A stretch of DNA of 64,000 nucleotides from Chryseobacterium defluvii (GTDB lineage Bacteria > Bacteroidota > Bacteroidia > Flavobacteriales > Weeksellaceae), in NCBI RefSeq assembly GCF_003634775.1, contig NZ_RBXB01000001.1, positions 1,116,001-1,180,000 of the forward strand, read 5' to 3'. The notes beneath the pieces were generated by a model. It made no database searches and was not told where the DNA came from. It saw only the letters and a list, made by a program, of their open reading frames with translations. Of the stretch, positions 1 to 64,000 are shown one piece after another; position 1 is the first letter of the stretch, and every line of letters starts with the position of its first letter. A program made the translations under genes and the position numbers.

Positions 1-2
1 TT

Positions 3-35
3 TCAAGATTGAAAGAAATGTCTGAAAAACCTTAA
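3..35 (+). CDS. Possible 3' end of an upstream gene (partial)
   Basis: An open frame entering from the left edge reads SRLKEMSEKP and stops with TAA at 33-35. It is compatible with the C-terminus of a small SRPBCC or VOC protein next to the following VOC gene. It is too short to identify and could be chance. Confidence 0.3.
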   Translation, partial: SRLKEMSEKP

Positions 36-73
36 TAAATACAACGTAAAACTAAATTTAAAAAAGAAACATT

Positions 74-523
74 ATGGCAGTAGTAAACGTTTACTTAACA
101 TTTAACGGAAACTGTAAAGAAGCATTTGATTTTTACAAATCAGTTTTCGGCGGAGAATATCCTTATATTGGAACTTTCGGAGAAATGCCTCCATCAGAAG
201 AGTGTGGCGAAATGTCTGAAGAAGATAAAAACAAGATCATGCACGTTTCCCTTCCGATCTCTAAAGAAACTGTTTTAATGGGAAGCGATACAGGAGGTGA
301 GTGGGCTCCAAGCTTCGTACAGGGAAATAATTTCTCAGTTTCTGTAGGTGCAGAATCTAAGGAAGAAGCGGATAAACTATTTGCGGGCCTTTCTGCAGGC
401 GGGAAAGTAACAATGCCAATGGCAGATACATTCTGGGGAGCTTATTTCGGAATGTTTACCGATAAATTCGGGATCAACTGGATGGTAAATTATGATGATC
501 CTGCAAAAATGCAACATTCATAA
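74..523 (+). CDS. VOC family protein, PhnB/YjdN-like
   Basis: The 149-residue cytoplasmic protein has the glyoxalase/bleomycin-resistance fold. The N-terminal beta-strand and helix (NGNCKEAFDFYKSVFGG, about residues 11-27) is typical of the PhnB/YjdN subgroup, and a conserved-looking His sits at residue 57 in KIMHVSLPI. The length is normal for the family. Members are dimeric and often have no assigned substrate, so no reaction is claimed. It is followed by a strong terminator at 559-590 and therefore looks monocistronic unless the fragment at 3-35 belongs to the same transcript. Confidence 0.88.
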   Translation: MAVVNVYLTFNGNCKEAFDFYKSVFGGEYPYIGTFGEMPPSEECGEMSEEDKNKIMHVSLPISKETVLMGSDTGGEWAPSFVQGNNFSVSVGAESKEEADKLFAGLSAGGKVTMPMADTFWGAYFGMFTDKFGINWMVNYDDPAKMQHS

Positions 524-558
524 TATTCATATTGTATATACGCGATATAGGTAAAAAT

Positions 559-590
559 AACTGACGGACTTTTCCGTCAGTTTTCTTTTT
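559..590 (+). terminator. Rho-independent terminator after the VOC gene
   Basis: A stem of AACTGACGGA / TCCGTCAGTT with a CTTT loop is followed by TTCTTTTT. Confidence 0.85.
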
Positions 591-633
591 ATAATACATT
601 TGTATAATCATAAAAACAATTAAAAATACAAAG

Positions 634-1029
634 ATGAAATTCACTATTGAACAAATTAAAACAGCACATCAGAAAGTAAAAAGCGGAGAGGATTTCCCTC
701 AATATATCAAGGATATCAAAAAATTAGGAGTTTCTTACTATACTTCTTACGTAGCCGATGGAAATACAGCATATTTTGATACGGAAAATGAATCAGTTTC
801 TACAGGAAGTAAATATGATACCCGGGTTATTTCACAAAATACGGATATTGAAAATTTCAAAACCAGATTACAACTGCACCAACAAGGCGGAACAGATTAT
901 CTGACTTTTTGCAAAGATTGTGCAGATAATGGTATTGAAGGCTGGAAAATGGATTTGAATGCAATGACCTGTACCTATTTTGATAAAGAAGGAAATGAAG
1001 TTTTAATAGAACAGGTTCCGTCGCTATAA
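634..1029 (+). CDS. DUF1398 family protein (YbcV-like)
   Basis: A 131-residue soluble protein resembling the DUF1398 family (E. coli YbcV type). It has an N-terminal helix MKFTIEQIKTAHQKVKSG, the segment GVSYYTSYVADGNTAYF in the middle, and a C-terminal half containing GIEGWKMDLNAMTCTYFD. Cysteines occur in FCKDC and MTC. Full-length for the family. The function of the family is unknown to me. No partner gene is evident: a terminator precedes it and 138 bp separate it from the next gene. Confidence 0.8.
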   Translation: MKFTIEQIKTAHQKVKSGEDFPQYIKDIKKLGVSYYTSYVADGNTAYFDTENESVSTGSKYDTRVISQNTDIENFKTRLQLHQQGGTDYLTFCKDCADNGIEGWKMDLNAMTCTYFDKEGNEVLIEQVPSL

Positions 1030-1167
1030 ATTGTTTATATAAGAAGATTAATTCAATTGTAAACGAACGGGAAAAATTTTCATAAAAAATATTTTTTTCT
1101 TATTATTGATAATTCATATTGATTTTGATTAATATGATAGACAGGAGTAATAAATTAAAAATAAATT

Positions 1168-1842
1168 ATGAAGATTGTAAAGCTACTGGCTTTGGTTATT
1201 TTCAGCTTGGGGACAACATTTTCCTTTGCTCAGAAAAATGATCTTGGGGCTTGGTATATGTATTTCGGGAACAATAAAATCAGTAAAAAATGGAATTGGC
1301 ATAATGAGATCCAGTATCGTAATTTTGATGCCGTTGGAGATCTGGAGCAGCTGCTGATCCGTACCGGGATTGGATATGATCTGACTGAAAACAATAACAA
1401 TGTTTTGCTTGGATACGGTTTTATATTAAGTCAGCCTTATGTAAACGGAGAGAAAACTGAAAATATCGAACACAGGATTTTCCAGCAGTATATTACCAAG
1501 CAGCAATTCGGAAGGTTTAATCTTCAACATCGTTACCGCTTGGAAGAACGTTTTTTAGAAGATGATTTCAGGATGAGGTTCCGGTATTTATTAGGCGTAA
1601 ATATTCCGATCAATAATAAAGAAATGCTGCCGAAAACCTTTTATGCATCTGCATACAATGAGATATTCCTGCATTTTGACAGTCCGGTTTTCGACAGGAA
1701 CAGAGTATACGGAGCGTTAGGATATGTGATCAATAAAAACATGAGAATTGAAGCCGGATATATGAACCAGCTCCAGGAAAATAAAAACCGGGGCCAAGTT
1801 CAGATCGGGTTCTATAATAATATTCCGTTCGGTAAAAATTAA
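1168..1842 (+). CDS. DUF2490 domain outer-membrane protein
   Basis: A 224-residue protein with a signal peptide of about 21 residues ending in FAQ, leaving Gln at the mature N-terminus. The rest is a run of alternating aromatic and polar beta-strands (for example LLIRTGIGYDLTE, VLLGYGFILSQPYV, FNLQHRYRLEERF), as expected for the DUF2490 beta-barrel of Bacteroidota. The final strand ends in a hydrophobic pattern near NNIPFG. It is probably an outer-membrane protein of unknown function. It lies 67 bp upstream of the bestrophin-like gene in the same direction, so the two may be co-transcribed. Confidence 0.82.
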   Translation: MKIVKLLALVIFSLGTTFSFAQKNDLGAWYMYFGNNKISKKWNWHNEIQYRNFDAVGDLEQLLIRTGIGYDLTENNNNVLLGYGFILSQPYVNGEKTENIEHRIFQQYITKQQFGRFNLQHRYRLEERFLEDDFRMRFRYLLGVNIPINNKEMLPKTFYASAYNEIFLHFDSPVFDRNRVYGALGYVINKNMRIEAGYMNQLQENKNRGQVQIGFYNNIPFGKN

Positions 1843-1909
1843 AATTTCCACTCTGTTGACAGGCTGGTTCAAAAAATAGTAATAAAATAAACTTAAAACC
1901 AAAACACGT

Positions 1910-2914
1910 ATGCATTCAGGAAAAAGATTTGGAGCTTTCGAGTTCATGATGTGGACCAGGAGAAGTATTTATGCCTTAACGATTTTAGCAGCAATTCCAA
2001 CGGTACTTTATTTCTGCGGATGGAAATTTCTCGCTTTTCCGTGGCAACCTATTGCTATTATGGGAACTGCAGTAGCCTTTATTGTGGGATTTAAAAATAA
2101 TGCGAGTTACAGCAGGCTTTGGGAAGCAAGGCAGATTTATGGAGCCATCATCAACGACAGCAGAAGTTTCGGATATATTCTGAGAGATGCGCTTGCAGGA
2201 AAAAATCCCGGTAAAGTAAAAGAGATGTTCATGCGTCATTATGCATGGTTAACGGCACTTCGTTTTCAGCTTCGTGAACCGAGGGCCTGGGAGAATATGA
2301 ATACGCCACAATTCGATGAATATGCAAGAAAATATGAAATTCCCGAAAGAACTTCCAAATTAGATGACGAACTGAAAAACTACCTTTCGGAAACAGAGCT
2401 TCAATATATTTTGAGCAAAAAGAACAGAGCAACCCAGTTGATGGCAAGTCAGAGCAAAATATTGTCTGAGGCTTATACAACCGGAGAGATTAATGATTTT
2501 CAATGGACGCAGATCAACCAGCAATTAGTAAAATTTACCGATAACCAGGGAAAAGCGGAGAGAATTAAAAACTTTCCTTATCCGAGGAATTTTTCTTCCA
2601 TTACGACCTATTTACTGCTATTGTTTATCGTTTTTGTGCCTTTCGGCCTGCTGAAAGAATTTGATAAATTAGGAGAAGGTACTTTCTTTGAGGGAATTAC
2701 CTTATGGTTCAATATTCCGTTTTCGTTATTGGTGACATGGTGCTTTCATACCTTGGATAATGTAGGTGAAGCCTCAGTCAATCCATTTGAAGGGAGTGCG
2801 AACGATGTTCCGATCACTCAGATCAGCCGTACCATAGAAATTGATATGAGAGATATGCTGGATGAAGCGGATCTTCCGCCGGCGATCACTCCGAAAAATA
2901 ATATTGTGCTTTAA
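1910..2914 (+). CDS. Bestrophin family ion channel (YneE-like)
   Basis: A 334-residue inner-membrane protein. Two hydrophobic segments near the N-terminus (about 22-60) and a pair near residues 225-280 match the bestrophin / UPF0187 topology. Characteristic segments are GFKNNASYSRLWEARQIYGAI after the first hairpin and NPFEGSANDVPITQISRTIEIDMRD near the C-terminus. Bacterial members such as KpBest form pentameric channels, mostly cation-selective. Ion selectivity here cannot be read from the sequence. The next gene, 64 bp downstream, is a Na+/H+ antiporter, so a shared role in ion homeostasis is a reasonable inference. Confidence 0.9.
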   Translation: MHSGKRFGAFEFMMWTRRSIYALTILAAIPTVLYFCGWKFLAFPWQPIAIMGTAVAFIVGFKNNASYSRLWEARQIYGAIINDSRSFGYILRDALAGKNPGKVKEMFMRHYAWLTALRFQLREPRAWENMNTPQFDEYARKYEIPERTSKLDDELKNYLSETELQYILSKKNRATQLMASQSKILSEAYTTGEINDFQWTQINQQLVKFTDNQGKAERIKNFPYPRNFSSITTYLLLLFIVFVPFGLLKEFDKLGEGTFFEGITLWFNIPFSLLVTWCFHTLDNVGEASVNPFEGSANDVPITQISRTIEIDMRDMLDEADLPPAITPKNNIVL

Positions 2915-2978
2915 AGACAGATAATTTCTTTTTATCTGCCTTAGAATTCAGATTTTAATAATATAAAGAGAAATAATA

Positions 2979-4592
2979 ATGATTCATAATTATGTCATAA
3001 TATCCATAGCGGTTTTATTATCCGTGATGATATTGGTAATGATTGGTCAGAAGCTCAGGGTGGCATATCCTATCTTTCTGGTTATTGCAGGTTTATTAAT
3101 AAGCCTTATCCCCGGAATGCCGCATATTGAGATAGAACCGGATCTGGTTTTTCTGATCTTTCTGCCCCCGATTCTGTTTGAAGCAGCCTGGTTTACATCG
3201 TGGCAGGATTTTCATAAATGGAGAAAGCAGATTTTTTCAATGGCTTTCGGATTGGTTTTCCTTACTTCGATTGTTGTAGCCTATCTTTCATCTTCCATTA
3301 TTCCTGGGCTCACCGTTGCAATGGGCTTTCTGTTGGGAGGAGTAAATTCCCCACCCGATGCGGTAGCAGCCACTTCTATATTAAAACACATGAAAATTCC
3401 TAAAAAGATAACCTCTATTTTGGAAGGAGAAAGCCTGATCAACGATGCATCCAGCTTAATTGTCTTTAAATTTGCTTTAGCGGCCGTTATTTCCGGACAG
3501 TTCATCTTCGGAGAAGCAGTGAAAGATTTTTTTAGCATGGCAATCGGCGGGATTGCGGTAGGAGTAGGAGCAGGGCTGCTTTTTGGAGCCTTACTAAGAA
3601 TTATCCCCTCCAATTCCAATATCGATACGGTAATTACCCTGATCGTTCCTTACATTATGTATATCGGGGCAGAACATTTTCATTTTTCAGGAGTATTGTC
3701 CGTAGTGGCAGGAGGCTTATTGATGTCTTATAACTCCCATTGCTATTTGAGCCACACCTCAAGAATCCAGTCCGGGAACGTATGGAGTGTTTTGATATTT
3801 CTGATGAATACATTGATCTTCATTCTTATCGGATTAGAACTTCCTGTTGTTGTTGCAGCGATGAAAGAGTATACTATTTCGGAAGGTATTTTTTACAGTG
3901 TGGTTATTGGAGGAGCTATTATTCTTACCAGAATATTATATAGCTATGCGTTAATGTATTTTCCGAGAATATGTTCAAAGGAATTAAGGATGAAAGTCCC
4001 GAAACCGGATTGGAGAGAACCGTTTATCATCAGCTTTGCAGCAATGAGGGGAGTAGTTTCATTGGCAGCGGCACTTTCTATTCCCGCATTTTTACCTAAC
4101 GGAGAAGCATTTCCGCACCGTAATATCATTTTATTCGTCACTTTCGTTATTATTTTAATTACCTTAGTAGGACAAGGATTGTTGCTGGCCCCGATCTTAA
4201 AATGGTTGAAAATTGATGATGCAGGAAGCGAACTGCCGGAAGAAAAGCAGGAGGTGATTCTGATGAGAAAGTTAAAAGAAACTGCCCTGCATAAACTGGA
4301 TAATGATTTTTCTGAGCTGGCAGAAAAAAATAGCCTGGTTCGTCATCAGAAGCATAAACTGGAAAATGAAATGATGCTGATGGCAGATAAAGCCCAGTGT
4401 ATGGCTTCTACGGGTGATTATGTAGCGGCGTTCAATGAAAATAAAGACGTTCTCCGCCAGATTATACAGGCACAGAGAAATGAGCTGCACCGCATGAAAA
4501 GAGAAAAAATATTCGATGATCATGTGATGAGAACCATTGAAATGCAGCTGGATTTTGAAGAAGCTAAAATCACCGGATTCTCACATAGCTAA
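2979..4592 (+). CDS. Na+/H+ antiporter, CPA1 family
   Basis: A 537-residue polytopic membrane protein with about 12 predicted helices (residues about 5-405) and a soluble, charged C-terminal tail of about 120 residues rich in Glu and Lys. Family motifs are present: NSPPDAVAAT (the Asp expected in the ion-binding site) and EGESLINDASSLI on adjacent helices, plus AMRGVVSLAAALSIP. It exchanges cytoplasmic Na+ (or another monovalent cation) for H+, supporting pH and salt homeostasis. The cytosolic tail probably has a regulatory function. It lies 64 bp after the bestrophin-like gene and 24 bp before an SRPBCC gene, so a multigene transcript is possible. Confidence 0.93.
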   Translation: MIHNYVIISIAVLLSVMILVMIGQKLRVAYPIFLVIAGLLISLIPGMPHIEIEPDLVFLIFLPPILFEAAWFTSWQDFHKWRKQIFSMAFGLVFLTSIVVAYLSSSIIPGLTVAMGFLLGGVNSPPDAVAATSILKHMKIPKKITSILEGESLINDASSLIVFKFALAAVISGQFIFGEAVKDFFSMAIGGIAVGVGAGLLFGALLRIIPSNSNIDTVITLIVPYIMYIGAEHFHFSGVLSVVAGGLLMSYNSHCYLSHTSRIQSGNVWSVLIFLMNTLIFILIGLELPVVVAAMKEYTISEGIFYSVVIGGAIILTRILYSYALMYFPRICSKELRMKVPKPDWREPFIISFAAMRGVVSLAAALSIPAFLPNGEAFPHRNIILFVTFVIILITLVGQGLLLAPILKWLKIDDAGSELPEEKQEVILMRKLKETALHKLDNDFSELAEKNSLVRHQKHKLENEMMLMADKAQCMASTGDYVAAFNENKDVLRQIIQAQRNELHRMKREKIFDDHVMRTIEMQLDFEEAKITGFSHS

Positions 4593-4616
4593 GTAGAAAA
4601 AGTAAAACATAAAAAT

Positions 4617-5042
4617 ATGAGTGTTCCCATTGTTGTAGAATATAAAGTAAATGCCCCCATAGAAAAAGTATGGAAAGCGTTAACAGATAAAAAGGAAATG
4701 AAATCCTGGTATTTTGATATACCGGATTTTGAATTGGCTGAAGGTAAACAATTTAACTTCTATGAACCCGGAGATGCTAAGAAATATCATCACCAATGTG
4801 AAATTTTAGAAATTATTCCCCATCAAAAACTCCAACATTCATGGGCATATCCGGAATTTTCTAAAGAAAAAACCATAGTAACCTGGGAAATCAATGCTGA
4901 AGATGATGGTACTTTGATCAGACTGACACATGAAGGAATAGATAATTTTAAAGATCTGGGAGAAAGCTTTTCAAGGAACAGCTTTACCGAAGGCTGGAAC
5001 GGAATTATCGGACAAAGTTTGAAAACGTATCTGGAAAAATAA
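4617..5042 (+). CDS. SRPBCC / AHSA1-like domain protein
   Basis: A 141-residue protein with the START/Bet v1-type fold as in the AHSA1 (Hsp90-activator homologue) family. It starts with a strand and helix YKVNAPIEKVWKALTDKKEMKSWYF, has the core W-Y-F-D-I-P-D and LRLTHEG-like segment (IRLTHEGIDNF), and the long C-terminal helix GWNGIIGQSLKTYLEK. Such proteins have a hydrophobic ligand cavity and usually no assigned ligand in bacteria. The start ATG at 4617 lies 24 bp after the antiporter stop. An 18-bp perfect hairpin overlaps its stop codon. Confidence 0.87.
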   Translation: MSVPIVVEYKVNAPIEKVWKALTDKKEMKSWYFDIPDFELAEGKQFNFYEPGDAKKYHHQCEILEIIPHQKLQHSWAYPEFSKEKTIVTWEINAEDDGTLIRLTHEGIDNFKDLGESFSRNSFTEGWNGIIGQSLKTYLEK

Positions 5043-5079
5043 TAATTGGGCGCAAAGCGAAGCTTTGCGCCCAATTATT
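5041..5079. repeat. Perfect 18-bp inverted repeat overlapping a stop codon
   Basis: The arms 5041-5058 and 5062-5079 are perfectly complementary around a GAA loop, with the core GGGCGCAAAGC / GCTTTGCGCCC. There is no long T-run, so it may be a REP-like palindrome or an mRNA 3' protector as well as a terminator. The left arm includes the last two bases of the SRPBCC gene. Confidence 0.85.
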
Positions 5080-5100
5080 ATCATATATCACTAATAGCAA

Positions 5101-5484
5101 ATGGCAACATACACTGCACTTCGTCCCATTCTTTGGACAGAAAACCTGGATGACACCATCGGTTTCTATATCCATATATTGGATTTTTCTCTTTTGGAGA
5201 GAAATGATGAATGGCAATGGGCTTCCCTTCGTAAGGACAATGTTTCTATCATGCTTTCAAAGCCCAATGAACATGAAAATTTGAAAGGAACAGGCTTTAC
5301 AGGATCATTTTATTTTAATGTAGATAACGTGGATGAACTTTGGGAAGACCTCAAAACAAAAACCAAAATCTGTTATGAGATAGAAACCTTCGAATGGGAT
5401 ATGAGAGAGTTCGCGATCTATGATAATAACGGTTATATCTTACAATTCGGGCAGCCTGTACATGAAATTGGTAAAGCGGAATAA
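5101..5484 (+). CDS. VOC family protein (bleomycin-resistance/glyoxalase type)
   Basis: A 127-residue single-copy VOC domain. The N-terminal module (ALRPILWTENLDDTIGFYI) and the C-terminal module (FAIYDNNGYILQFGQP) have the paired beta-alpha-beta-beta-beta pattern of bleomycin-resistance-type proteins. The Asn-Asn-Gly turn followed by a hydrophobic strand is the usual C-terminal signature. Substrate unknown. The gene lies 58 bp past the SRPBCC stop, beyond a large hairpin, so it probably starts its own transcript. It is unrelated in detail to the VOC protein at 74-523. Confidence 0.85.
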   Translation: MATYTALRPILWTENLDDTIGFYIHILDFSLLERNDEWQWASLRKDNVSIMLSKPNEHENLKGTGFTGSFYFNVDNVDELWEDLKTKTKICYEIETFEWDMREFAIYDNNGYILQFGQPVHEIGKAE

Positions 5485-5491
5485 AATTTGC

Positions 5492-5499
5492 TATTTTTG
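5492..5499 (+). promoter_or_regulatory. Bacteroidota-type -7 element for the first glutaminyl cyclase
   Basis: TATTTTTG fits TAnnTTTG. A TTG at 5468-5470 sits 21 nt upstream as a -33 element. The preferred start codon lies 21 nt downstream. Confidence 0.55.
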
Positions 5500-5520
5500 G
5501 GGAAAATATTTAGAAATTCA

Positions 5521-6543
5521 ATGAAAAGAAATATCATAGCAGGTTTTGCAGCAATTTTATTGTTGGCGTCTTGTAACAAGGATGAAAAAATCCTGAACAG
5601 TCTGAGTGATTATAACAATTCAATGGAAGGTAAAGGATATCACTTTGGAGACAAGCTTGCCCTTCCGAAAGAGGTTACGGAGAACGCGGAAAGCATTACC
5701 ATCAGTTTCGGAGATAAGGAAACTTCCGATCTGACGATTGACCCTAAATTTTTCACCCTTGGAGATAACGCCGTAACATTCAATATCAAATCTAAAGGTG
5801 GCGAAATATTGAATCAGGATGCTACCATCAATGTTTTCGCAAAAAGCCCTGAAAAAAATCTTTCTTATCAGATTGTTGCTGAATATCCTCACGATCCTAA
5901 AAATTTCGTACAAGGATTTCAGATTGAAGGAAATACCATTTATGAAAGTGACGGGCAGAATGGATCTTCCCAGATCCTGAAATATACATTAGGTACTACC
6001 ACTCCTTTAGCTTCAACCAAGCAGGCTCAGGAAGACTTTTCCGAAGGAAGTACGATCGTGGGTGATAAAGTATACCAGTTAACATGGCAAAGTAAAAAAG
6101 GATATGTATATGATAAGAATTCCCTGAAATTGTTATCTGAATTCTCATATCCTAATGTACTGGGAGAAGGGTGGGGATTAACGTATGATGGAAAAAACCT
6201 GATTGCATCGGACGGCAGCAAGCTGTTATATTTCCTTGATGCTAAAGATCCTTCCAAATTGGTAAAACATATTGCCGTTGCCGGAAGTTCTCAGGCTTAT
6301 GACCAACTGAATGAGCTGGAATACCATAATGGCTTTATCTATGCGAATGTTTGGCAGAAACCGGTTGTATTAAAAATTAATCCGGCTAATGGTGAAGTGG
6401 TAGGGAAATTTGATTTTACGGAGATAGCCAAGCAAAATACCAAAGGAAGCGATGATGTGTTGAACGGAATTGCCTTTAAAGGGGAAAATATGCTGATCAC
6501 AGGAAAAAACTGGTCGAAGATTTACGAAGTGGCTGTTAAATAG
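5521..6543 (+). CDS. Glutaminyl-peptide cyclotransferase lipoprotein (copy 1)
   Basis: A 340-residue glutamine cyclotransferase (PF05096-type beta-propeller). It converts N-terminal Gln of exported proteins to pyroglutamate. The ATG at 5521 is chosen over the upstream frame opening at 5488 because it gives a clean lipoprotein signal, MKRNIIAGFAAILLLASC, with the lipobox Cys at 18. The propeller begins near residue 110 (VAEYPHDPKNFVQGFQIEG) and contains GEGWGLTYDG and LNELEYHNGFIYANVWQK, all typical. The protein is probably anchored in a membrane facing the periplasm. It is followed by a near-identical paralogue. Many proteins encoded in this window have Gln after their signal peptide, giving the enzyme plausible substrates. 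Confidence 0.9.
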   Translation: MKRNIIAGFAAILLLASCNKDEKILNSLSDYNNSMEGKGYHFGDKLALPKEVTENAESITISFGDKETSDLTIDPKFFTLGDNAVTFNIKSKGGEILNQDATINVFAKSPEKNLSYQIVAEYPHDPKNFVQGFQIEGNTIYESDGQNGSSQILKYTLGTTTPLASTKQAQEDFSEGSTIVGDKVYQLTWQSKKGYVYDKNSLKLLSEFSYPNVLGEGWGLTYDGKNLIASDGSKLLYFLDAKDPSKLVKHIAVAGSSQAYDQLNELEYHNGFIYANVWQKPVVLKINPANGEVVGKFDFTEIAKQNTKGSDDVLNGIAFKGENMLITGKNWSKIYEVAVK

Positions 6544-6557
6544 TCTTACAAATAATA

Positions 6558-6597
6558 AAAATAAATGGCGTTCTTTAAGAACGCTATTTATTTTTTA
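6558..6597 (+). terminator. Terminator between the two glutaminyl cyclase genes
   Basis: A 15-bp stem (AATAAATGGCGTTCT / AGAACGCTATTTATT, one G-U pair) is followed by a T-run. The ATG at 6565 lies inside its left arm, which argues against that codon as the start of the next gene. Confidence 0.8.
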
Positions 6598-6617
6598 GCA
6601 ACCAGAATAAATTTTGC

Positions 6618-6625
6618 TAATTTTG
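6618..6625 (+). promoter_or_regulatory. -7 element for the second glutaminyl cyclase
   Basis: TAATTTTG fits TAnnTTTG. Its local context (AATAAATTTTGCTAATTTTG) closely matches the region upstream of copy 1, as if the promoter was duplicated with the gene. Confidence 0.5.
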
Positions 6626-6642
6626 AAGCATATTCGAATTCG

Positions 6643-7665
6643 GTGAAGAAAAATTTAATAGCAGGTTTTACGATAATTATATTGCTGATATCTTGTCATA
6701 AAGAGGAGAAGATTCTTGATATTTTAAGCAATTATAACAGCTCAATGGAGCTTCAAGGCTATCATTTTGGTGACAAGCTCGAACTTCCTGAAGAAGTAAA
6801 GAAGAACGCCGAAGCTATTTCTATTACCCTTGGAAATAAGGAAACCTCAAATCTGATGATTGATCCCGTTTTTTTTACACTTGGAGACAATAAGGCGATT
6901 TTCAATATCAAAACAAAAAACGGTGAAAGCTTAACCCAGGAGGCAACTATTAATGTATTTACTAAAAATCCCGAAGAAACAATTTCCTATCAGATAGTGG
7001 CAGAATATCCGCATGATCCTGAAAATTTTGTCCAGGGGTTTCAATTGGAAGGCAATATCATTTACGAGAGTGATGGTGGGAAAGGAGTTTCAAAGCTTTT
7101 GAAATATGCATTAGGAGCCACAACGCCGTTGGCGTTAACCAGGCAGCGTGAAAAGGACTTTTCGGAAGGATGTACTATTGTGGGTAATAAGATCATTCAG
7201 TTGACCTGGCAAAGTAAAAAAGGATATGTATATGACAAGAATTCTTTGAAATTACTTTCGGAATTTACCTATCCGAATCTGTTGGGAGAAGGATGGGGGC
7301 TGACGTATGACGGAGAAAACCTGATTGCATCAGACGGAAGCAAGCACTTGTTTTTCCTCGATCCTGAAAATCCTTCCCGATTAGTTAAAACGGTTGCTGT
7401 TGCCGGGAATACCCGTACCTATACCCAATTAAATGAACTTGAATATCATAATGGATTTATCTATGCAAATGTGTGGGGGAAACCTGTTATTTTAAAAATT
7501 AATCCTGACAGTGGGGAAGTTGTGGGAAAACTAGATCTTAGAGGAATTGCCAAAAAGAATACGAAAGGCGAGAATGATGTATTAAACGGCATAGCCTTTA
7601 AAGGTGAAAATATGTTGGTTACAGGTAAGAATTGGACTAAGATTTATGAGATTGCCCTGAAGTAA
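6643..7665 (+). CDS. Glutaminyl-peptide cyclotransferase lipoprotein (copy 2, GTG start)
   Basis: The tandem paralogue of the preceding gene, alignable along its whole length, with the same propeller segments (VAEYPHDPENFVQGFQLEG, GEGWGLTYDG, LNELEYHNGFIYANVWGK). A GTG at 6643 is preferred over the ATG at 6565. From the GTG the protein has 340 residues, exactly like copy 1, and begins VKKNLIAGFTIIILLISC, a proper lipoprotein signal. The ATG lies in the terminator stem of copy 1. The predicted reaction is the same: cyclisation of N-terminal Gln on exported proteins. Divergence is spread over the length, which points to an old duplication rather than an assembly artefact. Confidence 0.88.
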   Translation: MKKNLIAGFTIIILLISCHKEEKILDILSNYNSSMELQGYHFGDKLELPEEVKKNAEAISITLGNKETSNLMIDPVFFTLGDNKAIFNIKTKNGESLTQEATINVFTKNPEETISYQIVAEYPHDPENFVQGFQLEGNIIYESDGGKGVSKLLKYALGATTPLALTRQREKDFSEGCTIVGNKIIQLTWQSKKGYVYDKNSLKLLSEFTYPNLLGEGWGLTYDGENLIASDGSKHLFFLDPENPSRLVKTVAVAGNTRTYTQLNELEYHNGFIYANVWGKPVILKINPDSGEVVGKLDLRGIAKKNTKGENDVLNGIAFKGENMLVTGKNWTKIYEIALK

Positions 7666-7738
7666 TTAAAATTTAATCAATTTTGATCTTTGTAAAATAA
7701 AGATGTAAATTGGCTGCGATTGTACTTAATAAAAGATA

Positions 7739-8707
7739 TTGAAATTTATATATATCATATTGTTCTCTCTTTTCTGTTCATTATCTGCACAGAAAGCCAT
7801 TCCATTGGATACTTTGAAGTTGAAAGAAGCAAAAGATATGCTTGCTGATGACTATGGAAATCTTTATATCTATAAAAATAAAGACTTCAGTCTTACCAAA
7901 TATGATTCCTTAGGAAGGCAAATCGGAAAAATGATGCTTACGGTTCCTTTTAAAATACAAAGTGTGCAAAACCCTTTGAGTGTCCCACTATTTTCAGAAA
8001 ATGCCCAGGAACTCAAACTTGTGGACCAGAATCTTAATGAGATTCAGAAAGTGGATTTCAAACAAAAATTCGGATTCATCAGAATGGCTTATGCGGAGGA
8101 TCTTCAGCAGCTCTGGCTTCTGGATGACAGCATGAAACGCCTGATCCAATATAATTTCAGAAATGAAACCACCATCAATTCTTATCCTTTTGATGCAAGC
8201 TTTGATGACCTGGTAGATCTTCTTGTATTTGAAAATAAGGTATATATCCTTACGAGAAAGAGCCTGAAAGTTTACACCTTAAAGTTTGAAAAACTTTTTG
8301 AAGCACCTTTGGAAAACGGAAAACGGTTCAGAAGAGAAAACGAATTTATTTTGGTCATTACCCATAACGCCATATTAAAATACGTTCCTGAAAAAGAATT
8401 AGTGAAAATTTTTGAAGATCCGGATGCACAAATTGTGGATAAAAACACCCTTTCTTTTTTTGAAATCAAAGCCAACAACCTTTATCTTTACAGCCTTGAA
8501 AATAATAAAGAAAAGAAGGAACAGGCACAGCCTGAACCTGAACAGAAAACTACAGAAAAACCAATGGAGCAATCAGCAGAGAAACCTGTTGAAGCTATAA
8601 AAGAAACTGTAGAGAAAACCGAAGAAAACTCTAAAGAGAAACCGACGGAAAACAGCTTGGAAAAACTTATTCAGGACACTTCGGAAGTTCAGTCTTCGGG
8701 TATTTAA
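7739..8707 (+). CDS. Secreted hypothetical protein with Glu/Lys/Pro-rich tail (TTG start)
   Basis: A 322-residue protein. The TTG at 7739 is the only start giving the obvious signal peptide MKFIYIILFSLFCSLSAQ with Gln after the cleavage site. Residues about 25-250 contain repeated short strands (LADDYGNLYIYKNKDFSLTKYDSLG, RLIQYNFRNETTINSYPF) that suggest a beta-propeller. The last 70 residues are low-complexity, rich in E, K, P, Q and T, and probably disordered. I do not recognise a family. It lies 37 bp upstream of the deoxynucleoside kinase gene and may be co-transcribed with it. Confidence 0.75.
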   Translation: MKFIYIILFSLFCSLSAQKAIPLDTLKLKEAKDMLADDYGNLYIYKNKDFSLTKYDSLGRQIGKMMLTVPFKIQSVQNPLSVPLFSENAQELKLVDQNLNEIQKVDFKQKFGFIRMAYAEDLQQLWLLDDSMKRLIQYNFRNETTINSYPFDASFDDLVDLLVFENKVYILTRKSLKVYTLKFEKLFEAPLENGKRFRRENEFILVITHNAILKYVPEKELVKIFEDPDAQIVDKNTLSFFEIKANNLYLYSLENNKEKKEQAQPEPEQKTTEKPMEQSAEKPVEAIKETVEKTEENSKEKPTENSLEKLIQDTSEVQSSGI

Positions 8708-8744
8708 TTGTTGAGTTAATATCAAAAAAACAGTAAGGAAAAAT

Positions 8745-9359
8745 ATGCATATTGCAGTTACAGGAAATATTGGAGCCGGGAAAACTACTTTAACCACCAT
8801 GCTTGCGAAACATTACGGATGGGATGCCCAGTTTGAAGATGTAGATCATAATCCGTATCTGGAAGATTTTTACGCAGATATGAGCAAGTGGAGTTTTGCA
8901 CTTCAGATTTATTTCCTTGGAAGCAGATTCCGCCAGGTAAAAGAAATCAGGGAAAGTGGTAAAAATATTATACAAGACCGTACCATTTATGAAGACGCAC
9001 ATATTTTTGCGGAAAACCTGAATGATATGGGACTGCTTTCGGACAGGGATTTTAATAATTATGCTTCTGTTTTCAGCCTGATGAAATCCTTTGTTTCCGC
9101 TCCGGATTTGTTAATCTACCTGAAATCAGATGTACCTAATCTGGTAAAAAAAATCTATAAGAGAGGAAGGGAGTACGAAGCATCCATCAGTATTGAATAC
9201 CTTTCCAAACTGAATCAAAAATATGAAAAATGGATTTCTAATTATACCGAAGGTAAGCTTCTGATTATTGAAGTGGACGATCTGGATTTTGTTGAAAAAC
9301 CTGAAGATTTCGGATTTATCCTGGAAAAGATCGAAGCTGAGCTTAATGGTCTCTTTTAA
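8745..9359 (+). CDS. Deoxynucleoside kinase
   Basis: A 204-residue kinase of the deoxyadenosine/deoxyguanosine kinase family. It phosphorylates deoxynucleosides to 5'-monophosphates in the salvage pathway. The P-loop GNIGAGKTT is at residues 7-15. The nucleoside-site segment QDRTIYEDAHIFAENL (about 80-95) contains the family's DRx/E motif, and a lid-like arginine segment KIYKRGREYEASIS follows near residue 140. Length is normal. Cytoplasmic. Exact base preference cannot be decided from the sequence. Confidence 0.92.
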   Translation: MHIAVTGNIGAGKTTLTTMLAKHYGWDAQFEDVDHNPYLEDFYADMSKWSFALQIYFLGSRFRQVKEIRESGKNIIQDRTIYEDAHIFAENLNDMGLLSDRDFNNYASVFSLMKSFVSAPDLLIYLKSDVPNLVKKIYKRGREYEASISIEYLSKLNQKYEKWISNYTEGKLLIIEVDDLDFVEKPEDFGFILEKIEAELNGLF

Positions 9360-9404
9360 CAATTAATTATTATAAATTAAGGTTTCCGTAACTCTATTTC
9401 TTTC

Positions 9405-9412
9405 TAAATTTG
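9405..9412 (+). promoter_or_regulatory. -7 element before the ArsC-like gene
   Basis: TAAATTTG fits TAnnTTTG and lies 36 nt before the start codon. Confidence 0.4.
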
Positions 9413-9448
9413 TTAGAGAGAAGTCTGAAATTTTAATACAATAAAAAG

Positions 9449-9799
9449 ATGTTAGTGAAAGTCCTGCATAATGGAAATTGTTCGAAATCCAATGCTGTTT
9501 TAGAGTATCTGGATGAAAACGGAGTGCCGTTTGAGATCATTAATATGGTGGATGACCCATTGAGTGTGCTGGAGATCAGAACGGTATTGAAGAAACTGAA
9601 TCAAAGCGTTTTTCACATCATCCGCAAAACGGAAAAGCTATATATGGAAAAATTTGCGACTCATAATTATTCTGAAGATGAATGGATTAAAATTTTATCG
9701 GAAAATCCTTCTTTAATTCAGAGACCTATCCTTATCAAAGGATCTGTAGCTATGTTGGGAAGACCTATTGAAAATGTAAAATTTTTTATTGAAAAATAA
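9449..9799 (+). CDS. ArsC/Spx-family thioredoxin-fold protein
   Basis: A 116-residue protein of the ArsC/Spx superfamily. The single N-terminal Cys is at residue 11 (LHNGNCSKSNAVLEYL), the position of the reactive Cys in arsenate reductases. The C-terminal motif PSLIQRPILIKG matches the conserved RPI segment that binds the oxyanion in ArsC. It may be a glutaredoxin-type arsenate reductase, but many homologues are unassigned and no ars genes are nearby. A terminator follows. Confidence 0.85.
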   Translation: MLVKVLHNGNCSKSNAVLEYLDENGVPFEIINMVDDPLSVLEIRTVLKKLNQSVFHIIRKTEKLYMEKFATHNYSEDEWIKILSENPSLIQRPILIKGSVAMLGRPIENVKFFIEK

Positions 9800-9826
9800 A
9801 TCAGAAAAACATTAAAAAACATAAAC

Positions 9827-9855
9827 AAAAAAGTCAGCGGTTAGCTGACTTTTTT
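9827..9855. terminator. Bidirectional terminator
   Basis: AAAAAAGTCAGC and GCTGACTTTTTT flank a GGTTA loop. The structure serves the ArsC-like gene on the plus strand and the DUF493 gene on the minus strand. Confidence 0.85.
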
Positions 9856-9858
9856 CTA

Positions 9859-10164
9859 TTAAAGAAGTATTACGCCTTCTATTTTGGCCACTTCTTTATA
9901 AATGTTCACTACCTGGTCTGCATCCAGTACAAATGCATTGATATTACAGGCTGTATATTTTCCGTTTTTACTTTCTCGGTTTCCCAATGTAAATTTAATG
10001 CCATCAAAAACCCTGTAGATTTCGGTAAGCTTGGCCTGATCAGTCGGGATAATAAATTTAAATAAATAGTCTTCCGGAAAATCGTGGTGATCTTCCAGTT
10101 TGGCCTTCAAAGAATTATAAAAATCTTCGGGGCTTGCATGTTGATTTCCTTGTAATATATCCAT
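9859..10164 (-). CDS. DUF493 family protein (YbeD-like)
   Basis: A 101-residue cytoplasmic protein of the DUF493/YbeD family, which has an ACT-like fold. Typical features are FPEDYLFKFIIPTDQ near residues 38-52 and a C-terminal strand FVLDADQVVNIYKEVAKIEGVILL. Family length is usually 85-100 residues. Function unknown, possibly regulatory by analogy with ACT domains. It lies 40 bp downstream of the DUF4197 gene in the same direction and may share its transcript. Confidence 0.85.
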   Translation of the reverse strand: MDILQGNQHASPEDFYNSLKAKLEDHHDFPEDYLFKFIIPTDQAKLTEIYRVFDGIKFTLGNRESKNGKYTACNINAFVLDADQVVNIYKEVAKIEGVILL

Positions 10165-10204
10165 CTACAAATATTAATTATATATAAATATAATGAAATT
10201 TTCT

Positions 10205-10876
10205 CTATTTTCCAAGCGGCCCCAAAAGCGATTTAGAATTTTGATGTTCGTAATCTTCAATGATATTGAACATTCCGTTGACCAATTGCTCCGAAGCAAG
10301 CTGGCTTAATCCTCCGGCATTCACTGAGTTGTTATTTCCGCCCAGCAGACTACCGAGTAAGTTGCTTCCCGAAAGAGCCGTATTAATCGTTTTTACGATA
10401 CCATACTGGTTTAATTTTTCATCTACTTTCGGAGCAATGGCAGCAACTAATTGCTGGGAAGTTTTTTCTTTTAAAATTTGAGTGGCGGTTGTACCTTGTA
10501 CAATTCTTGTTACGTCCTGAGCATTTAAGCTGTTGACAGCCCCTTCCAGGATAGGCCTTGAAATAGTAACCGTATAAGAAGCGGCCTGGGCAATATAATC
10601 TCTTTCTTTAGCCACTAATGAAGGGGCTATTTTTTCCAAAGTGGCATTAATATCCCTTAATTGTTTCGGTAATGCCTTATCCACTAGATTATTCTGCAGG
10701 AAAGCCTCTTTATTGCTGTAAATACCCATTCCTTTATCTATTCCGTTCAACAGCAATCTTTTAATAAGGGATAGCCCTAGATCGGTTGTTGCTAAGGTAG
10801 TGCAGGATTGCATTGTGGTATTGATTACTGCTCCGGTTCCGATAACTAAAGCAGCTGCGATGATATATTTTTTCAT
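10205..10876 (-). CDS. DUF4197 domain lipoprotein
   Basis: A 223-residue exported protein. The N-terminus MKKYIIAAALVIGTG... runs into MQSC at residues 22-25, a probable lipoprotein Cys. Residues 30-190 match the mostly helical DUF4197 family: LSLIKRLLLNGIDKGMGIYSNKEAFLQN, ALPKQLRDINATLEKIAP and ALSGSNLLGSLLGG are recognisable. A Gly/Asn-rich stretch at about 170-185 precedes the last helix. The biochemical role is unknown. Confidence 0.85.
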   Translation of the reverse strand: MKKYIIAAALVIGTGAVINTTMQSCTTLATTDLGLSLIKRLLLNGIDKGMGIYSNKEAFLQNNLVDKALPKQLRDINATLEKIAPSLVAKERDYIAQAASYTVTISRPILEGAVNSLNAQDVTRIVQGTTATQILKEKTSQQLVAAIAPKVDEKLNQYGIVKTINTALSGSNLLGSLLGGNNNSVNAGGLSQLASEQLVNGMFNIIEDYEHQNSKSLLGPLGK

Positions 10877-11205
10877 TTACAATGATCTATTTGCTTAGTG
10901 TTTTCAAATTTTGAGCCAAAATTAATACGGATGATCTGAATAGTAAAAGTATCAAGTTAATAAAGATAGGGTGTTTTTATTTAATAATTCAATTAAATTT
11001 AACCGTAATATTTAATAAAAATCCCTATATTTTGTTTGTTTAATATAACATAATATAATTTTCGGAAATTATTTAAGATAATTTAACAATGTTAGAGATA
11101 TTTTTATAATTTTGAATAATGTCTTTTTTTGAGAATAAGAAGATATAATGCTGAATAAGCGAAAAACAAAGCTTTTTTTGATTGTACAAATAAAATAAAA
11201 ACTAT
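10877..11205. other. Gene-free interval upstream of the polysaccharide locus
   Basis: A very AT-rich region between the divergent DUF4197 gene and susC. It contains TAATTTTG (11107-11114), which fits the TAnnTTTG -7 element and leaves a leader of about 90 nt before the susC start. No regulator gene and no conserved operator could be recognised. Confidence 0.6.
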
Positions 11206-14043
11206 ATGAAACAAAGTGATTTAAAGTATTCATGTCTCATTGCCGTTTTATACTTCGGGATGAACGTTAATGCACAGGTTACACCTCAGGACACCATTAC
11301 CCAAGAAACGAAAATAAATGAGGTTGTGTTAATTGGATATGGAGCTAGAAAGAAAATTGACAATACCACCTCTATAAGTTCTTTAAATGCCGAAGAAGTC
11401 ACTAAAACGAAAGTTTTAAATGCAACGCAGGCAATACAGGGTAAAGCTGCCGGGGTTACAGTGGTAGCTTCAGACCTTCCGGGTTCTACTCCTTCAGTAA
11501 TCATCAGAGGTTTAGGAACAGCACTCAGTGGTAGAAATCCACTATATGTTGTAGATGGAATGTTCGTAGATAATATTAATAATATCAATTCTAATGATAT
11601 TTTATCTTATGACATATTAAAAGATGCTTCTGCATTAGCAATTTATGGTAACAGAGCGGCAAACGGAGTTATTATTGTTACTACTAAAAGTGGAAGGGGT
11701 AAAAAAATTACTGTAGAATATGATGGATTTACCGGAGCAAGAATGCCTTTAAAAAAGGTTAAAATGGCAGGCAGTAATCTGTTTTCATATTATACCAATA
11801 CTGCTTTAGGTACAACAAAATTCTCACAAGACCAACCAGTAAATACAGATTGGTTTGATGCAATAACAAGAACCGGTACCTATAATCAGCATAATTTGTC
11901 TTTATCCGGTGCATCTGATAATGCCAAATACTTTTTGAGTTTAAGCAACTATGATGAAAAATCTATTCTTAATGGTTCGGATTTCAACAGAGCCACAGTA
12001 AGAACCAATAATGAATTTAAAATTACAAAAGGCATAATCGTTTCCCAGACATTTAGTGTAGCATTTAACAATACAACACCTAAGCCTTTAAGTGCATTTA
12101 CTGCAGCATATAAGCAATCTCCAATAATTCCGGTATATTTTCCTAATGGGTTATATGGTGTTTCTTTTGTTGGTGCAGATGGTTTTGCATCACCTACAGG
12201 ATCTTCATTTAACAATGTAGGAAATCCTGTGGCACAGCTTAATTTTAATAATGAAAGACAAAAATCTGTGTTGATGCAGGGTGGTATAAAGCTAGACATG
12301 GATATCATAAAAGGCTTAAAATTTACTTCTCAGTTTAATGGAGAATACTATAATTTCAAAAGTTATAATTTTGTTGATTCTAAGGCAATCTGGCTAGCGG
12401 CAGACCCTACAAGAGTTCTCAATAATACACCTTATCCTGCAAGTGATCCTACTAATTTATTAACCAATGAAAAAAAGGATTACTTCAACTGGATATTATC
12501 AAACTATATTACTTACAATAAAAAATTTGGGCAAATCCATGATTTAGAAGCGACTATAGGAATGGAAGTTTCTGAAAGAAGTGGTGAAAATGTTATCATT
12601 TCCCAAAGAAAAAACATGATTGCCAATAGTGATTATTGGGATATCTATGGTACAGGAAGTGATCCGCTTAATTATTTGGATCAGCTGGTAAAATATAATA
12701 GCATCAATTATAATAATAACAGGACTAATTCTTATTTTGCCAGAGCTCAGTACAAATTGATGAACAGGTATTTGGTTTCTGCTACCATTAGACGAGATGG
12801 TTCTTCTCAATTTTCTGAAGGAAACAAATGGGGGAATTTTCCTGCTTTTGGTGTAGGATGGGTAATTTCCGAAGAGGATTTCCTGAAAGATAATTCTGTT
12901 ATAAATTCGTTAAAACTAAGAGGAGGTTGGGGAAAACTGGGTAACCAGAATGTTCCGCTTAATATCTTGCCTTTCGCCACAGGAGGAGATTATAATTATA
13001 ACTTCGGAAGCGGATCTATTGCCAACGGAACAACTATTGATAAGATCAATGATCCGAATTTATCCTGGGAAATTACAGAAGAATCGAATATAGGTTTAGA
13101 CTATGAAATGCTGAATAACAGATTAAAAGGATCAATAGACGTATATAACAGAGTTACTAAAAATGTTATTTTAGATCAGGTACCATTAATGACTTCAGGT
13201 ATTTCCCTTGCCGGATTATCGCATTTAGGAGAAGTTACAAATAAAGGAATAGAGGTAAACTTAGGTTGGGACGATAAAATTAATGAGAACTGGAGTTATA
13301 GTATCAACGGGAATTATTCATTTAATAAAAATAACTTAAACAAACTTGCCAATGCCAATGTTAATGATATTAGAGGTGGCGGTTTAGGAAACGGACAGTA
13401 TACTAAACTTTTATCCGAAATCGCAGTAGGTCAGCCACTGGGAAGTTTTTGGTTATGGGAGGTTGCTGGTAAAGATGCTAATGGTAACTTTACTTACGTT
13501 GATACCGATGGAGATGGTAAAACAGGAGCAAATGATTTAGATGACAGAAAGTTTATGGGCTCTTACATCCCTAAATCTACTTTTGGAATTAATATAGGAC
13601 TAAAATATAAGAATGTAGATTTCTCGGCTAATGGATACGGTACTTTAGGAGCTAAAGTTTACAACGGTAAAAAAGCTCAGAGATTTTCTGGTGAAAATGT
13701 TGAGTATAATATAGCCAATAATTTCTGGACTCCTGGAAATACGGGATCTGAAAATCCGGCACCATTCAATGCTGTGCCTCTTGCTTCAGATTACTATTTG
13801 GAATCAGGAGATTTTTTCAGAATCAATAATATCACTTTAGGGTATACCCTTACAAAACCTATAGAATATCTATCATCTTTAAGATTATACATAAGTGCAA
13901 TTAACCCTGTAGTTTTTCAGAAATTTTCAGGATATTCTCCTGAACTTAATGCAGACGGAAACCCATATAATTTAACAGGTGTGGAATTAGATGCGTACCC
14001 GACATTGAGGTCATTTGTATTTGGTGTTAATATAAAATTTTAA
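11206..14043 (+). CDS. SusC/RagA-family TonB-dependent outer-membrane transporter
   Basis: A 945-residue outer-membrane receptor that imports oligosaccharides with its SusD partner using TonB energy. It has a signal peptide to about residue 24 (NVNAQ), a TonB box-like INEVVLIGYGARKK (about 36-49), and a plug domain with QAIQGKAAGVTV, PSVIIRGLGT, NPLYVVDGMFV and DASALAIYGNRAANGVIIVTTKSG. A beta-barrel ends in VFGVNIKF with the terminal Phe. The N-terminal carboxypeptidase-regulatory-like domain seen in most SusC proteins is missing: the TonB box follows the signal peptide almost directly. The susD gene begins 11 bp downstream. Confidence 0.95.
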   Translation: MKQSDLKYSCLIAVLYFGMNVNAQVTPQDTITQETKINEVVLIGYGARKKIDNTTSISSLNAEEVTKTKVLNATQAIQGKAAGVTVVASDLPGSTPSVIIRGLGTALSGRNPLYVVDGMFVDNINNINSNDILSYDILKDASALAIYGNRAANGVIIVTTKSGRGKKITVEYDGFTGARMPLKKVKMAGSNLFSYYTNTALGTTKFSQDQPVNTDWFDAITRTGTYNQHNLSLSGASDNAKYFLSLSNYDEKSILNGSDFNRATVRTNNEFKITKGIIVSQTFSVAFNNTTPKPLSAFTAAYKQSPIIPVYFPNGLYGVSFVGADGFASPTGSSFNNVGNPVAQLNFNNERQKSVLMQGGIKLDMDIIKGLKFTSQFNGEYYNFKSYNFVDSKAIWLAADPTRVLNNTPYPASDPTNLLTNEKKDYFNWILSNYITYNKKFGQIHDLEATIGMEVSERSGENVIISQRKNMIANSDYWDIYGTGSDPLNYLDQLVKYNSINYNNNRTNSYFARAQYKLMNRYLVSATIRRDGSSQFSEGNKWGNFPAFGVGWVISEEDFLKDNSVINSLKLRGGWGKLGNQNVPLNILPFATGGDYNYNFGSGSIANGTTIDKINDPNLSWEITEESNIGLDYEMLNNRLKGSIDVYNRVTKNVILDQVPLMTSGISLAGLSHLGEVTNKGIEVNLGWDDKINENWSYSINGNYSFNKNNLNKLANANVNDIRGGGLGNGQYTKLLSEIAVGQPLGSFWLWEVAGKDANGNFTYVDTDGDGKTGANDLDDRKFMGSYIPKSTFGINIGLKYKNVDFSANGYGTLGAKVYNGKKAQRFSGENVEYNIANNFWTPGNTGSENPAPFNAVPLASDYYLESGDFFRINNITLGYTLTKPIEYLSSLRLYISAINPVVFQKFSGYSPELNADGNPYNLTGVELDAYPTLRSFVFGVNIKF

Positions 14044-14054
14044 ATTACAGAATC

Positions 14055-15521
14055 ATGAACAAAAAAATAATAATATTATCCTCACTACTACTTCTATCAT
14101 TATCTAATCAAAGCTGTAGTAATGATTATTTGGACGTAAACCCCACACAGGCTATTTCTGCAGAAGATCTTTCTTTGTATAATAATGATGCGGGAGCCGA
14201 AAGCTTTGTTACTGCCATTTACGCTAAATTTCGTGACTGGAATATGAGTTCCTTTTCTTGGAACGGAGTATCAAGTATTACAAGCGATGATGCAGACAAA
14301 GGTTCTTCTCCCGGAGATACTGGGGGAGATAAAGATTTATTGGATGCATTAAATTTTACTCCGACAGGAGGTTCCATTGAAGAAATATTTAAAGCAAATT
14401 ATCAGGCGGTAAATCGTTGTAATCAGGCTCTCTTTTTTATTCCTCAATTAAATAATGCAGATCCGAGCCTTAGAAATAGATTAATAGGAGAAGCAAGGTT
14501 TTTGAGAGCATTTGTTTATTTTACATTAGTAAGATCCTATGGTGGAGTACCTATTGTTGATCATGTTCCTGTTGCTGGTAATGAAGATGACAGAGTAATG
14601 CAGCTAACGAGAAAAACAAAAGAAGAAGTATATGCATTCATTGAAGCTGATTTACAGGCTGCAATTGCTGCATTGCCGGATAAATCTGCTTATTCTGCAA
14701 CTAATAAAGGAAGAGCATCCAAAGGAGCGGCTTACGCTCTATTAGCAAAAGTTTCACTGTATCAGAAAAAATGGCAGCAGGTAATCGATAATTGTAATAT
14801 GGTTACCGGATATACTTTAACACCTGATTTTGCGGAGATTTATAAGATTTCTGGCGAAAATAATGCTGAATCTATATTTGAGATTCAGGGACAGGGTGGA
14901 ATTGATATGCCGGGTATTCGGCAGTATTCCCAAACCCAGGGAGCTCGCGGAGCAGGAGGTTGGGGATGGGGTTTCAATACTCCCTCTCAAAGTCTGGTAG
15001 ACGCCTATAATGCAGAAGGAGATACTGAAAGAAGGAATGCCACAATTATTTTTAGAAACTCTACTTTGTACGATGGAAGAGTAGTTCCGGCCACTGTTGA
15101 AAATCCATATTATAACTATAAGGCCTATTCTTCAGCTTTTACGGGAAGTGATTATTCTGATGCCAATATCAGGTATTTAAGATATGCAGAAGTATTATTA
15201 ATGAAAGCCGAGGCTATGAATGAATTAGGACAGACAGGTGCAGCAGCTCCTTTTCTTAATCAGGTAAGGAATAGAGCGGGATTGGCTAATACTACAGCTG
15301 TTTCACAGTCTGATATGAGAATGGCAATATATAAAGAAAGAAGATTAGAGTTGGCCTTTGAACATGACAGATGGTTTGACATTATAAGAACAGGGCAGGC
15401 ACAAGCAGCAATGGCAGCCAATGGTAAAACGTTTGTTGTAGGCAAACATGAGCTGTTTCCTATTCCACAGTCTTTTCTTAATGAAGCTCAAGGGCTGTCT
15501 ACTCAAAATCCTAATTACTAA
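14055..15521 (+). CDS. SusD/RagB-family nutrient-binding lipoprotein
   Basis: A 488-residue surface lipoprotein with lipobox Cys near residue 21 (LSNQSC, followed by SNDYLDVNPTQAIS). It has the TPR-like helical SusD fold: AIYAKFRDWN, ANYQAVNRCNQALFFI, RLIGEARFLRAFVYFTLVRSYGGVPIV (the signature), and the C-terminal half RYLRYAEVLLMKAEAMNELG, IYKERRLELAFEHDRWFDIIRTG and ELFPIPQSFLNEAQGLSTQNPNY. It forms the lid of the SusCD importer and binds glycan at the cell surface. The gene is tightly coupled to susC. Confidence 0.95.
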   Translation: MNKKIIILSSLLLLSLSNQSCSNDYLDVNPTQAISAEDLSLYNNDAGAESFVTAIYAKFRDWNMSSFSWNGVSSITSDDADKGSSPGDTGGDKDLLDALNFTPTGGSIEEIFKANYQAVNRCNQALFFIPQLNNADPSLRNRLIGEARFLRAFVYFTLVRSYGGVPIVDHVPVAGNEDDRVMQLTRKTKEEVYAFIEADLQAAIAALPDKSAYSATNKGRASKGAAYALLAKVSLYQKKWQQVIDNCNMVTGYTLTPDFAEIYKISGENNAESIFEIQGQGGIDMPGIRQYSQTQGARGAGGWGWGFNTPSQSLVDAYNAEGDTERRNATIIFRNSTLYDGRVVPATVENPYYNYKAYSSAFTGSDYSDANIRYLRYAEVLLMKAEAMNELGQTGAAAPFLNQVRNRAGLANTTAVSQSDMRMAIYKERRLELAFEHDRWFDIIRTGQAQAAMAANGKTFVVGKHELFPIPQSFLNEAQGLSTQNPNY

Positions 15522-15537
15522 ATAAAATAAAAAACAA

Positions 15538-16518
15538 ATGAAAAATAATATTTTTAAATATATTGGTGCCGCTTTTCTTTTTGGTACGGTGGTATTAAGC
15601 TGTGAAGACAGTATTGATAAAGACAATCCGCCAATTCCGTATGCTTCCATCGGAGGATATCAGAACTCGGATGATATTGCTTCAGGAAACCTGATCGCCA
15701 AACTGAGTTTTGAAAATAACCTGGATGATAAGGTTAATAATATCACAGGGCAAATGCCGGTGGGGGTTACCTATGCTTCAGGAGTAAAAGGGATGGCATA
15801 TAATGGTTCATCTTCACAAATGAGATACTCCGTAGGAAATGCTTCCGCAGCAATTACAGGAATAAATAAAAGCTTTACCATTGCATTTTGGTTGAAAAGT
15901 GACGGAACCGTAGATCCTGCAACCCCGGGACAAGGAAAAGGAGCACAGGGAATATTCTCTATCGTTCGTCCTACAGAGTTTTGGGGAGGAATTAACCTAT
16001 TCATAGAAAATCCAAATGCCTCCAAACCTGAAAGAATCAGATTGAAACTTGGAGTGGAAAGCAGTAACCCTGCTGTTGCCTGGAAAGGACAGGGAGTAAT
16101 TGCCAATTTGGATGGATATAAAGGAAAGTGGGTACACGTAGTTTTTGCTTATGATGCTACCGCAAGCAAATGTTATGTATATCAGGATGGGGAAGCTGCC
16201 AAAAACCTTGATGGTTTTGCGTATTCTCCGGCCGGAGGTGAGCTTGGTGGCTATGCAAGCTGGTTTGCGGATAATCCGGGAGGATTGAGTAATCCAAACG
16301 GAGTAGCCGGATATGGAAATTTTATGATGTCTGGTACCAATGGAAAAGTGGTTTTCGGATCCCATCAGTTTGAAACAGTACCTCCTCTGAATAATGGATC
16401 TCAACAAGATTGGGCAACAAGCTTTGCCGGGCAGATGGATGAATTTAGGATATATAATGTAGCACTGAAGGGTTCGGATGTTGTGGCATTATATAAGCTG
16501 GAAAAAGATAATAGATAA
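15538..16518 (+). CDS. LamG-domain surface lipoprotein (putative glycan-binding protein)
   Basis: A 326-residue lipoprotein (lipobox VVLSC, Cys22) with a LamG/concanavalin A-like jelly-roll domain at about 50-320. Recognisable strands are GNLIAKLSFENNLDDKVNN, KSFTIAFWLKSDG, GKWVHVVFAYDATASKCYVYQDG and AGQMDEFRIYNVALKGSDVVALY. It has no obvious catalytic motif. Its place directly after susD is the position of SusE/SusF-type surface glycan-binding proteins, so a role in holding the substrate at the surface is inferred. It is followed by a terminator, so the enzymes downstream may be transcribed partly on their own. Confidence 0.87.
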   Translation: MKNNIFKYIGAAFLFGTVVLSCEDSIDKDNPPIPYASIGGYQNSDDIASGNLIAKLSFENNLDDKVNNITGQMPVGVTYASGVKGMAYNGSSSQMRYSVGNASAAITGINKSFTIAFWLKSDGTVDPATPGQGKGAQGIFSIVRPTEFWGGINLFIENPNASKPERIRLKLGVESSNPAVAWKGQGVIANLDGYKGKWVHVVFAYDATASKCYVYQDGEAAKNLDGFAYSPAGGELGGYASWFADNPGGLSNPNGVAGYGNFMMSGTNGKVVFGSHQFETVPPLNNGSQQDWATSFAGQMDEFRIYNVALKGSDVVALYKLEKDNR

Positions 16519-16522
16519 CTAT

Positions 16523-16550
16523 AAAAGGCCTTTTTTAGGCCTTTTTTTAC
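16523..16550 (+). terminator. Terminator inside the polysaccharide locus
   Basis: AAAAGGCCT and AGGCCTTTT pair around a TTTTT loop, followed by a T-run. It separates the binding/import genes from the hydrolase genes and may act as an attenuator that sets higher expression for the former. Confidence 0.8.
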
Positions 16551-16560
16551 AAATCCGAAT

Positions 16561-17949
16561 ATGAAGAAAGCAATAACAACAATAGTATTAGCAGGATTTT
16601 TATTGAGCTCTTGTTCATCAGATGATCCTTCGTCGGGTACGGGAACTCCGCTTGGAGGGGGAGGAACACAAACTCCCACCACGTACAGCGATGCTCAGTT
16701 AATAGAAATGGTGCAAAAAGATGCATTAAAATATTTTTGGGACTATGCCGAATCAAACTCAAAATTAGCCAGAGAAAGATATCATACAGATAATCCGGGA
16801 CAAGATGCCAATGTTGTGACGACAGGTGGGTCCGGTTTTGGACTGATGACTATTCTGGTTGGGGTTAAAAATGGATATATTTCCAAGCCTGAAGCTGTTT
16901 CAAGATTAACGACATCTCTGAATTTTCTCCAGAACGCCAATCGTTTTCATGGAGCATGGCCTCATTGGATGAATGGTACCACGGGTCAGGTAATCCCATT
17001 TAGCCCGCAAGATAATGGGGGTGACCTTGTAGAAACGGCATTCTTAGCACAAGGACTTATTTGTGTAAGGGAATATTTTAAAAATTCTTCTGATGCTTCA
17101 GAACTTGCCCTTTCCCAAAAAGCAGATGCATTATGGAAAGGTATTGAATGGAGCTGGTACACGAAAGGAGAAAATGTTCTCTATTGGCATTGGTCTCCTA
17201 ATTATGATTTTCAGATGAATCTTCAGCTAAGAGGCTTTGATGAGACCCTAATAACTTATATTCTGGCAGCAGCTTCACCTACCTATACGATTGATAAACC
17301 CGTTTATCAGCAAGGTTGGGCAAGAAGCGGAAATATTAAAAATACAGGTACGCAGTATGGAATTCCGCTTATAGTGAATCACAATGGAGCAGGAGGAACA
17401 GTAGGGCCTATGTTCTGGTCGCATTATTCATTTTTAGGATTGGATCCGAGAGGATTGTCCGATGAATATGTAAACTATGGTGATGCAACAACCAATCATG
17501 CAAGAATTATGTACCAGTATTGCGTTACAAATCCAAAAGGATGGCAGGGATATAACACAAAAAGTTGGGGACTTACGGCCAGTTATTCAAGAAATGCAGA
17601 CGGTACTACAGGATATTCTGCGCATCAGCCCAATAATGATTTAGGAGTGATCTCTCCTACGGCTGCACTTTCAAATATGCCTTATACTCCTGCAGAAAGC
17701 ATGAGTATGCTGAGATTTTTATATAACGAAAACTATAATAAATACATCGGGGTTGCAGGTCCTTATGACGCCTACTCAATCCATTATAATTGGGTCACAC
17801 CAAGATATTTGGCTATAGACCAGGGAACCATTGCTCCTATGGTGGAGAACTACAAAACTCAGTTTTTATGGCAGCTGTTTATGAATGCTCCGGATGTACG
17901 ACAAGGATTGGTTAAATTAGGATTCCATTCCTCACAATACGGATTTTAA
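16561..17949 (+). CDS. GH144-like glucanase lipoprotein (glycoamylase-like domain), copy 1
   Basis: A 462-residue lipoprotein (LLSSC, Cys18) with a Gly/Thr/Pro-rich linker to about residue 41, followed by an alpha-toroid domain of the PF10091 glycoamylase type found in GH144. Typical segments are DALKYFWDYAESNSKLARERYH, GGSGFGLMTILVGV and the C-terminal YDAYSIHYNWVTPRYLAIDQGTIAPMVENY. The acidic cluster D151, D155, E158 (DNGGDLVE) has the D-x3-D-x2-E spacing that I recall for the catalytic-centre acids of the GH144 endo-beta-1,2-glucanase. The predicted action is hydrolysis of beta-1,2-glucan or sophoro-oligosaccharides. It is followed 15 bp later by a paralogue. Confidence 0.87.
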   Translation: MKKAITTIVLAGFLLSSCSSDDPSSGTGTPLGGGGTQTPTTYSDAQLIEMVQKDALKYFWDYAESNSKLARERYHTDNPGQDANVVTTGGSGFGLMTILVGVKNGYISKPEAVSRLTTSLNFLQNANRFHGAWPHWMNGTTGQVIPFSPQDNGGDLVETAFLAQGLICVREYFKNSSDASELALSQKADALWKGIEWSWYTKGENVLYWHWSPNYDFQMNLQLRGFDETLITYILAAASPTYTIDKPVYQQGWARSGNIKNTGTQYGIPLIVNHNGAGGTVGPMFWSHYSFLGLDPRGLSDEYVNYGDATTNHARIMYQYCVTNPKGWQGYNTKSWGLTASYSRNADGTTGYSAHQPNNDLGVISPTAALSNMPYTPAESMSMLRFLYNENYNKYIGVAGPYDAYSIHYNWVTPRYLAIDQGTIAPMVENYKTQFLWQLFMNAPDVRQGLVKLGFHSSQYGF

Positions 17950-17964
17950 AATAATAATGATATA

Positions 17965-19356
17965 ATGAAAAGGATACTATTATCAATTGGTGCAGCAGCA
18001 ATATTTTGTAGCTATTCCTGTAAAAATTCTCAGAATTCAAAGCAGGAAACAGTCCAGGCTCATCCTGTAAAAAGCAATATTACAGATGAGCAGTTAATGG
18101 ATAAAGTACAGAAAGATGCGCTGAAATATTTCTGGGAGTATGCGGAACCGAATTCCATGTTGGGAAGAGAACGCTATCATGAAGATAATATTTACCCTGA
18201 TAATGATAAGCATGTGATAACTACCGGTGGTTCAGGATTTGGCTTAGCGACTATTCTGGTAGGCGTAGAAAGAGGTTTTGTTCCAAGAAAAGATGCCGTA
18301 AAAAGACTCACCATAATGATGGATTTCCTGGCGAAAGCAGACCGCCACAAGGGAGCCTGGTCACACTGGATCAATGGAGAAACAGGAAAAACAGTTCCTT
18401 TCGGGAAAAAAGATAATGGAGGAGATCTGGTAGAAACAGCGTTTTTAACTTCCGGGATTTTAATGGTTCGTGAATATTTTAAAAATGGAAATACAGAAGA
18501 AAAAGCCTTAGCTAAAAAATGTGATGAATTATGGAAAGGAATCCAATGGAACTGGTATACCAAAGGAGGGGAAAAAGTATTATACTGGCATTGGTCACCT
18601 GAATATCAATGGGAAATGAACTTTCCGCTTGAAGGCTATAACGAATGTCTGATCACTTATGTCTTAGCCGCTTCATCACCTACCTATTCCATTGATGCAG
18701 AAACGTATTATAAAGGCTGGACCAGAAACGGGACTTATACTACCGACAAAACAAAATACGGCTTGCCATTATATGTGAAACACAATTATGCAGAAGAATA
18801 TGGCGGACCTCTATTTTGGGCACATTATTCTTATATAGGATTGGACCCTACAGGATTATCAGATAAATTGGTGAAAAACTATTTTGATCTGAATAAAAAC
18901 CAGGTGCTGATAGACTATAAATATTGCGTTGAAAATCCAAAACAATGGAAAGGGTACGGCCCAAACTATTGGGGATTGACAGCAAGCTATACAAGAAACA
19001 AAGATGGCGGAATTGGCTACACAGCTCATATGCCGTCCAATGACAACGGAGTCATAACTCCTACAGCTGCTTTAAGCAGTTTTCCGTATACACCAAAAGA
19101 ATCAATGGATTTCTTGAGATTTTTATATACTCAAAAGCCTCAATTCATAGGTTCGGCGGGACCGTATGACGCTACATCAATCAATTATAATGACTGGTTC
19201 ACGCCAAGATATCTGGCCATTGATCAGGGAACAATTGCCCCAATGATAGAAAACCACAGAACCGGGTTTTTATGGAAATTATTCATGAATGCCCCGGAAA
19301 TTAAGCAGGGATTGAAGAAATTAAGCTTCCGGTCAGCAAAATATGGAATACAATAA
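17965..19356 (+). CDS. GH144-like glucanase lipoprotein (glycoamylase-like domain), copy 2
   Basis: A 463-residue paralogue of the preceding enzyme, with a probable lipoprotein Cys at residue 19 (SYSC). The catalytic domain begins near residue 41 and retains DALKYFWEYAEPNSMLGRERYH and the acidic cluster D150, D154, E157 (DNGGDLVE). It ends with a characteristic ATSINYNDWFTPRYLAIDQGTIAPMIENH. The two copies probably divide labour, for example long-chain versus oligosaccharide cleavage as reported for Bacteroidota GH144 members. Which does which cannot be told from sequence. Confidence 0.87.
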   Translation: MKRILLSIGAAAIFCSYSCKNSQNSKQETVQAHPVKSNITDEQLMDKVQKDALKYFWEYAEPNSMLGRERYHEDNIYPDNDKHVITTGGSGFGLATILVGVERGFVPRKDAVKRLTIMMDFLAKADRHKGAWSHWINGETGKTVPFGKKDNGGDLVETAFLTSGILMVREYFKNGNTEEKALAKKCDELWKGIQWNWYTKGGEKVLYWHWSPEYQWEMNFPLEGYNECLITYVLAASSPTYSIDAETYYKGWTRNGTYTTDKTKYGLPLYVKHNYAEEYGGPLFWAHYSYIGLDPTGLSDKLVKNYFDLNKNQVLIDYKYCVENPKQWKGYGPNYWGLTASYTRNKDGGIGYTAHMPSNDNGVITPTAALSSFPYTPKESMDFLRFLYTQKPQFIGSAGPYDATSINYNDWFTPRYLAIDQGTIAPMIENHRTGFLWKLFMNAPEIKQGLKKLSFRSAKYGIQ

Positions 19357-19371
19357 TAAACTTATCAATAG

Positions 19372-19391
19372 AAACGGGCTTTAGCCCGTTT
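19372..19391 (+). terminator. Hairpin after the second GH144-like gene
   Basis: AAACGGGC and GCCCGTTT pair around TTTA. The T-run is short, so termination may be partial. The GGGCTTTAGCCC core recurs elsewhere in the window. Confidence 0.55.
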
Positions 19392-19439
19392 AATAAAACA
19401 ATAGCAAATCAGGCTTTAGCCAAAACCTAAAATCGTAGT

Positions 19440-20144
19440 ATGAAATATAGCCTAAAACATATAGCGCTTTTTTTTCTGCCATTCTCCATGAGCTTACAGG
19501 CTCAGGAAGTAAAAGCGGAAATGAACAAAGAAGTTAAAAAGATTGAAAAAATATCTTATATACTGGATTACCCTCAAAAAACAAAAGGAAACGTACCCTT
19601 AATTGTATTCCTTCACGGTTCAGGAGAAAGGGGAAACAATTTGGAATTGGTAAAAGCACACAGCCCGTTCACGTATAAAAACCTGATCAAAGAACCTGTT
19701 GCCATTTTAGCACCACAATGTCCTGCCAATTCATGGTGGGATACAGAAACTCTTTACCAGTTGATCAGAGAAATTCAGTCAAAATATAAAATTGATGCAT
19801 CCAGAATTTATCTTACCGGACTTTCCATGGGAGGTTGGGGAACATGGAAACTGGCAATGGAGCATCCTGAAATGTTTGCAGCAATAGCTCCGGTTTGTGC
19901 ACCTTCGGATCGCGTGATGGAAGCCAATGCAGATCAATTTAAAAACCTGCCCATCAAAATTTTTCATGGTGGTAATGATGATATTGTTTCACCTATCAAT
20001 TCCATCAATATGTATCAGGCCGTGAAAAAAGTTAATCCTACAGCAAGTTTAACTATTTTCCCTGATGATAATCATAATTCCTGGGATTCCACCTACTCGG
20101 ATCCTAAATTTTATGAGTGGATGTTATCACAAAAAAAGAAATAA
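19440..20144 (+). CDS. Secreted alpha/beta-hydrolase (esterase/PHB-depolymerase-like)
   Basis: A 234-residue exported protein with a signal peptide ending LQAQ. It has the alpha/beta-hydrolase fold: an oxyanion-strand LIVFLHGSGERGNN, the nucleophile elbow GLSMGGWGTW (Ser in G-x-S-x-G), acid in GGNDDIVSP and the His in DDNHNSWDSTY. The compact size and sequence style resemble the dienelactone hydrolase/esterase-like proteins seen in many polysaccharide loci. It could remove ester substituents (for example succinyl or acetyl groups) from the glucan. That substrate is inference from position only. Confidence 0.85.
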   Translation: MKYSLKHIALFFLPFSMSLQAQEVKAEMNKEVKKIEKISYILDYPQKTKGNVPLIVFLHGSGERGNNLELVKAHSPFTYKNLIKEPVAILAPQCPANSWWDTETLYQLIREIQSKYKIDASRIYLTGLSMGGWGTWKLAMEHPEMFAAIAPVCAPSDRVMEANADQFKNLPIKIFHGGNDDIVSPINSINMYQAVKKVNPTASLTIFPDDNHNSWDSTYSDPKFYEWMLSQKKK

Positions 20145-20149
20145 TTTTA

Positions 20150-20275
20150 ATACGAATGATATAATCTTGCAAACTTAGCTAAGTAGAACGCCTTTGCGAA
20201 CTTAAAAATAGAAACATTTATAAAAAGCTTAGCGTGCCTTGCGTTTAAAATAAACATTTGAGACTATAATTGAAG
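20150..20275. repeat. Decayed TTTGCG-type intergenic repeat
   Basis: The interval contains CTTAGCTAAG, CCTTTGCGAACTTAAAA, CTTAGCG and CCTTGCGTTTAAA. It resembles the degenerate CTTTGCGAACTTTGCGTTAAA-like intergenic repeats common in flavobacterial genomes. No coding potential is seen. Confidence 0.45.
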
Positions 20276-20330
20276 AATGTTGATTGATTAAATCGAAGAT
20301 TCATGAATACCATAAAAAAATGAAGAAGTT

Positions 20331-22661
20331 ATGAGTAAAAAGTTAATTGTAATTGCCGCTTTAGCACTTTCACCCGTATTTTCGGCACAGGAAATGGTGA
20401 CCAAACCGGTTCAGTCCTATCAAACTGCCCAATACCAGGCGAAAAGAAAAGCCTTTGTAGAAAATCTTTTATCTAAAATGACCCTAGATGAAAAAATCGG
20501 ACAGCTGAATTTACCGACTTCCGGAGATTTTACAACAGGACAGGCTCAAAGTTCCGATATTGGAAAAAAAGTAGAGCAAGGGTTAGTCGGAGGACTATTC
20601 AACATAAAAGGAGCTGATAAGATCAGATCAGTTCAAAAGGTAGCGGTAGAAAAAAGCCGTTTAAAAATTCCGTTGATCTTCGGAATGGATGTTATTCATG
20701 GATATGAAACTACTTTCCCGATTCCATTAGGTTTAGCAGCGTCATGGGATATGAATCTGGTACAGCAATCTGCAAGAGTTGCAGCGAAAGAAGCCTCTTC
20801 AGATGGAATCAACTGGACCTTTTCGCCCATGGTAGATATCTCCCGTGAACCGAGATGGGGAAGAGTTTCCGAAGGTTCCGGTGAAGACCCGTATTTAGGA
20901 AGTGAAATTTCCAAAAACATGGTATATGGCTATCAGGGTAAAGACTTATCCGCTGGCAATACCATTTTAGCTTGCGTGAAGCATTTTGCACTCTATGGAG
21001 CAGGTGAAGCAGGAAGAGATTACAACACGGTCGACATGAGTCATGTAAGAATGTTCAACGAATATTTTCCACCTTACAAAGCAGCCGTTGATGCGGGAGT
21101 GGCCTCCGTCATGGCCTCTTTCAACGAAGTAGATGGAGTTCCTGCAACAGGAAACAGATGGCTTCAGACCGAAGTTCTCAGAAAAATGTGGGGTTTTAAA
21201 GGATTTGTAGTTACAGACTACACCGGAATCAATGAAATGATTGAACACGGAATGGGAGATCTTCAGCAAGTTTCCGCACTGGCTTTAAAAGCCGGAATTG
21301 ATATGGACATGGTAGGAGAAGGTTTCTTAAAAACATTGAAAAAATCATTGGAAGAAGGGAAAATTACTCAGGCTGAAATAGATGCCGCCACAAAAAGAAT
21401 CCTTGAAGCAAAATATGATTTAGGCTTGTTCGATGATCCTTATCGTTACGGGGATGCAAAATTGGCAGCCAAAGAAGTTTATAATATGGAAAACCGTAAC
21501 ATTGCCAGAAATGCTGCTGCACAATCCATGGTTTTAATGAAAAACGAAAACCAGGTGCTTCCTTTAAAAAAATCAGGAACCGTGGCTGTAATTGGCCCTT
21601 TGGTAAACAATTCTTTGAATATGGCCGGAACCTGGAGCGTTGCCGCCAAACATGATAAGGCTGTTTCCTTAATGCAGGGTCTTCAGGCGAATTTCGGAAA
21701 AGAAGTGAAATTCCTTTCTGCTAAAGGCGCAAATATTGATTATGATGCGAAATTGGAAGATATCTATGCAGCTCACGGTAAAAAAACAGACAGAGACAAC
21801 CGTTCCAAAGAAGCTTTATTGAAAGAAGCGGTAGACGTAGCCAATAAATCAGATGTTATTGTTCTTGCTATTGGAGAATCTGCCGAAATGAGCGGAGAAT
21901 CCTCTTCAAGAACTGAAATTACCATTCCGCAATCTCAGGTAGACCTTTTAAATGAGTTGAAGAAAACAGGAAAACCAATTGCTGTGGTACTTTTCACTGG
22001 ACGACCTTTGGCATTAACCAACATCAAAGATACTCCGGATGCTATTTTAAATGTATGGTTTGCCGGTTCTGAAGCAGGAAATGCAATTTCCGATGTATTA
22101 TTCGGAAAAGTAAACCCTTCAGGAAAGCTTCCGATGACATTCCCGAGAAGTCTTGGACAGGTTCCTATCTATTACAATGCAAAAAATACAGGTCGTCCTT
22201 TAGCTCAGGATAAAGTAGATAAATGCGTTTACGAAAGATTCCGTTCCAACTACATGGATGAGTGTAACACACCGCTATATCCGTTCGGTTATGGATTAAG
22301 TTATACAAAATTCAACTATTCTGATATTACCGTTTCCAATGCCAATCCGAAAGGAAACCAAACCATTCAGGCCTCGGTTACCGTAACCAATTCCGGGAAT
22401 TATGACGGAGCAGAAGTAGTGCAGTTATACATCAGGGATATGGTAGGAACCATTACAAGACCCGTAAAAGAATTAAAAGGATTCCAGAAAGTATTCCTGA
22501 AAAAAGGAGAATCTAAAAAAGTAACTTTCGATATTACCCCTGAAAACCTGAAATTCTACAACGGAGAATTGAAATACGATTGGGAGCCGGGAGAATTTGA
22601 TATCATGATCGGAACCAATTCCGATGAAGTGAAACATTCAAAAATCAACTGGAATAAATAA
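20331..22661 (+). CDS. Beta-glucosidase, GH3 family (BglX-like)
   Basis: A 776-residue periplasmic or secreted enzyme with a signal peptide ending FSAQ. Domain order: (beta/alpha)8 barrel about 35-365 with IFGMDVIHGYETTFPIPLG and KHFALYGAGEAGRDYN; alpha/beta sandwich about 390-600; C-terminal fibronectin III-like domain about 655-770. The nucleophile is predicted as D296 in GFVVTDYTGI (most relatives have SDW). SAEMSGESSSR contains the usual acid/base region. It removes terminal beta-linked glucose from oligosaccharides made by the upstream glucanases. In Bacteroides, GH144 and GH3 neighbours act on beta-1,2-gluco-oligosaccharides, supporting the same role here. Confidence 0.93.
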   Translation: MSKKLIVIAALALSPVFSAQEMVTKPVQSYQTAQYQAKRKAFVENLLSKMTLDEKIGQLNLPTSGDFTTGQAQSSDIGKKVEQGLVGGLFNIKGADKIRSVQKVAVEKSRLKIPLIFGMDVIHGYETTFPIPLGLAASWDMNLVQQSARVAAKEASSDGINWTFSPMVDISREPRWGRVSEGSGEDPYLGSEISKNMVYGYQGKDLSAGNTILACVKHFALYGAGEAGRDYNTVDMSHVRMFNEYFPPYKAAVDAGVASVMASFNEVDGVPATGNRWLQTEVLRKMWGFKGFVVTDYTGINEMIEHGMGDLQQVSALALKAGIDMDMVGEGFLKTLKKSLEEGKITQAEIDAATKRILEAKYDLGLFDDPYRYGDAKLAAKEVYNMENRNIARNAAAQSMVLMKNENQVLPLKKSGTVAVIGPLVNNSLNMAGTWSVAAKHDKAVSLMQGLQANFGKEVKFLSAKGANIDYDAKLEDIYAAHGKKTDRDNRSKEALLKEAVDVANKSDVIVLAIGESAEMSGESSSRTEITIPQSQVDLLNELKKTGKPIAVVLFTGRPLALTNIKDTPDAILNVWFAGSEAGNAISDVLFGKVNPSGKLPMTFPRSLGQVPIYYNAKNTGRPLAQDKVDKCVYERFRSNYMDECNTPLYPFGYGLSYTKFNYSDITVSNANPKGNQTIQASVTVTNSGNYDGAEVVQLYIRDMVGTITRPVKELKGFQKVFLKKGESKKVTFDITPENLKFYNGELKYDWEPGEFDIMIGTNSDEVKHSKINWNK

Positions 22662-22669
22662 AACAATAC

Positions 22670-22698
22670 AAAAGCCATTCGGAAGAATGGCTTTTACT
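22670..22698 (+). terminator. Terminator at the end of the polysaccharide locus
   Basis: An 11-bp perfect stem (AAAAGCCATTC / GAATGGCTTTT) with a GGAA loop. Confidence 0.8.
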
Positions 22699-22741
22699 TT
22701 GGTACAATTTTTACTTATAGAGTCCATATAATAGTATCAAT

Positions 22742-23131
22742 ATGAAAAAAACAATTTTACTTGGTGCAATGTTCTTAGGAGCTTTCACTTTTGCTCAAAT
22801 AAAAGGCGGTGACAGAGATTCCCATGGCTGTATAGGTTCTGCAGGCTATACTTATTCTCAGGTTAAAAAAGATTGTGTGAGAGTTTTTGAGCAAAAAATC
22901 AAATTGAAGGAAGTGAAGCCGGAAGGAAGTTTTACTTCCATGACGGCAGTTATTTTTAATGAAGACAAGAGTAAAGCAGAAGTTTTTCTTCCGAATATGA
23001 AGGAAAGCCTTATTCTTACCAAATTTGGAAGAGCCAATAGTAAAACCTGGAAAAATGGAAGCTATACTTTAGTTCATTACAAAAAAACAGGATATCAGCT
23101 CAAAAAAGATAAAGAGGTAATCTACCAATAA
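22742..23131 (+). CDS. Small secreted protein, unknown
   Basis: A 129-residue protein with a signal peptide ending FAQ, leaving Gln as residue 1 of the mature chain. The mature part starts IKGGDRDSHGCIGSAGYTYSQ and KKDC, giving two cysteines that could form a disulfide. The rest is a small beta-rich domain with many Lys residues (SKAEVFLPNMKESLILTKFG, KTGYQLKKDKEVIYQ). The HGCIGSAGY segment looks like a conserved family motif, but I cannot name the family. It is flanked by terminators on both sides, so monocistronic. Confidence 0.75.
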   Translation: MKKTILLGAMFLGAFTFAQIKGGDRDSHGCIGSAGYTYSQVKKDCVRVFEQKIKLKEVKPEGSFTSMTAVIFNEDKSKAEVFLPNMKESLILTKFGRANSKTWKNGSYTLVHYKKTGYQLKKDKEVIYQ

Positions 23132-23141
23132 AAAACGAGAT

Positions 23142-23170
23142 AAATCCGCTCATTCGAGCGGATTTTATTT
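23142..23170 (+). terminator. Terminator after the small secreted protein gene
   Basis: A perfect 10-bp stem (AAATCCGCTC / GAGCGGATTT) with ATTC loop, followed by TATTTT. Confidence 0.8.
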
Positions 23171-23265
23171 TGTGGCCTATACGCTTAAAAATGTGTATAT
23201 TAGCTATACCAAATTAAGCGGAATCCGAAAAGCATATAGAGTAGGACAAACTAAACAGTATTATT

Positions 23266-23409
23266 ATGAAAAATCTAAAAAAACTTTCAAAACAGGAATT
23301 GAAAACAGTGTACGGGGGTATTCCACAATGTTTACCGGGATATTATTGGTGTTCACTGGAAAGAAAATGTATTCCGGTGGGAACAGACTGCGGGATTTCA
23401 ATTGAATAA
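23266..23409 (+). CDS. Double-glycine leader peptide, bacteriocin-like (47 aa)
   Basis: A short gene that is easily missed. The N-terminus MKNLKKLSKQELKTVYGG is a classic double-Gly leader (LSxxELxxVxGG) for export by a C39-peptidase ABC transporter. The predicted 29-residue mature peptide starts IPQCLPGYYWCSLERKC and holds four cysteines, enough for two disulfides. Similar short bacteriocin-like peptides occur repeatedly in Chryseobacterium. The gene has its own terminator at 23448-23480. No transporter or modification gene is seen nearby. A longer GTG frame over the same DNA (23172-23405) has no recognisable features and is probably a shadow. Confidence 0.75.
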   Translation: MKNLKKLSKQELKTVYGGIPQCLPGYYWCSLERKCIPVGTDCGISIE

Positions 23410-23447
23410 TCTTAAAATATGTAGAGATTATTTTATAAACAAAACAG

Positions 23448-23480
23448 AGGTCGCCAATTCGGCGGCTTTTTTGATTTTTT
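23448..23480 (+). terminator. Terminator after the leader-peptide gene
   Basis: An eight-pair stem with two G-U pairs (AGGTCGCC / GGCGGCTT) and an AATTC loop, followed by TTTTTTGATTTTTT. Confidence 0.7.
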
Positions 23481-23632
23481 AAAACTCTTGAATCTCGTTG
23501 TTAACAATAGAAAAGATTTGTACATCCTATCATAAAATACCTGTGTTATCTGCTCAATTGGCAAGATGAAAACAAAAAAATAACCAAAACAGAAAACCCC
23601 AATTCCAATTTTTATCTCTCACCGAAAAACCG

Positions 23633-23640
23633 TATTTTTG
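23633..23640 (+). promoter_or_regulatory. -7 element of purB
   Basis: TATTTTTG, followed by C, fits TAnnTTTG and lies 25 nt before the start codon. Confidence 0.55.
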
Positions 23641-23665
23641 CATATCTAAAAAGTAAAAGAAAAGA

Positions 23666-25093
23666 ATGAATTCCTACAAAAATCCATTGGAAGAGCGCTA
23701 CTCCAGTGAAGAAATGTTATTTAACTTCTCACACAATAACAAATTCCGTACTTGGAGACAGCTTTGGATCGCTCTTGCTGAAATCGAAAAAGACCTTGGT
23801 CTTGAAATCACAGATGAGCAGATTGCTGAGTTGAAAGCTAATGCTGAAAACATTGATTATGATAAAGCGGCTGAATACGAGAAAAAATTCCGTCATGACG
23901 TAATGGCTCACGTTCACACCTATGGAGATGTGGCGCCTTCGGCAAAAGGGATTATCCATTTAGGAGCTACTTCGGCATTTGTAGGAGATAATACAGACTT
24001 AATTCAGATCCGTGACGGACTTTTAATTGTAAAGAAAAAGTTAGTGAATGTGATCAAAAGTTTAGCAGATTTTGCTATTCAGTATAAAGACCTTCCGACG
24101 TTGGGATTCACCCACTTCCAGCCTGCTCAGTTAACTACGGTTGGTAAAAGAGCTACACTTTGGTTACAAAGTTTGGTTCTGGATATCGAGGAACTTGATT
24201 TCTTCCTGGAAACATTGCGTTTCAGAGGAGTAAAAGGAACTACAGGTACTGCTGCAAGCTTCCTGGAGCTTTTCAACGGTGATTATTCTAAAGTAAAGCA
24301 TTTAGATAAAGAGCTTTCAAAAAGATTCGGGTTTGAAAAAGTTTTCGGGGTTTCAGGACAGACTTACGACAGAAAAATCGACGCTAAAGTAGTAGCTTTA
24401 TTAGGAAATATCGCTCAGTCGGCACATAAATTCACCAACGATTTACGTTTACTTCAAAATCTTAAAGAAATTGAAGAGCCATTCGAGAAAAACCAGATCG
24501 GTTCATCGGCAATGGCTTACAAGCGTAACCCAATGAGAAGTGAAAGAATCGGGGCATTGGCAAAATATGTAATGTCTTTAACGACAAGTTCCGCAATGGT
24601 AGCTTCTACCCAATGGTTCGAGAGAACATTGGACGATTCAGCCAACAAAAGATTAACAATTCCTCAGGCGTTTTTAGCAGTGGATGCCATCCTGTTGATC
24701 TGGAACAACATTATGAATGGAATTGTAGTCTATCCGAACAGAATCAATAAGCATATTGAAGAAGAATTACCTTTCATGGCGACGGAATACATCATCATGG
24801 AAGAAGTAAAAGCAGGAGGAGACCGCCAGGAAATCCACGAAGTGATCAGAGTTCACTCTATGGAAGCTTCCAAGCAGGTAAAAGTAGAAGGAAAAGAAAA
24901 TGACCTGATTGAAAGAATCTTAAACGACGATTCTTTAAAACTGGATAAATCAAAATTAAAAGAAGTATTAGACCCTAAAAACTTTATCGGGTTTGCTCCG
25001 ATTCAGACGGAAGAATTCATTAAAAATGAAGTTCAGCCGATTCTGGACCAGAACAAAGACCTGATAGGATTAGAGGCTGATCTTAAAGTATAA
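23666..25093 (+). CDS. purB: Adenylosuccinate lyase
   Basis: A 475-residue cytoplasmic enzyme of purine synthesis. It cleaves SAICAR to AICAR plus fumarate and adenylosuccinate to AMP plus fumarate. Superfamily signatures are clear: HLGATSAFVGDNTDL (about 92-106), TLGFTHFQPAQLTTVGKRA with the general-acid His region, and the flexible signature loop IGSSAMAYKRNPMRSERIGAL (about 278-298) with the catalytic Ser. Length is as expected. A -7 element and a terminator define a single-gene transcript, although purL lies just beyond the next gene. Confidence 0.95.
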   Translation: MNSYKNPLEERYSSEEMLFNFSHNNKFRTWRQLWIALAEIEKDLGLEITDEQIAELKANAENIDYDKAAEYEKKFRHDVMAHVHTYGDVAPSAKGIIHLGATSAFVGDNTDLIQIRDGLLIVKKKLVNVIKSLADFAIQYKDLPTLGFTHFQPAQLTTVGKRATLWLQSLVLDIEELDFFLETLRFRGVKGTTGTAASFLELFNGDYSKVKHLDKELSKRFGFEKVFGVSGQTYDRKIDAKVVALLGNIAQSAHKFTNDLRLLQNLKEIEEPFEKNQIGSSAMAYKRNPMRSERIGALAKYVMSLTTSSAMVASTQWFERTLDDSANKRLTIPQAFLAVDAILLIWNNIMNGIVVYPNRINKHIEEELPFMATEYIIMEEVKAGGDRQEIHEVIRVHSMEASKQVKVEGKENDLIERILNDDSLKLDKSKLKEVLDPKNFIGFAPIQTEEFIKNEVQPILDQNKDLIGLEADLKV

Positions 25094-25097
25094 ACCG

Positions 25098-25128
25098 TAT
25101 GCAGTCTTTTCGGCTGCATATTTTTTTT
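25098..25128 (+). terminator. Terminator after purB
   Basis: A seven-bp stem (TATGCAG / CTGCATA) followed by eight T. It lies just before the next start codon. Confidence 0.7.
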
Positions 25129-25141
25129 CAACCCGAAGAAT

Positions 25142-26104
25142 ATGAAGAACTTACTTTTGCTGCTGATATCGATTCCGATGCTTGCTTTCTCACAGGAGAA
25201 AGAGGTGTTGAGGTATTTTATCTCAAAAGACACTTTGGTTGGAGTGAAAAATCAGAAGGGCAAAATTATTGTTCCTGCGCAGTTTAGGATCTATTCAATT
25301 ATTGAAGACGGAGATTTGGTGAAAGGAAATACCATTTTTTTTGACGGTTGGAAAAAAGAGGAAGGCGATAAAAAGAATATGTGGGGATATGTCTACGACA
25401 GAAAAGGAAATTTCCTTTACAGACCATTCTTTTATGACAATGGGGCCGATTTTTTTGATGAAGGCGTACAAAGATTTGTCGAAAATGGAAAAGTAGGATT
25501 TGTAGACAGAAACGGAAAAAAGGTTATTGAACCTAAGCATGATTTTGTCTCCCCTTTCAGATTCGGGTATGCAGCTTTTTGTGACGGTTGCGACTGGGAG
25601 AAAACAGAAGACGAGCATAAGGCAATGGTAGGCGGAACATGGGGTGTCATGAATTTTAAAGGAGAAATCGTTCAACCTGTTACAAGACCATCTGAAAAAG
25701 ATGTGGAACTGAATGGAAAATATTATCCGTATCCTTTTCAATACAATGCAAAAGAAAAGAGTATCCTTCAGTTCTTTGAAAAACAGAATAGCTTGTTATC
25801 GGGAATCCAGTATGTGAATTACTATAACAAACTCTCTGAAAATGAAAAGAAACTATTCTTTGAAATTGTTGAAAGACCAAAAGAAAATTTCCCTTATTTC
25901 AAGGTGTATACCTATGATTATGATAAAATGCATATAGGATTGTGGGAGTTTATTGTTTCGGAGGACGGCAATCATGTATATGCTGTGGATTTCTTTAATG
26001 AAGACGAGAAAATTCCTTTTGATAAATGGCTGAAAAAAGAAATAAAAGCAGCTGAAGAATATCAGAAAGAGCATAAGGATAATCCCAATAAATTTAAAAA
26101 ATAA
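25142..26104 (+). CDS. WG-repeat secreted protein
   Basis: A 320-residue protein with a signal peptide ending LAFSQ, leaving Gln at the mature N-terminus. Residues about 30-190 hold three or four WG repeats: VGVKNQKGKIIVPAQF, MWGYVYDRKGNFLYRP, VGFVDRNGKKVIEPKHDF and TWGVMNFKGEIVQPV. The C-terminal 120 residues are charged and lack repeats. WG repeats are found in many bacterial exported proteins without a common function. It sits between purB and purL with 29 bp to purL, so it may be read with purL, but a purine role is not supported. Confidence 0.85.
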   Translation: MKNLLLLLISIPMLAFSQEKEVLRYFISKDTLVGVKNQKGKIIVPAQFRIYSIIEDGDLVKGNTIFFDGWKKEEGDKKNMWGYVYDRKGNFLYRPFFYDNGADFFDEGVQRFVENGKVGFVDRNGKKVIEPKHDFVSPFRFGYAAFCDGCDWEKTEDEHKAMVGGTWGVMNFKGEIVQPVTRPSEKDVELNGKYYPYPFQYNAKEKSILQFFEKQNSLLSGIQYVNYYNKLSENEKKLFFEIVERPKENFPYFKVYTYDYDKMHIGLWEFIVSEDGNHVYAVDFFNEDEKIPFDKWLKKEIKAAEEYQKEHKDNPNKFKK

Positions 26105-26133
26105 GTCTAATAATATTTAATATCTGACATCTA

Positions 26134-29100
26134 ATGTCTAATAAGAAAAGAATTTTCGTAGAAAAAAGAGGAATTTTCGATGTAGAAAGTCCAAAAATTT
26201 TTGATGAAGTAAAAGCGGTTGTACCGTCTGTGAAAACCGTAAAAGTATATAATGTGTATGATATTTTCGGATTGAATGATGGTGAATTCGAAAAAGTGGT
26301 TAACAGTACATTCGTAGATCCGGTTACGGATATCTTACACACAGAAAATCCTGCAGCAAACATTCATTTTGCTATGGAATTTTTACCGGGTCAGTACGAT
26401 CAGCGTGCAGATTCAGCCCAACAATGTATCGCTTTGTTGACGGAAAATGAGAAATCTAAAGTAAGAAGCGGAAAGCTGATCGAATTTGAAGGCGTATCTG
26501 AAACGGATATGGTTAAAATCAAAGATTTGCTGATCAACAAAGTAGAATCTCAGGTAAAAGACCTTACTATCCTGGATATCCCTGCGGAAGAACAACCTTC
26601 AAAAGTGATCATTCATGAAAATTTCATCCATTTCAGCGATGCTGAGCTTGAAAACTTCTATAACAACCATGGTTTTGCTTTAGGATTGGATGATTTGAAA
26701 TTCATTCAGGAATATTTCAAAACAGAACAAAGAAACCCTACGGAAACCGAATTAAAAGTGTTAGATACCTATTGGAGCGACCACTGTCGTCACACCACTT
26801 TTGAAACAGAACTGTCAGATATCCGGTTTGAAGGAAAATTCAAACAAACATTGGAAACCATTTTCAATGATTATATTGAAAAAAGAAAATTCTTGGGACG
26901 TGAACTAAAGCCGATCTCATTAATGGATCTCGCTACAGTTTGCGGAAGATATTTCCATAAAACAGGAAAGCTTGAAAATCTTGTCGTTTCTGATGAGATC
27001 AACGCCTGTACCATTCAGATTGAAGCTGAATACGATGGTAAAAAAGAACCATGGTATTTACTATTCAAAAACGAAACCCATAATCACCCGACAGAAATTG
27101 AACCGTTTGGTGGAGCTTCCACTTGTTTAGGAGGAGCCATCAGAGATCCGTTATCAGGAAGATCTTTTGTGTTCCAGGCAATGAGGTTAACGGGAGCTGC
27201 GGATGTGTTAGAACCGGTTGATCAGACCTTACCGGGGAAATTACCTCAAAAAACCATTACAAAACAGGCTGCCAACGGATATTCTTCTTACGGTAACCAG
27301 ATCGGTTTAGCCACTACGATGGTTTCCGAGATCTATGATGAAGGCTACAAAGCTAAAAGAATGGAGGTCGGTTTCGTTACAGGAGCTGTTCCGGTAGACT
27401 GGGTAAGACGTGAAAAACCTGCAAATGGAGATTCTATCATCATTTTAGGTGGTGCCACTGGTCGCGATGGGGTTGGAGGAGCAAGCGGAAGTTCAAAAGA
27501 ACAGGATGAAACATCCATTCATACCATGAGCTCAGAAGTTCAGAAAGGAAATGCCGTAGAAGAACGTAAAATTCAAAGACTGTTCAGAAAGCCTGAAGTA
27601 ACCAAGCTGATCAAAAAATCCAATGACTTTGGAGCAGGAGGTGTTTCTGTAGCAATCGGGGAAATTGCAGACTCATTAGAAGTAAACTTAGATGTTTTAC
27701 CATTAAAATATGAAGGCTTAAACGGAACCGAACTGGCTATTTCCGAATCTCAGGAAAGAATGGCAGTGGTTGTTGATCCGAAAGATAAAGAACAGTTTAT
27801 CAAATATTGTGAAGCAGAAAATATTGTTGCTGTAGAAGTGGCAAAAGTGACCGATTCGGGAAGAATGCAGATGTTCTGGAAAGGAGATAAGATCGTTGAT
27901 CTTTCAAGAGATTTTCTGAATACCAACGGTTGCTCTAAAAGCCAGGAAGTAAAAATCACCCACCTTGAAGAAGTAAAACAAGAGAATCAATCTTTCACAG
28001 AAGAAGCATTCTTACAGATTTTAGCGGATAAAAACGTAGCTTCTCAAAAAGGACTGCTGGAAATGTTCGACTCTTCTGTAGGAGGAACAACAGTGGCAAT
28101 GCCTTTAGGAGGAAAGTATCAGCAGACTTTAATGGAAGGCTGTGCCCAGACACTGCCCATTTTAGGAGCTAAAGACATCGAGACGGTTTCTCTGGCGAGT
28201 TGGGGATTTGATGCTGAAATATCCAAGCAAAACTCGTTATTGGGAGCTTCTTATGCCGTAGTGGAAAGTGTAGCGAAGATCGTTGCTATGGGTGGCGATT
28301 ATAAAAATATCAGATTAAGCTTCCAGGAATATTTTGAAAAGCTAGGTCAGAATCCAGAGAAATGGGGTAAACCTTTAGCATCGCTTTTAGGAGCTTATGA
28401 TGCACAAATTAACCTTGGTTTAGCTGCGATCGGAGGTAAGGATTCCATGAGTGGAACTTACCAGGATCTGAATGTTCCACCGACATTAATTTCATTCGCG
28501 TGTGCCAACGGAGAAAAGAAAAATATCATCTCTCCGGAATTTAAACAGGCAGGAAATAAGCTCTATTTCTTCAATCATATTCCGCAGGAAAACGGACTTC
28601 CAAATTACGATAGTTTGAAGGCTGCTTTCGAATTTATTTTTGAAAATATTAAGGCTGGAAAAATTGTTTCCGTTAAAACAATTAAAGAAGGCGGAGTTGC
28701 CGTTGCCTTAGCAAAAATGAGTTTCGGAAACAGACTCGGAGCAGAAATTCAAGGAGCCGATGAAAGTACGCTGTTAGCTAAAAATATCGGAAGTATGATC
28801 ATCGAATCTACAGAAGAATTACATTCTTCGGGTCTTCAATTGATTGGTGAGGTTAAAAATTCAAATGTTTTGAAAATCAGTGGTTTTTACTTTGAAATCG
28901 AAAAATTACTTGATGTTAATACCAAAACATTTGAGAACCTTTTCCCAACCATTGAAAAAGATAAAATTACGGTTGAAATTGATGAGAAATTAAACTCAGT
29001 CAACCCAAGAAATATCATCATTAAAAAACACGGGATTGCACAGCCGAAAGTTTTCGCTCCGGTTTTCCCGGGGACAAACTGCGAGTATGAAACAATGAAT

Positions 29101-29832
29101 GCATTCCAGAAAGAAGGAGCCATTGTAAGCAGTTTACCATTGAAGAATATCAACCACCAATTGCTAGATGAAAGCATCGATGCATGGGTGGAAGAAATTA
29201 AACAATCTCAGATTTTAGCCTTCTCAGGAGGTTTCTCTGCAGGTGATGAACCTGATGGTTCCGCTAAGTTTATTGTGAACGTTCTGAAGAATGAAAAAAT
29301 GAAAAATGCTGTTCATGATCTGTTAGAAAGAGACGGTATGATCATCGGGATCTGTAACGGCTTCCAGGCTTTAATTAAATCCGGATTATTGCCTTACGGA
29401 CAAATTAAAGATTTGGATGAAAATTCTCCGACGTTAGCCCACAATGCCATCAGAAGACACATCTCTCAGATGGTAAATGTAAAAGTTGTAAATGATGAAA
29501 GCCCGTGGCTGAAAGGAATGAAAGATCAGGTATTCACGATTCCGATCTCTCACGGAGAAGGGCGTTTCATGGCTTCTCAGGAAGAAATTGAAAAGCTGTA
29601 CAAAAACGGACAGATTGCAACCCAATACATCGATTTCGATGGAAATATTGCACATGGAATGCCGTTCAATCCTAACAATTCATTGTTCGGAATTGAAGGA
29701 ATTACCAGTACATGCGGAAAGATTTACGGTAGAATGGGGCACCCTGAACGTTTTGTGGAAGGGCTGATGAAAAACATCCCGACTGCAAACTATCACAACA
29801 TCTTCAAAAACGGAGTGGAATACTTCAAATAA
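26134..29832 (+). CDS. purL: Phosphoribosylformylglycinamidine synthase (single chain)
   Basis: A 1232-residue enzyme of the large single-chain PurL type: FGAR + ATP + Gln to FGAM. Domains in order are a small N-terminal domain (about 1-150), linker with DTYWSDHCRHTTFETEL (about 208-224), duplicated AIRS-related ATP domains (NETHNHPTEIEPFGGA at about 314-329; GGKDSMSG in the second half), and a C-terminal class I glutaminase with GICNGFQAL (Cys nucleophile) and ISHGEGRF with the His. The second half is full-length. This enzyme provides the step before purM in the same pathway as purB. Confidence 0.96.
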   Translation: MSNKKRIFVEKRGIFDVESPKIFDEVKAVVPSVKTVKVYNVYDIFGLNDGEFEKVVNSTFVDPVTDILHTENPAANIHFAMEFLPGQYDQRADSAQQCIALLTENEKSKVRSGKLIEFEGVSETDMVKIKDLLINKVESQVKDLTILDIPAEEQPSKVIIHENFIHFSDAELENFYNNHGFALGLDDLKFIQEYFKTEQRNPTETELKVLDTYWSDHCRHTTFETELSDIRFEGKFKQTLETIFNDYIEKRKFLGRELKPISLMDLATVCGRYFHKTGKLENLVVSDEINACTIQIEAEYDGKKEPWYLLFKNETHNHPTEIEPFGGASTCLGGAIRDPLSGRSFVFQAMRLTGAADVLEPVDQTLPGKLPQKTITKQAANGYSSYGNQIGLATTMVSEIYDEGYKAKRMEVGFVTGAVPVDWVRREKPANGDSIIILGGATGRDGVGGASGSSKEQDETSIHTMSSEVQKGNAVEERKIQRLFRKPEVTKLIKKSNDFGAGGVSVAIGEIADSLEVNLDVLPLKYEGLNGTELAISESQERMAVVVDPKDKEQFIKYCEAENIVAVEVAKVTDSGRMQMFWKGDKIVDLSRDFLNTNGCSKSQEVKITHLEEVKQENQSFTEEAFLQILADKNVASQKGLLEMFDSSVGGTTVAMPLGGKYQQTLMEGCAQTLPILGAKDIETVSLASWGFDAEISKQNSLLGASYAVVESVAKIVAMGGDYKNIRLSFQEYFEKLGQNPEKWGKPLASLLGAYDAQINLGLAAIGGKDSMSGTYQDLNVPPTLISFACANGEKKNIISPEFKQAGNKLYFFNHIPQENGLPNYDSLKAAFEFIFENIKAGKIVSVKTIKEGGVAVALAKMSFGNRLGAEIQGADESTLLAKNIGSMIIESTEELHSSGLQLIGEVKNSNVLKISGFYFEIEKLLDVNTKTFENLFPTIEKDKITVEIDEKLNSVNPRNIIIKKHGIAQPKVFAPVFPGTNCEYETMNAFQKEGAIVSSLPLKNINHQLLDESIDAWVEEIKQSQILAFSGGFSAGDEPDGSAKFIVNVLKNEKMKNAVHDLLERDGMIIGICNGFQALIKSGLLPYGQIKDLDENSPTLAHNAIRRHISQMVNVKVVNDESPWLKGMKDQVFTIPISHGEGRFMASQEEIEKLYKNGQIATQYIDFDGNIAHGMPFNPNNSLFGIEGITSTCGKIYGRMGHPERFVEGLMKNIPTANYHNIFKNGVEYFK

Positions 29833-29876
29833 ATAAACAAAAACGGCCGCCATTCATGGCGGCCGTTTTTGTTTAT
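29833..29876 (+). terminator. Very strong terminator after purL
   Basis: A perfect 19-bp stem (left arm 29833-29851, right arm 29858-29876) with core ACGGCCGCC / GGCGGCCGT and ATTCAT loop. Confidence 0.88.
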
Positions 29877-29906
29877 ATAAAATTCTGTCAGAATATTTTT
29901 TCTGGA

Positions 29907-29914
29907 TAACTTTG
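29907..29914 (+). promoter_or_regulatory. -7 element before the SGNH hydrolase gene
   Basis: TAACTTTG fits TAnnTTTG and lies 19 nt before the start codon. Confidence 0.5.
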
Positions 29915-29933
29915 TCCCCATATTTAAAAACAT

Positions 29934-30560
29934 ATGAAAAAAATGAGGTACGGATTATTTTTCGGCGACAGCATTACGTACGGAGAATATGACGGAGTTT
30001 TCGGAGGCTGGGTAGATATTCTGAAAAGATATGCATTACAGCAATTCCATGAAGGAAAGAATGAGCTTATCCTTTTTAATCTGGGAATTGGTGGCGAAAC
30101 TACAGACGGTTTGATAAAGAGAATTCCCCACGAATTAAATGCGCGAAATGCTGCTGATGGAAATATTGTCTTTATAGCCTACGGAGCCAACGATCTGGCT
30201 GCCAAAGAAGGAGAAAAGCTTGTAAACCCAGAACGATTTAAAAGTAATATTCTGACAGCTGTTCAGCATGCGAAGCAATTTTCCCGGGATATTTACCTGG
30301 TAAGCATTTTACCTTTTTCCTCAAAATTAGACGGAGTGGTTTCGGTTACGGGAAAGATGAGGGTAAGTGGTGATGTTGTAGTATACAATCAAATTCTTAA
30401 AGATATTGTCATTGAAAACTCACTGACTTACATAGATTTTTATGCTGCATTTTTACACGATAAAGAAATCCTGCTTTCTGAAGATGGTGTTCATCCCAAT
30501 GAAAAAGGCTATGGAATGATGGCTGAAATCGCAATCCCTATCATAGAAAAATATTTATAA
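29934..30560 (+). CDS. SGNH/GDSL-family hydrolase
   Basis: A 208-residue cytoplasmic esterase or lipase-like protein. Block I is FFGDSITYGE (nucleophile Ser at residue 13), block II contains NLGIGGETTDG, block III is YGANDLAAK (GxND) and block V is EDGVHPNEKGYG with the Asp-x-x-His pair. No signal peptide is present. It may hydrolyse acyl or acetyl esters; substrate unknown. Its stop codon overlaps the ATG of the next gene by one base (TAATG), so translation is coupled. Confidence 0.9.
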   Translation: MKKMRYGLFFGDSITYGEYDGVFGGWVDILKRYALQQFHEGKNELILFNLGIGGETTDGLIKRIPHELNARNAADGNIVFIAYGANDLAAKEGEKLVNPERFKSNILTAVQHAKQFSRDIYLVSILPFSSKLDGVVSVTGKMRVSGDVVVYNQILKDIVIENSLTYIDFYAAFLHDKEILLSEDGVHPNEKGYGMMAEIAIPIIEKYL

Positions 30561-30892
30561 TGCCTAATTTATTTTCTTACGGAACTTTGCAAAAGGAGCG
30601 GGTTCAAATGGAAACCTTTGGAAGGTTGTTAAACGGACAAAAAGATATTTTAACAGGTTATCAGCTTATAATGTTGGAAATTACCGATCCTGAAGTTTTA
30701 CGAAAAAGCAATCAAAAATATCATCCTATTTTAGAATTTTCCGGAAATGATAAGGATGAAGTGGAAGGCGTACTTTTTGAAGTTACAGATCAAGAAATTC
30801 TGCAAGCCGATGAATACGAGGTGGATGATTATAAAAGAATTGAAGCCGTATTTAAATCCGGGAAGACCGGTTTCATCTATGTTGGAAAATAA
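30560..30892 (+). CDS. Gamma-glutamylcyclotransferase-like (AIG2) protein
   Basis: A 110-residue protein of the AIG2/GGCT-like fold. The N-terminal motif NLFSYGTLQKERVQ contains the YGTL substrate-binding loop, and EVEGVLFEVTDQEILQADEYEVDDYKRIE contains the family's conserved acidic region, including the candidate catalytic Glu. It may form 5-oxoproline from gamma-glutamyl compounds, although many bacterial AIG2 proteins are untested. It is translationally coupled to the SGNH hydrolase. Confidence 0.85.
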   Translation: MPNLFSYGTLQKERVQMETFGRLLNGQKDILTGYQLIMLEITDPEVLRKSNQKYHPILEFSGNDKDEVEGVLFEVTDQEILQADEYEVDDYKRIEAVFKSGKTGFIYVGK

Positions 30893-30929
30893 TTATCAAC
30901 ACAAATGGAACGAATTTTTTTACGAATAA

Positions 30930-30975
30930 TACAAGTATTGGTGTGAATCTGTGAAATCTGTGGTTAAAAAATAAA
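30930..30975. repeat. Decayed intergenic repeat (AATCTGTGAAATCTGTGG type)
   Basis: TGTGAATCTGTGAAATCTG followed by TGGTTAAAAA resembles a degenerate intergenic repeat widespread in Bacteroidota. A related trace (AATCAGCCAAATCTGC) is seen at 32810-32825. Confidence 0.4.
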
Positions 30976-30976
30976 A

Positions 30977-31351
30977 TCAATTAAAAATATATTTCCAGTA
31001 AACCATAATTCCGACAATCACTGAAGCGATGCTCATTAATAAAACCGCTCCTGCACAAACATCTTTAATAAAACCGATTCTTTGATCAAACTCCGGATGA
31101 ACGATATCACAGATCTTCTCAATCGCTGTATTGAGAATTTCAGCACCTAAAACACCAAAGGAAACAATAAGGATAAGTGCAGTATCGATGATAGAAAGGT
31201 TTAAATAAAAAATAAGGAAAAGATTGATGAAAAAGGCTAAAACCTCAATCTGAAAATTCCTTTCACTTTTCAGCATCAGGAAAACACCCCGGAATGCATT
31301 GAAAAAACTTTTATAAACAGGTGGTTTTCGCATGGCTATTTTTTGTAACAA
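30977..31351 (-). CDS. dgkA: Diacylglycerol/undecaprenol kinase family protein
   Basis: A 124-residue inner-membrane protein of the prokaryotic DGK family. It begins with an amphipathic region SFFNAFRGVFLMLKSERNFQIEV and has three membrane helices (about 39-57, 59-80, 100-122). The active-site signature LGAEILNTAIEKICD, with Glu and Asn, lies at about 71-85, and the downstream KDVCAGAVLL is also typical. It phosphorylates undecaprenol or diacylglycerol; in bacteria outside the Enterobacteria undecaprenol is more likely. The gene is divergent from dnaN. Confidence 0.9.
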   Translation of the reverse strand: MLQKIAMRKPPVYKSFFNAFRGVFLMLKSERNFQIEVLAFFINLFLIFYLNLSIIDTALILIVSFGVLGAEILNTAIEKICDIVHPEFDQRIGFIKDVCAGAVLLMSIASVIVGIMVYWKYIFN

Positions 31352-31532
31352 ATATAAAACTTGTATGGTTATGATCTGTGTTTAATGTTTTATTGGAGGA
31401 ATTTTATGTATTTTTATGAAAGAAAATTTATTCATTACAAGAATGTGAAGCTAATATCAGGGTTGAAAACAGAGTAATGATCTTTGTTAAAAACTCATAG
31501 ATATTATTTTTTTCTTTCTTGCATCTATTTAT

Positions 31533-31540
31533 TATATTTG
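31533..31540 (+). promoter_or_regulatory. -7 element of dnaN
   Basis: TATATTTG fits TAnnTTTG, 22 nt before the start codon. No clear TTG is found at the ideal -33 distance. Confidence 0.5.
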
Positions 31541-31562
31541 TAAAAACTTATTATTAAAATCT

Positions 31563-32693
31563 ATGAAATTTATTATTTCAAGTGGTGAACTGCAGAAGGC
31601 TTTGCAAACTGTAAGTGGCGTAATATCAAGCTCTCAATCGAGACCTATTTTAGAAAACTATCTTTTTGAGCTCAACGAAAATAATGTTACCATTACAGCA
31701 TCTGATGGCGAAACAACTCTTGTGACTTCTCTTGAAGTGAAGTCTGAAGATTCTGGCAAATTTGCCGTTCCTGCTAAAATTTTTCAGGATTTTATCAAAA
31801 CCTATGGTGAGCAGCCTTTAACATTTTCTGTGAAAGATAATGCTGAAGGAACAGGTAGCCAGTTAGAAATTCTGGATGAAAAAGATAATTTCGCAGTGGC
31901 ACTGGATAACGCAGATGATTATCCTGAATTACCGGAGTTTGATGCTGCCCAAAGTGTAACCATGTCTGCAGGTGTTTTATCTGAAGCATTAACCAATACG
32001 CTTTTTGCAACGAGTAATGATTCTCTTCGTCCGGTGATGACAGGTGTTCTTTTTCAGTTTGGAGAAAATGAAACCAATTTCGTTTCCACAGACTCTCACA
32101 GATTAGTAGTATATAAAAGATCTGATCTGATGAATGTAGAGCCGATGGAATTCATTATGCCTAAAAAGCCATTGACGATTTTCAAAAATATCTTAGCAAG
32201 TTCGAGTGATGATGTAACGATCGAATTCAATGAGAATATGGCTAAGTTTACTTTTGGTAAACATATCTGGATCTGTAGACTGATCGATGGAAAATATCCT
32301 AATTATACAGCGGTAATCCCAAAAGAAAACCCGAATGTATTGACGATTAACAGAAATCTTTTATTGGGAGCGATTAAAAGGGCGTCTATCATGTCCAACA
32401 AATCTACCAATCAGGTAAGATTCAAGCTTTCCGGAAATATCCTGCACCTTCATGCAGAAGATACGGAATATGCAAACAAAGCGGATATGCAGATTCCTTG
32501 TGATTATAACGGTGAAGATATCAACATCGGGTTTAGCTCCAAGTTTTTAACGGAAATGCTGACGATTCTTGGTTCCGATGATATCACCATGAAAATGTCA
32601 CAGCCGAACAGACCGGGAATCATTGAACCTCTTGACGGTCTTGAAGACAACGAAAATATCTTAATGTTATCAATGCCGGTAATCGGATTGTAA
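31563..32693 (+). CDS. dnaN: DNA polymerase III subunit beta (sliding clamp)
   Basis: A 376-residue clamp subunit that dimerises around DNA and tethers the polymerase. Three repeated clamp domains are visible, starting with MKFIISSGELQKALQTVSGVISS, with SRPILENYLFEL, SLRPVMTGVLFQF, STDSHRLVVYKR, IWICRLIDGKYPNY and the C-terminal LMLSMPVIGL (the canonical M-P-M-R-L region is replaced by MPVIGL). Length is normal. As in many Bacteroidota it is not next to dnaA in this window. A terminator follows. Confidence 0.95.
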   Translation: MKFIISSGELQKALQTVSGVISSSQSRPILENYLFELNENNVTITASDGETTLVTSLEVKSEDSGKFAVPAKIFQDFIKTYGEQPLTFSVKDNAEGTGSQLEILDEKDNFAVALDNADDYPELPEFDAAQSVTMSAGVLSEALTNTLFATSNDSLRPVMTGVLFQFGENETNFVSTDSHRLVVYKRSDLMNVEPMEFIMPKKPLTIFKNILASSSDDVTIEFNENMAKFTFGKHIWICRLIDGKYPNYTAVIPKENPNVLTINRNLLLGAIKRASIMSNKSTNQVRFKLSGNILHLHAEDTEYANKADMQIPCDYNGEDINIGFSSKFLTEMLTILGSDDITMKMSQPNRPGIIEPLDGLEDNENILMLSMPVIGL

Positions 32694-32715
32694 GATTAAT
32701 AAAATAAAAAAAAAT

Positions 32716-32747
32716 AAAAGAGGTTTGGTTTTCAGGCCTCTTTTTTT
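32716..32747 (+). terminator. Terminator after dnaN
   Basis: AAAAGAGG pairs with CCTCTTTT around a loop of about 13 nt, followed by a T-run. Confidence 0.65.
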
Positions 32748-32942
32748 GTTGTAGGAGAAGATAATATGGAAGCGAAAATTTCTTATGGTTTAGATAAATA
32801 TCTGAGGAATCAGCCAAATCTGCAAGAGAATAGATTTCGTAAAGATATGTCACTTTAAATTCGCTTCTAAATTTCGCTATTTCTCAAAAAAACACGACAT
32901 TTGTACATTCAAAAATTCAAGTAAAAATTTTCAAAATAATTT

Positions 32943-35345
32943 ATGAAAATATCAAACAACTGGCTGAAAGACTTTATCAAAACGGAAATCAAACCTGAAA
33001 GAATCGGGGAGTTCCTTACGGATATAGGCCTTGAAGTAGAAGGGATAGAAAAGTTCGAAAGCATAAAAGGCAGTTTGGAAGGAATAGTTGTAGGTAAAGT
33101 ATTGACCTGCGAAAAACACCCGAATGCAGATAAATTAAAAAAAACGACTGTTGATGTCGGTAACGGCAAAGTTCTGAATATTGTTTGCGGAGCTCCTAAT
33201 GTGGAGGCCGGACAAACCGTACCTGTAGCTGTAGTAGGGACTAAAATCTATGACAAAACAGGGAACTTTTTCGAAATCAAGGAAGCTAAGATAAGAGGTG
33301 AAGTTTCACAGGGAATGATCTGCGCTGAAGACGAACTGGGATTAAGTGAAGATCATGGAGGTATTATGGTGCTGGATGAAGAAAAATATGAAGTAGGAAA
33401 AAACTTTGCAGATTATTTTGAATTGACGAATGATGATGTTTTTGAAATCGGTTTAACACCAAACAGAACGGATGCCATGTCTCATTATGGGGTGGCCAGG
33501 GATCTGCATGCTTACCTTTCAACCAACAAACAGAAATCCGAATTTGAAAAAGTATCTTCTCAACCTCTGAACAATGAAGGTTCACATGCCTTTACCTTAG
33601 AGGTGGAAAACACTGAACTATGTCCTAGATATATCGGAGCAGTAATAGAGGAAGTAAAAGTAGCCGAATCTCCGGCGTGGTTAAAAGACAGGTTGAAAGC
33701 AATCGGATTAAATCCTATTAATAACGTAGTAGACATTACCAATTATATACTTCATGGATACGGGCAACCGCTCCATGCTTTTGATGCAGATAAAATTGCA
33801 GATAAGAAAGTGAAGGTTGGAACCGTAAAGGAAGGAACCAAATTTACCACTTTGGATGGAGTGGAAAGAACATTAAACGGTACCGAGATCATGATCAAGG
33901 ATGGCAAAGATCATCCGATGTGTATCGCGGGAGTTTTTGGAGGTGCCCATTCGGGGGTTTCCGGGGAAACCCAGACTGTTTTCCTTGAAAGTGCTTATTT
34001 TAACCCGGTAGCGGTGAGAAAAGGAGCTAAATTCCATGGACTGAATACCGATGCTTCTTTTAGATTTGAAAGAGGTGTTGATCCTAATATTACAAGAACA
34101 GCGATTACTCAAGCCATTAAAATGATCCAGGATATAGCAGGCGGGAAAATGGTAGGAGAGTTGTTGGAAGAATATCCTAAGAAATTAGAAGATAACTATG
34201 TAATCATAAGATTCTCGAAAATAGAACAGATCTTAGGAACTAAAATTCACAGAGAAAAAGTAAAGGAAATTTTAAAGGCCCTTGAAATTCAGGTTTTAAA
34301 TGAAATCCAGAACGGATTTGAAATCTCCGTACCGGCTTATAGAGCCGATGTGACGAGGGAAATTGATGTCATTGAAGAGATCTTGAGAATCTATGGATAT
34401 AACAAGATTGATGCTCCTCAAAAGATTTCTTTTACCCCGGTAAAGCTTAGTGCACAAGATCAGGACGAATTGGAAAACAATTGGACGAGAACATTACAAA
34501 GTTTAGGTTTCAATGAAGTAATGAATAATTCATTAACTTCTGTAAAAGATGAAACTGATGCTGTGAAATTGTTGAATCCTTTAAGCAGCGATTTGGCATT
34601 CATGAGAAAATCTTTGTTGGAAGGACTTCTTCAGAATGCAATCTATAATATCAACAGAAAAAATCAGGACATAAAATTCTTCGAACTCGGTAAGATCTAT
34701 CATAAAAAAGAAAAATATGAAGAAAGAAAGCAGCTGGCTATTCTGGTTACAGGGAGAGAAGTTGCCGAAAACTGGCTGCAACCTAAATCTGCTACCAGCT
34801 TCTATAATCTGAAAGCGTATGTAAAGGTTTTATTGGAAAAATTATCCATAGACTATAAAGAGGTTGCTTTATCCGATGAAAGGTTCTCTGATGCTCTTGC
34901 CTATGAGACGGATGGGAAAACTTTAGTAAGAATCGGGAAAGTGGCTTCAAACCTGTTAAAAGAGTTTGATATAGATCATGAATGCTTTTATGCAGAAATT
35001 GAACTGGAATTTGCTCAGGAACTTCGATCTAAAAATGAACTGAAGTTCAAAGATATTCCTAAATTCAATAAAATCAGAAGGGATTTGGCCCTGCTGATCG
35101 ATAAAAATGTAAATTACCAGGATCTGTACCAGGCTGCAAAGAAAAACAAATCACCGTTCATTAAGAGCATCAATCTTTTTGATGTGTACGAAGGGAAAAA
35201 CCTGCCGGAAGGAAAGAAATCGTATGCAATGAGTTTTGAGCTTCTGAATGAAGAAAAAACATTAGAAGAAAAAGAGATCTCAGAAGTGATGGATTCCCTG
35301 ATTAAATCTTTCCAGAAAGAATTTAATGCTGAATTAAGATCTTAA
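32943..35345 (+). CDS. pheT: Phenylalanyl-tRNA synthetase beta subunit
   Basis: An 800-residue beta chain that, with PheS, charges tRNA-Phe. Domains are in the normal order: N-terminal domain with the tRNA-binding EMAP-like module (about 40-150, GKVLTCEKHPNADKLKKTTVDVGNG), B3/B4 editing domain (NNVVDITNYILHGYGQPLHAFDADKI, about 258-283), B5 domain, catalytic-like core, and the C-terminal anticodon-binding FDX-ACB domain (about 705-800, KFNKIRRDLALLIDKNV). pheS is not in the window. A strong terminator follows. Confidence 0.95.
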   Translation: MKISNNWLKDFIKTEIKPERIGEFLTDIGLEVEGIEKFESIKGSLEGIVVGKVLTCEKHPNADKLKKTTVDVGNGKVLNIVCGAPNVEAGQTVPVAVVGTKIYDKTGNFFEIKEAKIRGEVSQGMICAEDELGLSEDHGGIMVLDEEKYEVGKNFADYFELTNDDVFEIGLTPNRTDAMSHYGVARDLHAYLSTNKQKSEFEKVSSQPLNNEGSHAFTLEVENTELCPRYIGAVIEEVKVAESPAWLKDRLKAIGLNPINNVVDITNYILHGYGQPLHAFDADKIADKKVKVGTVKEGTKFTTLDGVERTLNGTEIMIKDGKDHPMCIAGVFGGAHSGVSGETQTVFLESAYFNPVAVRKGAKFHGLNTDASFRFERGVDPNITRTAITQAIKMIQDIAGGKMVGELLEEYPKKLEDNYVIIRFSKIEQILGTKIHREKVKEILKALEIQVLNEIQNGFEISVPAYRADVTREIDVIEEILRIYGYNKIDAPQKISFTPVKLSAQDQDELENNWTRTLQSLGFNEVMNNSLTSVKDETDAVKLLNPLSSDLAFMRKSLLEGLLQNAIYNINRKNQDIKFFELGKIYHKKEKYEERKQLAILVTGREVAENWLQPKSATSFYNLKAYVKVLLEKLSIDYKEVALSDERFSDALAYETDGKTLVRIGKVASNLLKEFDIDHECFYAEIELEFAQELRSKNELKFKDIPKFNKIRRDLALLIDKNVNYQDLYQAAKKNKSPFIKSINLFDVYEGKNLPEGKKSYAMSFELLNEEKTLEEKEISEVMDSLIKSFQKEFNAELRS

Positions 35346-35367
35346 TATCAAATAGTATATCAATACA

Positions 35368-35392
35368 AGCGGGCTAAAGCCCGCTTTTTTTT
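35368..35392 (+). terminator. Terminator after pheT
   Basis: AGCGGGC and GCCCGCT pair around TAAA, followed by seven T. The core GGGCTAAAGCCC is the reverse complement of the motif at 19376. Confidence 0.85.
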
Positions 35393-35504
35393 ATTCACCC
35401 ATATTGGCCACCATATTTATAATTTTTACTGTTTTCAGGGAACAACAGAAATGTTAACGGAATAATAAAATCGCCGGAAAGCCGTTCAGATAATATATTT
35501 TCCG

Positions 35505-35512
35505 TAAATTTG
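35505..35512 (+). promoter_or_regulatory. -7 element before the META-domain gene
   Basis: TAAATTTG fits TAnnTTTG, 22 nt before the start codon. Confidence 0.5.
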
Positions 35513-35534
35513 GTTAAATCAAAAAAAGAAAAAA

Positions 35535-35945
35535 ATGAAAAACCTTTTTTTAAGTATATGTGCGGCAGCGGTTTTAGTATCGTGTGGAGCAATGTCTGGT
35601 TCGTCCGCTTCGAAAGTAGGTAAATCTCAACCTTCACTGGCCAATACAAAATGGACATTGGCAGATCATGTAAAAGGTAAAATTCCTACATTAAATATCG
35701 AAGGAGAAAAACTGAACGGAAATGCAGGATGCAACAATTATTTCGGCACAGTAAAACTGGATGCTTCCAACGGGGCCTTTTCTGCCGGGCAAATGGGATC
35801 CACAAGAATGATGTGTGATAATATGAGTGTAGAAAAGAATTTTATGGATATGGTGGGGAAGGCTAATAAGTATGTGGTTTCCGGAAATACTTTAGAACTG
35901 TATCAGGACAACTTATTATTATTGAAATTCAATAAATCAGAATAA
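35535..35945 (+). CDS. META/HslJ-domain lipoprotein
   Basis: A 136-residue lipoprotein with lipobox AVLVSC (Cys17) and a Ser-rich linker. The META domain covers about residues 35-134, with the signatures LANTKWTLAD, LNGNAGCNNYFGTV and MGSTRMMCDNMSVEKNFMDMV, as in HslJ-like proteins. It is probably periplasmic. HslJ is linked to novobiocin resistance and heat induction in E. coli, but that role cannot be transferred with certainty. Own promoter and terminator. Confidence 0.9.
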   Translation: MKNLFLSICAAAVLVSCGAMSGSSASKVGKSQPSLANTKWTLADHVKGKIPTLNIEGEKLNGNAGCNNYFGTVKLDASNGAFSAGQMGSTRMMCDNMSVEKNFMDMVGKANKYVVSGNTLELYQDNLLLLKFNKSE

Positions 35946-35950
35946 AAATA

Positions 35951-35978
35951 AAAGGAACTCAATTGAGTTCCTTTTTTT
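35951..35978. terminator. Palindromic terminator between convergent genes
   Basis: A perfect palindrome AAAGGAACTC-AATT-GAGTTCCTTT with a T-run on the plus strand. It can serve both the META gene and the minus-strand gene. Confidence 0.8.
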
Positions 35979-35989
35979 ATGGGTAATTT

Positions 35990-36229
35990 TTATTCTTCCT
36001 CTTCTTCGTCGTACTTAGCAAGCTCCTCATCGCACCATTTAAAAGCAGCTTCTACCACTTTAGTAGCTTCATCTGCCATTGTTTCTTCATCGTCGCCTTC
36101 CAAGTCATCCAACCACTCAACTTCTTCTTCCTCAACGTTTAAGATAAATCTTGGATATTCTGTATGAACAACGAATAAATCTTCTGGAAATTCCGAATTA
36201 TCTGCTAATAAAAACTTTGGTAATTTCAT
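35990..36229 (-). CDS. Small acidic protein, unknown
   Basis: A 79-residue, strongly acidic cytoplasmic protein. The N-terminal half is ordered-looking (MKLPKFLLADNSEFPEDLF, VVHTEYPRFIL). The second half is Glu/Asp-rich and ends in a run of five Glu. No known domain can be named. The N-terminal segment looks like a conserved flavobacterial family. It is likely real because the codon use is regular, it sits behind a convergent terminator, and a long frame on the opposite strand is just its Ser-rich shadow. Confidence 0.75.
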   Translation of the reverse strand: MKLPKFLLADNSEFPEDLFVVHTEYPRFILNVEEEEVEWLDDLEGDDEETMADEATKVVEAAFKWCDEELAKYDEEEEE

Positions 36230-36339
36230 TTTTTTAATGTTTTAACTTTCTCAAAGATAATAAAATTATTCATATTTACTCCTGTCTGTTTCAATTTTTG
36301 CAAAATTTTATGAAGGGGTTTGCCTGTCGTTTATCATAA

Positions 36340-36375
36340 AAAATGATCACCATTATTTCAATGATGATCATTTAT
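36340..36375. terminator. Imperfect hairpin downstream of the hydroxyacyl-CoA dehydrogenase gene
   Basis: AAATGATCA and TGATCATTT pair around about 14 nt. No long T-run is present on either strand, so this is tentative. Confidence 0.4.
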
Positions 36376-36425
36376 ATTGAGATTGTTTTTCTCAGCCCGG
36401 AACTGTTGTTCGCTGCGAAAAACAA

Positions 36426-37319
36426 TTATTTCAAAAACATTTTGGAAACCTTTTCCGCTTTTTTACTTTCTGAATAATCATAGAATCCCTCTCCTGACTT
36501 TACGCCCAGTTTTCCGGCCATTACCATATTCACTAATAATGGATTCGGAGCATATTTAGGGTTTTTGAAACCATCGTACATTACATTCAGGATAGCCAGA
36601 CATACATCAAGACCGATAAAATCAGCCAATTGAAGCGGTCCCATTGGATGTGCCATTCCTAATTTCATTACCGTGTCGATTTCTTCCACGCCTGCCACTC
36701 CATTGTAAAGCGTTTCAATAGATTCATTGATCATTGGCATCAGAATTCTGTTGGCGACAAATCCAGGGTAATCATTCACTTCCACAGGAACTTTTCCCAG
36801 TGTTTTACTCATTTCATAGATGGCATCGAAAGTTTCTTTTGAAGTAGAATATCCTTTGATGATCTCAACTAATTTCATGATCGGAACCGGGTTCATAAAA
36901 TGCATACCGATCACTTTATCCGCTCTTTTGGTTACAGCGGCAATCTTAGTGATGGAAATAGAGGATGTATTGGTGGCCAGAATACAGTTTTCCGGCGAAA
37001 ACTCATCCATCTGAGCGAAAATTTTCAGCTTCAGATCCTGATTTTCAGTAGCCGCTTCTACAATAAGATCAGCCGCTCCTACAGCATCCTGTAGCTGAGT
37101 AAAGGTAGTAATATTTCCTAAGGTTTCCGCTTTCTGTTCTTCGGTAAGGTTACCCTTTGCAATTATTCTGTCAAGATTGGTGGTAATGGTTTTCAAGCCT
37201 CTGTCTAAAGCTTCCTGGGATACGTCTACCAGGTTTACTTTAAAACCGCTTTGTGCAAAAGTGTGTGCAATACCATTCCCCATGGTTCCTGCTCCGATAA
37301 CTACGATGTTCTTGATCAT
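36426..37319 (-). CDS. hbd: 3-hydroxybutyryl-CoA dehydrogenase
   Basis: A 297-residue NAD(P)-dependent enzyme that interconverts acetoacetyl-CoA and 3-hydroxybutyryl-CoA (fatty-acid and aromatic acid metabolism). The Rossmann motif GAGTMGNGIA is at residues 9-18, and LIVEAATENQDLK provides the conserved Glu. ATNTSSISITKIA is followed by IGMHFMNPVPIMKLVEII, which contains the catalytic His. The C-terminal helical domain has DYPGFVANRILMPMINE and GMAHPMGPLQLADFIGLD. Length matches stand-alone Hbd proteins. The upstream secreted-protein gene has the same orientation, 14 bp away. Confidence 0.93.
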   Translation of the reverse strand: MIKNIVVIGAGTMGNGIAHTFAQSGFKVNLVDVSQEALDRGLKTITTNLDRIIAKGNLTEEQKAETLGNITTFTQLQDAVGAADLIVEAATENQDLKLKIFAQMDEFSPENCILATNTSSISITKIAAVTKRADKVIGMHFMNPVPIMKLVEIIKGYSTSKETFDAIYEMSKTLGKVPVEVNDYPGFVANRILMPMINESIETLYNGVAGVEEIDTVMKLGMAHPMGPLQLADFIGLDVCLAILNVMYDGFKNPKYAPNPLLVNMVMAGKLGVKSGEGFYDYSESKKAEKVSKMFLK

Positions 37320-37333
37320 TTTTACGTATTTAA

Positions 37334-37750
37334 TTATTTTGATTTTTTATAGATAGTTATATTTCTTTTTTGTAATAAGTCGGATTTCGTTACGGGCGCT
37401 GATTCTTCAAAATAGACAATTCCGTCTCTGCTTTCGTTTCTTTTATCATTTTGTGATTTTACAACCCCTTTTAATCCTTTAATAAAGCTGCTTTTCTGGG
37501 TTTTGGTTAGCTTATCTACCCCTATATATAAGCTGAATTCACCTTCTCTGCCTAATCCGGATTGCTCATAGATTTCAAAAGCTTTAAGCTTGTTTTTCTT
37601 TTGAAATTGAGTGATATAATTCATAACGGGAACATCAGACAGTGGGCCGCAGCAAATACTTCCGTAACTTACTTCCAGGTAATTTTGATTCTTTTGTGAA
37701 TAAAATATGGAGAAACAAAATACACTTAATGCCAATATAATTTTTTTCAT
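37334..37750 (-). CDS. Secreted hypothetical protein
   Basis: A 138-residue protein with a signal peptide ending FYSQ, leaving Gln at the mature N-terminus. Two adjacent cysteines occur in YGSICCGPLSDVPV, and the mature part is a mixed alpha/beta domain with many Lys (TKTQKSSFIKGLKGVVKSQND). No family recognised. It is 14 bp upstream of the hydroxybutyryl-CoA dehydrogenase gene, so the two may be co-transcribed without any clear functional link. Confidence 0.7.
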   Translation of the reverse strand: MKKIILALSVFCFSIFYSQKNQNYLEVSYGSICCGPLSDVPVMNYITQFQKKNKLKAFEIYEQSGLGREGEFSLYIGVDKLTKTQKSSFIKGLKGVVKSQNDKRNESRDGIVYFEESAPVTKSDLLQKRNITIYKKSK

Positions 37751-37791
37751 GACGATGGGTTTTAAGAGTGCTTAAAATTAAGCTTTAAAAT

Positions 37792-38670
37792 TTATTTATT
37801 AAAATAATCCCAGACCACTTTGGTAACATCTGAAACAATTTTGCAGTTTACGGCATCCGTTTCAGTGGAATTACTTACGAATACAGCTATTGCAAAATGC
37901 TTACCGTTAGGTAATGTGATGATACCCATGTCATTTTCGGCACCCGTTACACCATCCTTGTTTTTTCCAGATGCTCCCGTTTTATGGGCAACAGGAGTTG
38001 TTTTTGGAAGCTGTTCAACTATTTTGTTGGCTCCGGTTTTTGTTCCGAGCATTACTTTCATCAGATAATCGGTAGACTTTTTAGAGAGTAGCTTTCCGTC
38101 ATAAAACTTCTTTAAGACCTGTACAATGGAACGTGTAGTACTGTAATTTTCATATTGAACATTCCAGTCTCTATGCATCTCTTCTTCATTGAATTTGATC
38201 TGGAAACCGGTTACTCCTTTTGAATCCATGAACTTCTGAACCGTTTTCGGTCCTCCGATCAACCGCAAAAGAATATCACAGCCGTTATTATCACTCAGGG
38301 CAACCGTATAATCTATGATTTCATTCAACGTGACCTCCACATTTCCGTTGGGGTATTTGTCGCGCATTGGTGACCAGGTATTTTCAAGGAGATCTGATTT
38401 TTTAAGCAATATTTTCTGGTCTAAAGAAAGCTTTCCCTGATCTACAAAATCTAAAACGGCGCAGGCAATATGAAACTTGAAAACACTTTGCATCGGTAGC
38501 TTCTTCTCCCCATTCTTATTATATTGGAAGCCGGTTTCAATTCCGAGAACGGAAACACCTACGGTGGCCTTTTTGTCTTTAAGAATTGTATTGATTCTCT
38601 TTTCCAGAACAGAATTCTGAGCCCAAACAAATACTGAGAGTAAAATAAAAAGCAAGCTTATTTTTTTCAT
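37792..38670 (-). CDS. bla: Class A beta-lactamase, subclass A2
   Basis: A 292-residue periplasmic serine beta-lactamase with a signal peptide ending VWAQ. The catalytic set is complete: S62-V-F-K65 (SxxK), S126-D-N, an acidic omega-loop cluster NEEEMHRDW (E162-164, Glu166 equivalent) and K230-T-G. The style is that of subclass A2, which includes the chromosomal CGA and CIA enzymes of Chryseobacterium and PER/CepA relatives. It hydrolyses beta-lactams; the spectrum (penicillin, cephalosporin or extended) cannot be fixed from sequence. No ampR-type regulator or mobile element is next to it, pointing to an intrinsic gene. Confidence 0.92.
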   Translation of the reverse strand: MKKISLLFILLSVFVWAQNSVLEKRINTILKDKKATVGVSVLGIETGFQYNKNGEKKLPMQSVFKFHIACAVLDFVDQGKLSLDQKILLKKSDLLENTWSPMRDKYPNGNVEVTLNEIIDYTVALSDNNGCDILLRLIGGPKTVQKFMDSKGVTGFQIKFNEEEMHRDWNVQYENYSTTRSIVQVLKKFYDGKLLSKKSTDYLMKVMLGTKTGANKIVEQLPKTTPVAHKTGASGKNKDGVTGAENDMGIITLPNGKHFAIAVFVSNSTETDAVNCKIVSDVTKVVWDYFNK

Positions 38671-38735
38671 ATTGCTACAGTTAAAAAATGAATCCCTTTC
38701 AGAGTCTAAAAGGGATTTGCAATTTAAGATATTTA

Positions 38736-40466
38736 TTATTGTACTTCAAAATAATTAAGGTTCGTTCCGTTATTTTCAAAGACGACCCTTATTTTATTCT
38801 CTCCTTTTTTAAGATGAACTCCTTTTACAGAAATGGTTTTCCAGTTTTCATTTCCACCTGTTGAAGGCAGTGCTACCGCAGCCAATTGTTTGCCTGATGC
38901 ATCTTTAATTCTTATGCTAGAATCATTGGGAGCTGAGTATCTGATGTTGAAGATGTAGGACTTATCCGTTTTACCATTGATGGTGTATTGAAGCCATTCT
39001 CCGGTTTCTGTTTTCCCTATGTAATATTGATTGGTAATTTTATCATTACATACATAAATGTCGACACCGTCATTTCTCATCTGATGGCCGGAATTCCAGT
39101 CTGATCTTTTATTTTCATCACTTACCCAAAGATTCATGAAATCTTTATCCGAATAAGCCGATCCTATTCTTCCCAAATCATATTCCGTGGCAAAAATCCT
39201 TCCCGGAGCCTGATGTTTTTTAAAAGGCTTCGTTGATTCTTCTGTCGTTTGCCTGAACATTGCATCAATGACATCATTTTTGACTTCAACATTGCTGAAT
39301 TTATAGTTATCTGCAATTTTCATCAACGTTTTATAGGCAAAATCCCTGGATGGTTTTTCACCTCCGTTTTTCCAATAGTTTAATAGCTTTTGATATTCCG
39401 GAGTGATCTTTACATTCGTGATACCCGCAATATTGTCAATTTTCTTCATGGGCCAGAAAGCATAGCCAATATTGTGTTTATCCAGCAAACTTATCAGTTC
39501 TGTGAACCACACATTGGAGTTTTCTCCTGTTTCTCCCAACCAGATAGGAATATTATGTTTCTCTCTGAGATTTAAAGCAAATTTCAACGTTTCGTCGTTG
39601 TTATAGTTCCAGTATTTATGAAAACTGAATACTAGATTGTTGTCCCAGAGAGGAGTGAGTCCGTTATAATTATTTCCCCATCCGTTCCCTTCAATAATGA
39701 TGATATGTTTTTTATCCACTGTCCGGATGGCTTCTGTGATCTCTTTCTGCAGCTTCCATAAAGGGGCATTAGACATTTCATCTGTTCCGTTCGGATTTTT
39801 GCCGGTAAAATTGATATTGGGTTCGTTGATCAGGTCATATCCACCAATCCAGGGTTCATCTTTATATCTTTCCGCCAGTTTTTTCCAAAGAGCAATTGTC
39901 TTTTTCTGATTGTCTTCACTGTCCCAAAGAGACGGTTTGGATTTGTCGTTATCAGAAATATTTGCATCATTTCCTTGACCTCCCGGAGCTGCATGCAAAT
40001 CCAGAATCAAATATAATTTATTATCGGCGCACCATTTCAGCAGATCATCCGTCATGGTGAATCCTTCTTCCAGCCAGGTATTCTGTCCTTTCACCGGTTC
40101 TTTTTCAATCGGCAGAGTGTAAAGATTATAATGCATCGGAAGCCTGATCGAATTGAAGCCTGCTTTTGCTAAAAAATCAATATCCTGTTTCGTGATACCG
40201 TTTTTAAGATAAGCCTTGTAGAATTCATTCATTCCATCTTCTCCAACCAGTTCAGCAATCTTCTCTTTGATTTTATATTGCGGACCGGCAAAATCGGCTG
40301 TTTTAAGCATATATCCTTCCTGCAACATCCATCCTCCGAGACCAAGCCCCCTCAGCTGAATGTTTTCACCTTTATCATTAATAATTTTTTGACCATTTGT
40401 TGTTAATAATTGTGATGTCCCAAATTGAGACAATAATAAAGCGGATAATAGGATGGTTCTTTTCAT
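38736..40466 (-). CDS. GH5-family glycoside hydrolase with C-terminal carbohydrate-binding region
   Basis: A 576-residue secreted enzyme with a signal peptide ending FGTSQ. The (beta/alpha)8 GH5 domain covers about 20-385: GLGLGGWMLQEGY, NSIRLPMHY, LILDLHAAPGGQG, the acid/base E215 in GYDLINEPN and nucleophile E312 in IWLGETGEN. Residues about 430-576 form a beta-sandwich resembling CBM6/CBM35-type modules (FATEYDLGRIG..., GEWLQYTING, IRVVFENNGTNLNYFEVQ). GH5 members act on many beta-glucans and mannans; the LDLHAAPGGQ signature is frequent in exo-beta-1,3-glucanase-like subfamilies. Substrate not certain. Unlinked to the SusCD locus. Confidence 0.9.
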   Translation of the reverse strand: MKRTILLSALLLSQFGTSQLLTTNGQKIINDKGENIQLRGLGLGGWMLQEGYMLKTADFAGPQYKIKEKIAELVGEDGMNEFYKAYLKNGITKQDIDFLAKAGFNSIRLPMHYNLYTLPIEKEPVKGQNTWLEEGFTMTDDLLKWCADNKLYLILDLHAAPGGQGNDANISDNDKSKPSLWDSEDNQKKTIALWKKLAERYKDEPWIGGYDLINEPNINFTGKNPNGTDEMSNAPLWKLQKEITEAIRTVDKKHIIIIEGNGWGNNYNGLTPLWDNNLVFSFHKYWNYNNDETLKFALNLREKHNIPIWLGETGENSNVWFTELISLLDKHNIGYAFWPMKKIDNIAGITNVKITPEYQKLLNYWKNGGEKPSRDFAYKTLMKIADNYKFSNVEVKNDVIDAMFRQTTEESTKPFKKHQAPGRIFATEYDLGRIGSAYSDKDFMNLWVSDENKRSDWNSGHQMRNDGVDIYVCNDKITNQYYIGKTETGEWLQYTINGKTDKSYIFNIRYSAPNDSSIRIKDASGKQLAAVALPSTGGNENWKTISVKGVHLKKGENKIRVVFENNGTNLNYFEVQ

Positions 40467-40500
40467 AGTAGTTTTTAATTATTAATTGTTAGGAGTAATA

Positions 40501-41247
40501 TTAATCATAATGAATGGTGACTCCGTAATAGGAATCTACATTCACGCCATTGATTTGGGCAGGAATCCATTGGGTTTGTAAAACAAAATCTTTCAACTGC
40601 TTATTGAATTGCTTTTCAAATATATTGTTTTTTTTGTTCTGAAAACTGCTTTCTATTGTTAAATCTTTAATTTCTCCACTTTTAGTAAGGATGAAATCAG
40701 CGGAAGTATAAGAATAAGATTCTTCGTTTTTAATGATATATTCTTTGGGGATAGGATATTTGAAGAAATAGTCTTTCTCGATTTTATCAGCCTGATTATC
40801 AAAATTGGAAGAAGGATAACGGGAAACCTGGTCACACTGCTCAAAAGAAAAGACTTCTTCAGGATGATTTTTTACAAATTCTTTTTTAGCGATATTTCGT
40901 AAAGAATCAATGAAATGTTGGCCAAACTTCCCCCCGATCAGTTTATTCATTTCAATTTCTCCACAGTTTTCGTATTTTTCTGTAGGTGAAGAGATGCAGG
41001 TGGTATGGATGGTTTTGTTTTTGATTCTATGTTGAGTTAAAAGCTTTTTAAATTCTTCTTCACCTAGAAAATCATAACCGAGTCCCGAAAAAATGGTCCA
41101 GGTATAATTTTGATACCTGAAATCATTTTGAGCCTGCCTCTTCTGATATTCACAATCTATCTCATAGCCGCTTTTCTTAGGAGGGCTACAAGACAGAATG
41201 GTAATACTACTTATTGTGAATAAAAAAAGGGAAGGTTGTAATTTCAA
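40501..41247 (-). CDS. Lipoprotein with TonB C-terminal-like domain
   Basis: A 248-residue protein starting at a TTG that overlaps the TGA stop of the upstream gene (TTGA), so translation is coupled. The signal MKLQPSLFLFTISSITILSC gives a lipoprotein Cys at 20. The last 70 residues (FILTKSGEIKDLTIESSF ... LKDFVLQTQWIPAQINGVNVDSYYGVTIHYD) have the strand pattern and the W-x-PA-x3-G-x-x-V signature of TonB C-terminal-like domains. The middle is unassigned. Role unknown. Confidence 0.75.
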   Translation of the reverse strand: MKLQPSLFLFTISSITILSCSPPKKSGYEIDCEYQKRQAQNDFRYQNYTWTIFSGLGYDFLGEEEFKKLLTQHRIKNKTIHTTCISSPTEKYENCGEIEMNKLIGGKFGQHFIDSLRNIAKKEFVKNHPEEVFSFEQCDQVSRYPSSNFDNQADKIEKDYFFKYPIPKEYIIKNEESYSYTSADFILTKSGEIKDLTIESSFQNKKNNIFEKQFNKQLKDFVLQTQWIPAQINGVNVDSYYGVTIHYD

Positions 41248-42212
41248 TTTTTGCTGATCAGTTTCATTACTTCCAAAGCCACTTTCAGGGCTTCTGTACC
41301 GTCTTCCAGGGAAACCTCAACATTTTTATTTTCGGTGATGGCTTCTGCAAAAGAGTTAAGCTCATCCAGAATGGCATTATTAGGCTGGATATTCGGATAT
41401 TCGAATAAAATCTGATTTTTTTCTCCTTCTGCATTTTCAATGATCATGTCAAAGGGAGTAGGATTTTCAGGAGCATCTTTCATACGGATCACTTCTGCCT
41501 TTTTTTCAAGGAAATCTACTGAAATATAAGCGTCTTTCTGGAAAAAGCGGCTTTTTCTCATCGCTTTCATCGAAATTCTGGAAGTCGTAAGATTGGCAAC
41601 ACAGCCGTTTTCAAATTCTATCCTTGCATTGGCGATATCCGGTGTTTTGCTTACGACACAAACGCCGCTTGCATGAATGTTTTTGACTTTAGATTTGACG
41701 ATGCTCAATAAAATATCAAGATCGTGGATCATGAGATCCAGAACTACAGAAACATCTGTTCCGCGAGGATTGAATTCCGCCAGTCTGTGGATTTCAATAA
41801 ACATTGGATTATTAATGTATTCTTTAGTGGCCATAAAAGCAGGATTATACCTTTCAACGTGACCTACCTGAGCTTTAATGCCGTTTTCACGACATTTATA
41901 AAGAATTTCCTCCGCTTGCTGAAGTGTTTGTGTAACGGGTTTTTCAATGAAAAAATGAAGGCCTTTTTCAATGGCTTTTAAGGCATAGTCATAGTGATAA
42001 ACAGTTGGTGTTACAATATCCAACACGTCAATCTGATCCAAAAGGTCATCGAAATTCTCAAAATAGGTGAATCCGAATTCGGCTTCTATTTTTTTTCCGT
42101 TTTCTACATCTTTATCATGAAATCCAATCAATTCGTACTGGTCTGACTGGCTTAAAAGTCTCAAATGTATTTTTCCCAGATGTCCGGCTCCTACCAAACC
42201 TGCTTTCAACAT
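41244..42212 (-). CDS. Gfo/Idh/MocA family oxidoreductase
   Basis: A 322-residue NAD(P)-dependent dehydrogenase-like protein. The Rossmann motif is GLVGAGHLGKIHLRLL (residues 5-20). The family's catalytic EKP motif is present in LHFFIEKPVTQTLQQAE. The C-terminal alpha/beta domain contains DLMIHDLDILLSIVKSKV with the conserved His-Asp. Typical substrates are sugars or UDP-sugars, but no sugar-nucleotide genes are close by, so the substrate is open. Divergent from pcm. Confidence 0.88.
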   Translation of the reverse strand: MLKAGLVGAGHLGKIHLRLLSQSDQYELIGFHDKDVENGKKIEAEFGFTYFENFDDLLDQIDVLDIVTPTVYHYDYALKAIEKGLHFFIEKPVTQTLQQAEEILYKCRENGIKAQVGHVERYNPAFMATKEYINNPMFIEIHRLAEFNPRGTDVSVVLDLMIHDLDILLSIVKSKVKNIHASGVCVVSKTPDIANARIEFENGCVANLTTSRISMKAMRKSRFFQKDAYISVDFLEKKAEVIRMKDAPENPTPFDMIIENAEGEKNQILFEYPNIQPNNAILDELNSFAEAITENKNVEVSLEDGTEALKVALEVMKLISKN

Positions 42213-42275
42213 AGTTTTTTAATTTTTGTAAAGATAATAATTTTCGGTATTCAGAAACAGATGATAGGTTTTAGG

Positions 42276-42306
42276 TTGATCAATATGGATTGTTTTGTTA
42301 CTTTTG
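42276..42306 (+). promoter_or_regulatory. Complete Bacteroidota-type promoter of pcm
   Basis: TTG at 42276-42278, a spacer of 20 nt, then TACTTTTG at 42299-42306, matching TTG-N19/21-TAnnTTTG. The start codon is 37 nt downstream. This is one of the best matches to the housekeeping promoter seen in the window. Confidence 0.7.
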
Positions 42307-42343
42307 TAAAAACTAGCACCTATTACCAAATACCTACTATCTA

Positions 42344-42997
42344 ATGATGCATGATTCGTTTGTACATAAAGGGAAAAGAAAAAACTTAGTGAGTTATCTC
42401 CGGCACAAAATCGGAATTTCCGATGAGCATGTACTTTCGGCAATGAATGAAGTCCCGAGACATCTGTTTATCGAAAGTATTTTCGAAGATTATGCTTATG
42501 AAGACCGTGCATTTCCCATTCTGGCCCATCAAACGATTTCCCACCCCTCAACGGTAGCGGAGCAAACAGAGCTTTTGCAGGTGAAACCGGGAGAAAAAGT
42601 ATTGGAAATAGGAACCGGTTGCGGATATCAGACGGCTGTTTTATTGGCTATGAAAGCCTTGGTGTATACTGTGGAAAGGCAGAAAGACCTGTTCGATTTT
42701 TCCAAGAAAAAATTCAGGGAGCTTCATTTATATCCTAAATTTCAAAGTTTTGGAGACGGTTTTGCCGGGCTTCCTACTTTTGCTCCTTTCGATAAAATTA
42801 TCGTTACCTGCGGGGCATCTGTTTTACCCACAGAATTATTGAAGCAGCTGAAAGTCGGAGGCAAAATGGTAATTCCTTTAGGCCCTACGGATGAACAGGT
42901 TTTATACAGGTTTACCAAAATTTCTCCTACGGAATTTGAAAAGGAAGAATTCGGGGCCTATAAATTCGTTCCCATGCTGAATAACACCAATCAATAG
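42344..42997 (+). CDS. pcm: Protein-L-isoaspartate O-methyltransferase
   Basis: A 217-residue SAM-dependent methyltransferase that repairs isoaspartyl residues in aged proteins. Signatures are VPRHLFIES, PILAHQTISHPSTVAEQTELL (substrate loop) and the SAM motif KVLEIGTGCGYQTAVLL (about 84-100). It ends with the usual GGKMVIPLGP and is normal in length. The adjacent small gene is probably separate. Confidence 0.93.
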   Translation: MMHDSFVHKGKRKNLVSYLRHKIGISDEHVLSAMNEVPRHLFIESIFEDYAYEDRAFPILAHQTISHPSTVAEQTELLQVKPGEKVLEIGTGCGYQTAVLLAMKALVYTVERQKDLFDFSKKKFRELHLYPKFQSFGDGFAGLPTFAPFDKIIVTCGASVLPTELLKQLKVGGKMVIPLGPTDEQVLYRFTKISPTEFEKEEFGAYKFVPMLNNTNQ

Positions 42998-43063
42998 ATA
43001 TAAGTTTCCAGTTCGGAATGATAATTGAAGCATATTCATTACCAAACACTTAAATCTTTTATT

Positions 43064-43324
43064 ATGGATACGAATAGGTTTAAATCATCACACGATTTTA
43101 GTAATCTTCAGAAAAACCTGCACAATAATCCGGGGTATAGTGTGGAAAGCTATTCCCAACAGGTGAAAGATTATATTAACGATATGAAGAGTAAGAATCA
43201 GGAAGCTACCAAACAGGGATTTATGACGCAGGCTAAGAAATCTGCAAAAGATGTATGGGAGGAAATCCAGGAGATGGCTTCCGAAGCGTGGGAAAAAACT
43301 AAGAACTATGATGATGAGAAATAG
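43064..43324 (+). CDS. Small helical protein, unknown
   Basis: An 86-residue protein. The ATG at 43064 is preferred over an upstream TTG frame at 43025. The N-terminal half is polar (MDTNRFKSSHDFSNLQKNL) and the C-terminal half is a charged amphipathic helix (AKKSAKDVWEEIQEMASEAW). No signal peptide and no recognised domain. A terminator follows at 43348-43379. Confidence 0.6.
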   Translation: MDTNRFKSSHDFSNLQKNLHNNPGYSVESYSQQVKDYINDMKSKNQEATKQGFMTQAKKSAKDVWEEIQEMASEAWEKTKNYDDEK

Positions 43325-43347
43325 TTTTTAATATTAAAGTTAGTAAG

Positions 43348-43379
43348 AAGCCTCACTTTTAATAAGAGTGAGGCTTTTT
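43348..43379 (+). terminator. Terminator after the small helical protein gene
   Basis: AAGCCTCACT and AGTGAGGCTT form a perfect 10-bp stem, followed by TTTTAT. Confidence 0.82.
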
Positions 43380-43388
43380 ATTTGGAAT

Positions 43389-43396
43389 TATTTTTG
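43389..43396 (+). promoter_or_regulatory. -7 element before the acidic protein gene
   Basis: TATTTTTG fits TAnnTTTG, 31 nt before the ATG at 43428, and supports that start over the one 60 nt upstream. Confidence 0.45.
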
Positions 43397-43427
43397 TTCT
43401 TGTAAAACAACACTAAATAATAAAAAT

Positions 43428-43721
43428 ATGATACCGGAAGACAATATTAACGAACAAAACAGGAAACTGGAACAGATGGACTACGATCCTGAAGAAGATC
43501 TTTTCAATCAGGAAGAACATATTCCGTTGGACGGAGACGGCAATCCGATGATCAACGAAGATAAAGAAGATGATAAAATAGATAAAGGACTGGATATCCC
43601 CGGCGTTGAAGATGACGATGAAATGGAAGAGCTGGGAACGGAGGACGAAGAAAATAATTATTGGAGCCTGAGTGATAACGAAGACGACCATGAAGAAGAA
43701 AATACGGATTTGATTCATTAA
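43428..43721 (+). CDS. Highly acidic small protein, unknown
   Basis: A 97-residue protein from the ATG at 43428; a frame extending to 43368 overlaps the preceding terminator and is rejected. It is dominated by Asp and Glu, with short conserved-looking islands (LEQMDYDPEEDLFNQEEHIPLDG, EENNYWSLSDNEDD). It is probably disordered and cytoplasmic. No function can be assigned. Ends in a strong terminator. Confidence 0.65.
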   Translation: MIPEDNINEQNRKLEQMDYDPEEDLFNQEEHIPLDGDGNPMINEDKEDDKIDKGLDIPGVEDDDEMEELGTEDEENNYWSLSDNEDDHEEENTDLIH

Positions 43722-43752
43722 CCTTACTGCTTCAGTAAGGTTTTTTATTTTC
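43721..43752 (+). terminator. Terminator after the acidic protein gene
   Basis: AACCTTACTG and CAGTAAGGTT flank a CTT loop, followed by TTTTATTTT. The stem is nearly the same as that of the terminator at 48176. Confidence 0.8.
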
Positions 43753-43823
43753 CCCATTTTTTCAATTTTATGAATGCTGATAGGGGCTTGCTGTTATTTT
43801 GCTTTGCATTATTTAATAAATAC

Positions 43824-43837
43824 TTGATCTAGATCAT
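43824..43837. promoter_or_regulatory. FNR/CRP-like palindromic site
   Basis: TTGATCTAGATCAT contains a perfect 12-bp palindrome (TGATCTAGATCA) and matches the FNR-type consensus TTGAT-N4-ATCAA at nine of ten defined positions. It lies about 100 bp upstream of the large T9SS protein gene, within its promoter region. Confidence 0.45.
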
Positions 43838-43938
43838 ATATTAATAAATGTTTATCATTGTATATTTCGCAAATAAATAACCTTATTTATAATATTTATT
43901 TGTAATTTTATAATAATATAACAGATTGAATTTTTAAT

Positions 43939-46900
43939 ATGGGAAGATCTTTATCAATTTTATTCCTGTTTATATGGGGCTTTGCCTTCTCTCAGGCACC
44001 TGCAAACGTTAAAGTAAAAGATACGGCAGGAAACGAAAACTTTAACGTGACGTGCAACAATGATCTTGATGCAAACGGTTGTATACAGCTTCACGTAGAA
44101 TATCCCATATTGAATGCTACTACCGGTTATCAGGTAAATCCTGAAGCTTATAATCCGGTTATACCTCTGAATCAGGGAACACCACTGAATGCCAATTATG
44201 ATGACCTTTTTGCCACAAAACTGGATCTGCCTTTTAAGTTCTGTTTTTATAACCAGTATTTTGAAGCAATTGTAGTAGGTTCCAACGGGATGATCACTTT
44301 TGATCTTGGCCAGCTTGGAAATATCAACTACCCGAATGTACAGTGGCAAAATCCAAGCGCAAGCCTTCCAAAGAATTCCATTTTCGGGGCTTATCATGAT
44401 ATGGTGTTTTCTTCTTCGGACCAGTCGGAGATCTATTATTCTGTTATAGGAACGGCTCCTTTCAGAAAGTTTGTGGTCAATTTTTATGAAGGAAGAATAA
44501 CAGGGTGTACAGATCGTTCTTCTTCTCAGATCGTACTTCACGAGACAACGAATATCATCGAGATTTTTATTGATAAAAAGCCTCTTCCGTGCCCCACCAG
44601 AAAGTTTGAAAATGCTTTGATTGGTGTAATTAATAATGATGGGACTGCCGGAGTTTCTCCTGCTCCCAGGAATACCGGGAACTGGCAGGCTTCTCAGGAA
44701 GGATGGAGGTTTAATCCCCAGGGAAATGTGATTCAGCCAGAAGTAACCTGGACGAATTCGGCAGGGCAGACGGTAGGAACCGGAATTCAGACGACGATCT
44801 GCCCAACTCAGAACGAAGTATATACGGCTCATGTCGCATTTAATATTTGTGGAAACAGCCAGCTTATCTTAACAGATGATTTTACGTTAAATTTTGATGC
44901 TACATACCCCGCTGCAAAAAATCATACCCAGGATTTCTGTGGAAATGCTCCGTTGAATATTAATCTTAATAGCCTTCAGCAGAATGTGACCACACAAAAT
45001 CCGGCTAATTTTAACTTTAGCTTTCATTCCTCCCTGCAGGATGCTCAGAATGGGCAAAATGTATTACCCACTTCTTATACGTTAAATGCAAATACTGTTT
45101 TATATGTAAGGATTCAAAATCCAAATGTGCCGACCTGCTTCAGAGTGGCGGTTTTAACACTTAATTTCCTGGTTAAGAATTTATTGAAAGATACCGTACT
45201 GCTTTGCGACACCAATAACGATGGAGTAGAACAGGCGTATGATCTTACTTTGCTTAATAACGAGCTTTTACCACCCGGAACCACCGGAATATCTTACCAT
45301 CTTAGTCAATCGGCAGCTCAAAATAACACCAATGCCGTACTGACAGCGGATATTACCACTAATACTACTATCTGGGTAAGGCTTCAGGGTGCCTGTACGT
45401 ATGTATTAGGCCCGGTGCATTTTCAGTTTAAGCCGGGAGTTAATATGAATTCGCCTATTACGTTTCCTTATACGATGTGTGATATCAATGCGGATAATAC
45501 TGAGCCCTTTGATTTTCCAGTGAATATAGGCCCTCTTGTATCTTCTCAAACGGGAGCTATTTTTACTGCTTATGAGACCTATGCAGATGCTTTTGCGGGA
45601 ACGGGGATTGTTTTAACCTCAATAAAGGAAGGGCAGTATCCTGTATTTATAAGAGTGCAGATTCCAAACGGATGCTTTGCAGTCGCTCAGGTAAATATGA
45701 ATATCACATTCACTAAAATAATTGTGAATGAAAAGAACGAATATATTTGTTTTAACGGCACCGATGATATTTCAGTCAATCTCAACACGCTATCGGCTAA
45801 TATGCTGGTTGCTCCGTCATCTGTACCCGTAACGGAATTTTATGCTGATTTTAATAGTGCCATGCTGGGGAATAATCCGATCAGTCCTAACCAAACCATT
45901 ACCACTGACGGAAATTTTGTTACCCAGACGTATTATGTCCGTTTTGAACAGTCAGATACATGTTTTACGGTAAGGGCCATTAATGTGAATCTGGTTCATC
46001 CGGTAATCGTTCAGTCCAGCTTCACCGTTTGTGATATTAATAATAATAATACCGAAAATGTGTCTCTTGCCCAGTTTTCTGCAGGAATAACAGGAGCACA
46101 AAATGCAACTACGACATTTTATATTACCCAGTCTGATGCGCAAAATGGAATAAATCCTGTAAGTAATATTACAGTTATAGGCAGTGTGCAAATCTATGTA
46201 AAGATTACCTCTTATAATTGTGTAGAAATATATCCTTTAAATATAAGCCTGACTTCCACGCCCGTGGTCAATTCTCCGGTTACTATTTCTTTATTGAATA
46301 TTTGTGATAACAATAATAACGGAACGGAGACCTATGATCTGACTCAGGCACAATCTCAAATTTACAGTGGGTCCAATGTTAGCTTCACCTATTATACTTC
46401 TTATGATCCTGCAACCCATACTTTCTTCAATGAAATTACCAATCCGGGACAGTTTACCATACAACCGGGGAATATAACAGTATATGTAAAAGTGAAGTTT
46501 AATAACGGCGAATGTTATTCTGCAGCGCAACTGAACCTTCAGGTGAGCTTCTTACCTCCGGTAGTTTTGCATAATGCAGTGCTGGACAGATGTGATGAAG
46601 ATTTCAACCTGAGTGAAACTTTCCAGCTGAACGATGCCATCCCACAGTTATTCATCCCTTCACAAAATACGCAGCCGCTGTCGGATATGACGATATCTTA
46701 TTATAATACGGCTGCTGAAGCGAATGCAGGAAATCCTGCGACTCAGATCGGTACTAGTGTGACAACGAATATTTCCACAGTGGAAGTTTGGGCAAGATTC
46801 CAGTCTCAGACCACGGGATGCTACTCTGTAGCCTCAATTCAACTGAATACGTATTTTCCTCCAAAAGCAATCAACTCAAGCATTATTATATGTGATGACA

Positions 46901-48138
46901 ACCTGGATGGCATCTATGAAGTGAACCTGCTGAACTATACCAATCAGATGGTAGATATTCAGAACCCGAATAATATATTCACTTTTTATCTTACTCAAAC
47001 GGATGCGCAAAACGGAACCAACGCCATTATGAATCCGCAAAATTTCACGGCACAGCCATTCCCGACCCAGATTTGGGTAAAAGTACAGAATTTACCTGGT
47101 TGTGATGATATTGCAAGCGTCAGCTTTGTGATCGGAAGCAAAGTGGTTGTTCAGAGCGGAGGTCCCTTCCAGCTTAATAACGTTTGTGATACAGGGAATA
47201 ACGGAATTGAAAATGTTGATTTGACCCAGTTCCAGTCACAGATATATACAGGAACTAATGTTACGTTCACCTATTATCCTACATTGGCTGATCTTAATGC
47301 CAGTACCAACGCAATTAGCACTCCTGCCAATTATCAATTCAACCAAAATACAGGACCTAATAATATTTATGTAAAAGTAAGTGTTCCAGGATTTTGTCCG
47401 GAAGTAGTGGAAATTCATTTATCGCTTAAGCCGATACCAATTTTTGATATTTCGACCCAATTCTTCTGTCCGGATAGTTCTTTGAGCTATACCGTCCAGA
47501 TTACCAATTATAATATTGTAAGCTACTCCTGGAGTGATTCTTCGGGACAGGTAATTTCTACAACAGATACTATCAGCGGGATCACAGGAGTAGGAACCTA
47601 TAGCCTGACGGTAACTGCGGATAACGGTTGTTCTTATACCGATACCTTTGAAGTGAAACATTTTGATGTGCCGGTTATCCAAAGCCTGGAAGCTAATGGA
47701 AATAGTATTACTGTTCATGCAACAGGTTCGCAGCCTATTCTGTATTCAATAAATGGAGTTACATGGCAATCAGGCAATGTTTTCCATAATTTACCTACCG
47801 GAGTTACCACTTTCTATGTGAAATATGTGGAAGGAGAATGTATCATCAAGAAAGATGGTGTAATTCTCGATATTAAAAATGCCATTACGCCTAACGGTGA
47901 TGGCTTCAATGATCATTGGATTGTGAAGGATCTTCATGTATTCGGAACTCAAAAATCCAATGTGAAAATTTATGACCGTTACGGATTTAAAGTTTTTGAA
48001 CAGGATACCAATACCCAAATTGTCTGGGATGGAACCATAGCCGGAAGAACAGTACCTACAGCCACTTATTGGTATGTAATTACCCTGCCGGATGGAAGGT
48101 TGTTCAACGGTTGGGTTGTTGTAAAAAGTAATAATTAA
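43939..48138 (+). CDS. Large secreted repeat protein with T9SS type B sorting domain
   Basis: A 1399-residue protein with a signal peptide ending AFSQ. Residues about 25-260 form a jelly-roll-like N-terminal region with LPFKFCFYNQYFEAIVVGSNGMITF. From about 310 to 1190 there are about nine repeats of roughly 100 residues, each carrying C-D-x-N-x-(D/N)-G and a later F-Y-x-x-x-x-D-A-x-x-G and V-Y-V-K-V block. A PKD/SprB-like segment precedes the C-terminal gliding-motility-type domain (about 1310-1399: AITPNGDGFNDHW, VKIYDRYGFKVFE, WDGTIAGRTVPTATYWY), which is the type B signal for the type IX secretion system. It is probably a surface adhesin or shed cargo. Confidence 0.9.
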   Translation: MGRSLSILFLFIWGFAFSQAPANVKVKDTAGNENFNVTCNNDLDANGCIQLHVEYPILNATTGYQVNPEAYNPVIPLNQGTPLNANYDDLFATKLDLPFKFCFYNQYFEAIVVGSNGMITFDLGQLGNINYPNVQWQNPSASLPKNSIFGAYHDMVFSSSDQSEIYYSVIGTAPFRKFVVNFYEGRITGCTDRSSSQIVLHETTNIIEIFIDKKPLPCPTRKFENALIGVINNDGTAGVSPAPRNTGNWQASQEGWRFNPQGNVIQPEVTWTNSAGQTVGTGIQTTICPTQNEVYTAHVAFNICGNSQLILTDDFTLNFDATYPAAKNHTQDFCGNAPLNINLNSLQQNVTTQNPANFNFSFHSSLQDAQNGQNVLPTSYTLNANTVLYVRIQNPNVPTCFRVAVLTLNFLVKNLLKDTVLLCDTNNDGVEQAYDLTLLNNELLPPGTTGISYHLSQSAAQNNTNAVLTADITTNTTIWVRLQGACTYVLGPVHFQFKPGVNMNSPITFPYTMCDINADNTEPFDFPVNIGPLVSSQTGAIFTAYETYADAFAGTGIVLTSIKEGQYPVFIRVQIPNGCFAVAQVNMNITFTKIIVNEKNEYICFNGTDDISVNLNTLSANMLVAPSSVPVTEFYADFNSAMLGNNPISPNQTITTDGNFVTQTYYVRFEQSDTCFTVRAINVNLVHPVIVQSSFTVCDINNNNTENVSLAQFSAGITGAQNATTTFYITQSDAQNGINPVSNITVIGSVQIYVKITSYNCVEIYPLNISLTSTPVVNSPVTISLLNICDNNNNGTETYDLTQAQSQIYSGSNVSFTYYTSYDPATHTFFNEITNPGQFTIQPGNITVYVKVKFNNGECYSAAQLNLQVSFLPPVVLHNAVLDRCDEDFNLSETFQLNDAIPQLFIPSQNTQPLSDMTISYYNTAAEANAGNPATQIGTSVTTNISTVEVWARFQSQTTGCYSVASIQLNTYFPPKAINSSIIICDDNLDGIYEVNLLNYTNQMVDIQNPNNIFTFYLTQTDAQNGTNAIMNPQNFTAQPFPTQIWVKVQNLPGCDDIASVSFVIGSKVVVQSGGPFQLNNVCDTGNNGIENVDLTQFQSQIYTGTNVTFTYYPTLADLNASTNAISTPANYQFNQNTGPNNIYVKVSVPGFCPEVVEIHLSLKPIPIFDISTQFFCPDSSLSYTVQITNYNIVSYSWSDSSGQVISTTDTISGITGVGTYSLTVTADNGCSYTDTFEVKHFDVPVIQSLEANGNSITVHATGSQPILYSINGVTWQSGNVFHNLPTGVTTFYVKYVEGECIIKKDGVILDIKNAITPNGDGFNDHWIVKDLHVFGTQKSNVKIYDRYGFKVFEQDTNTQIVWDGTIAGRTVPTATYWYVITLPDGRLFNGWVVVKSNN

Positions 48139-48175
48139 ATAGACCTTCAAATAGAACATAGAATCAATCAATTTT

Positions 48176-48208
48176 ACCTTACTGAGTTTTTCAGTAAGGT
48201 TTTTTTAT
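48176..48208 (+). terminator. Terminator after the T9SS protein gene
   Basis: ACCTTACTGA and TCAGTAAGGT flank GTTTT, followed by a T-run. Confidence 0.82.
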
Positions 48209-48238
48209 TTTTGAAAACCATCCCGTTTTAAAGATTAA

Positions 48239-48289
48239 AATTCCCCTCCTTTGGAGGGGTGGCAAAATTGAAAATTTTGACGGGGTGGT
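48239..48289 (+). repeat. Left inverted repeat of the DUF559 element
   Basis: It pairs with 48716-48776: a 24-nt perfect outer block, a diverged AT-rich middle, and a 10-nt perfect inner block. The outer block alone forms a hairpin. Confidence 0.85.
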
Positions 48290-48304
48290 AAAAAAGATAC
48301 ACAA

Positions 48305-48742
48305 ATGAAAGAAACCGTAACCCAAATCAACGGAGTTCCCATCCGCAGGAACTTTGTGGAAAACCTGCCGTATAATCCACATTTAAAAGTATTGTTAAAA
48401 GATAAACGTAAAGCCGGAATCCTGAGCGAAGTTTTATTCTGGAAAAAGGTCCGCGCAAAAACATTCCATGCTATTGATTTTGACAGGCAGAGAATCATTG
48501 GAAATTACATTGTAGACTTTTATGTGAAAACTTTAGGGCTTGTTATTGAAATTGATGGTTCAGGCCATGATCTGGAGCAGGAGTATGATGACGCCCGGCG
48601 AAATTATCTCGAATCATTAGGATTGGTTGTTTTCAGGACTACTGATTTTGAGGTAAGGAATAATCTTTCTTTAGTGATGAAAGACCTGGAAGATTTCATT
48701 GTGCAGCAATATGGAACCACCCCGTCTTCCCAAATTCCTTGA
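48305..48742 (+). CDS. DUF559 domain endonuclease-like protein
   Basis: A 145-residue protein of the DUF559/Vsr-like PD-(D/E)xK nuclease superfamily. The core is about residues 28-130: LSEVLFWKKVRAKTFHAIDFDRQRIIG, then IVDFYVKTLGLVIEIDGSGHD with the Asp of VDF and the E-x-D pair as likely metal ligands, and LGLVVFRTTDFEV. Its start lies 16 nt after the left inner repeat. Its last residues (TTPSSQIP) are encoded within the right inverted repeat, so gene and repeat have evolved as one unit. Possible roles are in DNA mobility or repair; no activity is established for the family as far as I know. Confidence 0.88.
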   Translation: MKETVTQINGVPIRRNFVENLPYNPHLKVLLKDKRKAGILSEVLFWKKVRAKTFHAIDFDRQRIIGNYIVDFYVKTLGLVIEIDGSGHDLEQEYDDARRNYLESLGLVVFRTTDFEVRNNLSLVMKDLEDFIVQQYGTTPSSQIP

Positions 48743-48776
48743 ATTTTGAAATCCACCCCTCCAAAGGAGGGGAATT
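48716..48776 (-). repeat. Right inverted repeat of the DUF559 element
   Basis: The reverse-complement partner of 48239-48289. The first 27 nt are also coding sequence for the C-terminus of the DUF559 protein, including its TGA stop at 48740-48742. Confidence 0.85.
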
Positions 48777-48867
48777 TTTCCCGTTTAGTTGCATTATATT
48801 TTCTAATTTGAATATCTTTAAAACTTCAAACTTTTGAATATAAAATCGTTGAACTTTGAATAACAAT

Positions 48868-50853
48868 ATGACTTTCCAGGAACAGATACAACAGGGGATA
48901 CCCAATCAATTACCACAGCCGAAACCATACGAAACCAACATCAATCATGCGCCGAAACGTAAAGAGATTTTAGGAGAAGAAGAAAAAAAGCTTGCCTTAA
49001 AAAATGCATTGCGTTATTTTGATCCGAAATTTCATGCTGAATTATTACCTGAATTCAGGCAGGAGCTGGAAGATTACGGAAGAATCTATATGTATCGTTT
49101 CCGTCCGGATTATGAAATGAAGGCAAGGCCTATCACAGAGTATCCGGGAAAGTCTGAGCAGGCGAAAGCCATTATGCTGATGATCCAGAATAACCTGGAT
49201 TATGCCGTGGCGCAGCATCCGCATGAACTGATCACGTATGGAGGAAACGGAGCTGTATTTTCCAACTGGGCGCAATACCTTCTGACGATGAAGTATTTGT
49301 CTGAAATGACGGATGAGCAGACCTTGGTGATGTATTCCGGACACCCGATGGGATTGTTCCCTTCTCATAAAGATGCTCCGAGGGTGGTGGTGACTAACGG
49401 GATGATGATCCCGAATTATTCAAAGCCGGATGACTGGGAAAAGTTCAATGCTTTAGGGGTTACACAATATGGGCAAATGACAGCTGGAAGCTATATGTAT
49501 ATTGGTCCCCAGGGAATTGTTCACGGAACAACGATCACGGCGCTGAATGCTTTCAGGAAAATCAATAAAGAGCCGAAGGGAGGACTTTTCGTGACTTCCG
49601 GATTGGGAGGAATGAGTGGTGCTCAGCCGAAAGCAGGAAATATTGCGGGCTGTGTTACCGTTTGTGCGGAAGTAAACCCGAAGATTACCAAAATCCGACA
49701 TGATCAGCAATGGGTGAATGAGATCTATGAAGACCTTGACCAGTTGGTGGAAAGAGTAAGAAAGGCTCAGGAAAATAAAGAAACGGTTTCTATGGCTTAC
49801 CTTGGAAATGTAGTTGAGGTTTGGGAGAAATTCGACCAGGAAGACTTAAGAATAGATATAGGTTCTGACCAGACTTCGCTTCACAACCCTTGGGCGGGAG
49901 GTTATTATCCTGTAGGGCAAAGTTTTGAAGAATCCAATGTGATGATGGCGGAAGATCCGGAGTTATTCAAAGAAAAAGTTCAGGAAAGTTTAAGAAGACA
50001 TGCTGCAGCCATCAATAAGCATACAGAAAAAGGGACTTACTTTTTCGATTACGGGAATGCCTTTTTATTGGAAGCATCAAGAGCCGGAGCAGATGTAATG
50101 GCAGAAAATCCTACGTTGGGCAGAGAGTTCAAATATCCAAGTTATGTTCAGGATATTATGGGGCCTATGTGTTTTGACTATGGTTTCGGGCCGTTCCGTT
50201 GGGTATGTACAAGCGGAAAGCCGGAAGACCTGCAGAAAACGGATGATATTGCCTGTGCGGTTTTAGAAGAAATTCAGCAGCATTCTCCTGAGGAGATTCA
50301 GCAGCAGATGAGAGATAACATTCAATGGATCAAAGGAGCGCAGGAAAATAAGCTTGTGGTAGGTTCACAGGCAAGAATCCTTTACGCGGATGCAGAAGGA
50401 AGAATGAAAATTGCAGAAGCCTTTAATAAAGCCATCAAAAATGGTGAAATTGGACCTGTAGTGTTGGGAAGAGACCATCATGATGTTTCCGGAACGGATT
50501 CGCCGTACAGGGAAACTTCCAATATTTATGACGGTTCCAGATTTACAGCAGATATGGCGATCCATAATGTGATCGGTGACAGCTTCCGTGGGGCAACCTG
50601 GGTTTCCATCCATAATGGAGGTGGAGTTGGTTGGGGAGAAGTGATCAATGGTGGTTTTGGAATGTTATTGGATGGAAGTGATGATGCAGACAGAAGACTG
50701 AAATCTATGCTGTTCTGGGATGTCAACAACGGAATCTCCAGAAGAAGCTGGGCCAGAAATGAAGGGGCAATTTTCGCTATTAAAAGAGCGATGGAAGTAG
50801 AGCCGAATTTGAAGGTAACACTGCCGAATTTAGTGGATGAGAGTTTGTTTTAA
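48868..50853 (+). CDS. hutU: Urocanate hydratase
   Basis: A 661-residue NAD+-dependent enzyme of histidine degradation: urocanate to imidazolone propionate. The ATG at 48868 (MTFQEQIQQG) is preferred over a TTG 12 nt upstream. Conserved segments are ITYGGNGAVFSNWAQYLLTM, MYSGHPMGLFPS, VTSGLGGMSGAQPKA, DQTSLHNPWAGGYYPVG and SIHNGGGVGWGEVINGGFG. It is longer than the typical 550-residue HutU, as in the Bacteroidota-type enzymes. No other hut genes are adjacent. Confidence 0.95.
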   Translation: MTFQEQIQQGIPNQLPQPKPYETNINHAPKRKEILGEEEKKLALKNALRYFDPKFHAELLPEFRQELEDYGRIYMYRFRPDYEMKARPITEYPGKSEQAKAIMLMIQNNLDYAVAQHPHELITYGGNGAVFSNWAQYLLTMKYLSEMTDEQTLVMYSGHPMGLFPSHKDAPRVVVTNGMMIPNYSKPDDWEKFNALGVTQYGQMTAGSYMYIGPQGIVHGTTITALNAFRKINKEPKGGLFVTSGLGGMSGAQPKAGNIAGCVTVCAEVNPKITKIRHDQQWVNEIYEDLDQLVERVRKAQENKETVSMAYLGNVVEVWEKFDQEDLRIDIGSDQTSLHNPWAGGYYPVGQSFEESNVMMAEDPELFKEKVQESLRRHAAAINKHTEKGTYFFDYGNAFLLEASRAGADVMAENPTLGREFKYPSYVQDIMGPMCFDYGFGPFRWVCTSGKPEDLQKTDDIACAVLEEIQQHSPEEIQQQMRDNIQWIKGAQENKLVVGSQARILYADAEGRMKIAEAFNKAIKNGEIGPVVLGRDHHDVSGTDSPYRETSNIYDGSRFTADMAIHNVIGDSFRGATWVSIHNGGGVGWGEVINGGFGMLLDGSDDADRRLKSMLFWDVNNGISRRSWARNEGAIFAIKRAMEVEPNLKVTLPNLVDESLF

Positions 50854-50871
50854 AGCTTTTTAAATATTAAT

Positions 50872-50899
50872 AAAACCTGCTTTGAGGCAGGTTTTATTT
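50872..50899 (+). terminator. Terminator after hutU
   Basis: AAAACCTGC and GCAGGTTTT flank TTTGAG, followed by ATTTATT. Confidence 0.78.
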
Positions 50900-50955
50900 A
50901 TTCTTGTATTCTGTTTTTAGATAAGTCTTCAACTGCTTTATTGGTGAAAAAATAC

Positions 50956-51076
50956 TTAGCTATTCATTTTGGCTTTTAAAGCCTCAAGATGTTTTTGAGG
51001 CGTAAAGTCTTTTGCAATACCGGAATCAATTCCTTTTGAATAACATTTTAAACCCGATTTTACTTTCAATAAACAC
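50956..51076 (-). pseudogene. Probable remnant of a ParD-type antitoxin gene
   Basis: Minus-strand reading gives two coding-like fragments in different frames. VFIESKI (51076-51056) resembles the N-terminal ribbon-helix-helix part of ParD (F-I-E-S-K-I). KGIDSGIAKDFTPQKHLEALKAKMNS, ending in TAA at 50956-50958, resembles the ParD C-terminus (x-I-x-x-GIDSG-x-A-x-x-F-D). The centre of the gene would be deleted. It sits between hutU and the NADAR gene. Identification is by pattern only. Confidence 0.35.
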
Positions 51077-51079
51077 AAT

Positions 51080-51712
51080 TTAAAATGTAAATTTTTTTAT
51101 GGATTCATTATTTATTTCTTTTCCTAGTAATTTAAAATGTTTTATTATCAAATCTGGCACTTCATATTGAAAAGTATTTGATTTAATTTTCTCTCTTAAT
51201 TCCATTAAAAGTCTTCCTAAGGCATTTGTTCCTTCATATATATTTCCATCAAGAACAGCTCCCCAAACCTTATCTTTCATTGTGTATTCTACTATTGGTT
51301 TATCACCCGTTTGTAATAAAATGCTAGAAAAAGAATTATAATTTTGTTGAAGTTTCGTCTCAATACAAAACTTCATTACCTTAAAACGTGTGTATTCCCA
51401 ATCGGATCTTGTATACATATCATAATGCCTACTTATTCTCTTTGCAATCATAGGACTATATGCATCAATGATTTTTTTTTGAATGTCAGGAAATTCATTA
51501 AATTTTAAGGCTTGGTACAAAGCTTCAGAAGTTTTAATTAAATCGTTATTAATTGATATTGGGAAGTTTGGTGCCATATTTGAAAGAGCACCGAATTTTG
51601 ATTTAGTACTTTTAAAAGTAATACAATTGTTATAATGATATGTTCGTATACTATATTTCACTTGTACAAAACTAATGTTTTCTTGCAAATAATGGATGCC
51701 AATCGTTAGCAT
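51080..51712 (-). CDS. NADAR-domain protein (DUF1768, YbiA-like N-glycosidase fold)
   Basis: A 210-residue protein with a NADAR domain at about 28-190. Conserved parts are KFGALSNMAPNFPI (the F-x-x-LSN entrance), LIKTSEALYQALKF (catalytic-region Glu), RSDWEYTRFKVMKFCIETKL, LLQTGDKPIVEYT, VWGAVLDGN and GTNALGRLLMELR. Family members hydrolyse N-glycosidic bonds in riboflavin intermediates (YbiA) or reverse ADP-ribosylation of nucleic-acid bases in DarT/DarG-like systems. The ATG lies inside the upstream gene, overlapping it by 41 bp; a GTG at 51661, just after the upstream stop, is an alternative start. Coupled to the PRTase gene. Confidence 0.88.
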   Translation of the reverse strand: MLTIGIHYLQENISFVQVKYSIRTYHYNNCITFKSTKSKFGALSNMAPNFPISINNDLIKTSEALYQALKFNEFPDIQKKIIDAYSPMIAKRISRHYDMYTRSDWEYTRFKVMKFCIETKLQQNYNSFSSILLQTGDKPIVEYTMKDKVWGAVLDGNIYEGTNALGRLLMELREKIKSNTFQYEVPDLIIKHFKLLGKEINNESIKKFTF

Positions 51713-52730
51713 CCCACCAAAATACTATTGGACAAGTATTTGATATATTTCGCCAAGTAAAGGTATGACTTCCTGTTCCTAAAGTCTTGTAAGAGGGCGG
51801 AGTCATCCCGAGTGGTCGTAAACTAGCAACATTTATTTCATCAATTCTTTTCATTATTTCAAACCCTTTACTTAGTAAAATATTCTCATATCTAATTCTA
51901 TTTTGCGGTGATGAAAAAAAATTTTCTTTAATTGGATATGCATTATTTCTAAATGCATATTCAGATTTTACCATAGGGTAATCTCTTTTACAACAATTTT
52001 CTACGAAGTTTAAAGCATCTTCCCCTAAATCTGATTTAATAGGAAAAATATTATTAAATGAAGGGTTAGAATTATAGTAATTTATCATTGGTTTATTTGT
52101 TATAAAGCTAACACAATAAAAAAACAATCTTCCGTCTAATTTTATAGATAATTTTTCCTCTAGTGCAAATTTGGTATTATCACGCCCCCATTGATGAAGA
52201 ATTATAAAAGGTGCAATGATTCTTATATCATCTTCTACAAATTTATTTATACCATATTCAGTAATAGTGTTAAAGATGTCATCTTTAAATGTGCGTCCTG
52301 ATGCTAAAACGTCATCAACATAAAACCAATTTCGAACCTTTTTCGTCCCACAATTAGTAATGTTTGTATTATAATGTTTTAAAAGATTATTGTCAATAAA
52401 ATCATTTAATATTTTTTGACTCTTTCCTTGTTCCTGACAATCCATAAATATTGTTTCATCAAAAAAATCTTGAAGAGTATTATAATTGAAATTTTCTCTA
52501 TAAATGTCAAAATTACTCAACACTTGAAATGTTTTTTCTTTTGTTAGGTAGCTATTAGGTAATAGATATAAAAATTCTGATAAGATAAATTCTTGATCAG
52601 TTTCATCAAATTGATTAATCCATCGATTGATGTGTTCGTAATTCATATCATATATTCTCGAGGAAACATCTTCGTCATTTCTATAATCTTTTATTATTTC
52701 AAGTATTTTATTAATTAATTCTTCTTTCAT
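51672..52730 (-). CDS. Phosphoribosyltransferase-like protein partnered with NADAR
   Basis: A protein of 352 residues from the ATG at 52730 (362 from an ATG at 52760 that lies only a few bases from a -7-like TATATTTA). The N-terminal 120 residues are helical. FYVDDVLASGRTF (about 137-149 from the preferred start) is a clear PRPP-loop motif of type I phosphoribosyltransferases. The C-terminus LRPLGMTPPSYKTLGTGSHTFTWRN followed by CPIVFWWDANDWHPLF is strongly patterned and not part of ordinary salvage enzymes. I recall related proteins in surveys of bacterial conflict systems as a PRTase-like class. AT-rich, unlike its neighbours. Likely a two-gene operon with NADAR. Confidence 0.8.
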   Translation of the reverse strand: MKEELINKILEIIKDYRNDEDVSSRIYDMNYEHINRWINQFDETDQEFILSEFLYLLPNSYLTKEKTFQVLSNFDIYRENFNYNTLQDFFDETIFMDCQEQGKSQKILNDFIDNNLLKHYNTNITNCGTKKVRNWFYVDDVLASGRTFKDDIFNTITEYGINKFVEDDIRIIAPFIILHQWGRDNTKFALEEKLSIKLDGRLFFYCVSFITNKPMINYYNSNPSFNNIFPIKSDLGEDALNFVENCCKRDYPMVKSEYAFRNNAYPIKENFFSSPQNRIRYENILLSKGFEIMKRIDEINVASLRPLGMTPPSYKTLGTGSHTFTWRNISNTCPIVFWWDANDWHPLFARKH

Positions 52731-52790
52731 ATAAGTTTCTATGGCTATATTGTAATACATTAAATATAAAAAAGATTAATTAAAAGCAAT

Positions 52791-52806
52791 TACGGTTTCC
52801 CGTAAT
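52791..52806. promoter_or_regulatory. Inverted repeat upstream of the PRTase-NADAR operon
   Basis: TTACGG and CCGTAA flank TTTC, about 60 bp upstream of the preferred PRTase start. It could be an operator for the nearby XRE protein, or a chance palindrome. Confidence 0.3.
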
Positions 52807-52867
52807 CCAAAAACTTTTCATCCCAAAATCCCGCTTATAAACAAGATGATCCGAAAAAAATCAAATG

Positions 52868-52897
52868 AAAAAACTCAGCTACAGGCTGAGTTTTTTT
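52868..52897. terminator. Terminator between the XRE gene and the PRTase-NADAR operon
   Basis: AAACTCAGC and GCTGAGTTT flank TACAG with T-runs on both strands. It ends the XRE transcript, so the PRTase-NADAR pair needs its own promoter. Confidence 0.8.
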
Positions 52898-52919
52898 ATT
52901 ATAATTAAAATCTTACTAT

Positions 52920-53294
52920 CTATTTTTTATACGCATTCAATTCCTCCTGCAACCTTTGGTTTTCCTTTTTCAAAAGCTCTATAAGTTCTCTTTGGCTTTC
53001 TAAAAGAAATTCAGGAACATTACAATACAAATTTCCACTTACATTATTGCCAAAACCACTGCTTGAAGTAACATTATCAAAACTGAATGATAGTTTAACT
53101 TCATCTTCTTCATAGATTTCCTCCAAAGGAACTTCCAGAAATTTGGCGATTTTTTCCCACTCTTCTTTTATAATTTTTACGTCTCCGTTTTCCTTTCTGC
53201 TATAGTTGGAAACGTCTGTAGCGATAATATCTGCAATCTGCTGTTGTGTGATGCCTTTTCTTTTTCTTATGTTACGTAGTTTTTCTTTTTGCAT
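52920..53294 (-). CDS. XRE-family transcriptional regulator
   Basis: A 124-residue DNA-binding protein. The HTH_3 domain at residues 1-62 has the motif KGITQQQIADIIATDVSNYSRKENGD and WEKIAKFLEVPLEEIYEED. A linker (about 66-92) rich in Ser, Asn and Gly follows, and the last 32 residues form a likely coiled coil (ESQRELIELLKKENQRLQEEL) for dimerisation. Such proteins are common in Chryseobacterium and their targets are mostly unknown. It may control itself or the adjacent PRTase-NADAR operon, from which it is separated by a terminator. Confidence 0.85.
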   Translation of the reverse strand: MQKEKLRNIRKRKGITQQQIADIIATDVSNYSRKENGDVKIIKEEWEKIAKFLEVPLEEIYEEDEVKLSFSFDNVTSSSGFGNNVSGNLYCNVPEFLLESQRELIELLKKENQRLQEELNAYKK

Positions 53295-53824
53295 GACCGT
53301 ATTTTCTACAAATATGCAAAATATTGCTCAAAATAGACTAATAATCGGGAGGTCTTTTGGGTTTCTATCTTTTAACGCAAAGAATTTATTAAGGGAATGT
53401 AATATTTCAAGTGTGCAAAGAATAGCGACAAAGTCGCTGATAAAGCTATTGGTAAAAGCGTCCGATTCTTCAAATCAATTGAAAATTGATCAATCTTTGC
53501 CTACTTAAAAATGAAGGGTATAAAAATAAAGCTTTGCGTTTTTCTTTTCAGTATTGATAACCGTTTTCAAAATTATTTAACGACAAAAGGTACAAGATAA
53601 GCTTATACACATAAGTTATTTGAGAGTACATATAAAAGTGGATATAAGACCACATTAGTTTGAAAATCAAAGATTTTCTTCTTATGTGTTCTTCTTTTCT
53701 CAATCCTTTCAACTTTGAACTAAAGTGAGCTGAAGTGTTTACATCTTTTGTGCCTTTTGTGGTTGCAAAAAAATATTCCCAATAAAACAATATTTTTGAA
53801 TACTATAAATATTTAACATTCACC
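53295..53824. repeat. Gene-free interval with decayed intergenic repeats
   Basis: A 530-bp interval. It contains scattered TTAACGCAAAG, GTGCAAAGAATAGCGACAAAG, AAGCTTTGCG and CATCTTTTGTGCCTTTTGTGG words, which are degraded forms of the CTTTGCG/CCTTTGTGG-type intergenic repeats of flavobacteria. A minus-strand frame at 53548-53790 shows no domain and is treated as a repeat translation. No convincing gene is present. Confidence 0.5.
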
Positions 53825-54583
53825 ATGAAAAAATTAGGCATCATCGGTTTTGGCTGGCTGGGAAATCATATCGCAGAAAGATTATCTAGTAGGTACGAAA
53901 TTTTCGCTACCACAACTACTCAGTCTAAAGCAGAAGATTTAGCTTCTCAAGGATATTATGCAACATTAGTGGACTTTCCTGATGATCTTTCTGAGGAGAT
54001 TACTGAGTGGGAAGCGATACCACAGTTGGATGCCATCATGATTACCGTTCCGTTTTCAGGGAACAGGGGAGCGCGGATTTCCATGAAAGCCAGGCAGGAA
54101 AACCTGTTGAAGTTCCTTGGAGATTATAAAGGCCAGCTGTTTTTGATGAGTTCTACCGGAGTATACCCGCAAACAGAAAAAGAGTTTACGGAAGATGATC
54201 TTCCTGTCGGGAATGTAGAAAGTGAAAGTTTTATTAGAAACAAATTTCCTCAGGCCAATATTCTGAGACTGGCCGGATTAATGGGCGGGACGAGACTTTT
54301 AAAGAATTACAATATTTCCCATCTGGATCAGCTGGTGAACCATATTCATTATGCGGATATCTGTTCGGTGGTTGAAAAAATGCTGGAAAATAAATCAGAG
54401 TCCAAGGTTTATAATGTAGTGGCACCGGTTCATCCTGATAAGGAAGAGGTGATCAGTGCACAGAAGGGTCTGCCTTATTCAGGAAAACGAGCGGATAGGG
54501 GAAGACTGATTTCGCCTGCCAAATTAATTGCAGAGTTGGATTTTGAGTTTCAATATCCGGACCCGAGGTATTTCCATCTTTAA
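53825..54583 (+). CDS. NAD(P)-binding SDR/epimerase-like protein (YeeZ type)
   Basis: A 252-residue protein with an N-terminal Rossmann fold: LGIIGFGWLGNHIAERL (residues 3-19, GxGxxG), then VPFSGNRGARISMKAR and LMSSTGVYPQTEKEFTEDD, which includes the Ser-Thr-Gly-Val-Tyr stretch of atypical extended SDRs. YADICSVVEKMLE and YNVVAPVHPDKEEV follow. It resembles E. coli YeeZ-like epimerase-family proteins whose substrate is unknown. Cytoplasmic. It may precede GapN in the same transcript (125 bp gap). Confidence 0.85.
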   Translation: MKKLGIIGFGWLGNHIAERLSSRYEIFATTTTQSKAEDLASQGYYATLVDFPDDLSEEITEWEAIPQLDAIMITVPFSGNRGARISMKARQENLLKFLGDYKGQLFLMSSTGVYPQTEKEFTEDDLPVGNVESESFIRNKFPQANILRLAGLMGGTRLLKNYNISHLDQLVNHIHYADICSVVEKMLENKSESKVYNVVAPVHPDKEEVISAQKGLPYSGKRADRGRLISPAKLIAELDFEFQYPDPRYFHL

Positions 54584-54708
54584 TGTCTTCTGAATGCCAT
54601 GTACAACAGCATGGTATTTCAATAGAATAAATCTATGAACAGCTTTCTCTGCAAACCAATTTTATCCTCTACCTTTATTCAACAATTACCCTCAAATAGT
54701 AAAAAAAT

Positions 54709-56334
54709 ATGAATTCAGTCAATGCAGCATTCCCGAAAATCTTTAAAAGCGAAAACGAAATACCGGAAGAATACAAAGTTCCCGAGATTCACCAGAGAAC
54801 CTATCTGCTCAACGGTGAGCTTGTAGCGTGGAATGGGGAAGTACAGAATGTTTACTCACCGGTTTGTATTCCTACGGAAAACGGTCTGGAAAGGAAACTG
54901 TTGGGAAGCATTCCCAATATTGGTCCGGATGAAGCCCTGAAAGTTCTTGACGCTTGCGTTAAAGCTTACGATAACGGATTAGGAGAATGGCCCACCATGT
55001 CGGTGGAGGGACGTATCAAATGCATGCAGAAATTTGTGTATCTGATGATCCGGCAGCGCGACCTTGTCATTAAGCTCCTGATGTGGGAAATCGGCAAAAC
55101 ACTGGCGGATTCTACCAAAGAGTTTGACCGTACTGTAGATTACATCAATCAGACCATTGATGCCTTAAAGGATCTGGATCGGGAATCTTCGCGTTTCAAG
55201 GAAGCGGAAGGCACCATTGCGCAGATCAGAAGAGCTCCGCTAGGGGTGGTCCTGAGTATGGGACCTTTCAATTATCCTCTGAACGAGATTTTCACCACGC
55301 TTATTCCGGCATTGATTATGGGGAATACCATTTTGTTTAAGCTTCCCAAACATGGTGTCCTGGCTCATTATCCCCTGCTGAATGCCTTTAAGGAAGCATT
55401 CCCGAAAGGAACGGTGAATACCTTATATGGAAAAGGTTCCGAAATCATTACTCCCATCATGGAAAGCGGAAAAGTGAATGTTCTGGCCTTCATCGGGTCC
55501 AGTAAAGTAGCGAACGGACTGAAGAAACTGCATCCTAAAGTGAACCGGTTGAGAGCAATATTAAGCCTGGACGCGAAAAATGCTGCGATTGTCACCAAAA
55601 ATGCCAATCTTGATGTTGCCGTTAATGAGTGTATTCTTGGTGCTTTGTCTTTTAATGGGCAGCGTTGTACGGCTCTTAAGCTGATATTTGTACAGAAAGA
55701 TGTAGCCGCAGAATTCACGGAAAAGCTAACGGCTGCAGTGGCTGCTCTGAAGCCTGGGCTGCCATGGGAAAAAGAGGTGAAAATAACTCCGCTTCCGGAA
55801 GTGAATAAACCGGACTACCTGAAAGAATGTATTGATGATGCTATCGCAAAAGGAGCGAAAGTCCTCAATGAAAATGGAGGTTACACTGAAACTTCCTTTG
55901 TTTTTCCGGCAGTAGTATATCCTGTGAACAGTGATATGAAGCTTTATCATGAAGAGCAGTTTGGTCCCATCATTCCTGTAGTGCCTTTTGATCATATTAA
56001 TGAGCCCATTGATTACCAGGTAAATGCATCCCATGGAATGCAGGTAAGTATTTTCAGTGAAGATCCGCAGGAAGTCGCTGAATTAATAGATCCTTTTGTG
56101 AATCTGGTAAGCCGTGTGAACATCAATTGCCAGGCGCAGAGAGGTCCTGATGTTTTTCCGTTTACAGGAAGAAAAGACAGTGCGGAAGGTACGCTTTCCG
56201 TGTTTGATGCGCTTCGTTCATTTTCCATCCGCTCATTGGTAGCTGCCAAGGTAACGGAATCCAATAAAAATTTATTAAATACGATTGTAAGAGATCATGA
56301 CTCCAATTTCCTGAGTACGGATTATATCTTTTGA
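54709..56334 (+). CDS. Aldehyde dehydrogenase, GapN-like (NADP-dependent glyceraldehyde-3-phosphate dehydrogenase)
   Basis: A 541-residue aldehyde dehydrogenase of the type usually annotated as NADP-dependent non-phosphorylating G3P dehydrogenase. It would oxidise glyceraldehyde 3-phosphate to 3-phosphoglycerate with NADPH formation. Visible motifs are LSMGPFNYPLNE, FKLPKHG, FIGSSKVANGL, the nucleophile C320 in FNGQRCTALK, and YHEEQFGPIIPVVPFD. The usual general-base Glu (34 residues before the Cys, in ELGGK) is replaced: the sequence there is LSLDAKNAAIV, with S286. Other details fit ALDH, so the enzyme may use a different base or have altered chemistry. Substrate assignment is moderate. Confidence 0.85.
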   Translation: MNSVNAAFPKIFKSENEIPEEYKVPEIHQRTYLLNGELVAWNGEVQNVYSPVCIPTENGLERKLLGSIPNIGPDEALKVLDACVKAYDNGLGEWPTMSVEGRIKCMQKFVYLMIRQRDLVIKLLMWEIGKTLADSTKEFDRTVDYINQTIDALKDLDRESSRFKEAEGTIAQIRRAPLGVVLSMGPFNYPLNEIFTTLIPALIMGNTILFKLPKHGVLAHYPLLNAFKEAFPKGTVNTLYGKGSEIITPIMESGKVNVLAFIGSSKVANGLKKLHPKVNRLRAILSLDAKNAAIVTKNANLDVAVNECILGALSFNGQRCTALKLIFVQKDVAAEFTEKLTAAVAALKPGLPWEKEVKITPLPEVNKPDYLKECIDDAIAKGAKVLNENGGYTETSFVFPAVVYPVNSDMKLYHEEQFGPIIPVVPFDHINEPIDYQVNASHGMQVSIFSEDPQEVAELIDPFVNLVSRVNINCQAQRGPDVFPFTGRKDSAEGTLSVFDALRSFSIRSLVAAKVTESNKNLLNTIVRDHDSNFLSTDYIF

Positions 56335-56357
56335 TAATTGTAGGCAGCATTATAGGT

Positions 56358-56396
56358 AAATCCTCAATAAAGTATCTTTTTATTGAGGATTTTTTA
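56358..56396 (+). terminator. Terminator after the GapN-like gene
   Basis: A 12-bp stem (AAATCCTCAATA / TATTGAGGATTT) followed by TTTT. Confidence 0.8.
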
Positions 56397-56433
56397 CTTT
56401 TAATGGAAATGTGTTGTGCTTTTTGTTAAAAAA

Positions 56434-56463
56434 TGTAACATTTATGAAAAATTGCTACTAACT
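56434..56463 (+). promoter_or_regulatory. ECF-type promoter 1 (sigma gene)
   Basis: TGTAACA, 17 nt, CTAACT. The extended downstream element reads CTACTAACTG. The ATG is 16 nt further on. Identical architecture to three other sites within 4 kb. Confidence 0.75.
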
Positions 56464-56479
56464 GTGCAGACTACAAGCC

Positions 56480-56983
56480 ATGTCTTCACAGGAAAAAGAG
56501 TTCTTGGAGAAAATTGAAAAGCATAAGGGTGTGATTTTCAAGATTTCTAAGATGTATATGGATAATCGGGACGACCAGAATGATCTCTATCAGGAGATCA
56601 TTTACCAAGCCTGGAAATCATACGCCGATTTCCAAAGGAAAAGTGATTTCTCAACCTGGCTTTACAGAACAGCGCTCAACACAGCCATAGTATTTCTCCG
56701 AAGTGAAAAAAAACGTAGTTTTATACAAAACCAAAGCATAGACAATCTTACCGTCCACCAGGAACCCTATAACGACACAGATGATAAAAATATGAAGAAG
56801 ATGTATGAAGCCATTCACCAGCTCAGCCCCATTGATAAAGCTCTTATCTTTTTCTTTCTGGAAGATTTTCCGGGAAAGGAAATTGCCAACCAATTGGGAA
56901 TTACGGAAGTGAATGCGAGAGTAAAGCTCAATAGAGCAAAAGCTAAACTAAAAGAAATAGTTGAAAAACAGAGAGACAATTAA
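56480..56983 (+). CDS. RNA polymerase sigma factor, ECF family
   Basis: A 167-residue ECF sigma factor. Region 2 is at about 10-80: the core-binding and -10 recognition helix DDQNDLYQEIIYQAWKSYADF and DFSTWLYRTALNTAIVFLRSEKK. Region 4 is at about 108-160: LSPIDKALIFFFLEDFPGKEIANQLGITEVNARVKLNRAKAKLKEI, the HTH that reads the -35 element. It is preceded by a promoter of the same type as those at nearby genes, which suggests positive autoregulation. The following membrane protein gene, 15 bp downstream, is probably its partner. Confidence 0.93.
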   Translation: MSSQEKEFLEKIEKHKGVIFKISKMYMDNRDDQNDLYQEIIYQAWKSYADFQRKSDFSTWLYRTALNTAIVFLRSEKKRSFIQNQSIDNLTVHQEPYNDTDDKNMKKMYEAIHQLSPIDKALIFFFLEDFPGKEIANQLGITEVNARVKLNRAKAKLKEIVEKQRDN

Positions 56984-56998
56984 TCAAAACAGTAAGGA

Positions 56999-57814
56999 AT
57001 GGAATTAGAAAATTTTAAAGAACTCTGGGATAAGGACAACAGGCAGTCCCCTCCCGAGGTATCTCTGGAAAAGCAGAATGAAATTCATTCGCCGCTACAG
57101 ATGCTCAGAATCAATATGGAAACCGAATTCTGGCTAATGGTTATTACATTACCCACATTTCTCATTGGTTCTCCATTTTCAATAGATGATCCTAATATCA
57201 GGACAATATCAATCATTGTTACGGTTTTAACGCTTGCTTTTATGGTGTACTTCTATTCAAGGTTTCTCAAACTTTATAAAATGCTTAAAAGAAGCAGCAT
57301 CAATACCAATTATGATTTATTTAATCTCAGGACACAGCTTTTGATTTCGAAAGAGATTTATATATCCTATTATATCGCTTATATTCCGTTGGCTTTGCTA
57401 TTATCATTGATTAAGATTAATTTTCATTTTGATGTGGAATACAATCTTGCCATTTTCGGATTCAGTTTTTTCATCACCCTTTTTCTTATCTATTTTATCA
57501 TAAAATATTGGATACATTATATGTACGGAAGGTATATTCAGGATGTTGTGCGTTTGGTGGACGAATTGAACGGAGTAGAGGTAAAGCCTCATATTTCCGG
57601 CAAAAAAACCTGGTTCGAACGTTCTCAGACTTACTTTATAACCCGGTACGGGATTAAAGGAAATGTACTGAATACCATTGTATGGTTTATTTCAGTGTAT
57701 ATCTGTATCACATTATTTTTCTTAATAGTTATTTTAATTGTCATTTTCATTGGGGTTAAACTGGATTTTGTTGATCTCCAATCCTTACAAAATGCCTTAG
57801 ACAGGCTGAATTAA
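56999..57814 (+). CDS. Membrane protein, probable anti-sigma partner
   Basis: A 271-residue protein with a short cytoplasmic N-terminus (MELENFKELWDKDNRQSPPEV) and about five membrane segments (about 45-62, 68-87, 122-141, 148-170, 225-257). No known domain is recognisable. Similar short N-termini followed by helices occur in membrane proteins paired with ECF sigma genes in Chryseobacterium. Position in the sigma operon (15-bp gap) suggests that it holds or senses the state of the sigma factor, but the classical anti-sigma zinc-finger motif is absent. Function inferred from context only. Confidence 0.75.
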   Translation: MELENFKELWDKDNRQSPPEVSLEKQNEIHSPLQMLRINMETEFWLMVITLPTFLIGSPFSIDDPNIRTISIIVTVLTLAFMVYFYSRFLKLYKMLKRSSINTNYDLFNLRTQLLISKEIYISYYIAYIPLALLLSLIKINFHFDVEYNLAIFGFSFFITLFLIYFIIKYWIHYMYGRYIQDVVRLVDELNGVEVKPHISGKKTWFERSQTYFITRYGIKGNVLNTIVWFISVYICITLFFLIVILIVIFIGVKLDFVDLQSLQNALDRLN

Positions 57815-57831
57815 ATATTTTGAAAAAAGAG

Positions 57832-57861
57832 TGTAACATTTTTCATTTTTTCCTACTAACT
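57832..57861 (+). promoter_or_regulatory. ECF-type promoter 2 (no gene downstream)
   Basis: TGTAACA, 17 nt, CTAACT, with the extended CTACTAACTG. It starts 17 nt after the stop of the membrane protein gene. Downstream is only a short gene-free stretch that ends in a terminator. Confidence 0.7.
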
Positions 57862-57867
57862 GACTAC

Positions 57868-57967
57868 AAATTCTAAGCGTACTATTGATACGGTACATTT
57901 GAGTAAATTAAAAAAACACCTTAAAAGATGATGACCGGTAGATAAATTATCCACCGGTTTTTTATTT
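57868..57967 (+). ncRNA. Candidate sigma-dependent small RNA
   Basis: The stretch between ECF-type promoter 2 and the terminator at 57934-57967 is about 100 nt and contains no frame longer than about 10 codons. If the promoter is active, the product would be a short non-coding RNA. An alternative is that the promoter is left over from a lost gene. No homology to a known RNA family can be stated. Confidence 0.4.
57934..57967 (+). terminator. Terminator of the candidate small RNA
   Basis: ACCGGT and ACCGGT pair, then one mismatch and GATAA/TTATC continue the stem. TTTTTTATTT follows. Confidence 0.75.
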
Positions 57968-58002
57968 CGTTATAAAAAAATTAACAAAAATTTAAAATGA
58001 CA

Positions 58003-58032
58003 TGTAACATTTTGTTTTTTATTCTACTAACT
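58003..58032 (+). promoter_or_regulatory. ECF-type promoter 3 (M4 protease gene)
   Basis: TGTAACA, 17 nt, CTAACT with the extended CTACTAACTG. The ATG is 23 nt further on. Confidence 0.75.
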
Positions 58033-58055
58033 GTGGGAAATAATTAAAAAATAAT

Positions 58056-60089
58056 ATGAAAAAGATCACTACAATTGTTAAAGCGTTGTCATTTGTTTTT
58101 GCTATTGGTGTTCCTACTTCTGCATTCCATGCACAGGATAGGAATGGAACGGAAATTTCTATTAAAGATCTGCCTAAGATTTCTGTTAATTCTTCTATAG
58201 GGAATTTTCAGGTCGGTTTTAGCGGGACAGATGTATCTGCTGATTTTTTATCTGCCCATTTGGGAGAGTGGCTGGGAACAAGCAGTGACCATACTTTTAC
58301 ATTCGTAAAAGCTTCAACCGATGAGCTGGGAATAAAACATTCTGTTTATCAGCATTTTTATAAAGGGATAAAAGTGGCGGATGAAGTTATTTTACTTCAT
58401 GAAAAGGAAGGTAAAATTACTTTTGTCAATGGTGAACTAAGCAGAGATATCCATCTGGACATCAAACAACCGCTTACCAGGACAGAAGTAGAAAGCATTG
58501 TGAATGCAGATATGAGAGCAGCCAATGTAACTTTCGACGAGTTTGATCAGGTAATTACCAAAGTTATCACAGGAAAAGAAGTGAGCCTGCACCTGACAAA
58601 CCAAATCAATGCTCTTTCATTAAAATCACTGGACAGCTATATGTATTATATTGATAATACAACGAAACAAATTGTAAAGAAGCTAGAAAAAATTCACCAT
58701 CATAACATTCCTGTAAGTAATGTGGCACCTTTAGTTGATGCGTCGTCTACAAGCGCAACTTATTACAAAGGTAATCAGCAAATTACAGTGGATTCATACA
58801 ATGGATCATATCGTCTAAGAGATAATGCAAGAAATATCCATACCTTGAATGGAACAAACTGGGATGGAAACGGAACAGCTGCAGGCGGCTTAACGGGAAA
58901 TATTACTGAATATACCAATGCCACTGCAAATTTCACGGCTACAGAAACTAAGCCGCCTGTTGAAGTTCATTGGGCTATGAAAACGGCTTATGATTATTAT
59001 GTAAACAGACATAATAGAAACTCGTATGATAATAACGGGTCTATTATCAGAAACTATTATAATATTAATTTTAACAGAAATTCAAGCACCGGAGCGGCAC
59101 AAACTCCGGAAAACGGAGTAAATGCGGCAGCAATAGATACACAGGGAATTGTAGCGATGGTATATGGAAATGGAGCTTACCAGGGACAGGCGGGTTACTT
59201 TTATCCATTTGTAGCGCTGGATGTAGCTGGCCACGAGTATTCTCACCTTATGGTAAGCAGAACAGCTAATTTAGCATATCAGGGAGAATCAGGAGCGTTG
59301 AATGAATCTTTTGCCGATATATTTGGAGCGTCAATTGAATTTTATTCCAACCTGAGTCCGAACTGGACCATTGGGGAAGGGATTCCTAATCCGGCATTGG
59401 GGTTTACTTATCTAAGAAGCATGTCGAATCCTAATTCAGGTCCTGCGGCATTATCTTCCCAACAGCCGGACACTTATCAGGGTACTTACTGGGCGAATAC
59501 GGCAGGTCCATATTCTCAAGCAAATGACTTTGGAGGAGTACATACCAACAGTGGGGTAGGAAATTATTGGTTTTACCTGTTATCTGTAGGAGGTTCAGGG
59601 ACGAATGATATAGGGAATGCCTTTAGTGTGACGGGGATAACGATCCAAAAAGCAGAAAAAATTGCCTACAGAACACTGGCTAATTATCTTACGGCAAACA
59701 GCCAGTTTGTGGATGCCTATAATTTATCAAAACAAGCGGTAACCGACCTGTATGGAGCTTCAAGCAATGAGCAGCTTCAGAACGTAAAAGCATGGTACGC
59801 TGTTGGATTCGGTAACGGATTATTGGCAACCAATGAGGTGGGAAATAAATTGGAAAATCAGTTCAATATATATCCTAATCCGGCTAAAGGAGGGATATTT
59901 ACCATAGAAAACACTAAAAATGAAGCTGTATTTGAATTATATGACGTTTCAGGAAGATTGATCAAGAAAGCGGAGAAACTGAACAGAGGGAAAAATAACA
60001 TTCATATTGATGGTGTTCAAAAAGGAGTTTACTTAGTAAAAATTAATTCTGAGGGGTCTACTGTTTCCAAAAAAATAGTAGTTGAGTAA
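58056..60089 (+). CDS. Secreted M4-family metallopeptidase with T9SS type A sorting domain
   Basis: A 677-residue thermolysin-like zinc protease. It has a signal peptide ending FHAQ, an FTP/propeptide region (about 30-210, GIKHSVYQHFYKGIKVADEV), and the catalytic M4 domain (about 245-590) with H393-E-Y-S-H397 and the third zinc ligand E417 in GALNESFADIFG. The spacing of 24 residues from H393 to E417 matches thermolysin. A later histidine in GGVHTNSGVGNYWFYLL corresponds to the second catalytic His region. The C-terminus (about 600-677: FNIYPNPAKGGIFTIEN, GVYLVKINSEGSTVSKKIVVE) is a T9SS type A signal. Expected to be exported to the surface or medium. Under the ECF-type promoter. Confidence 0.95.
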   Translation: MKKITTIVKALSFVFAIGVPTSAFHAQDRNGTEISIKDLPKISVNSSIGNFQVGFSGTDVSADFLSAHLGEWLGTSSDHTFTFVKASTDELGIKHSVYQHFYKGIKVADEVILLHEKEGKITFVNGELSRDIHLDIKQPLTRTEVESIVNADMRAANVTFDEFDQVITKVITGKEVSLHLTNQINALSLKSLDSYMYYIDNTTKQIVKKLEKIHHHNIPVSNVAPLVDASSTSATYYKGNQQITVDSYNGSYRLRDNARNIHTLNGTNWDGNGTAAGGLTGNITEYTNATANFTATETKPPVEVHWAMKTAYDYYVNRHNRNSYDNNGSIIRNYYNINFNRNSSTGAAQTPENGVNAAAIDTQGIVAMVYGNGAYQGQAGYFYPFVALDVAGHEYSHLMVSRTANLAYQGESGALNESFADIFGASIEFYSNLSPNWTIGEGIPNPALGFTYLRSMSNPNSGPAALSSQQPDTYQGTYWANTAGPYSQANDFGGVHTNSGVGNYWFYLLSVGGSGTNDIGNAFSVTGITIQKAEKIAYRTLANYLTANSQFVDAYNLSKQAVTDLYGASSNEQLQNVKAWYAVGFGNGLLATNEVGNKLENQFNIYPNPAKGGIFTIENTKNEAVFELYDVSGRLIKKAEKLNRGKNNIHIDGVQKGVYLVKINSEGSTVSKKIVVE

Positions 60090-60113
60090 ATTGAATGTAC
60101 CGACATCATGATG

Positions 60114-60145
60114 AACCGACAGAAACTTCTGTCGGTTTTTTTTTA
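60114..60145 (+). terminator. Terminator after the M4 protease gene
   Basis: AACCGACAGA and TCTGTCGGTT pair around AACT, followed by a T-run. Confidence 0.85.
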
Positions 60146-60159
60146 TTTTAAAAAAAATC

Positions 60160-60189
60160 TGTAACATTTTTTTTGTAATAAAACTAACT
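60160..60189 (+). promoter_or_regulatory. ECF-type promoter 4 (broken sigma gene)
   Basis: TGTAACA, 17 nt, CTAACT; the outer CTA of the extended element is AAA here. The ATG is 17 nt further on. The site is intact although the gene behind it is not. Confidence 0.65.
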
Positions 60190-60206
60190 CTATAGAGTAA
60201 GCAACC

Positions 60207-60575
60207 ATGACCTCATCAGAACAGGATTTTTTAGAAAAAATAGAAAAGCATAAAGGAATCATTTTCAAGATTTCTAAGATGTATATGCATGAGAAAGACG
60301 ACAGAGATGATCTCTTCCAGGAGATCACCTATCAGGTCTGGAAGGCATATCCTTCTTTCAGAGGACAAAGTGAATTTTCTACCTGGTTATACAGAATTGC
60401 TTTAAATACCGCCATTATTTTCCTGAAGTCCGAAAAATGAGAAGCTTTATAGCCAATGAAGATTTTTCCGGCTATAAAATAGTACAGGATGAATACAATG
60501 AGGACAAAGAAAAAAAGCTATTTGCGATGTATCATGCCATCCACCAATTAAAAAACCCTATTGATAAAACTTTTA
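60207..60575 (+). pseudogene. Broken ECF sigma factor gene (frameshift and 3' truncation)
   Basis: Close paralogue of the sigma gene at 56480. Residues 1-77 (MTSSEQDFLEKIEKHKGIIF ... FLKSEK) match region 2, then a TGA at 60438-60440 stops the frame. Restoring one A in the AAAAA tract just before it joins KSEK to MRSFIANEDFSG... in the next frame, matching the intact paralogue's KRSFIQN. Similarity continues to HQLKNPIDKTFI (about 60570) and ends exactly where the minus-strand S41 gene stops. Region 4 with its HTH is gone, so no functional sigma factor can be made. A stand-alone region 2 fragment is still encoded. Confidence 0.88.
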
Positions 60576-62108
60576 TTGTGCATTATTTCCTTTCTCTCTT
60601 TCAATCTCTTTCATCACCCAATCCATCTGGGGATCTCTTTTATCAATTATGTCCTGAATACTTTCAGTAACCGTTATATCCGGGATTACTCCTCTCCGGG
60701 TGTTGGTGAAATTGATATTGGGCTGTACCAGAAGTAACCCGATCGGTAAATCGATTTTAGAATTGGGAAGTTTTTGGTAAGAATAAAATCCTGCAACGGT
60801 GCCGTCATTGGCTCCTCCCGTTTCTTCTCCTACAATAACGGCGCGCTTATCATTCTTAAGCTTGGCTGAAATAATAGAAGATGCCGAAAAACTTCCACCA
60901 TTGACCAGTATGAAAACTTTCCCATTGTAAGCATTCTTATTAGGCTTGGTGGGTTTGTTTTCTTTCATTTTGTAAAAAACTTTTCCGTCTTTTTTGTAAG
61001 TGCTGAAAGTCTGGGCAAAGAAATAAGTAGGATAGGTAAGACTCTTATAAGCATATTGCAGGACGTTGCTTTTTCTAAAATAATTGGTCTTAAGGGGAGT
61101 CATTTTAGAAGTAACCTCTGAAGGTTTTATCAATACAAAAGGTTCCGGGGCAAGATAAGAATACAGATTATTGATCTCATATAAAGATCCCCCGTAATTA
61201 TTACGGATATCTATAATGAGATAAGAGACCTTTGCATTCTTAATATGGGCAAAAGCTTCCTTATAGAATTGGTCCGAATAGGATCGTGAAAAACTCCTTA
61301 TTTTTACATACGCAATACTGCTGTCCTTATCCAGAAACCTGAAGTTTCTGTTATAGGAATTGTTAAAAGCGATATAATCATTTACTTTTTTTTCAGGCGT
61401 TCTTTTTTTCAGCTTCTTATCGTTTTCAATATCGGTTTTAGACTTTGTTTCCCTTTTTAAAGTATAAACTTTTTTTACGTTGTTATAGAGAGTCTCAATG
61501 TTGGCGCTGTCGGCAAGTCCATTTTCTGCGGTATAGAAATTAAAAAAAGTATCTTTCAGGAAATAAGGCTGAAAAGTAGTGTTAAATCCGTCACTGCTGA
61601 TCAGGTTTCTGTACTTTTTAAGATAATCCGAGACCGGGACTTTATTAATTGCCAATATTTCAGTTCCGGGCAGTATTCCTTCAATAGAATCTTTATTTTC
61701 AACAATATACAAATGATCATCTTTCACGTAATATTCAAAACGGCTGAACATTCCCTTTTTATTCCGGAAAGATTTGAAATCTTTTTTTCCAAATTTTTTT
61801 CTTGGAATTCTGAGAGACAGATGCCCTTCGCGGATACTTGCAATAACGGGTTGTAAGGTAAAATAAAACTGAAGCGGAGTAAGCGGTTTGTTGAGAGTGC
61901 TTTTTACGCTGTCGAATTTATGGGCCAGCTCTTCTTTTGAAATATACCAATAGAGCTGGGGATGCATCTTCTGAAGTTTACGATAGGCATAATCCACATC
62001 TTGTTTCAGCTTTTCAGGAGGAATAAGAGAAGTGGTCTGTTCATTATGTTTTCGGACAGAACATGAGGTGAGAATTAAAAATAATAATACTATCGAATAA
62101 TTTTTCAA
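60573..62108 (-). CDS. S41-family peptidase lipoprotein
   Basis: A 511-residue lipoprotein (LILTSC, Cys16) of the C-terminal processing peptidase-like S41 family. An N-terminal helical region (about 30-95) is followed by a possible PDZ-like part near VENKDSIEGILPGTEILAINKVPVSDYLKKY, then the catalytic domain (about 260-500) with YLIIDIRNNYGGSLYEI, VFILVNGGSFSASSIISAKLK (Ser nucleophile) and VIVGEETGGANDG. It is probably periplasmic. Its substrate is unknown. Its 3' end coincides with the truncation point of the sigma pseudogene, so its terminal residues (EREKGNNAQ) could have been altered by that event. Confidence 0.9.
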   Translation of the reverse strand: MKNYSIVLLFLILTSCSVRKHNEQTTSLIPPEKLKQDVDYAYRKLQKMHPQLYWYISKEELAHKFDSVKSTLNKPLTPLQFYFTLQPVIASIREGHLSLRIPRKKFGKKDFKSFRNKKGMFSRFEYYVKDDHLYIVENKDSIEGILPGTEILAINKVPVSDYLKKYRNLISSDGFNTTFQPYFLKDTFFNFYTAENGLADSANIETLYNNVKKVYTLKRETKSKTDIENDKKLKKRTPEKKVNDYIAFNNSYNRNFRFLDKDSSIAYVKIRSFSRSYSDQFYKEAFAHIKNAKVSYLIIDIRNNYGGSLYEINNLYSYLAPEPFVLIKPSEVTSKMTPLKTNYFRKSNVLQYAYKSLTYPTYFFAQTFSTYKKDGKVFYKMKENKPTKPNKNAYNGKVFILVNGGSFSASSIISAKLKNDKRAVIVGEETGGANDGTVAGFYSYQKLPNSKIDLPIGLLLVQPNINFTNTRRGVIPDITVTESIQDIIDKRDPQMDWVMKEIEREKGNNAQ

Positions 62109-62285
62109 GACAACTGAGTTTCAATCAATCTGCTAAATTACAGAGTTTTAAATTATTGAAGATTAAATCAATGATAAATTATTCTGAAATCCTTTTAATT
62201 TTAGTTAAAATAGTTGTGTCCTCATCCTATTGACTTTCATTTAAATCAAAAAGTCAATACATTTGATGCTTATTTAAAAAAACAA

Positions 62286-63380
62286 ATGATTTATTTAATT
62301 ATTACGATAGTTGGTTTAATAATACTCTATTTTATCATAACAGGTCAGCAGGCTTTCGGGGCAGAACCTAAGGGAGCGAGATTGCAACGAATACAACAAT
62401 CGGGGCTTTATAAAGACAAACAGTTTCAGAATCTAAGCCCTACACCCTCTATTGCAGAAGGCTACAGCATGCCGAAAGTAATGTATGATTTCTTTTTTGC
62501 GAAAAAAAATCCGCTTTTAAAGCCCCTGAATAGCATTCCGTCTGTTCATACCAACCTGAAAAGCCTTTCAAGAAATGTAGATGTCTTCATTTGGCTGGGG
62601 CATTCATCCTATTATATTCAGGCGGATGGTATTTCTTTTTTGATAGATCCGGTACTGAGCTCTTACGGTTCACCGTTTAAATTTTTTAATAAAGCATTTC
62701 AGGGCTCAGATATCTTTACGCCTGAAGATGTTCCCAACCTGGATTATCTTGTGATTACCCATGATCACTTTGATCATCTTGATTATCCGACAGTGAAGGC
62801 AATCAGGGACAGGGTAGGCAAAGTAATTCTGCCCTTAGGAGTCGGGGCGCATTTGGAAAGATGGGGATATACCGCTGATCAGCTTATCGAAGAAGAGTGG
62901 GGAGCATCCATCGATTTAAAAAATAACAGTAAGATTACTTATACCCCTGCAAGGCATTTTTCAGGGAGAAAAATAAAAAGAAACAATACACTTTGGACTT
63001 CCTATGTTCTTGAGACACCCACTAAAAAAATATTTCTGGGCGGAGACAGCGGGTATGATACCCATTTTAAAATGATCGGGGATACTTACGGACCTTTTGA
63101 TTATGCCATTATTGAAAACGGGCAATACAACGAAGCCTGGAAATATATCCATGCCTTGCCGGAAGATGTTATCCAGGCAAGTATAGATGTCAATGCCAGG
63201 AATATCATTCCTGTACATTCGGCGAAGTTTGCTCTGGCGCTTCACGCATGGAATGAGCCCCTGAAAAAAGTAACAGAACTTGGAAGAGGAAAAAATCTCG
63301 ATATACTGACCCCAATGATCGGTGAAATTGTTGATTTAAATAAATCGGACAATCGCTTTACAACCTGGTGGGAAGACTAG
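62286..63380 (+). CDS. MBL-fold metallo-hydrolase (NAPE-PLD/UlaG-like)
   Basis: A 364-residue protein. The ATG at 62286 is preferred over a TTG at 62214 because it starts with the membrane-anchor MIYLIITIVGLIILYFIITG. The metallo-beta-lactamase domain (about 115-340) has VFIWLGHSSYYIQADGISFLIDPV, the metal motif VITHDHFDHLDYP (H-x-H-x-D-H variant T-H-D-H-F-D-H), and downstream HFSGRKIKRNNTLWTSYVLE, LGGDSGYDTHF and IIPVHSAKFAL. This pattern matches NAPE-PLD and UlaG-like hydrolases, acting on phospholipid-type or small lactone substrates. Tail-to-tail overlap of 4 bp with the GNAT gene. Confidence 0.9.
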   Translation: MIYLIITIVGLIILYFIITGQQAFGAEPKGARLQRIQQSGLYKDKQFQNLSPTPSIAEGYSMPKVMYDFFFAKKNPLLKPLNSIPSVHTNLKSLSRNVDVFIWLGHSSYYIQADGISFLIDPVLSSYGSPFKFFNKAFQGSDIFTPEDVPNLDYLVITHDHFDHLDYPTVKAIRDRVGKVILPLGVGAHLERWGYTADQLIEEEWGASIDLKNNSKITYTPARHFSGRKIKRNNTLWTSYVLETPTKKIFLGGDSGYDTHFKMIGDTYGPFDYAIIENGQYNEAWKYIHALPEDVIQASIDVNARNIIPVHSAKFALALHAWNEPLKKVTELGRGKNLDILTPMIGEIVDLNKSDNRFTTWWED

Positions 63381-63664
63381 GCGTGCCAGATGTCCTTGTA
63401 CCTTGCCGGGTGATTTTCAAACTGCTGCCGTACAAAGTCGCATTCAGGGTCTACCAGCAAGTCTTTTTCCTCAGCATACCGTACAAGCTCATCTAAAAGC
63501 ATTTTGGCATATCCTTTTCCTTCATGCTCCGGATCAAGCTTGGTATAATACACAATTAAAAGCCTTCCGTCAATCTCTATGGACATATAGCCTGCTTTTT
63601 TTTCATCTATTAATATTTGCAATTCGTCCTGATATGGAGATATTTCGAATTTTATATTTTCCAT
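63377..63664 (-). CDS. GNAT-type N-acetyltransferase (YidJ/PF14542-like)
   Basis: A 95-residue short GNAT protein. The conserved parts are AGYMSIEIDGRLLIVYYTKLDPEHEGKGYAKMLLDELVRYAEE (acetyl-CoA binding EGKGYAKML in the Q/RxxGxG/A position) and the C-terminal VDPECDFVRQQFENHPARYKDIW, which is typical of the small YidJ-like family. Substrate unknown. It overlaps the 3' end of the MBL-fold gene by 4 bp on the opposite strand. Confidence 0.88.
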   Translation of the reverse strand: MENIKFEISPYQDELQILIDEKKAGYMSIEIDGRLLIVYYTKLDPEHEGKGYAKMLLDELVRYAEEKDLLVDPECDFVRQQFENHPARYKDIWHA

Positions 63665-63776
63665 AATGATGAGATTTGGTTGATTATAACTAGATTCTTT
63701 ACTTTAAAATTACGAATTAAAAATTATAAAACGATTATTCTCTGCTAAATATTGATTAATCCATAATTATAGGAGG

Positions 63777-64000
63777 TTACATTACTCTTTTTGCAAGAAT
63801 TTTATCAATTCTGTTGCCATCCTTATCTACAATTTCCATAAGCAGATTGCCGATTTTTATCTGATCTCCGGTTTTCGGCATATTTCCGAATTCATCAATA
63901 AAAAGGCCGGAAACACTTATGAAATTCCTCTCAGTTTCCGGATCCATCTCTATTTTAAAATATTTTTTAAAGGTGTGAATGGAACATTTACCGTCTATCA
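63777..64000 (-). CDS. Hemolysin/CorC-like transporter (C-terminal part, cut by the window edge)
   Basis: An incomplete minus-strand gene ending with TAA at 63777-63779. The visible 74 residues (IDGKCSIHTFKKYF..., FISVSGLFIDEFGNMPKTGD, QIKIGNLLMEIVDKDGNRIDKI, LAKRVM) match the CorC/HlyC transporter-associated domain (PF03471-type) that ends hemolysin-family CNNM/CBS proteins and some TerC-like transporters. The membrane and CBS parts lie beyond the right edge. Confidence 0.75.
   Translation of the reverse strand, partial: IDGKCSIHTFKKYFKIEMDPETERNFISVSGLFIDEFGNMPKTGDQIKIGNLLMEIVDKDGNRIDKILAKRVM

Follow-up and report, generated by a model that had tools for sequence, protein, structure and literature searches.

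A predicted ECF sigma factor regulon linking exported metalloproteases to a putatively protease-derived non-coding RNA in Chryseobacterium

A locus of Chryseobacterium defluvii quite probably encodes a small regulon in which, judging from its sequence, an ECF-type sigma factor (sigma 1) transcribes its own gene, the gene of an M4 metalloprotease with a T9SS tail, and a non-coding RNA of ~100 nt apparently derived from a gutted protease gene. A single switch likely governs protease export, and the same switch probably also makes the small RNA. ECF sigma factors are numerous in Bacteroidota, and to our knowledge promoter and targets are known for few of them. Here the predicted promoter and targets are unusually clear from the sequence, and those targets appear to be exported metalloproteases. 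The RNA unit would furthermore be a many-species case of a transcript whose ancestor was one of the regulon's own protein genes, which makes the origin and use of such RNAs testable. The window is the whole 64-kb stretch of DNA that was analysed, and positions are counted from its first letter. The features of the locus are as follows.

56434..56463, + strand: predicted promoter of sigma 1 (CTACTAACTG flavour, exact motif, 16 nt before the ATG)
56480..56983, + strand: sigma 1, ECF-type sigma factor, 167 aa (Sigma70_r2 and Sigma70_r4_2 in Pfam, TIGR02937 in NCBIfam)
56999..57814, + strand: TMP1, membrane protein, 271 aa, presumed anti-sigma factor (adjoins sigma 1, hydrophobic stretches)
57832..57861, + strand: predicted promoter of the non-coding unit (CTACTAACTG flavour, exact motif, 18 nt past the TMP1 stop)
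57862..57967, + strand: predicted non-coding RNA unit (R1 match, 38-copy alignment, M4 3' end likeness, no conserved ORF)
57934..57958, + strand: terminator hairpin of the unit, then TTTTTTATTT (RNA fold)
58003..58032, + strand: predicted promoter of the M4 protease (CTACTAACTG flavour, exact motif, 23 nt before the ATG)
58056..60089, + strand: M4 (thermolysin-type) metalloprotease, 677 aa, with propeptide, HEYSH and T9SS type A tail (Pfam, NCBIfam)
60113..60138, + strand: terminator of the M4 gene (terminator scan)
60160..60189, + strand: predicted promoter of sigma 2 (AAACTAACTC flavour, exact motif)
60207..60440, + strand: sigma 2 N-terminal piece, 77 aa, region 2 only (Sigma70_r2 in Pfam)
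60437..60590, + strand: sigma 2 second piece, in a different frame, with an approximate end (resembles the sigma 2 at locus L088, by eye)

We searched for TGTAACA-N17-CTAACT, with the reversed pattern as a control. The scan of the window returned exact copies at 56434, 57832, 58003 and 60160, all on the + strand, which are the four sites that an earlier note on this DNA had reported, and none of 100 dinucleotide shuffles of the window contained a match, in agreement with its view that chance was unlikely. The sites at 56434, 57832 and 58003 all read CTACTAACTG, as expected from the claim that three of the four have an extended sequence in common, and the site at 60160 reads AAACTAACTC. The end of CTAACT lies 16 nt from the ATG of sigma 1, 23 nt from that of the M4 protease and 17 nt from that of the broken sigma gene; the site at 57832 has no gene downstream of it. 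A genome-wide scan, which had been asked for beforehand, gave 5 exact sites compared to 0 for the reversed control, with 4 of the 5 falling within 4 kb at the sigma 1 locus, and the whole genome held no copies of the motif with one mismatch. When up to three mismatches were allowed in TGTAACATTT-N14-CTAACT, this genome gave 54 matches compared to 96 for the control. Of the 54, 5 were exact, none had one mismatch, 6 had two and 43 had three; thus only the exact sites stand out. Similarly, a search for TGTAACATTT-N12 to 17-TAACT returned the same 5 sites, with one match for the control, so that the 17-nt spacing is indeed strict, as had been proposed.

Sigma 1 is a short protein that consists of regions 2 and 4 only, with its Pfam domains above the gathering score and TIGR02937 above the cut-off. 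It scored 54.2 bits against the SusCD-linked family TIGR02985, below the curated cut-off of 126.4, and 64.7 bits against NF058625 (GFO_1088/PG0214 family ECF sigma factors), below the curated cut-off of 130, and the genes recognised around it include no SusCD pair. Sigma 1 resembles the SusCD-linked group in being a Bacteroidota ECF sigma factor and differs from it in this score and in its neighbours, in line with the earlier suggestion of a class that does not sit beside a SusCD receptor. TMP1 adjoins sigma 1 in 54/54 named loci and contains several hydrophobic stretches. It gave no match in Pfam or NCBIfam, with no recognised anti-sigma domain, and its AlphaFold model is poor (mean pLDDT 61.3). 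TMP1 is presumably the anti-sigma factor of sigma 1, and we infer that sigma 1 recognises the TGTAACA-N17-CTAACT sites. We hypothesize that TMP1, encoded beside sigma 1, would hold it until a signal releases it, that free sigma 1 would read these sites, and that its own promoter would amplify the response.

The downstream protease matches PF01447 and PF02868 and carries HEYSH (HEXXH) at residue 393. Its C-terminal type A sorting domain (PF18962 and TIGR04183, both above cut-off) makes it a predicted T9SS cargo, which would exit through that system. The second sigma gene, already described as broken, has a frame that ends after 77 aa and is followed by a fragment in a different frame; beside the 3' end of a convergent S41 gene the remainder is missing, as is the partner gene of sigma 2. 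The N-terminal piece matches sigma 1 at 67% across residues 1-81, a span that contains a single TGA, and a match at contig positions 1176359-1176610 supports the second piece. In relatives sigma 2 is intact, or close to it, in 43/54 named sigma 1 loci, and it has its own site flavour. By sequence, sigma 2 is a paralogue of sigma 1, with a similar partner in relatives, that is broken in this genome. Its absence from the named locus was checked genome-wide for L105, L107, L113 and L137 (genomes G047, G033, G133 and G076), each of which has one sigma match in the whole genome.

A search of 148 genomes of the genus returned 220 exact sites compared to 30 matches to the reversed control. An exact site occurs in 124 of the 135 genomes with the sigma family and in none of the 13 without it (Fisher p 1.6e-12), leaving 11 sigma-family genomes that lack one. 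With a genome scored as having sigma 1 when its best E was below 1e-75, the mean number of sites per genome was 2.31 with sigma 1 (n=70) and 0.89 with sigma 2 only (n=65). The 107 exact sites in 80 named loci lie before sigma 2 (42), M4 (17), sigma 1 (10) or no gene (38), and one of the 38, at L163, is a sigma 1 with another start. The idea that sigma 1 is autoregulated is well supported by this comparison: an exact site precedes sigma 1 in the C. defluvii genome, and in relatives sites lie just before sigma genes. Sigma 1 itself has one in only 10/54 named sigma 1 loci, however, and because the other 44 have no exact site there, autoregulation by sigma 1 would not be universal. The proposed output, a T9SS-tailed protease, is well supported by the relatives, where sites lie just before T9SS-tailed proteases; isolated copies of the motif are also found in front of M36, second M4 and fn3 proteins, all predicted to carry T9SS tails.

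The site at 57832 had been assigned to a gene-free stretch. This holds insofar as there is no conserved ORF, but what follows the site is a predicted RNA unit that resembles the 3' end of M4, and, beyond that earlier reading, we predict that it is a recurring non-coding transcription unit. It is laid out as promoter, ~100 nt and terminator, and, with its own predicted promoter, a terminator and no ORF, it qualifies as a candidate small RNA. The terminator scan lists the hairpin of the unit on the - strand only, and the T run on the + strand was read from the sequence. Model R1 matches the unit at 57848-57964 (54.3 bits) and also the 3' end of the M4 gene (60020-60142, 43.2 bits). R1 was trained on 15 copies, and since training rows and named RNA loci (37) share 11 genomes, R1 scores are not independent for those 11 loci. 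At a threshold of at least 54 bits R1 matched 52 genomes, from which G125 (by coordinates) and G027 and G120 (by sequence) were removed as M4 3' ends, the others having been inspected in part; sigma 1 is present in 47 of the 49 genomes with a free-standing match. At this locus the unit is present in 37/54 named sigma 1 loci.

We considered a small ORF in the unit and rejected it, as no frame is common to the 38 copies; short peptides recur because the terminator is read in different frames. A strongly structured RNA found no support: RNAalifold pairs only the terminator, where 2/12 pairs show changes in both partners, and the interior folds weakly (mean z-score -0.5; 12/38 copies below -1). 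A search of Rfam gave no match at the gathering score, and none of the three sub-threshold matches in 56000-62500 falls at 57862-57967. The core of the unit resembles the end of an M4 gene, from its final codons through the stop to the 3' end, and beats 95/100 shuffles in 23/38 copies, whereas in the same test the comparison set, TMP1 3' ends, was matched in 2/38. Likeness of the 5' part of the RNA to M4 starts was found in 2/38 copies only. The unit looks like a gutted M4 protease gene that would have kept its promoter together with a 3' end made up of the final codons, an A-rich tract and the terminator, and lost everything else.

Such a remnant might simply be a dying pseudogene, its M4 middle lost, its promoter working or lingering, and its transcript idle. 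We regard this as a serious contender that falls somewhat short of an even chance. Its core does read as a decayed M4 C-terminus, and in the same genome L001 (G000:C1:931425), where a DNA search matched M4 starts, looks like another M4 remnant that comprises promoter and 5' part. The window copy is also strongly diverged (body identity 0.44 to L088, the locus of Chryseobacterium daecheongense DSM 15235), and 9/47 clade rows lack an exact-promoter unit. In L114, which likewise counts against our main reading, the promoter is lost although the RNA 3' end still scores 62 bits. However, among the 30 best-scoring R1 matches, picked by the RNA 3' end and not by promoter, 29 have the exact promoter and one has an 18-nt spacer, compared to an identity of 0.49-0.87 at fourfold sites of neighbouring genes in 18 pairs, which, like the rows of alignment A2, were chosen with exact promoters, so that promoter identity there is 1.00 by construction. 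The last 48 nt of the RNA are 0.90 identical. Furthermore, the unit is retained in L101, L113, L137 and L063 with no codirectional gene downstream, which argues for the RNA being made. The intact promoter in most of one clade suggests selection on transcription of the RNA unit, and by inference the RNA may act in the cell.

The same loci bear on whether the site at 57832 could be an extra promoter or leader (attenuator) with a leaky terminator, serving M4 here and sigma 2 in relatives. In many loci the unit does lie directly 5' of the M4 or sigma 2 promoter, but these downstream genes own an exact site, the next gene is convergent in the four loci just named, and in L049, L058 and L065 the unit site and the one that follows it are 361-583 nt apart; we consider this role unlikely. 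We likewise give little credence to another sigma factor or regulator reading the sites, with sigma 1 and the protease as fellow targets. Two further paralogues, at 46% identity, are encoded in the same genome and could be such readers; however, sites and sigma family are lost together (0/13), site number tracks sigma 1, and the unit promoter of G106, a genome in which no sigma 1 was detected, has drifted to CTAATT. Returning to a regulon read by sigma 1, we tentatively propose that it grew its own small RNA by gutting one of its protease genes, and that this RNA tunes exported-protease output with no detectable Hfq, either via the A-rich 3' module shared with the protease mRNA, as a competitor for its binder, or by pairing with other mRNAs. 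This is possible but, on balance, more doubtful than likely.

In the literature searched, which covered few subscription journals, we did not find the promoter, regulon or RNA described in Chryseobacterium. The sigma-E-dependent RNAs MicA and RybB of enterobacteria pair with mRNAs, helped by Hfq. The arrangement proposed here is similar in that an ECF sigma factor would make mRNAs and a small RNA, and differs in that no Hfq was found in the C. defluvii genome. A likeness to PorXY-SigP of Porphyromonas gingivalis lies in a Bacteroidota ECF sigma factor linked to type IX secretion. SigP is reported to serve T9SS genes, to bind the promoters of the secretion machinery and to act together with the response regulator PorX, with another motif proposed for it (PMC4800418). 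The predicted targets here are exported proteases and the sigma factor itself, and the presumed partner is an adjoining membrane protein. A study of Flavobacterium psychrophilum describes an ECF-type promoter class in SM6 that includes one sigma/anti-sigma pair and T9SS genes (PMC9723704). The likeness extends to flavobacterial ECF-type promoters, T9SS genes and, if TMP1 is an anti-sigma factor, a sigma/anti-sigma pair, and, set against that class, the promoter element here is CTAACT. The same study describes the sRNA Rfp18 as strongly structured and reports that its deletion lowers Fpp1 mRNA (PMC9723704). Like Rfp18, the unit would be a flavobacterial non-coding RNA connected with metalloproteases, and by that description it differs in its weak internal structure and its likeness to a protease gene 3' end.

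We also considered the lone non-coding sites as M36 remnants, which was unsupported for L001, L077 and L177; a search of the C. defluvii genome for the M36 catalytic part gave no match, as all 25 matches fall in the T9SS tail of the query. In L077, L170, L177 and L204 sites lie before other genes or none, and the non-coding sites of L077 and L177 are alike one another.

The earlier note placed four copies of a predicted ECF-type promoter, TGTAACA-N17-CTAACT, at 56434, 57832, 58003 and 60160. All four are present, and none of 100 shuffles contained a match. Scanning the 3.71 Mb (8 contigs) of the organism's own genome, the check proposed there, found five exact sites, four of them within 3.8 kb, and none for the reversed pattern used as a control. 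With up to three mismatches allowed, TGTAACATTT gave 5, 0, 6 and 43 matches at 0, 1, 2 and 3 mismatches, a total of 54 compared to 96 for the control, and variable spacing yielded no additional sites in this genome. The site set of the genome is small and sharply bounded. The sites lie among the following features.

56480-56983, sigma 1, an ECF sigma gene assigned by family profile matches
56999-57814, TMP1, a hydrophobic protein without a family match
57862..57967 (+), the RNA unit, a predicted non-coding unit behind the promoter at 57832
58056-60089, an M4 metalloprotease with a propeptide, HEYSH and a type A tail for type IX secretion (T9SS)
from 60207, sigma 2, a second sigma gene, broken

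Sigma 2 is 67% identical to sigma 1 over 81 residues and, as had been claimed, is broken: its frame ends after 77 aa and a second piece lies in another frame, while the remainder of the gene and its partner gene, TMP2, are absent from the locus. Two further sigma paralogues (46% identity) are found elsewhere in the genome, each adjoining a protein that appears hydrophobic on visual inspection.

Within the genus, the exact motif is found in 124 of 148 genomes (220 copies), compared to 30 matches in 27 genomes for the reversed control. The sigma family, scored as present at E up to 1e-50, is found in 135 of the 148; none of the 13 genomes without it has a site, and 11 genomes with it also have none (Fisher p 1.6e-12). 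Genomes with sigma 1 carry on average 2.31 sites (n=70) versus 0.89 for those with sigma 2 only (n=65). Across the taxonomic family, the motif is found in 145 of 296 genomes and in 6 of 33 genera.

From a scan of named genomes, 80 of 188 loci were retained; 54 of these (L088-L141, 73-95% identity), all from genomes named Chryseobacterium, were counted as sigma 1 loci. TMP1 adjoins sigma 1 in every one, with a gap of 9-18 nt in 50. The common order is ALDH, sigma 1, TMP1, (RNA unit), (M4), sigma 2, TMP2 and S41, with parts missing in many loci. Exact sites number 107 in 57 of the 80 loci, and precede sigma 2 (42), M4 (17), sigma 1 (10) or no gene (38); one of the last group, L163, is a sigma 1 with a different start, leaving 37 RNA units. 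We also fetched 20 lone sites, which lie before M36 metalloproteases (11), a second M4 (3), sigma 2 (3), an fn3 protein with a T9SS tail (2) or no gene (1). Since 11 of the 20 precede M36, the protease set of the regulon varies between species. These M36 targets are fungalysins with T9SS tails (L069, L071, L073, L075, L076, L078-L080 and L084-L086). The start codon mostly follows the end of CTAACT by 16-26 nt for sigma and M4 genes and by 30-42 nt for M36. Some loci fit more poorly: the site precedes a protein without a family match in L170, lies 140 nt upstream of a T9SS-tailed protein in L204, and has no gene behind it in L077 and L177. In these last two (L077:1501-1610 in G025; L177 in G121) a short non-coding stretch and a terminator follow the exact site; the two stretches resemble each other (local score 62) and differ from the RNA unit.

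The sites come in two flavours. The CTACTAACT reading occurs at all 37 RNA sites and 13 of 17 M4 sites and is absent at 41 of 42 sigma 2 sites, whereas a TAGAG element behind CTAACT is found at 38 of 42 sigma 2 sites and at none of the 17 M4 sites. In the window the sigma 2 promoter region in question is 60160-60215, and the TAGAG element is shared by the sigma 2 sites of relatives; it may distinguish the two sigma factors or point to a second mode of control. Sigma 1 itself has no exact site in 44 of the 54 named loci, and in several of these an AT-rich inverted repeat can be seen by eye before the gene (L091, L095, L111, L126 and others). Sigma 2 was not found in six named loci with an RNA unit (L101, L105, L107, L113, L132 and L137), and the window genome is a seventh such case; thus sigma 1 alone seems sufficient to retain the sites.

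The stretch behind the promoter at 57832 had been described as gene-free. Indeed it holds no gene, only ~100 nt and then a terminator, and the unit recurs in 37 of the 54 named sigma 1 loci. No conserved ORF was found across the aligned copies. A covariance model, R1, built from 15 copies recovers all 37 named units at E up to 0.001 (11 of these genomes are in the training set) and matches with at least 54 bits in 52 of the 148 genomes. In three of the 52 the match is the 3' end of an M4 gene, and sigma 1 is present in 47 of the remaining 49; the exceptions are G062, with sigma 1-like pieces in several frames, and G106, where sigma 1 was not found and the promoter reads CTAATT. The window's own genome has two matches, the RNA unit (54.3 bits) and the M4 3' end (43.2 bits). 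Weak matches elsewhere in other genomes (~38-45 bits) resemble ordinary terminators.

The RNA core aligns to the last codons of M4. Read in frame, the L088 copy ends in KIVVE-stop and the L099 copy in IKIISYKGSVFYKQMLE-stop, and in L128 VKIIISSKILLEQIAIE-stop lies immediately behind the promoter; for comparison, the M4 of L104 ends in IIKISVNGTAVSKKIVVE-stop. Against M4 3' ends, 23 of 38 RNA cores outscore 95 or more of 100 shuffles, versus 2 of 38 against TMP1 3' ends; for the 5' parts of the RNA against M4 starts, 2 of 38 did so. From these M4-like ends and shuffle scores we infer that the RNA unit is an M4 gene that lost its middle and retained its promoter and 3' end. A sigma 1-TMP1 tree built from 55 loci has 8 outgroup rows, none with the unit, and a group of 47 rows (support 94/95, below the starred level), 38 of which have it. 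Presence and absence of the unit require eight changes on this tree, which would be consistent with a single gain plus seven losses. L107:7405-12029 holds a tandem M4 pair with an RNA unit in between, possibly picturing a duplication that preceded the remnant. The fifth exact site (L001:1501-1660; G000:C1:931425) lies between SRPBCC-like and fucosidase-like genes, named by eye, and is followed by ~120 nt and a strong hairpin. Its first 70 nt match the M4 promoter and start regions of relatives at 75-78%; this stretch is a candidate for another M4 remnant.

Such an origin raises the question of whether the unit is a mere relic. The copy in the window has diverged strongly (0.44 identity to L088), folding of the RNA is weak, and the genome holds the other M4-like remnant, all of which suit a relic. 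However, among the best 30 R1 matches the exact site is present in 29, with an 18-nt spacer in the other, and loss of the promoter goes with a weaker or missing RNA (L133, L252 and L118), L114 being a counter-case whose RNA still scores 62 bits. Site and RNA are also retained without a codirectional gene behind them in L101, L113, L137 and L063. Across 18 pairs selected for exact promoters, the last 48 nt of the RNA average 0.90 identity, compared to 0.78 for its remainder, 0.72 for the flank upstream and 0.68 at fourfold sites. This ranking and the retention of the promoter favour selection for transcription and for the 3' module, and weakly for the body. We rate a used RNA slightly above a relic.

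The sites, the genes, their order, the co-occurrence and the likeness of RNA units to M4 ends are observed, and the regulon is predicted with good confidence. Sigma 1 would read the TGTAACA-N17-CTAACT site, TMP1 could act as its anti-sigma, the protease would be exported and an RNA would be made from the RNA unit. Hfq was not found in the window's own genome by a search that was positive in 5 of 14 known genomes used as a control. The regulon is of a known kind, and a literature search found no report of it; what sets it apart is the RNA unit, predicted to derive from a protease gene. In P. gingivalis, SigP binds at the promoters of genes for the T9SS machinery, and the motif suggested there differs from ours (PMC4800418). 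A CGT box characterises the SM6 promoters of F. psychrophilum, where normal Fpp1 mRNA depends on the sRNA Rfp18 (PMC9723704); by this description Rfp18 is the nearest functional precedent for the RNA unit.
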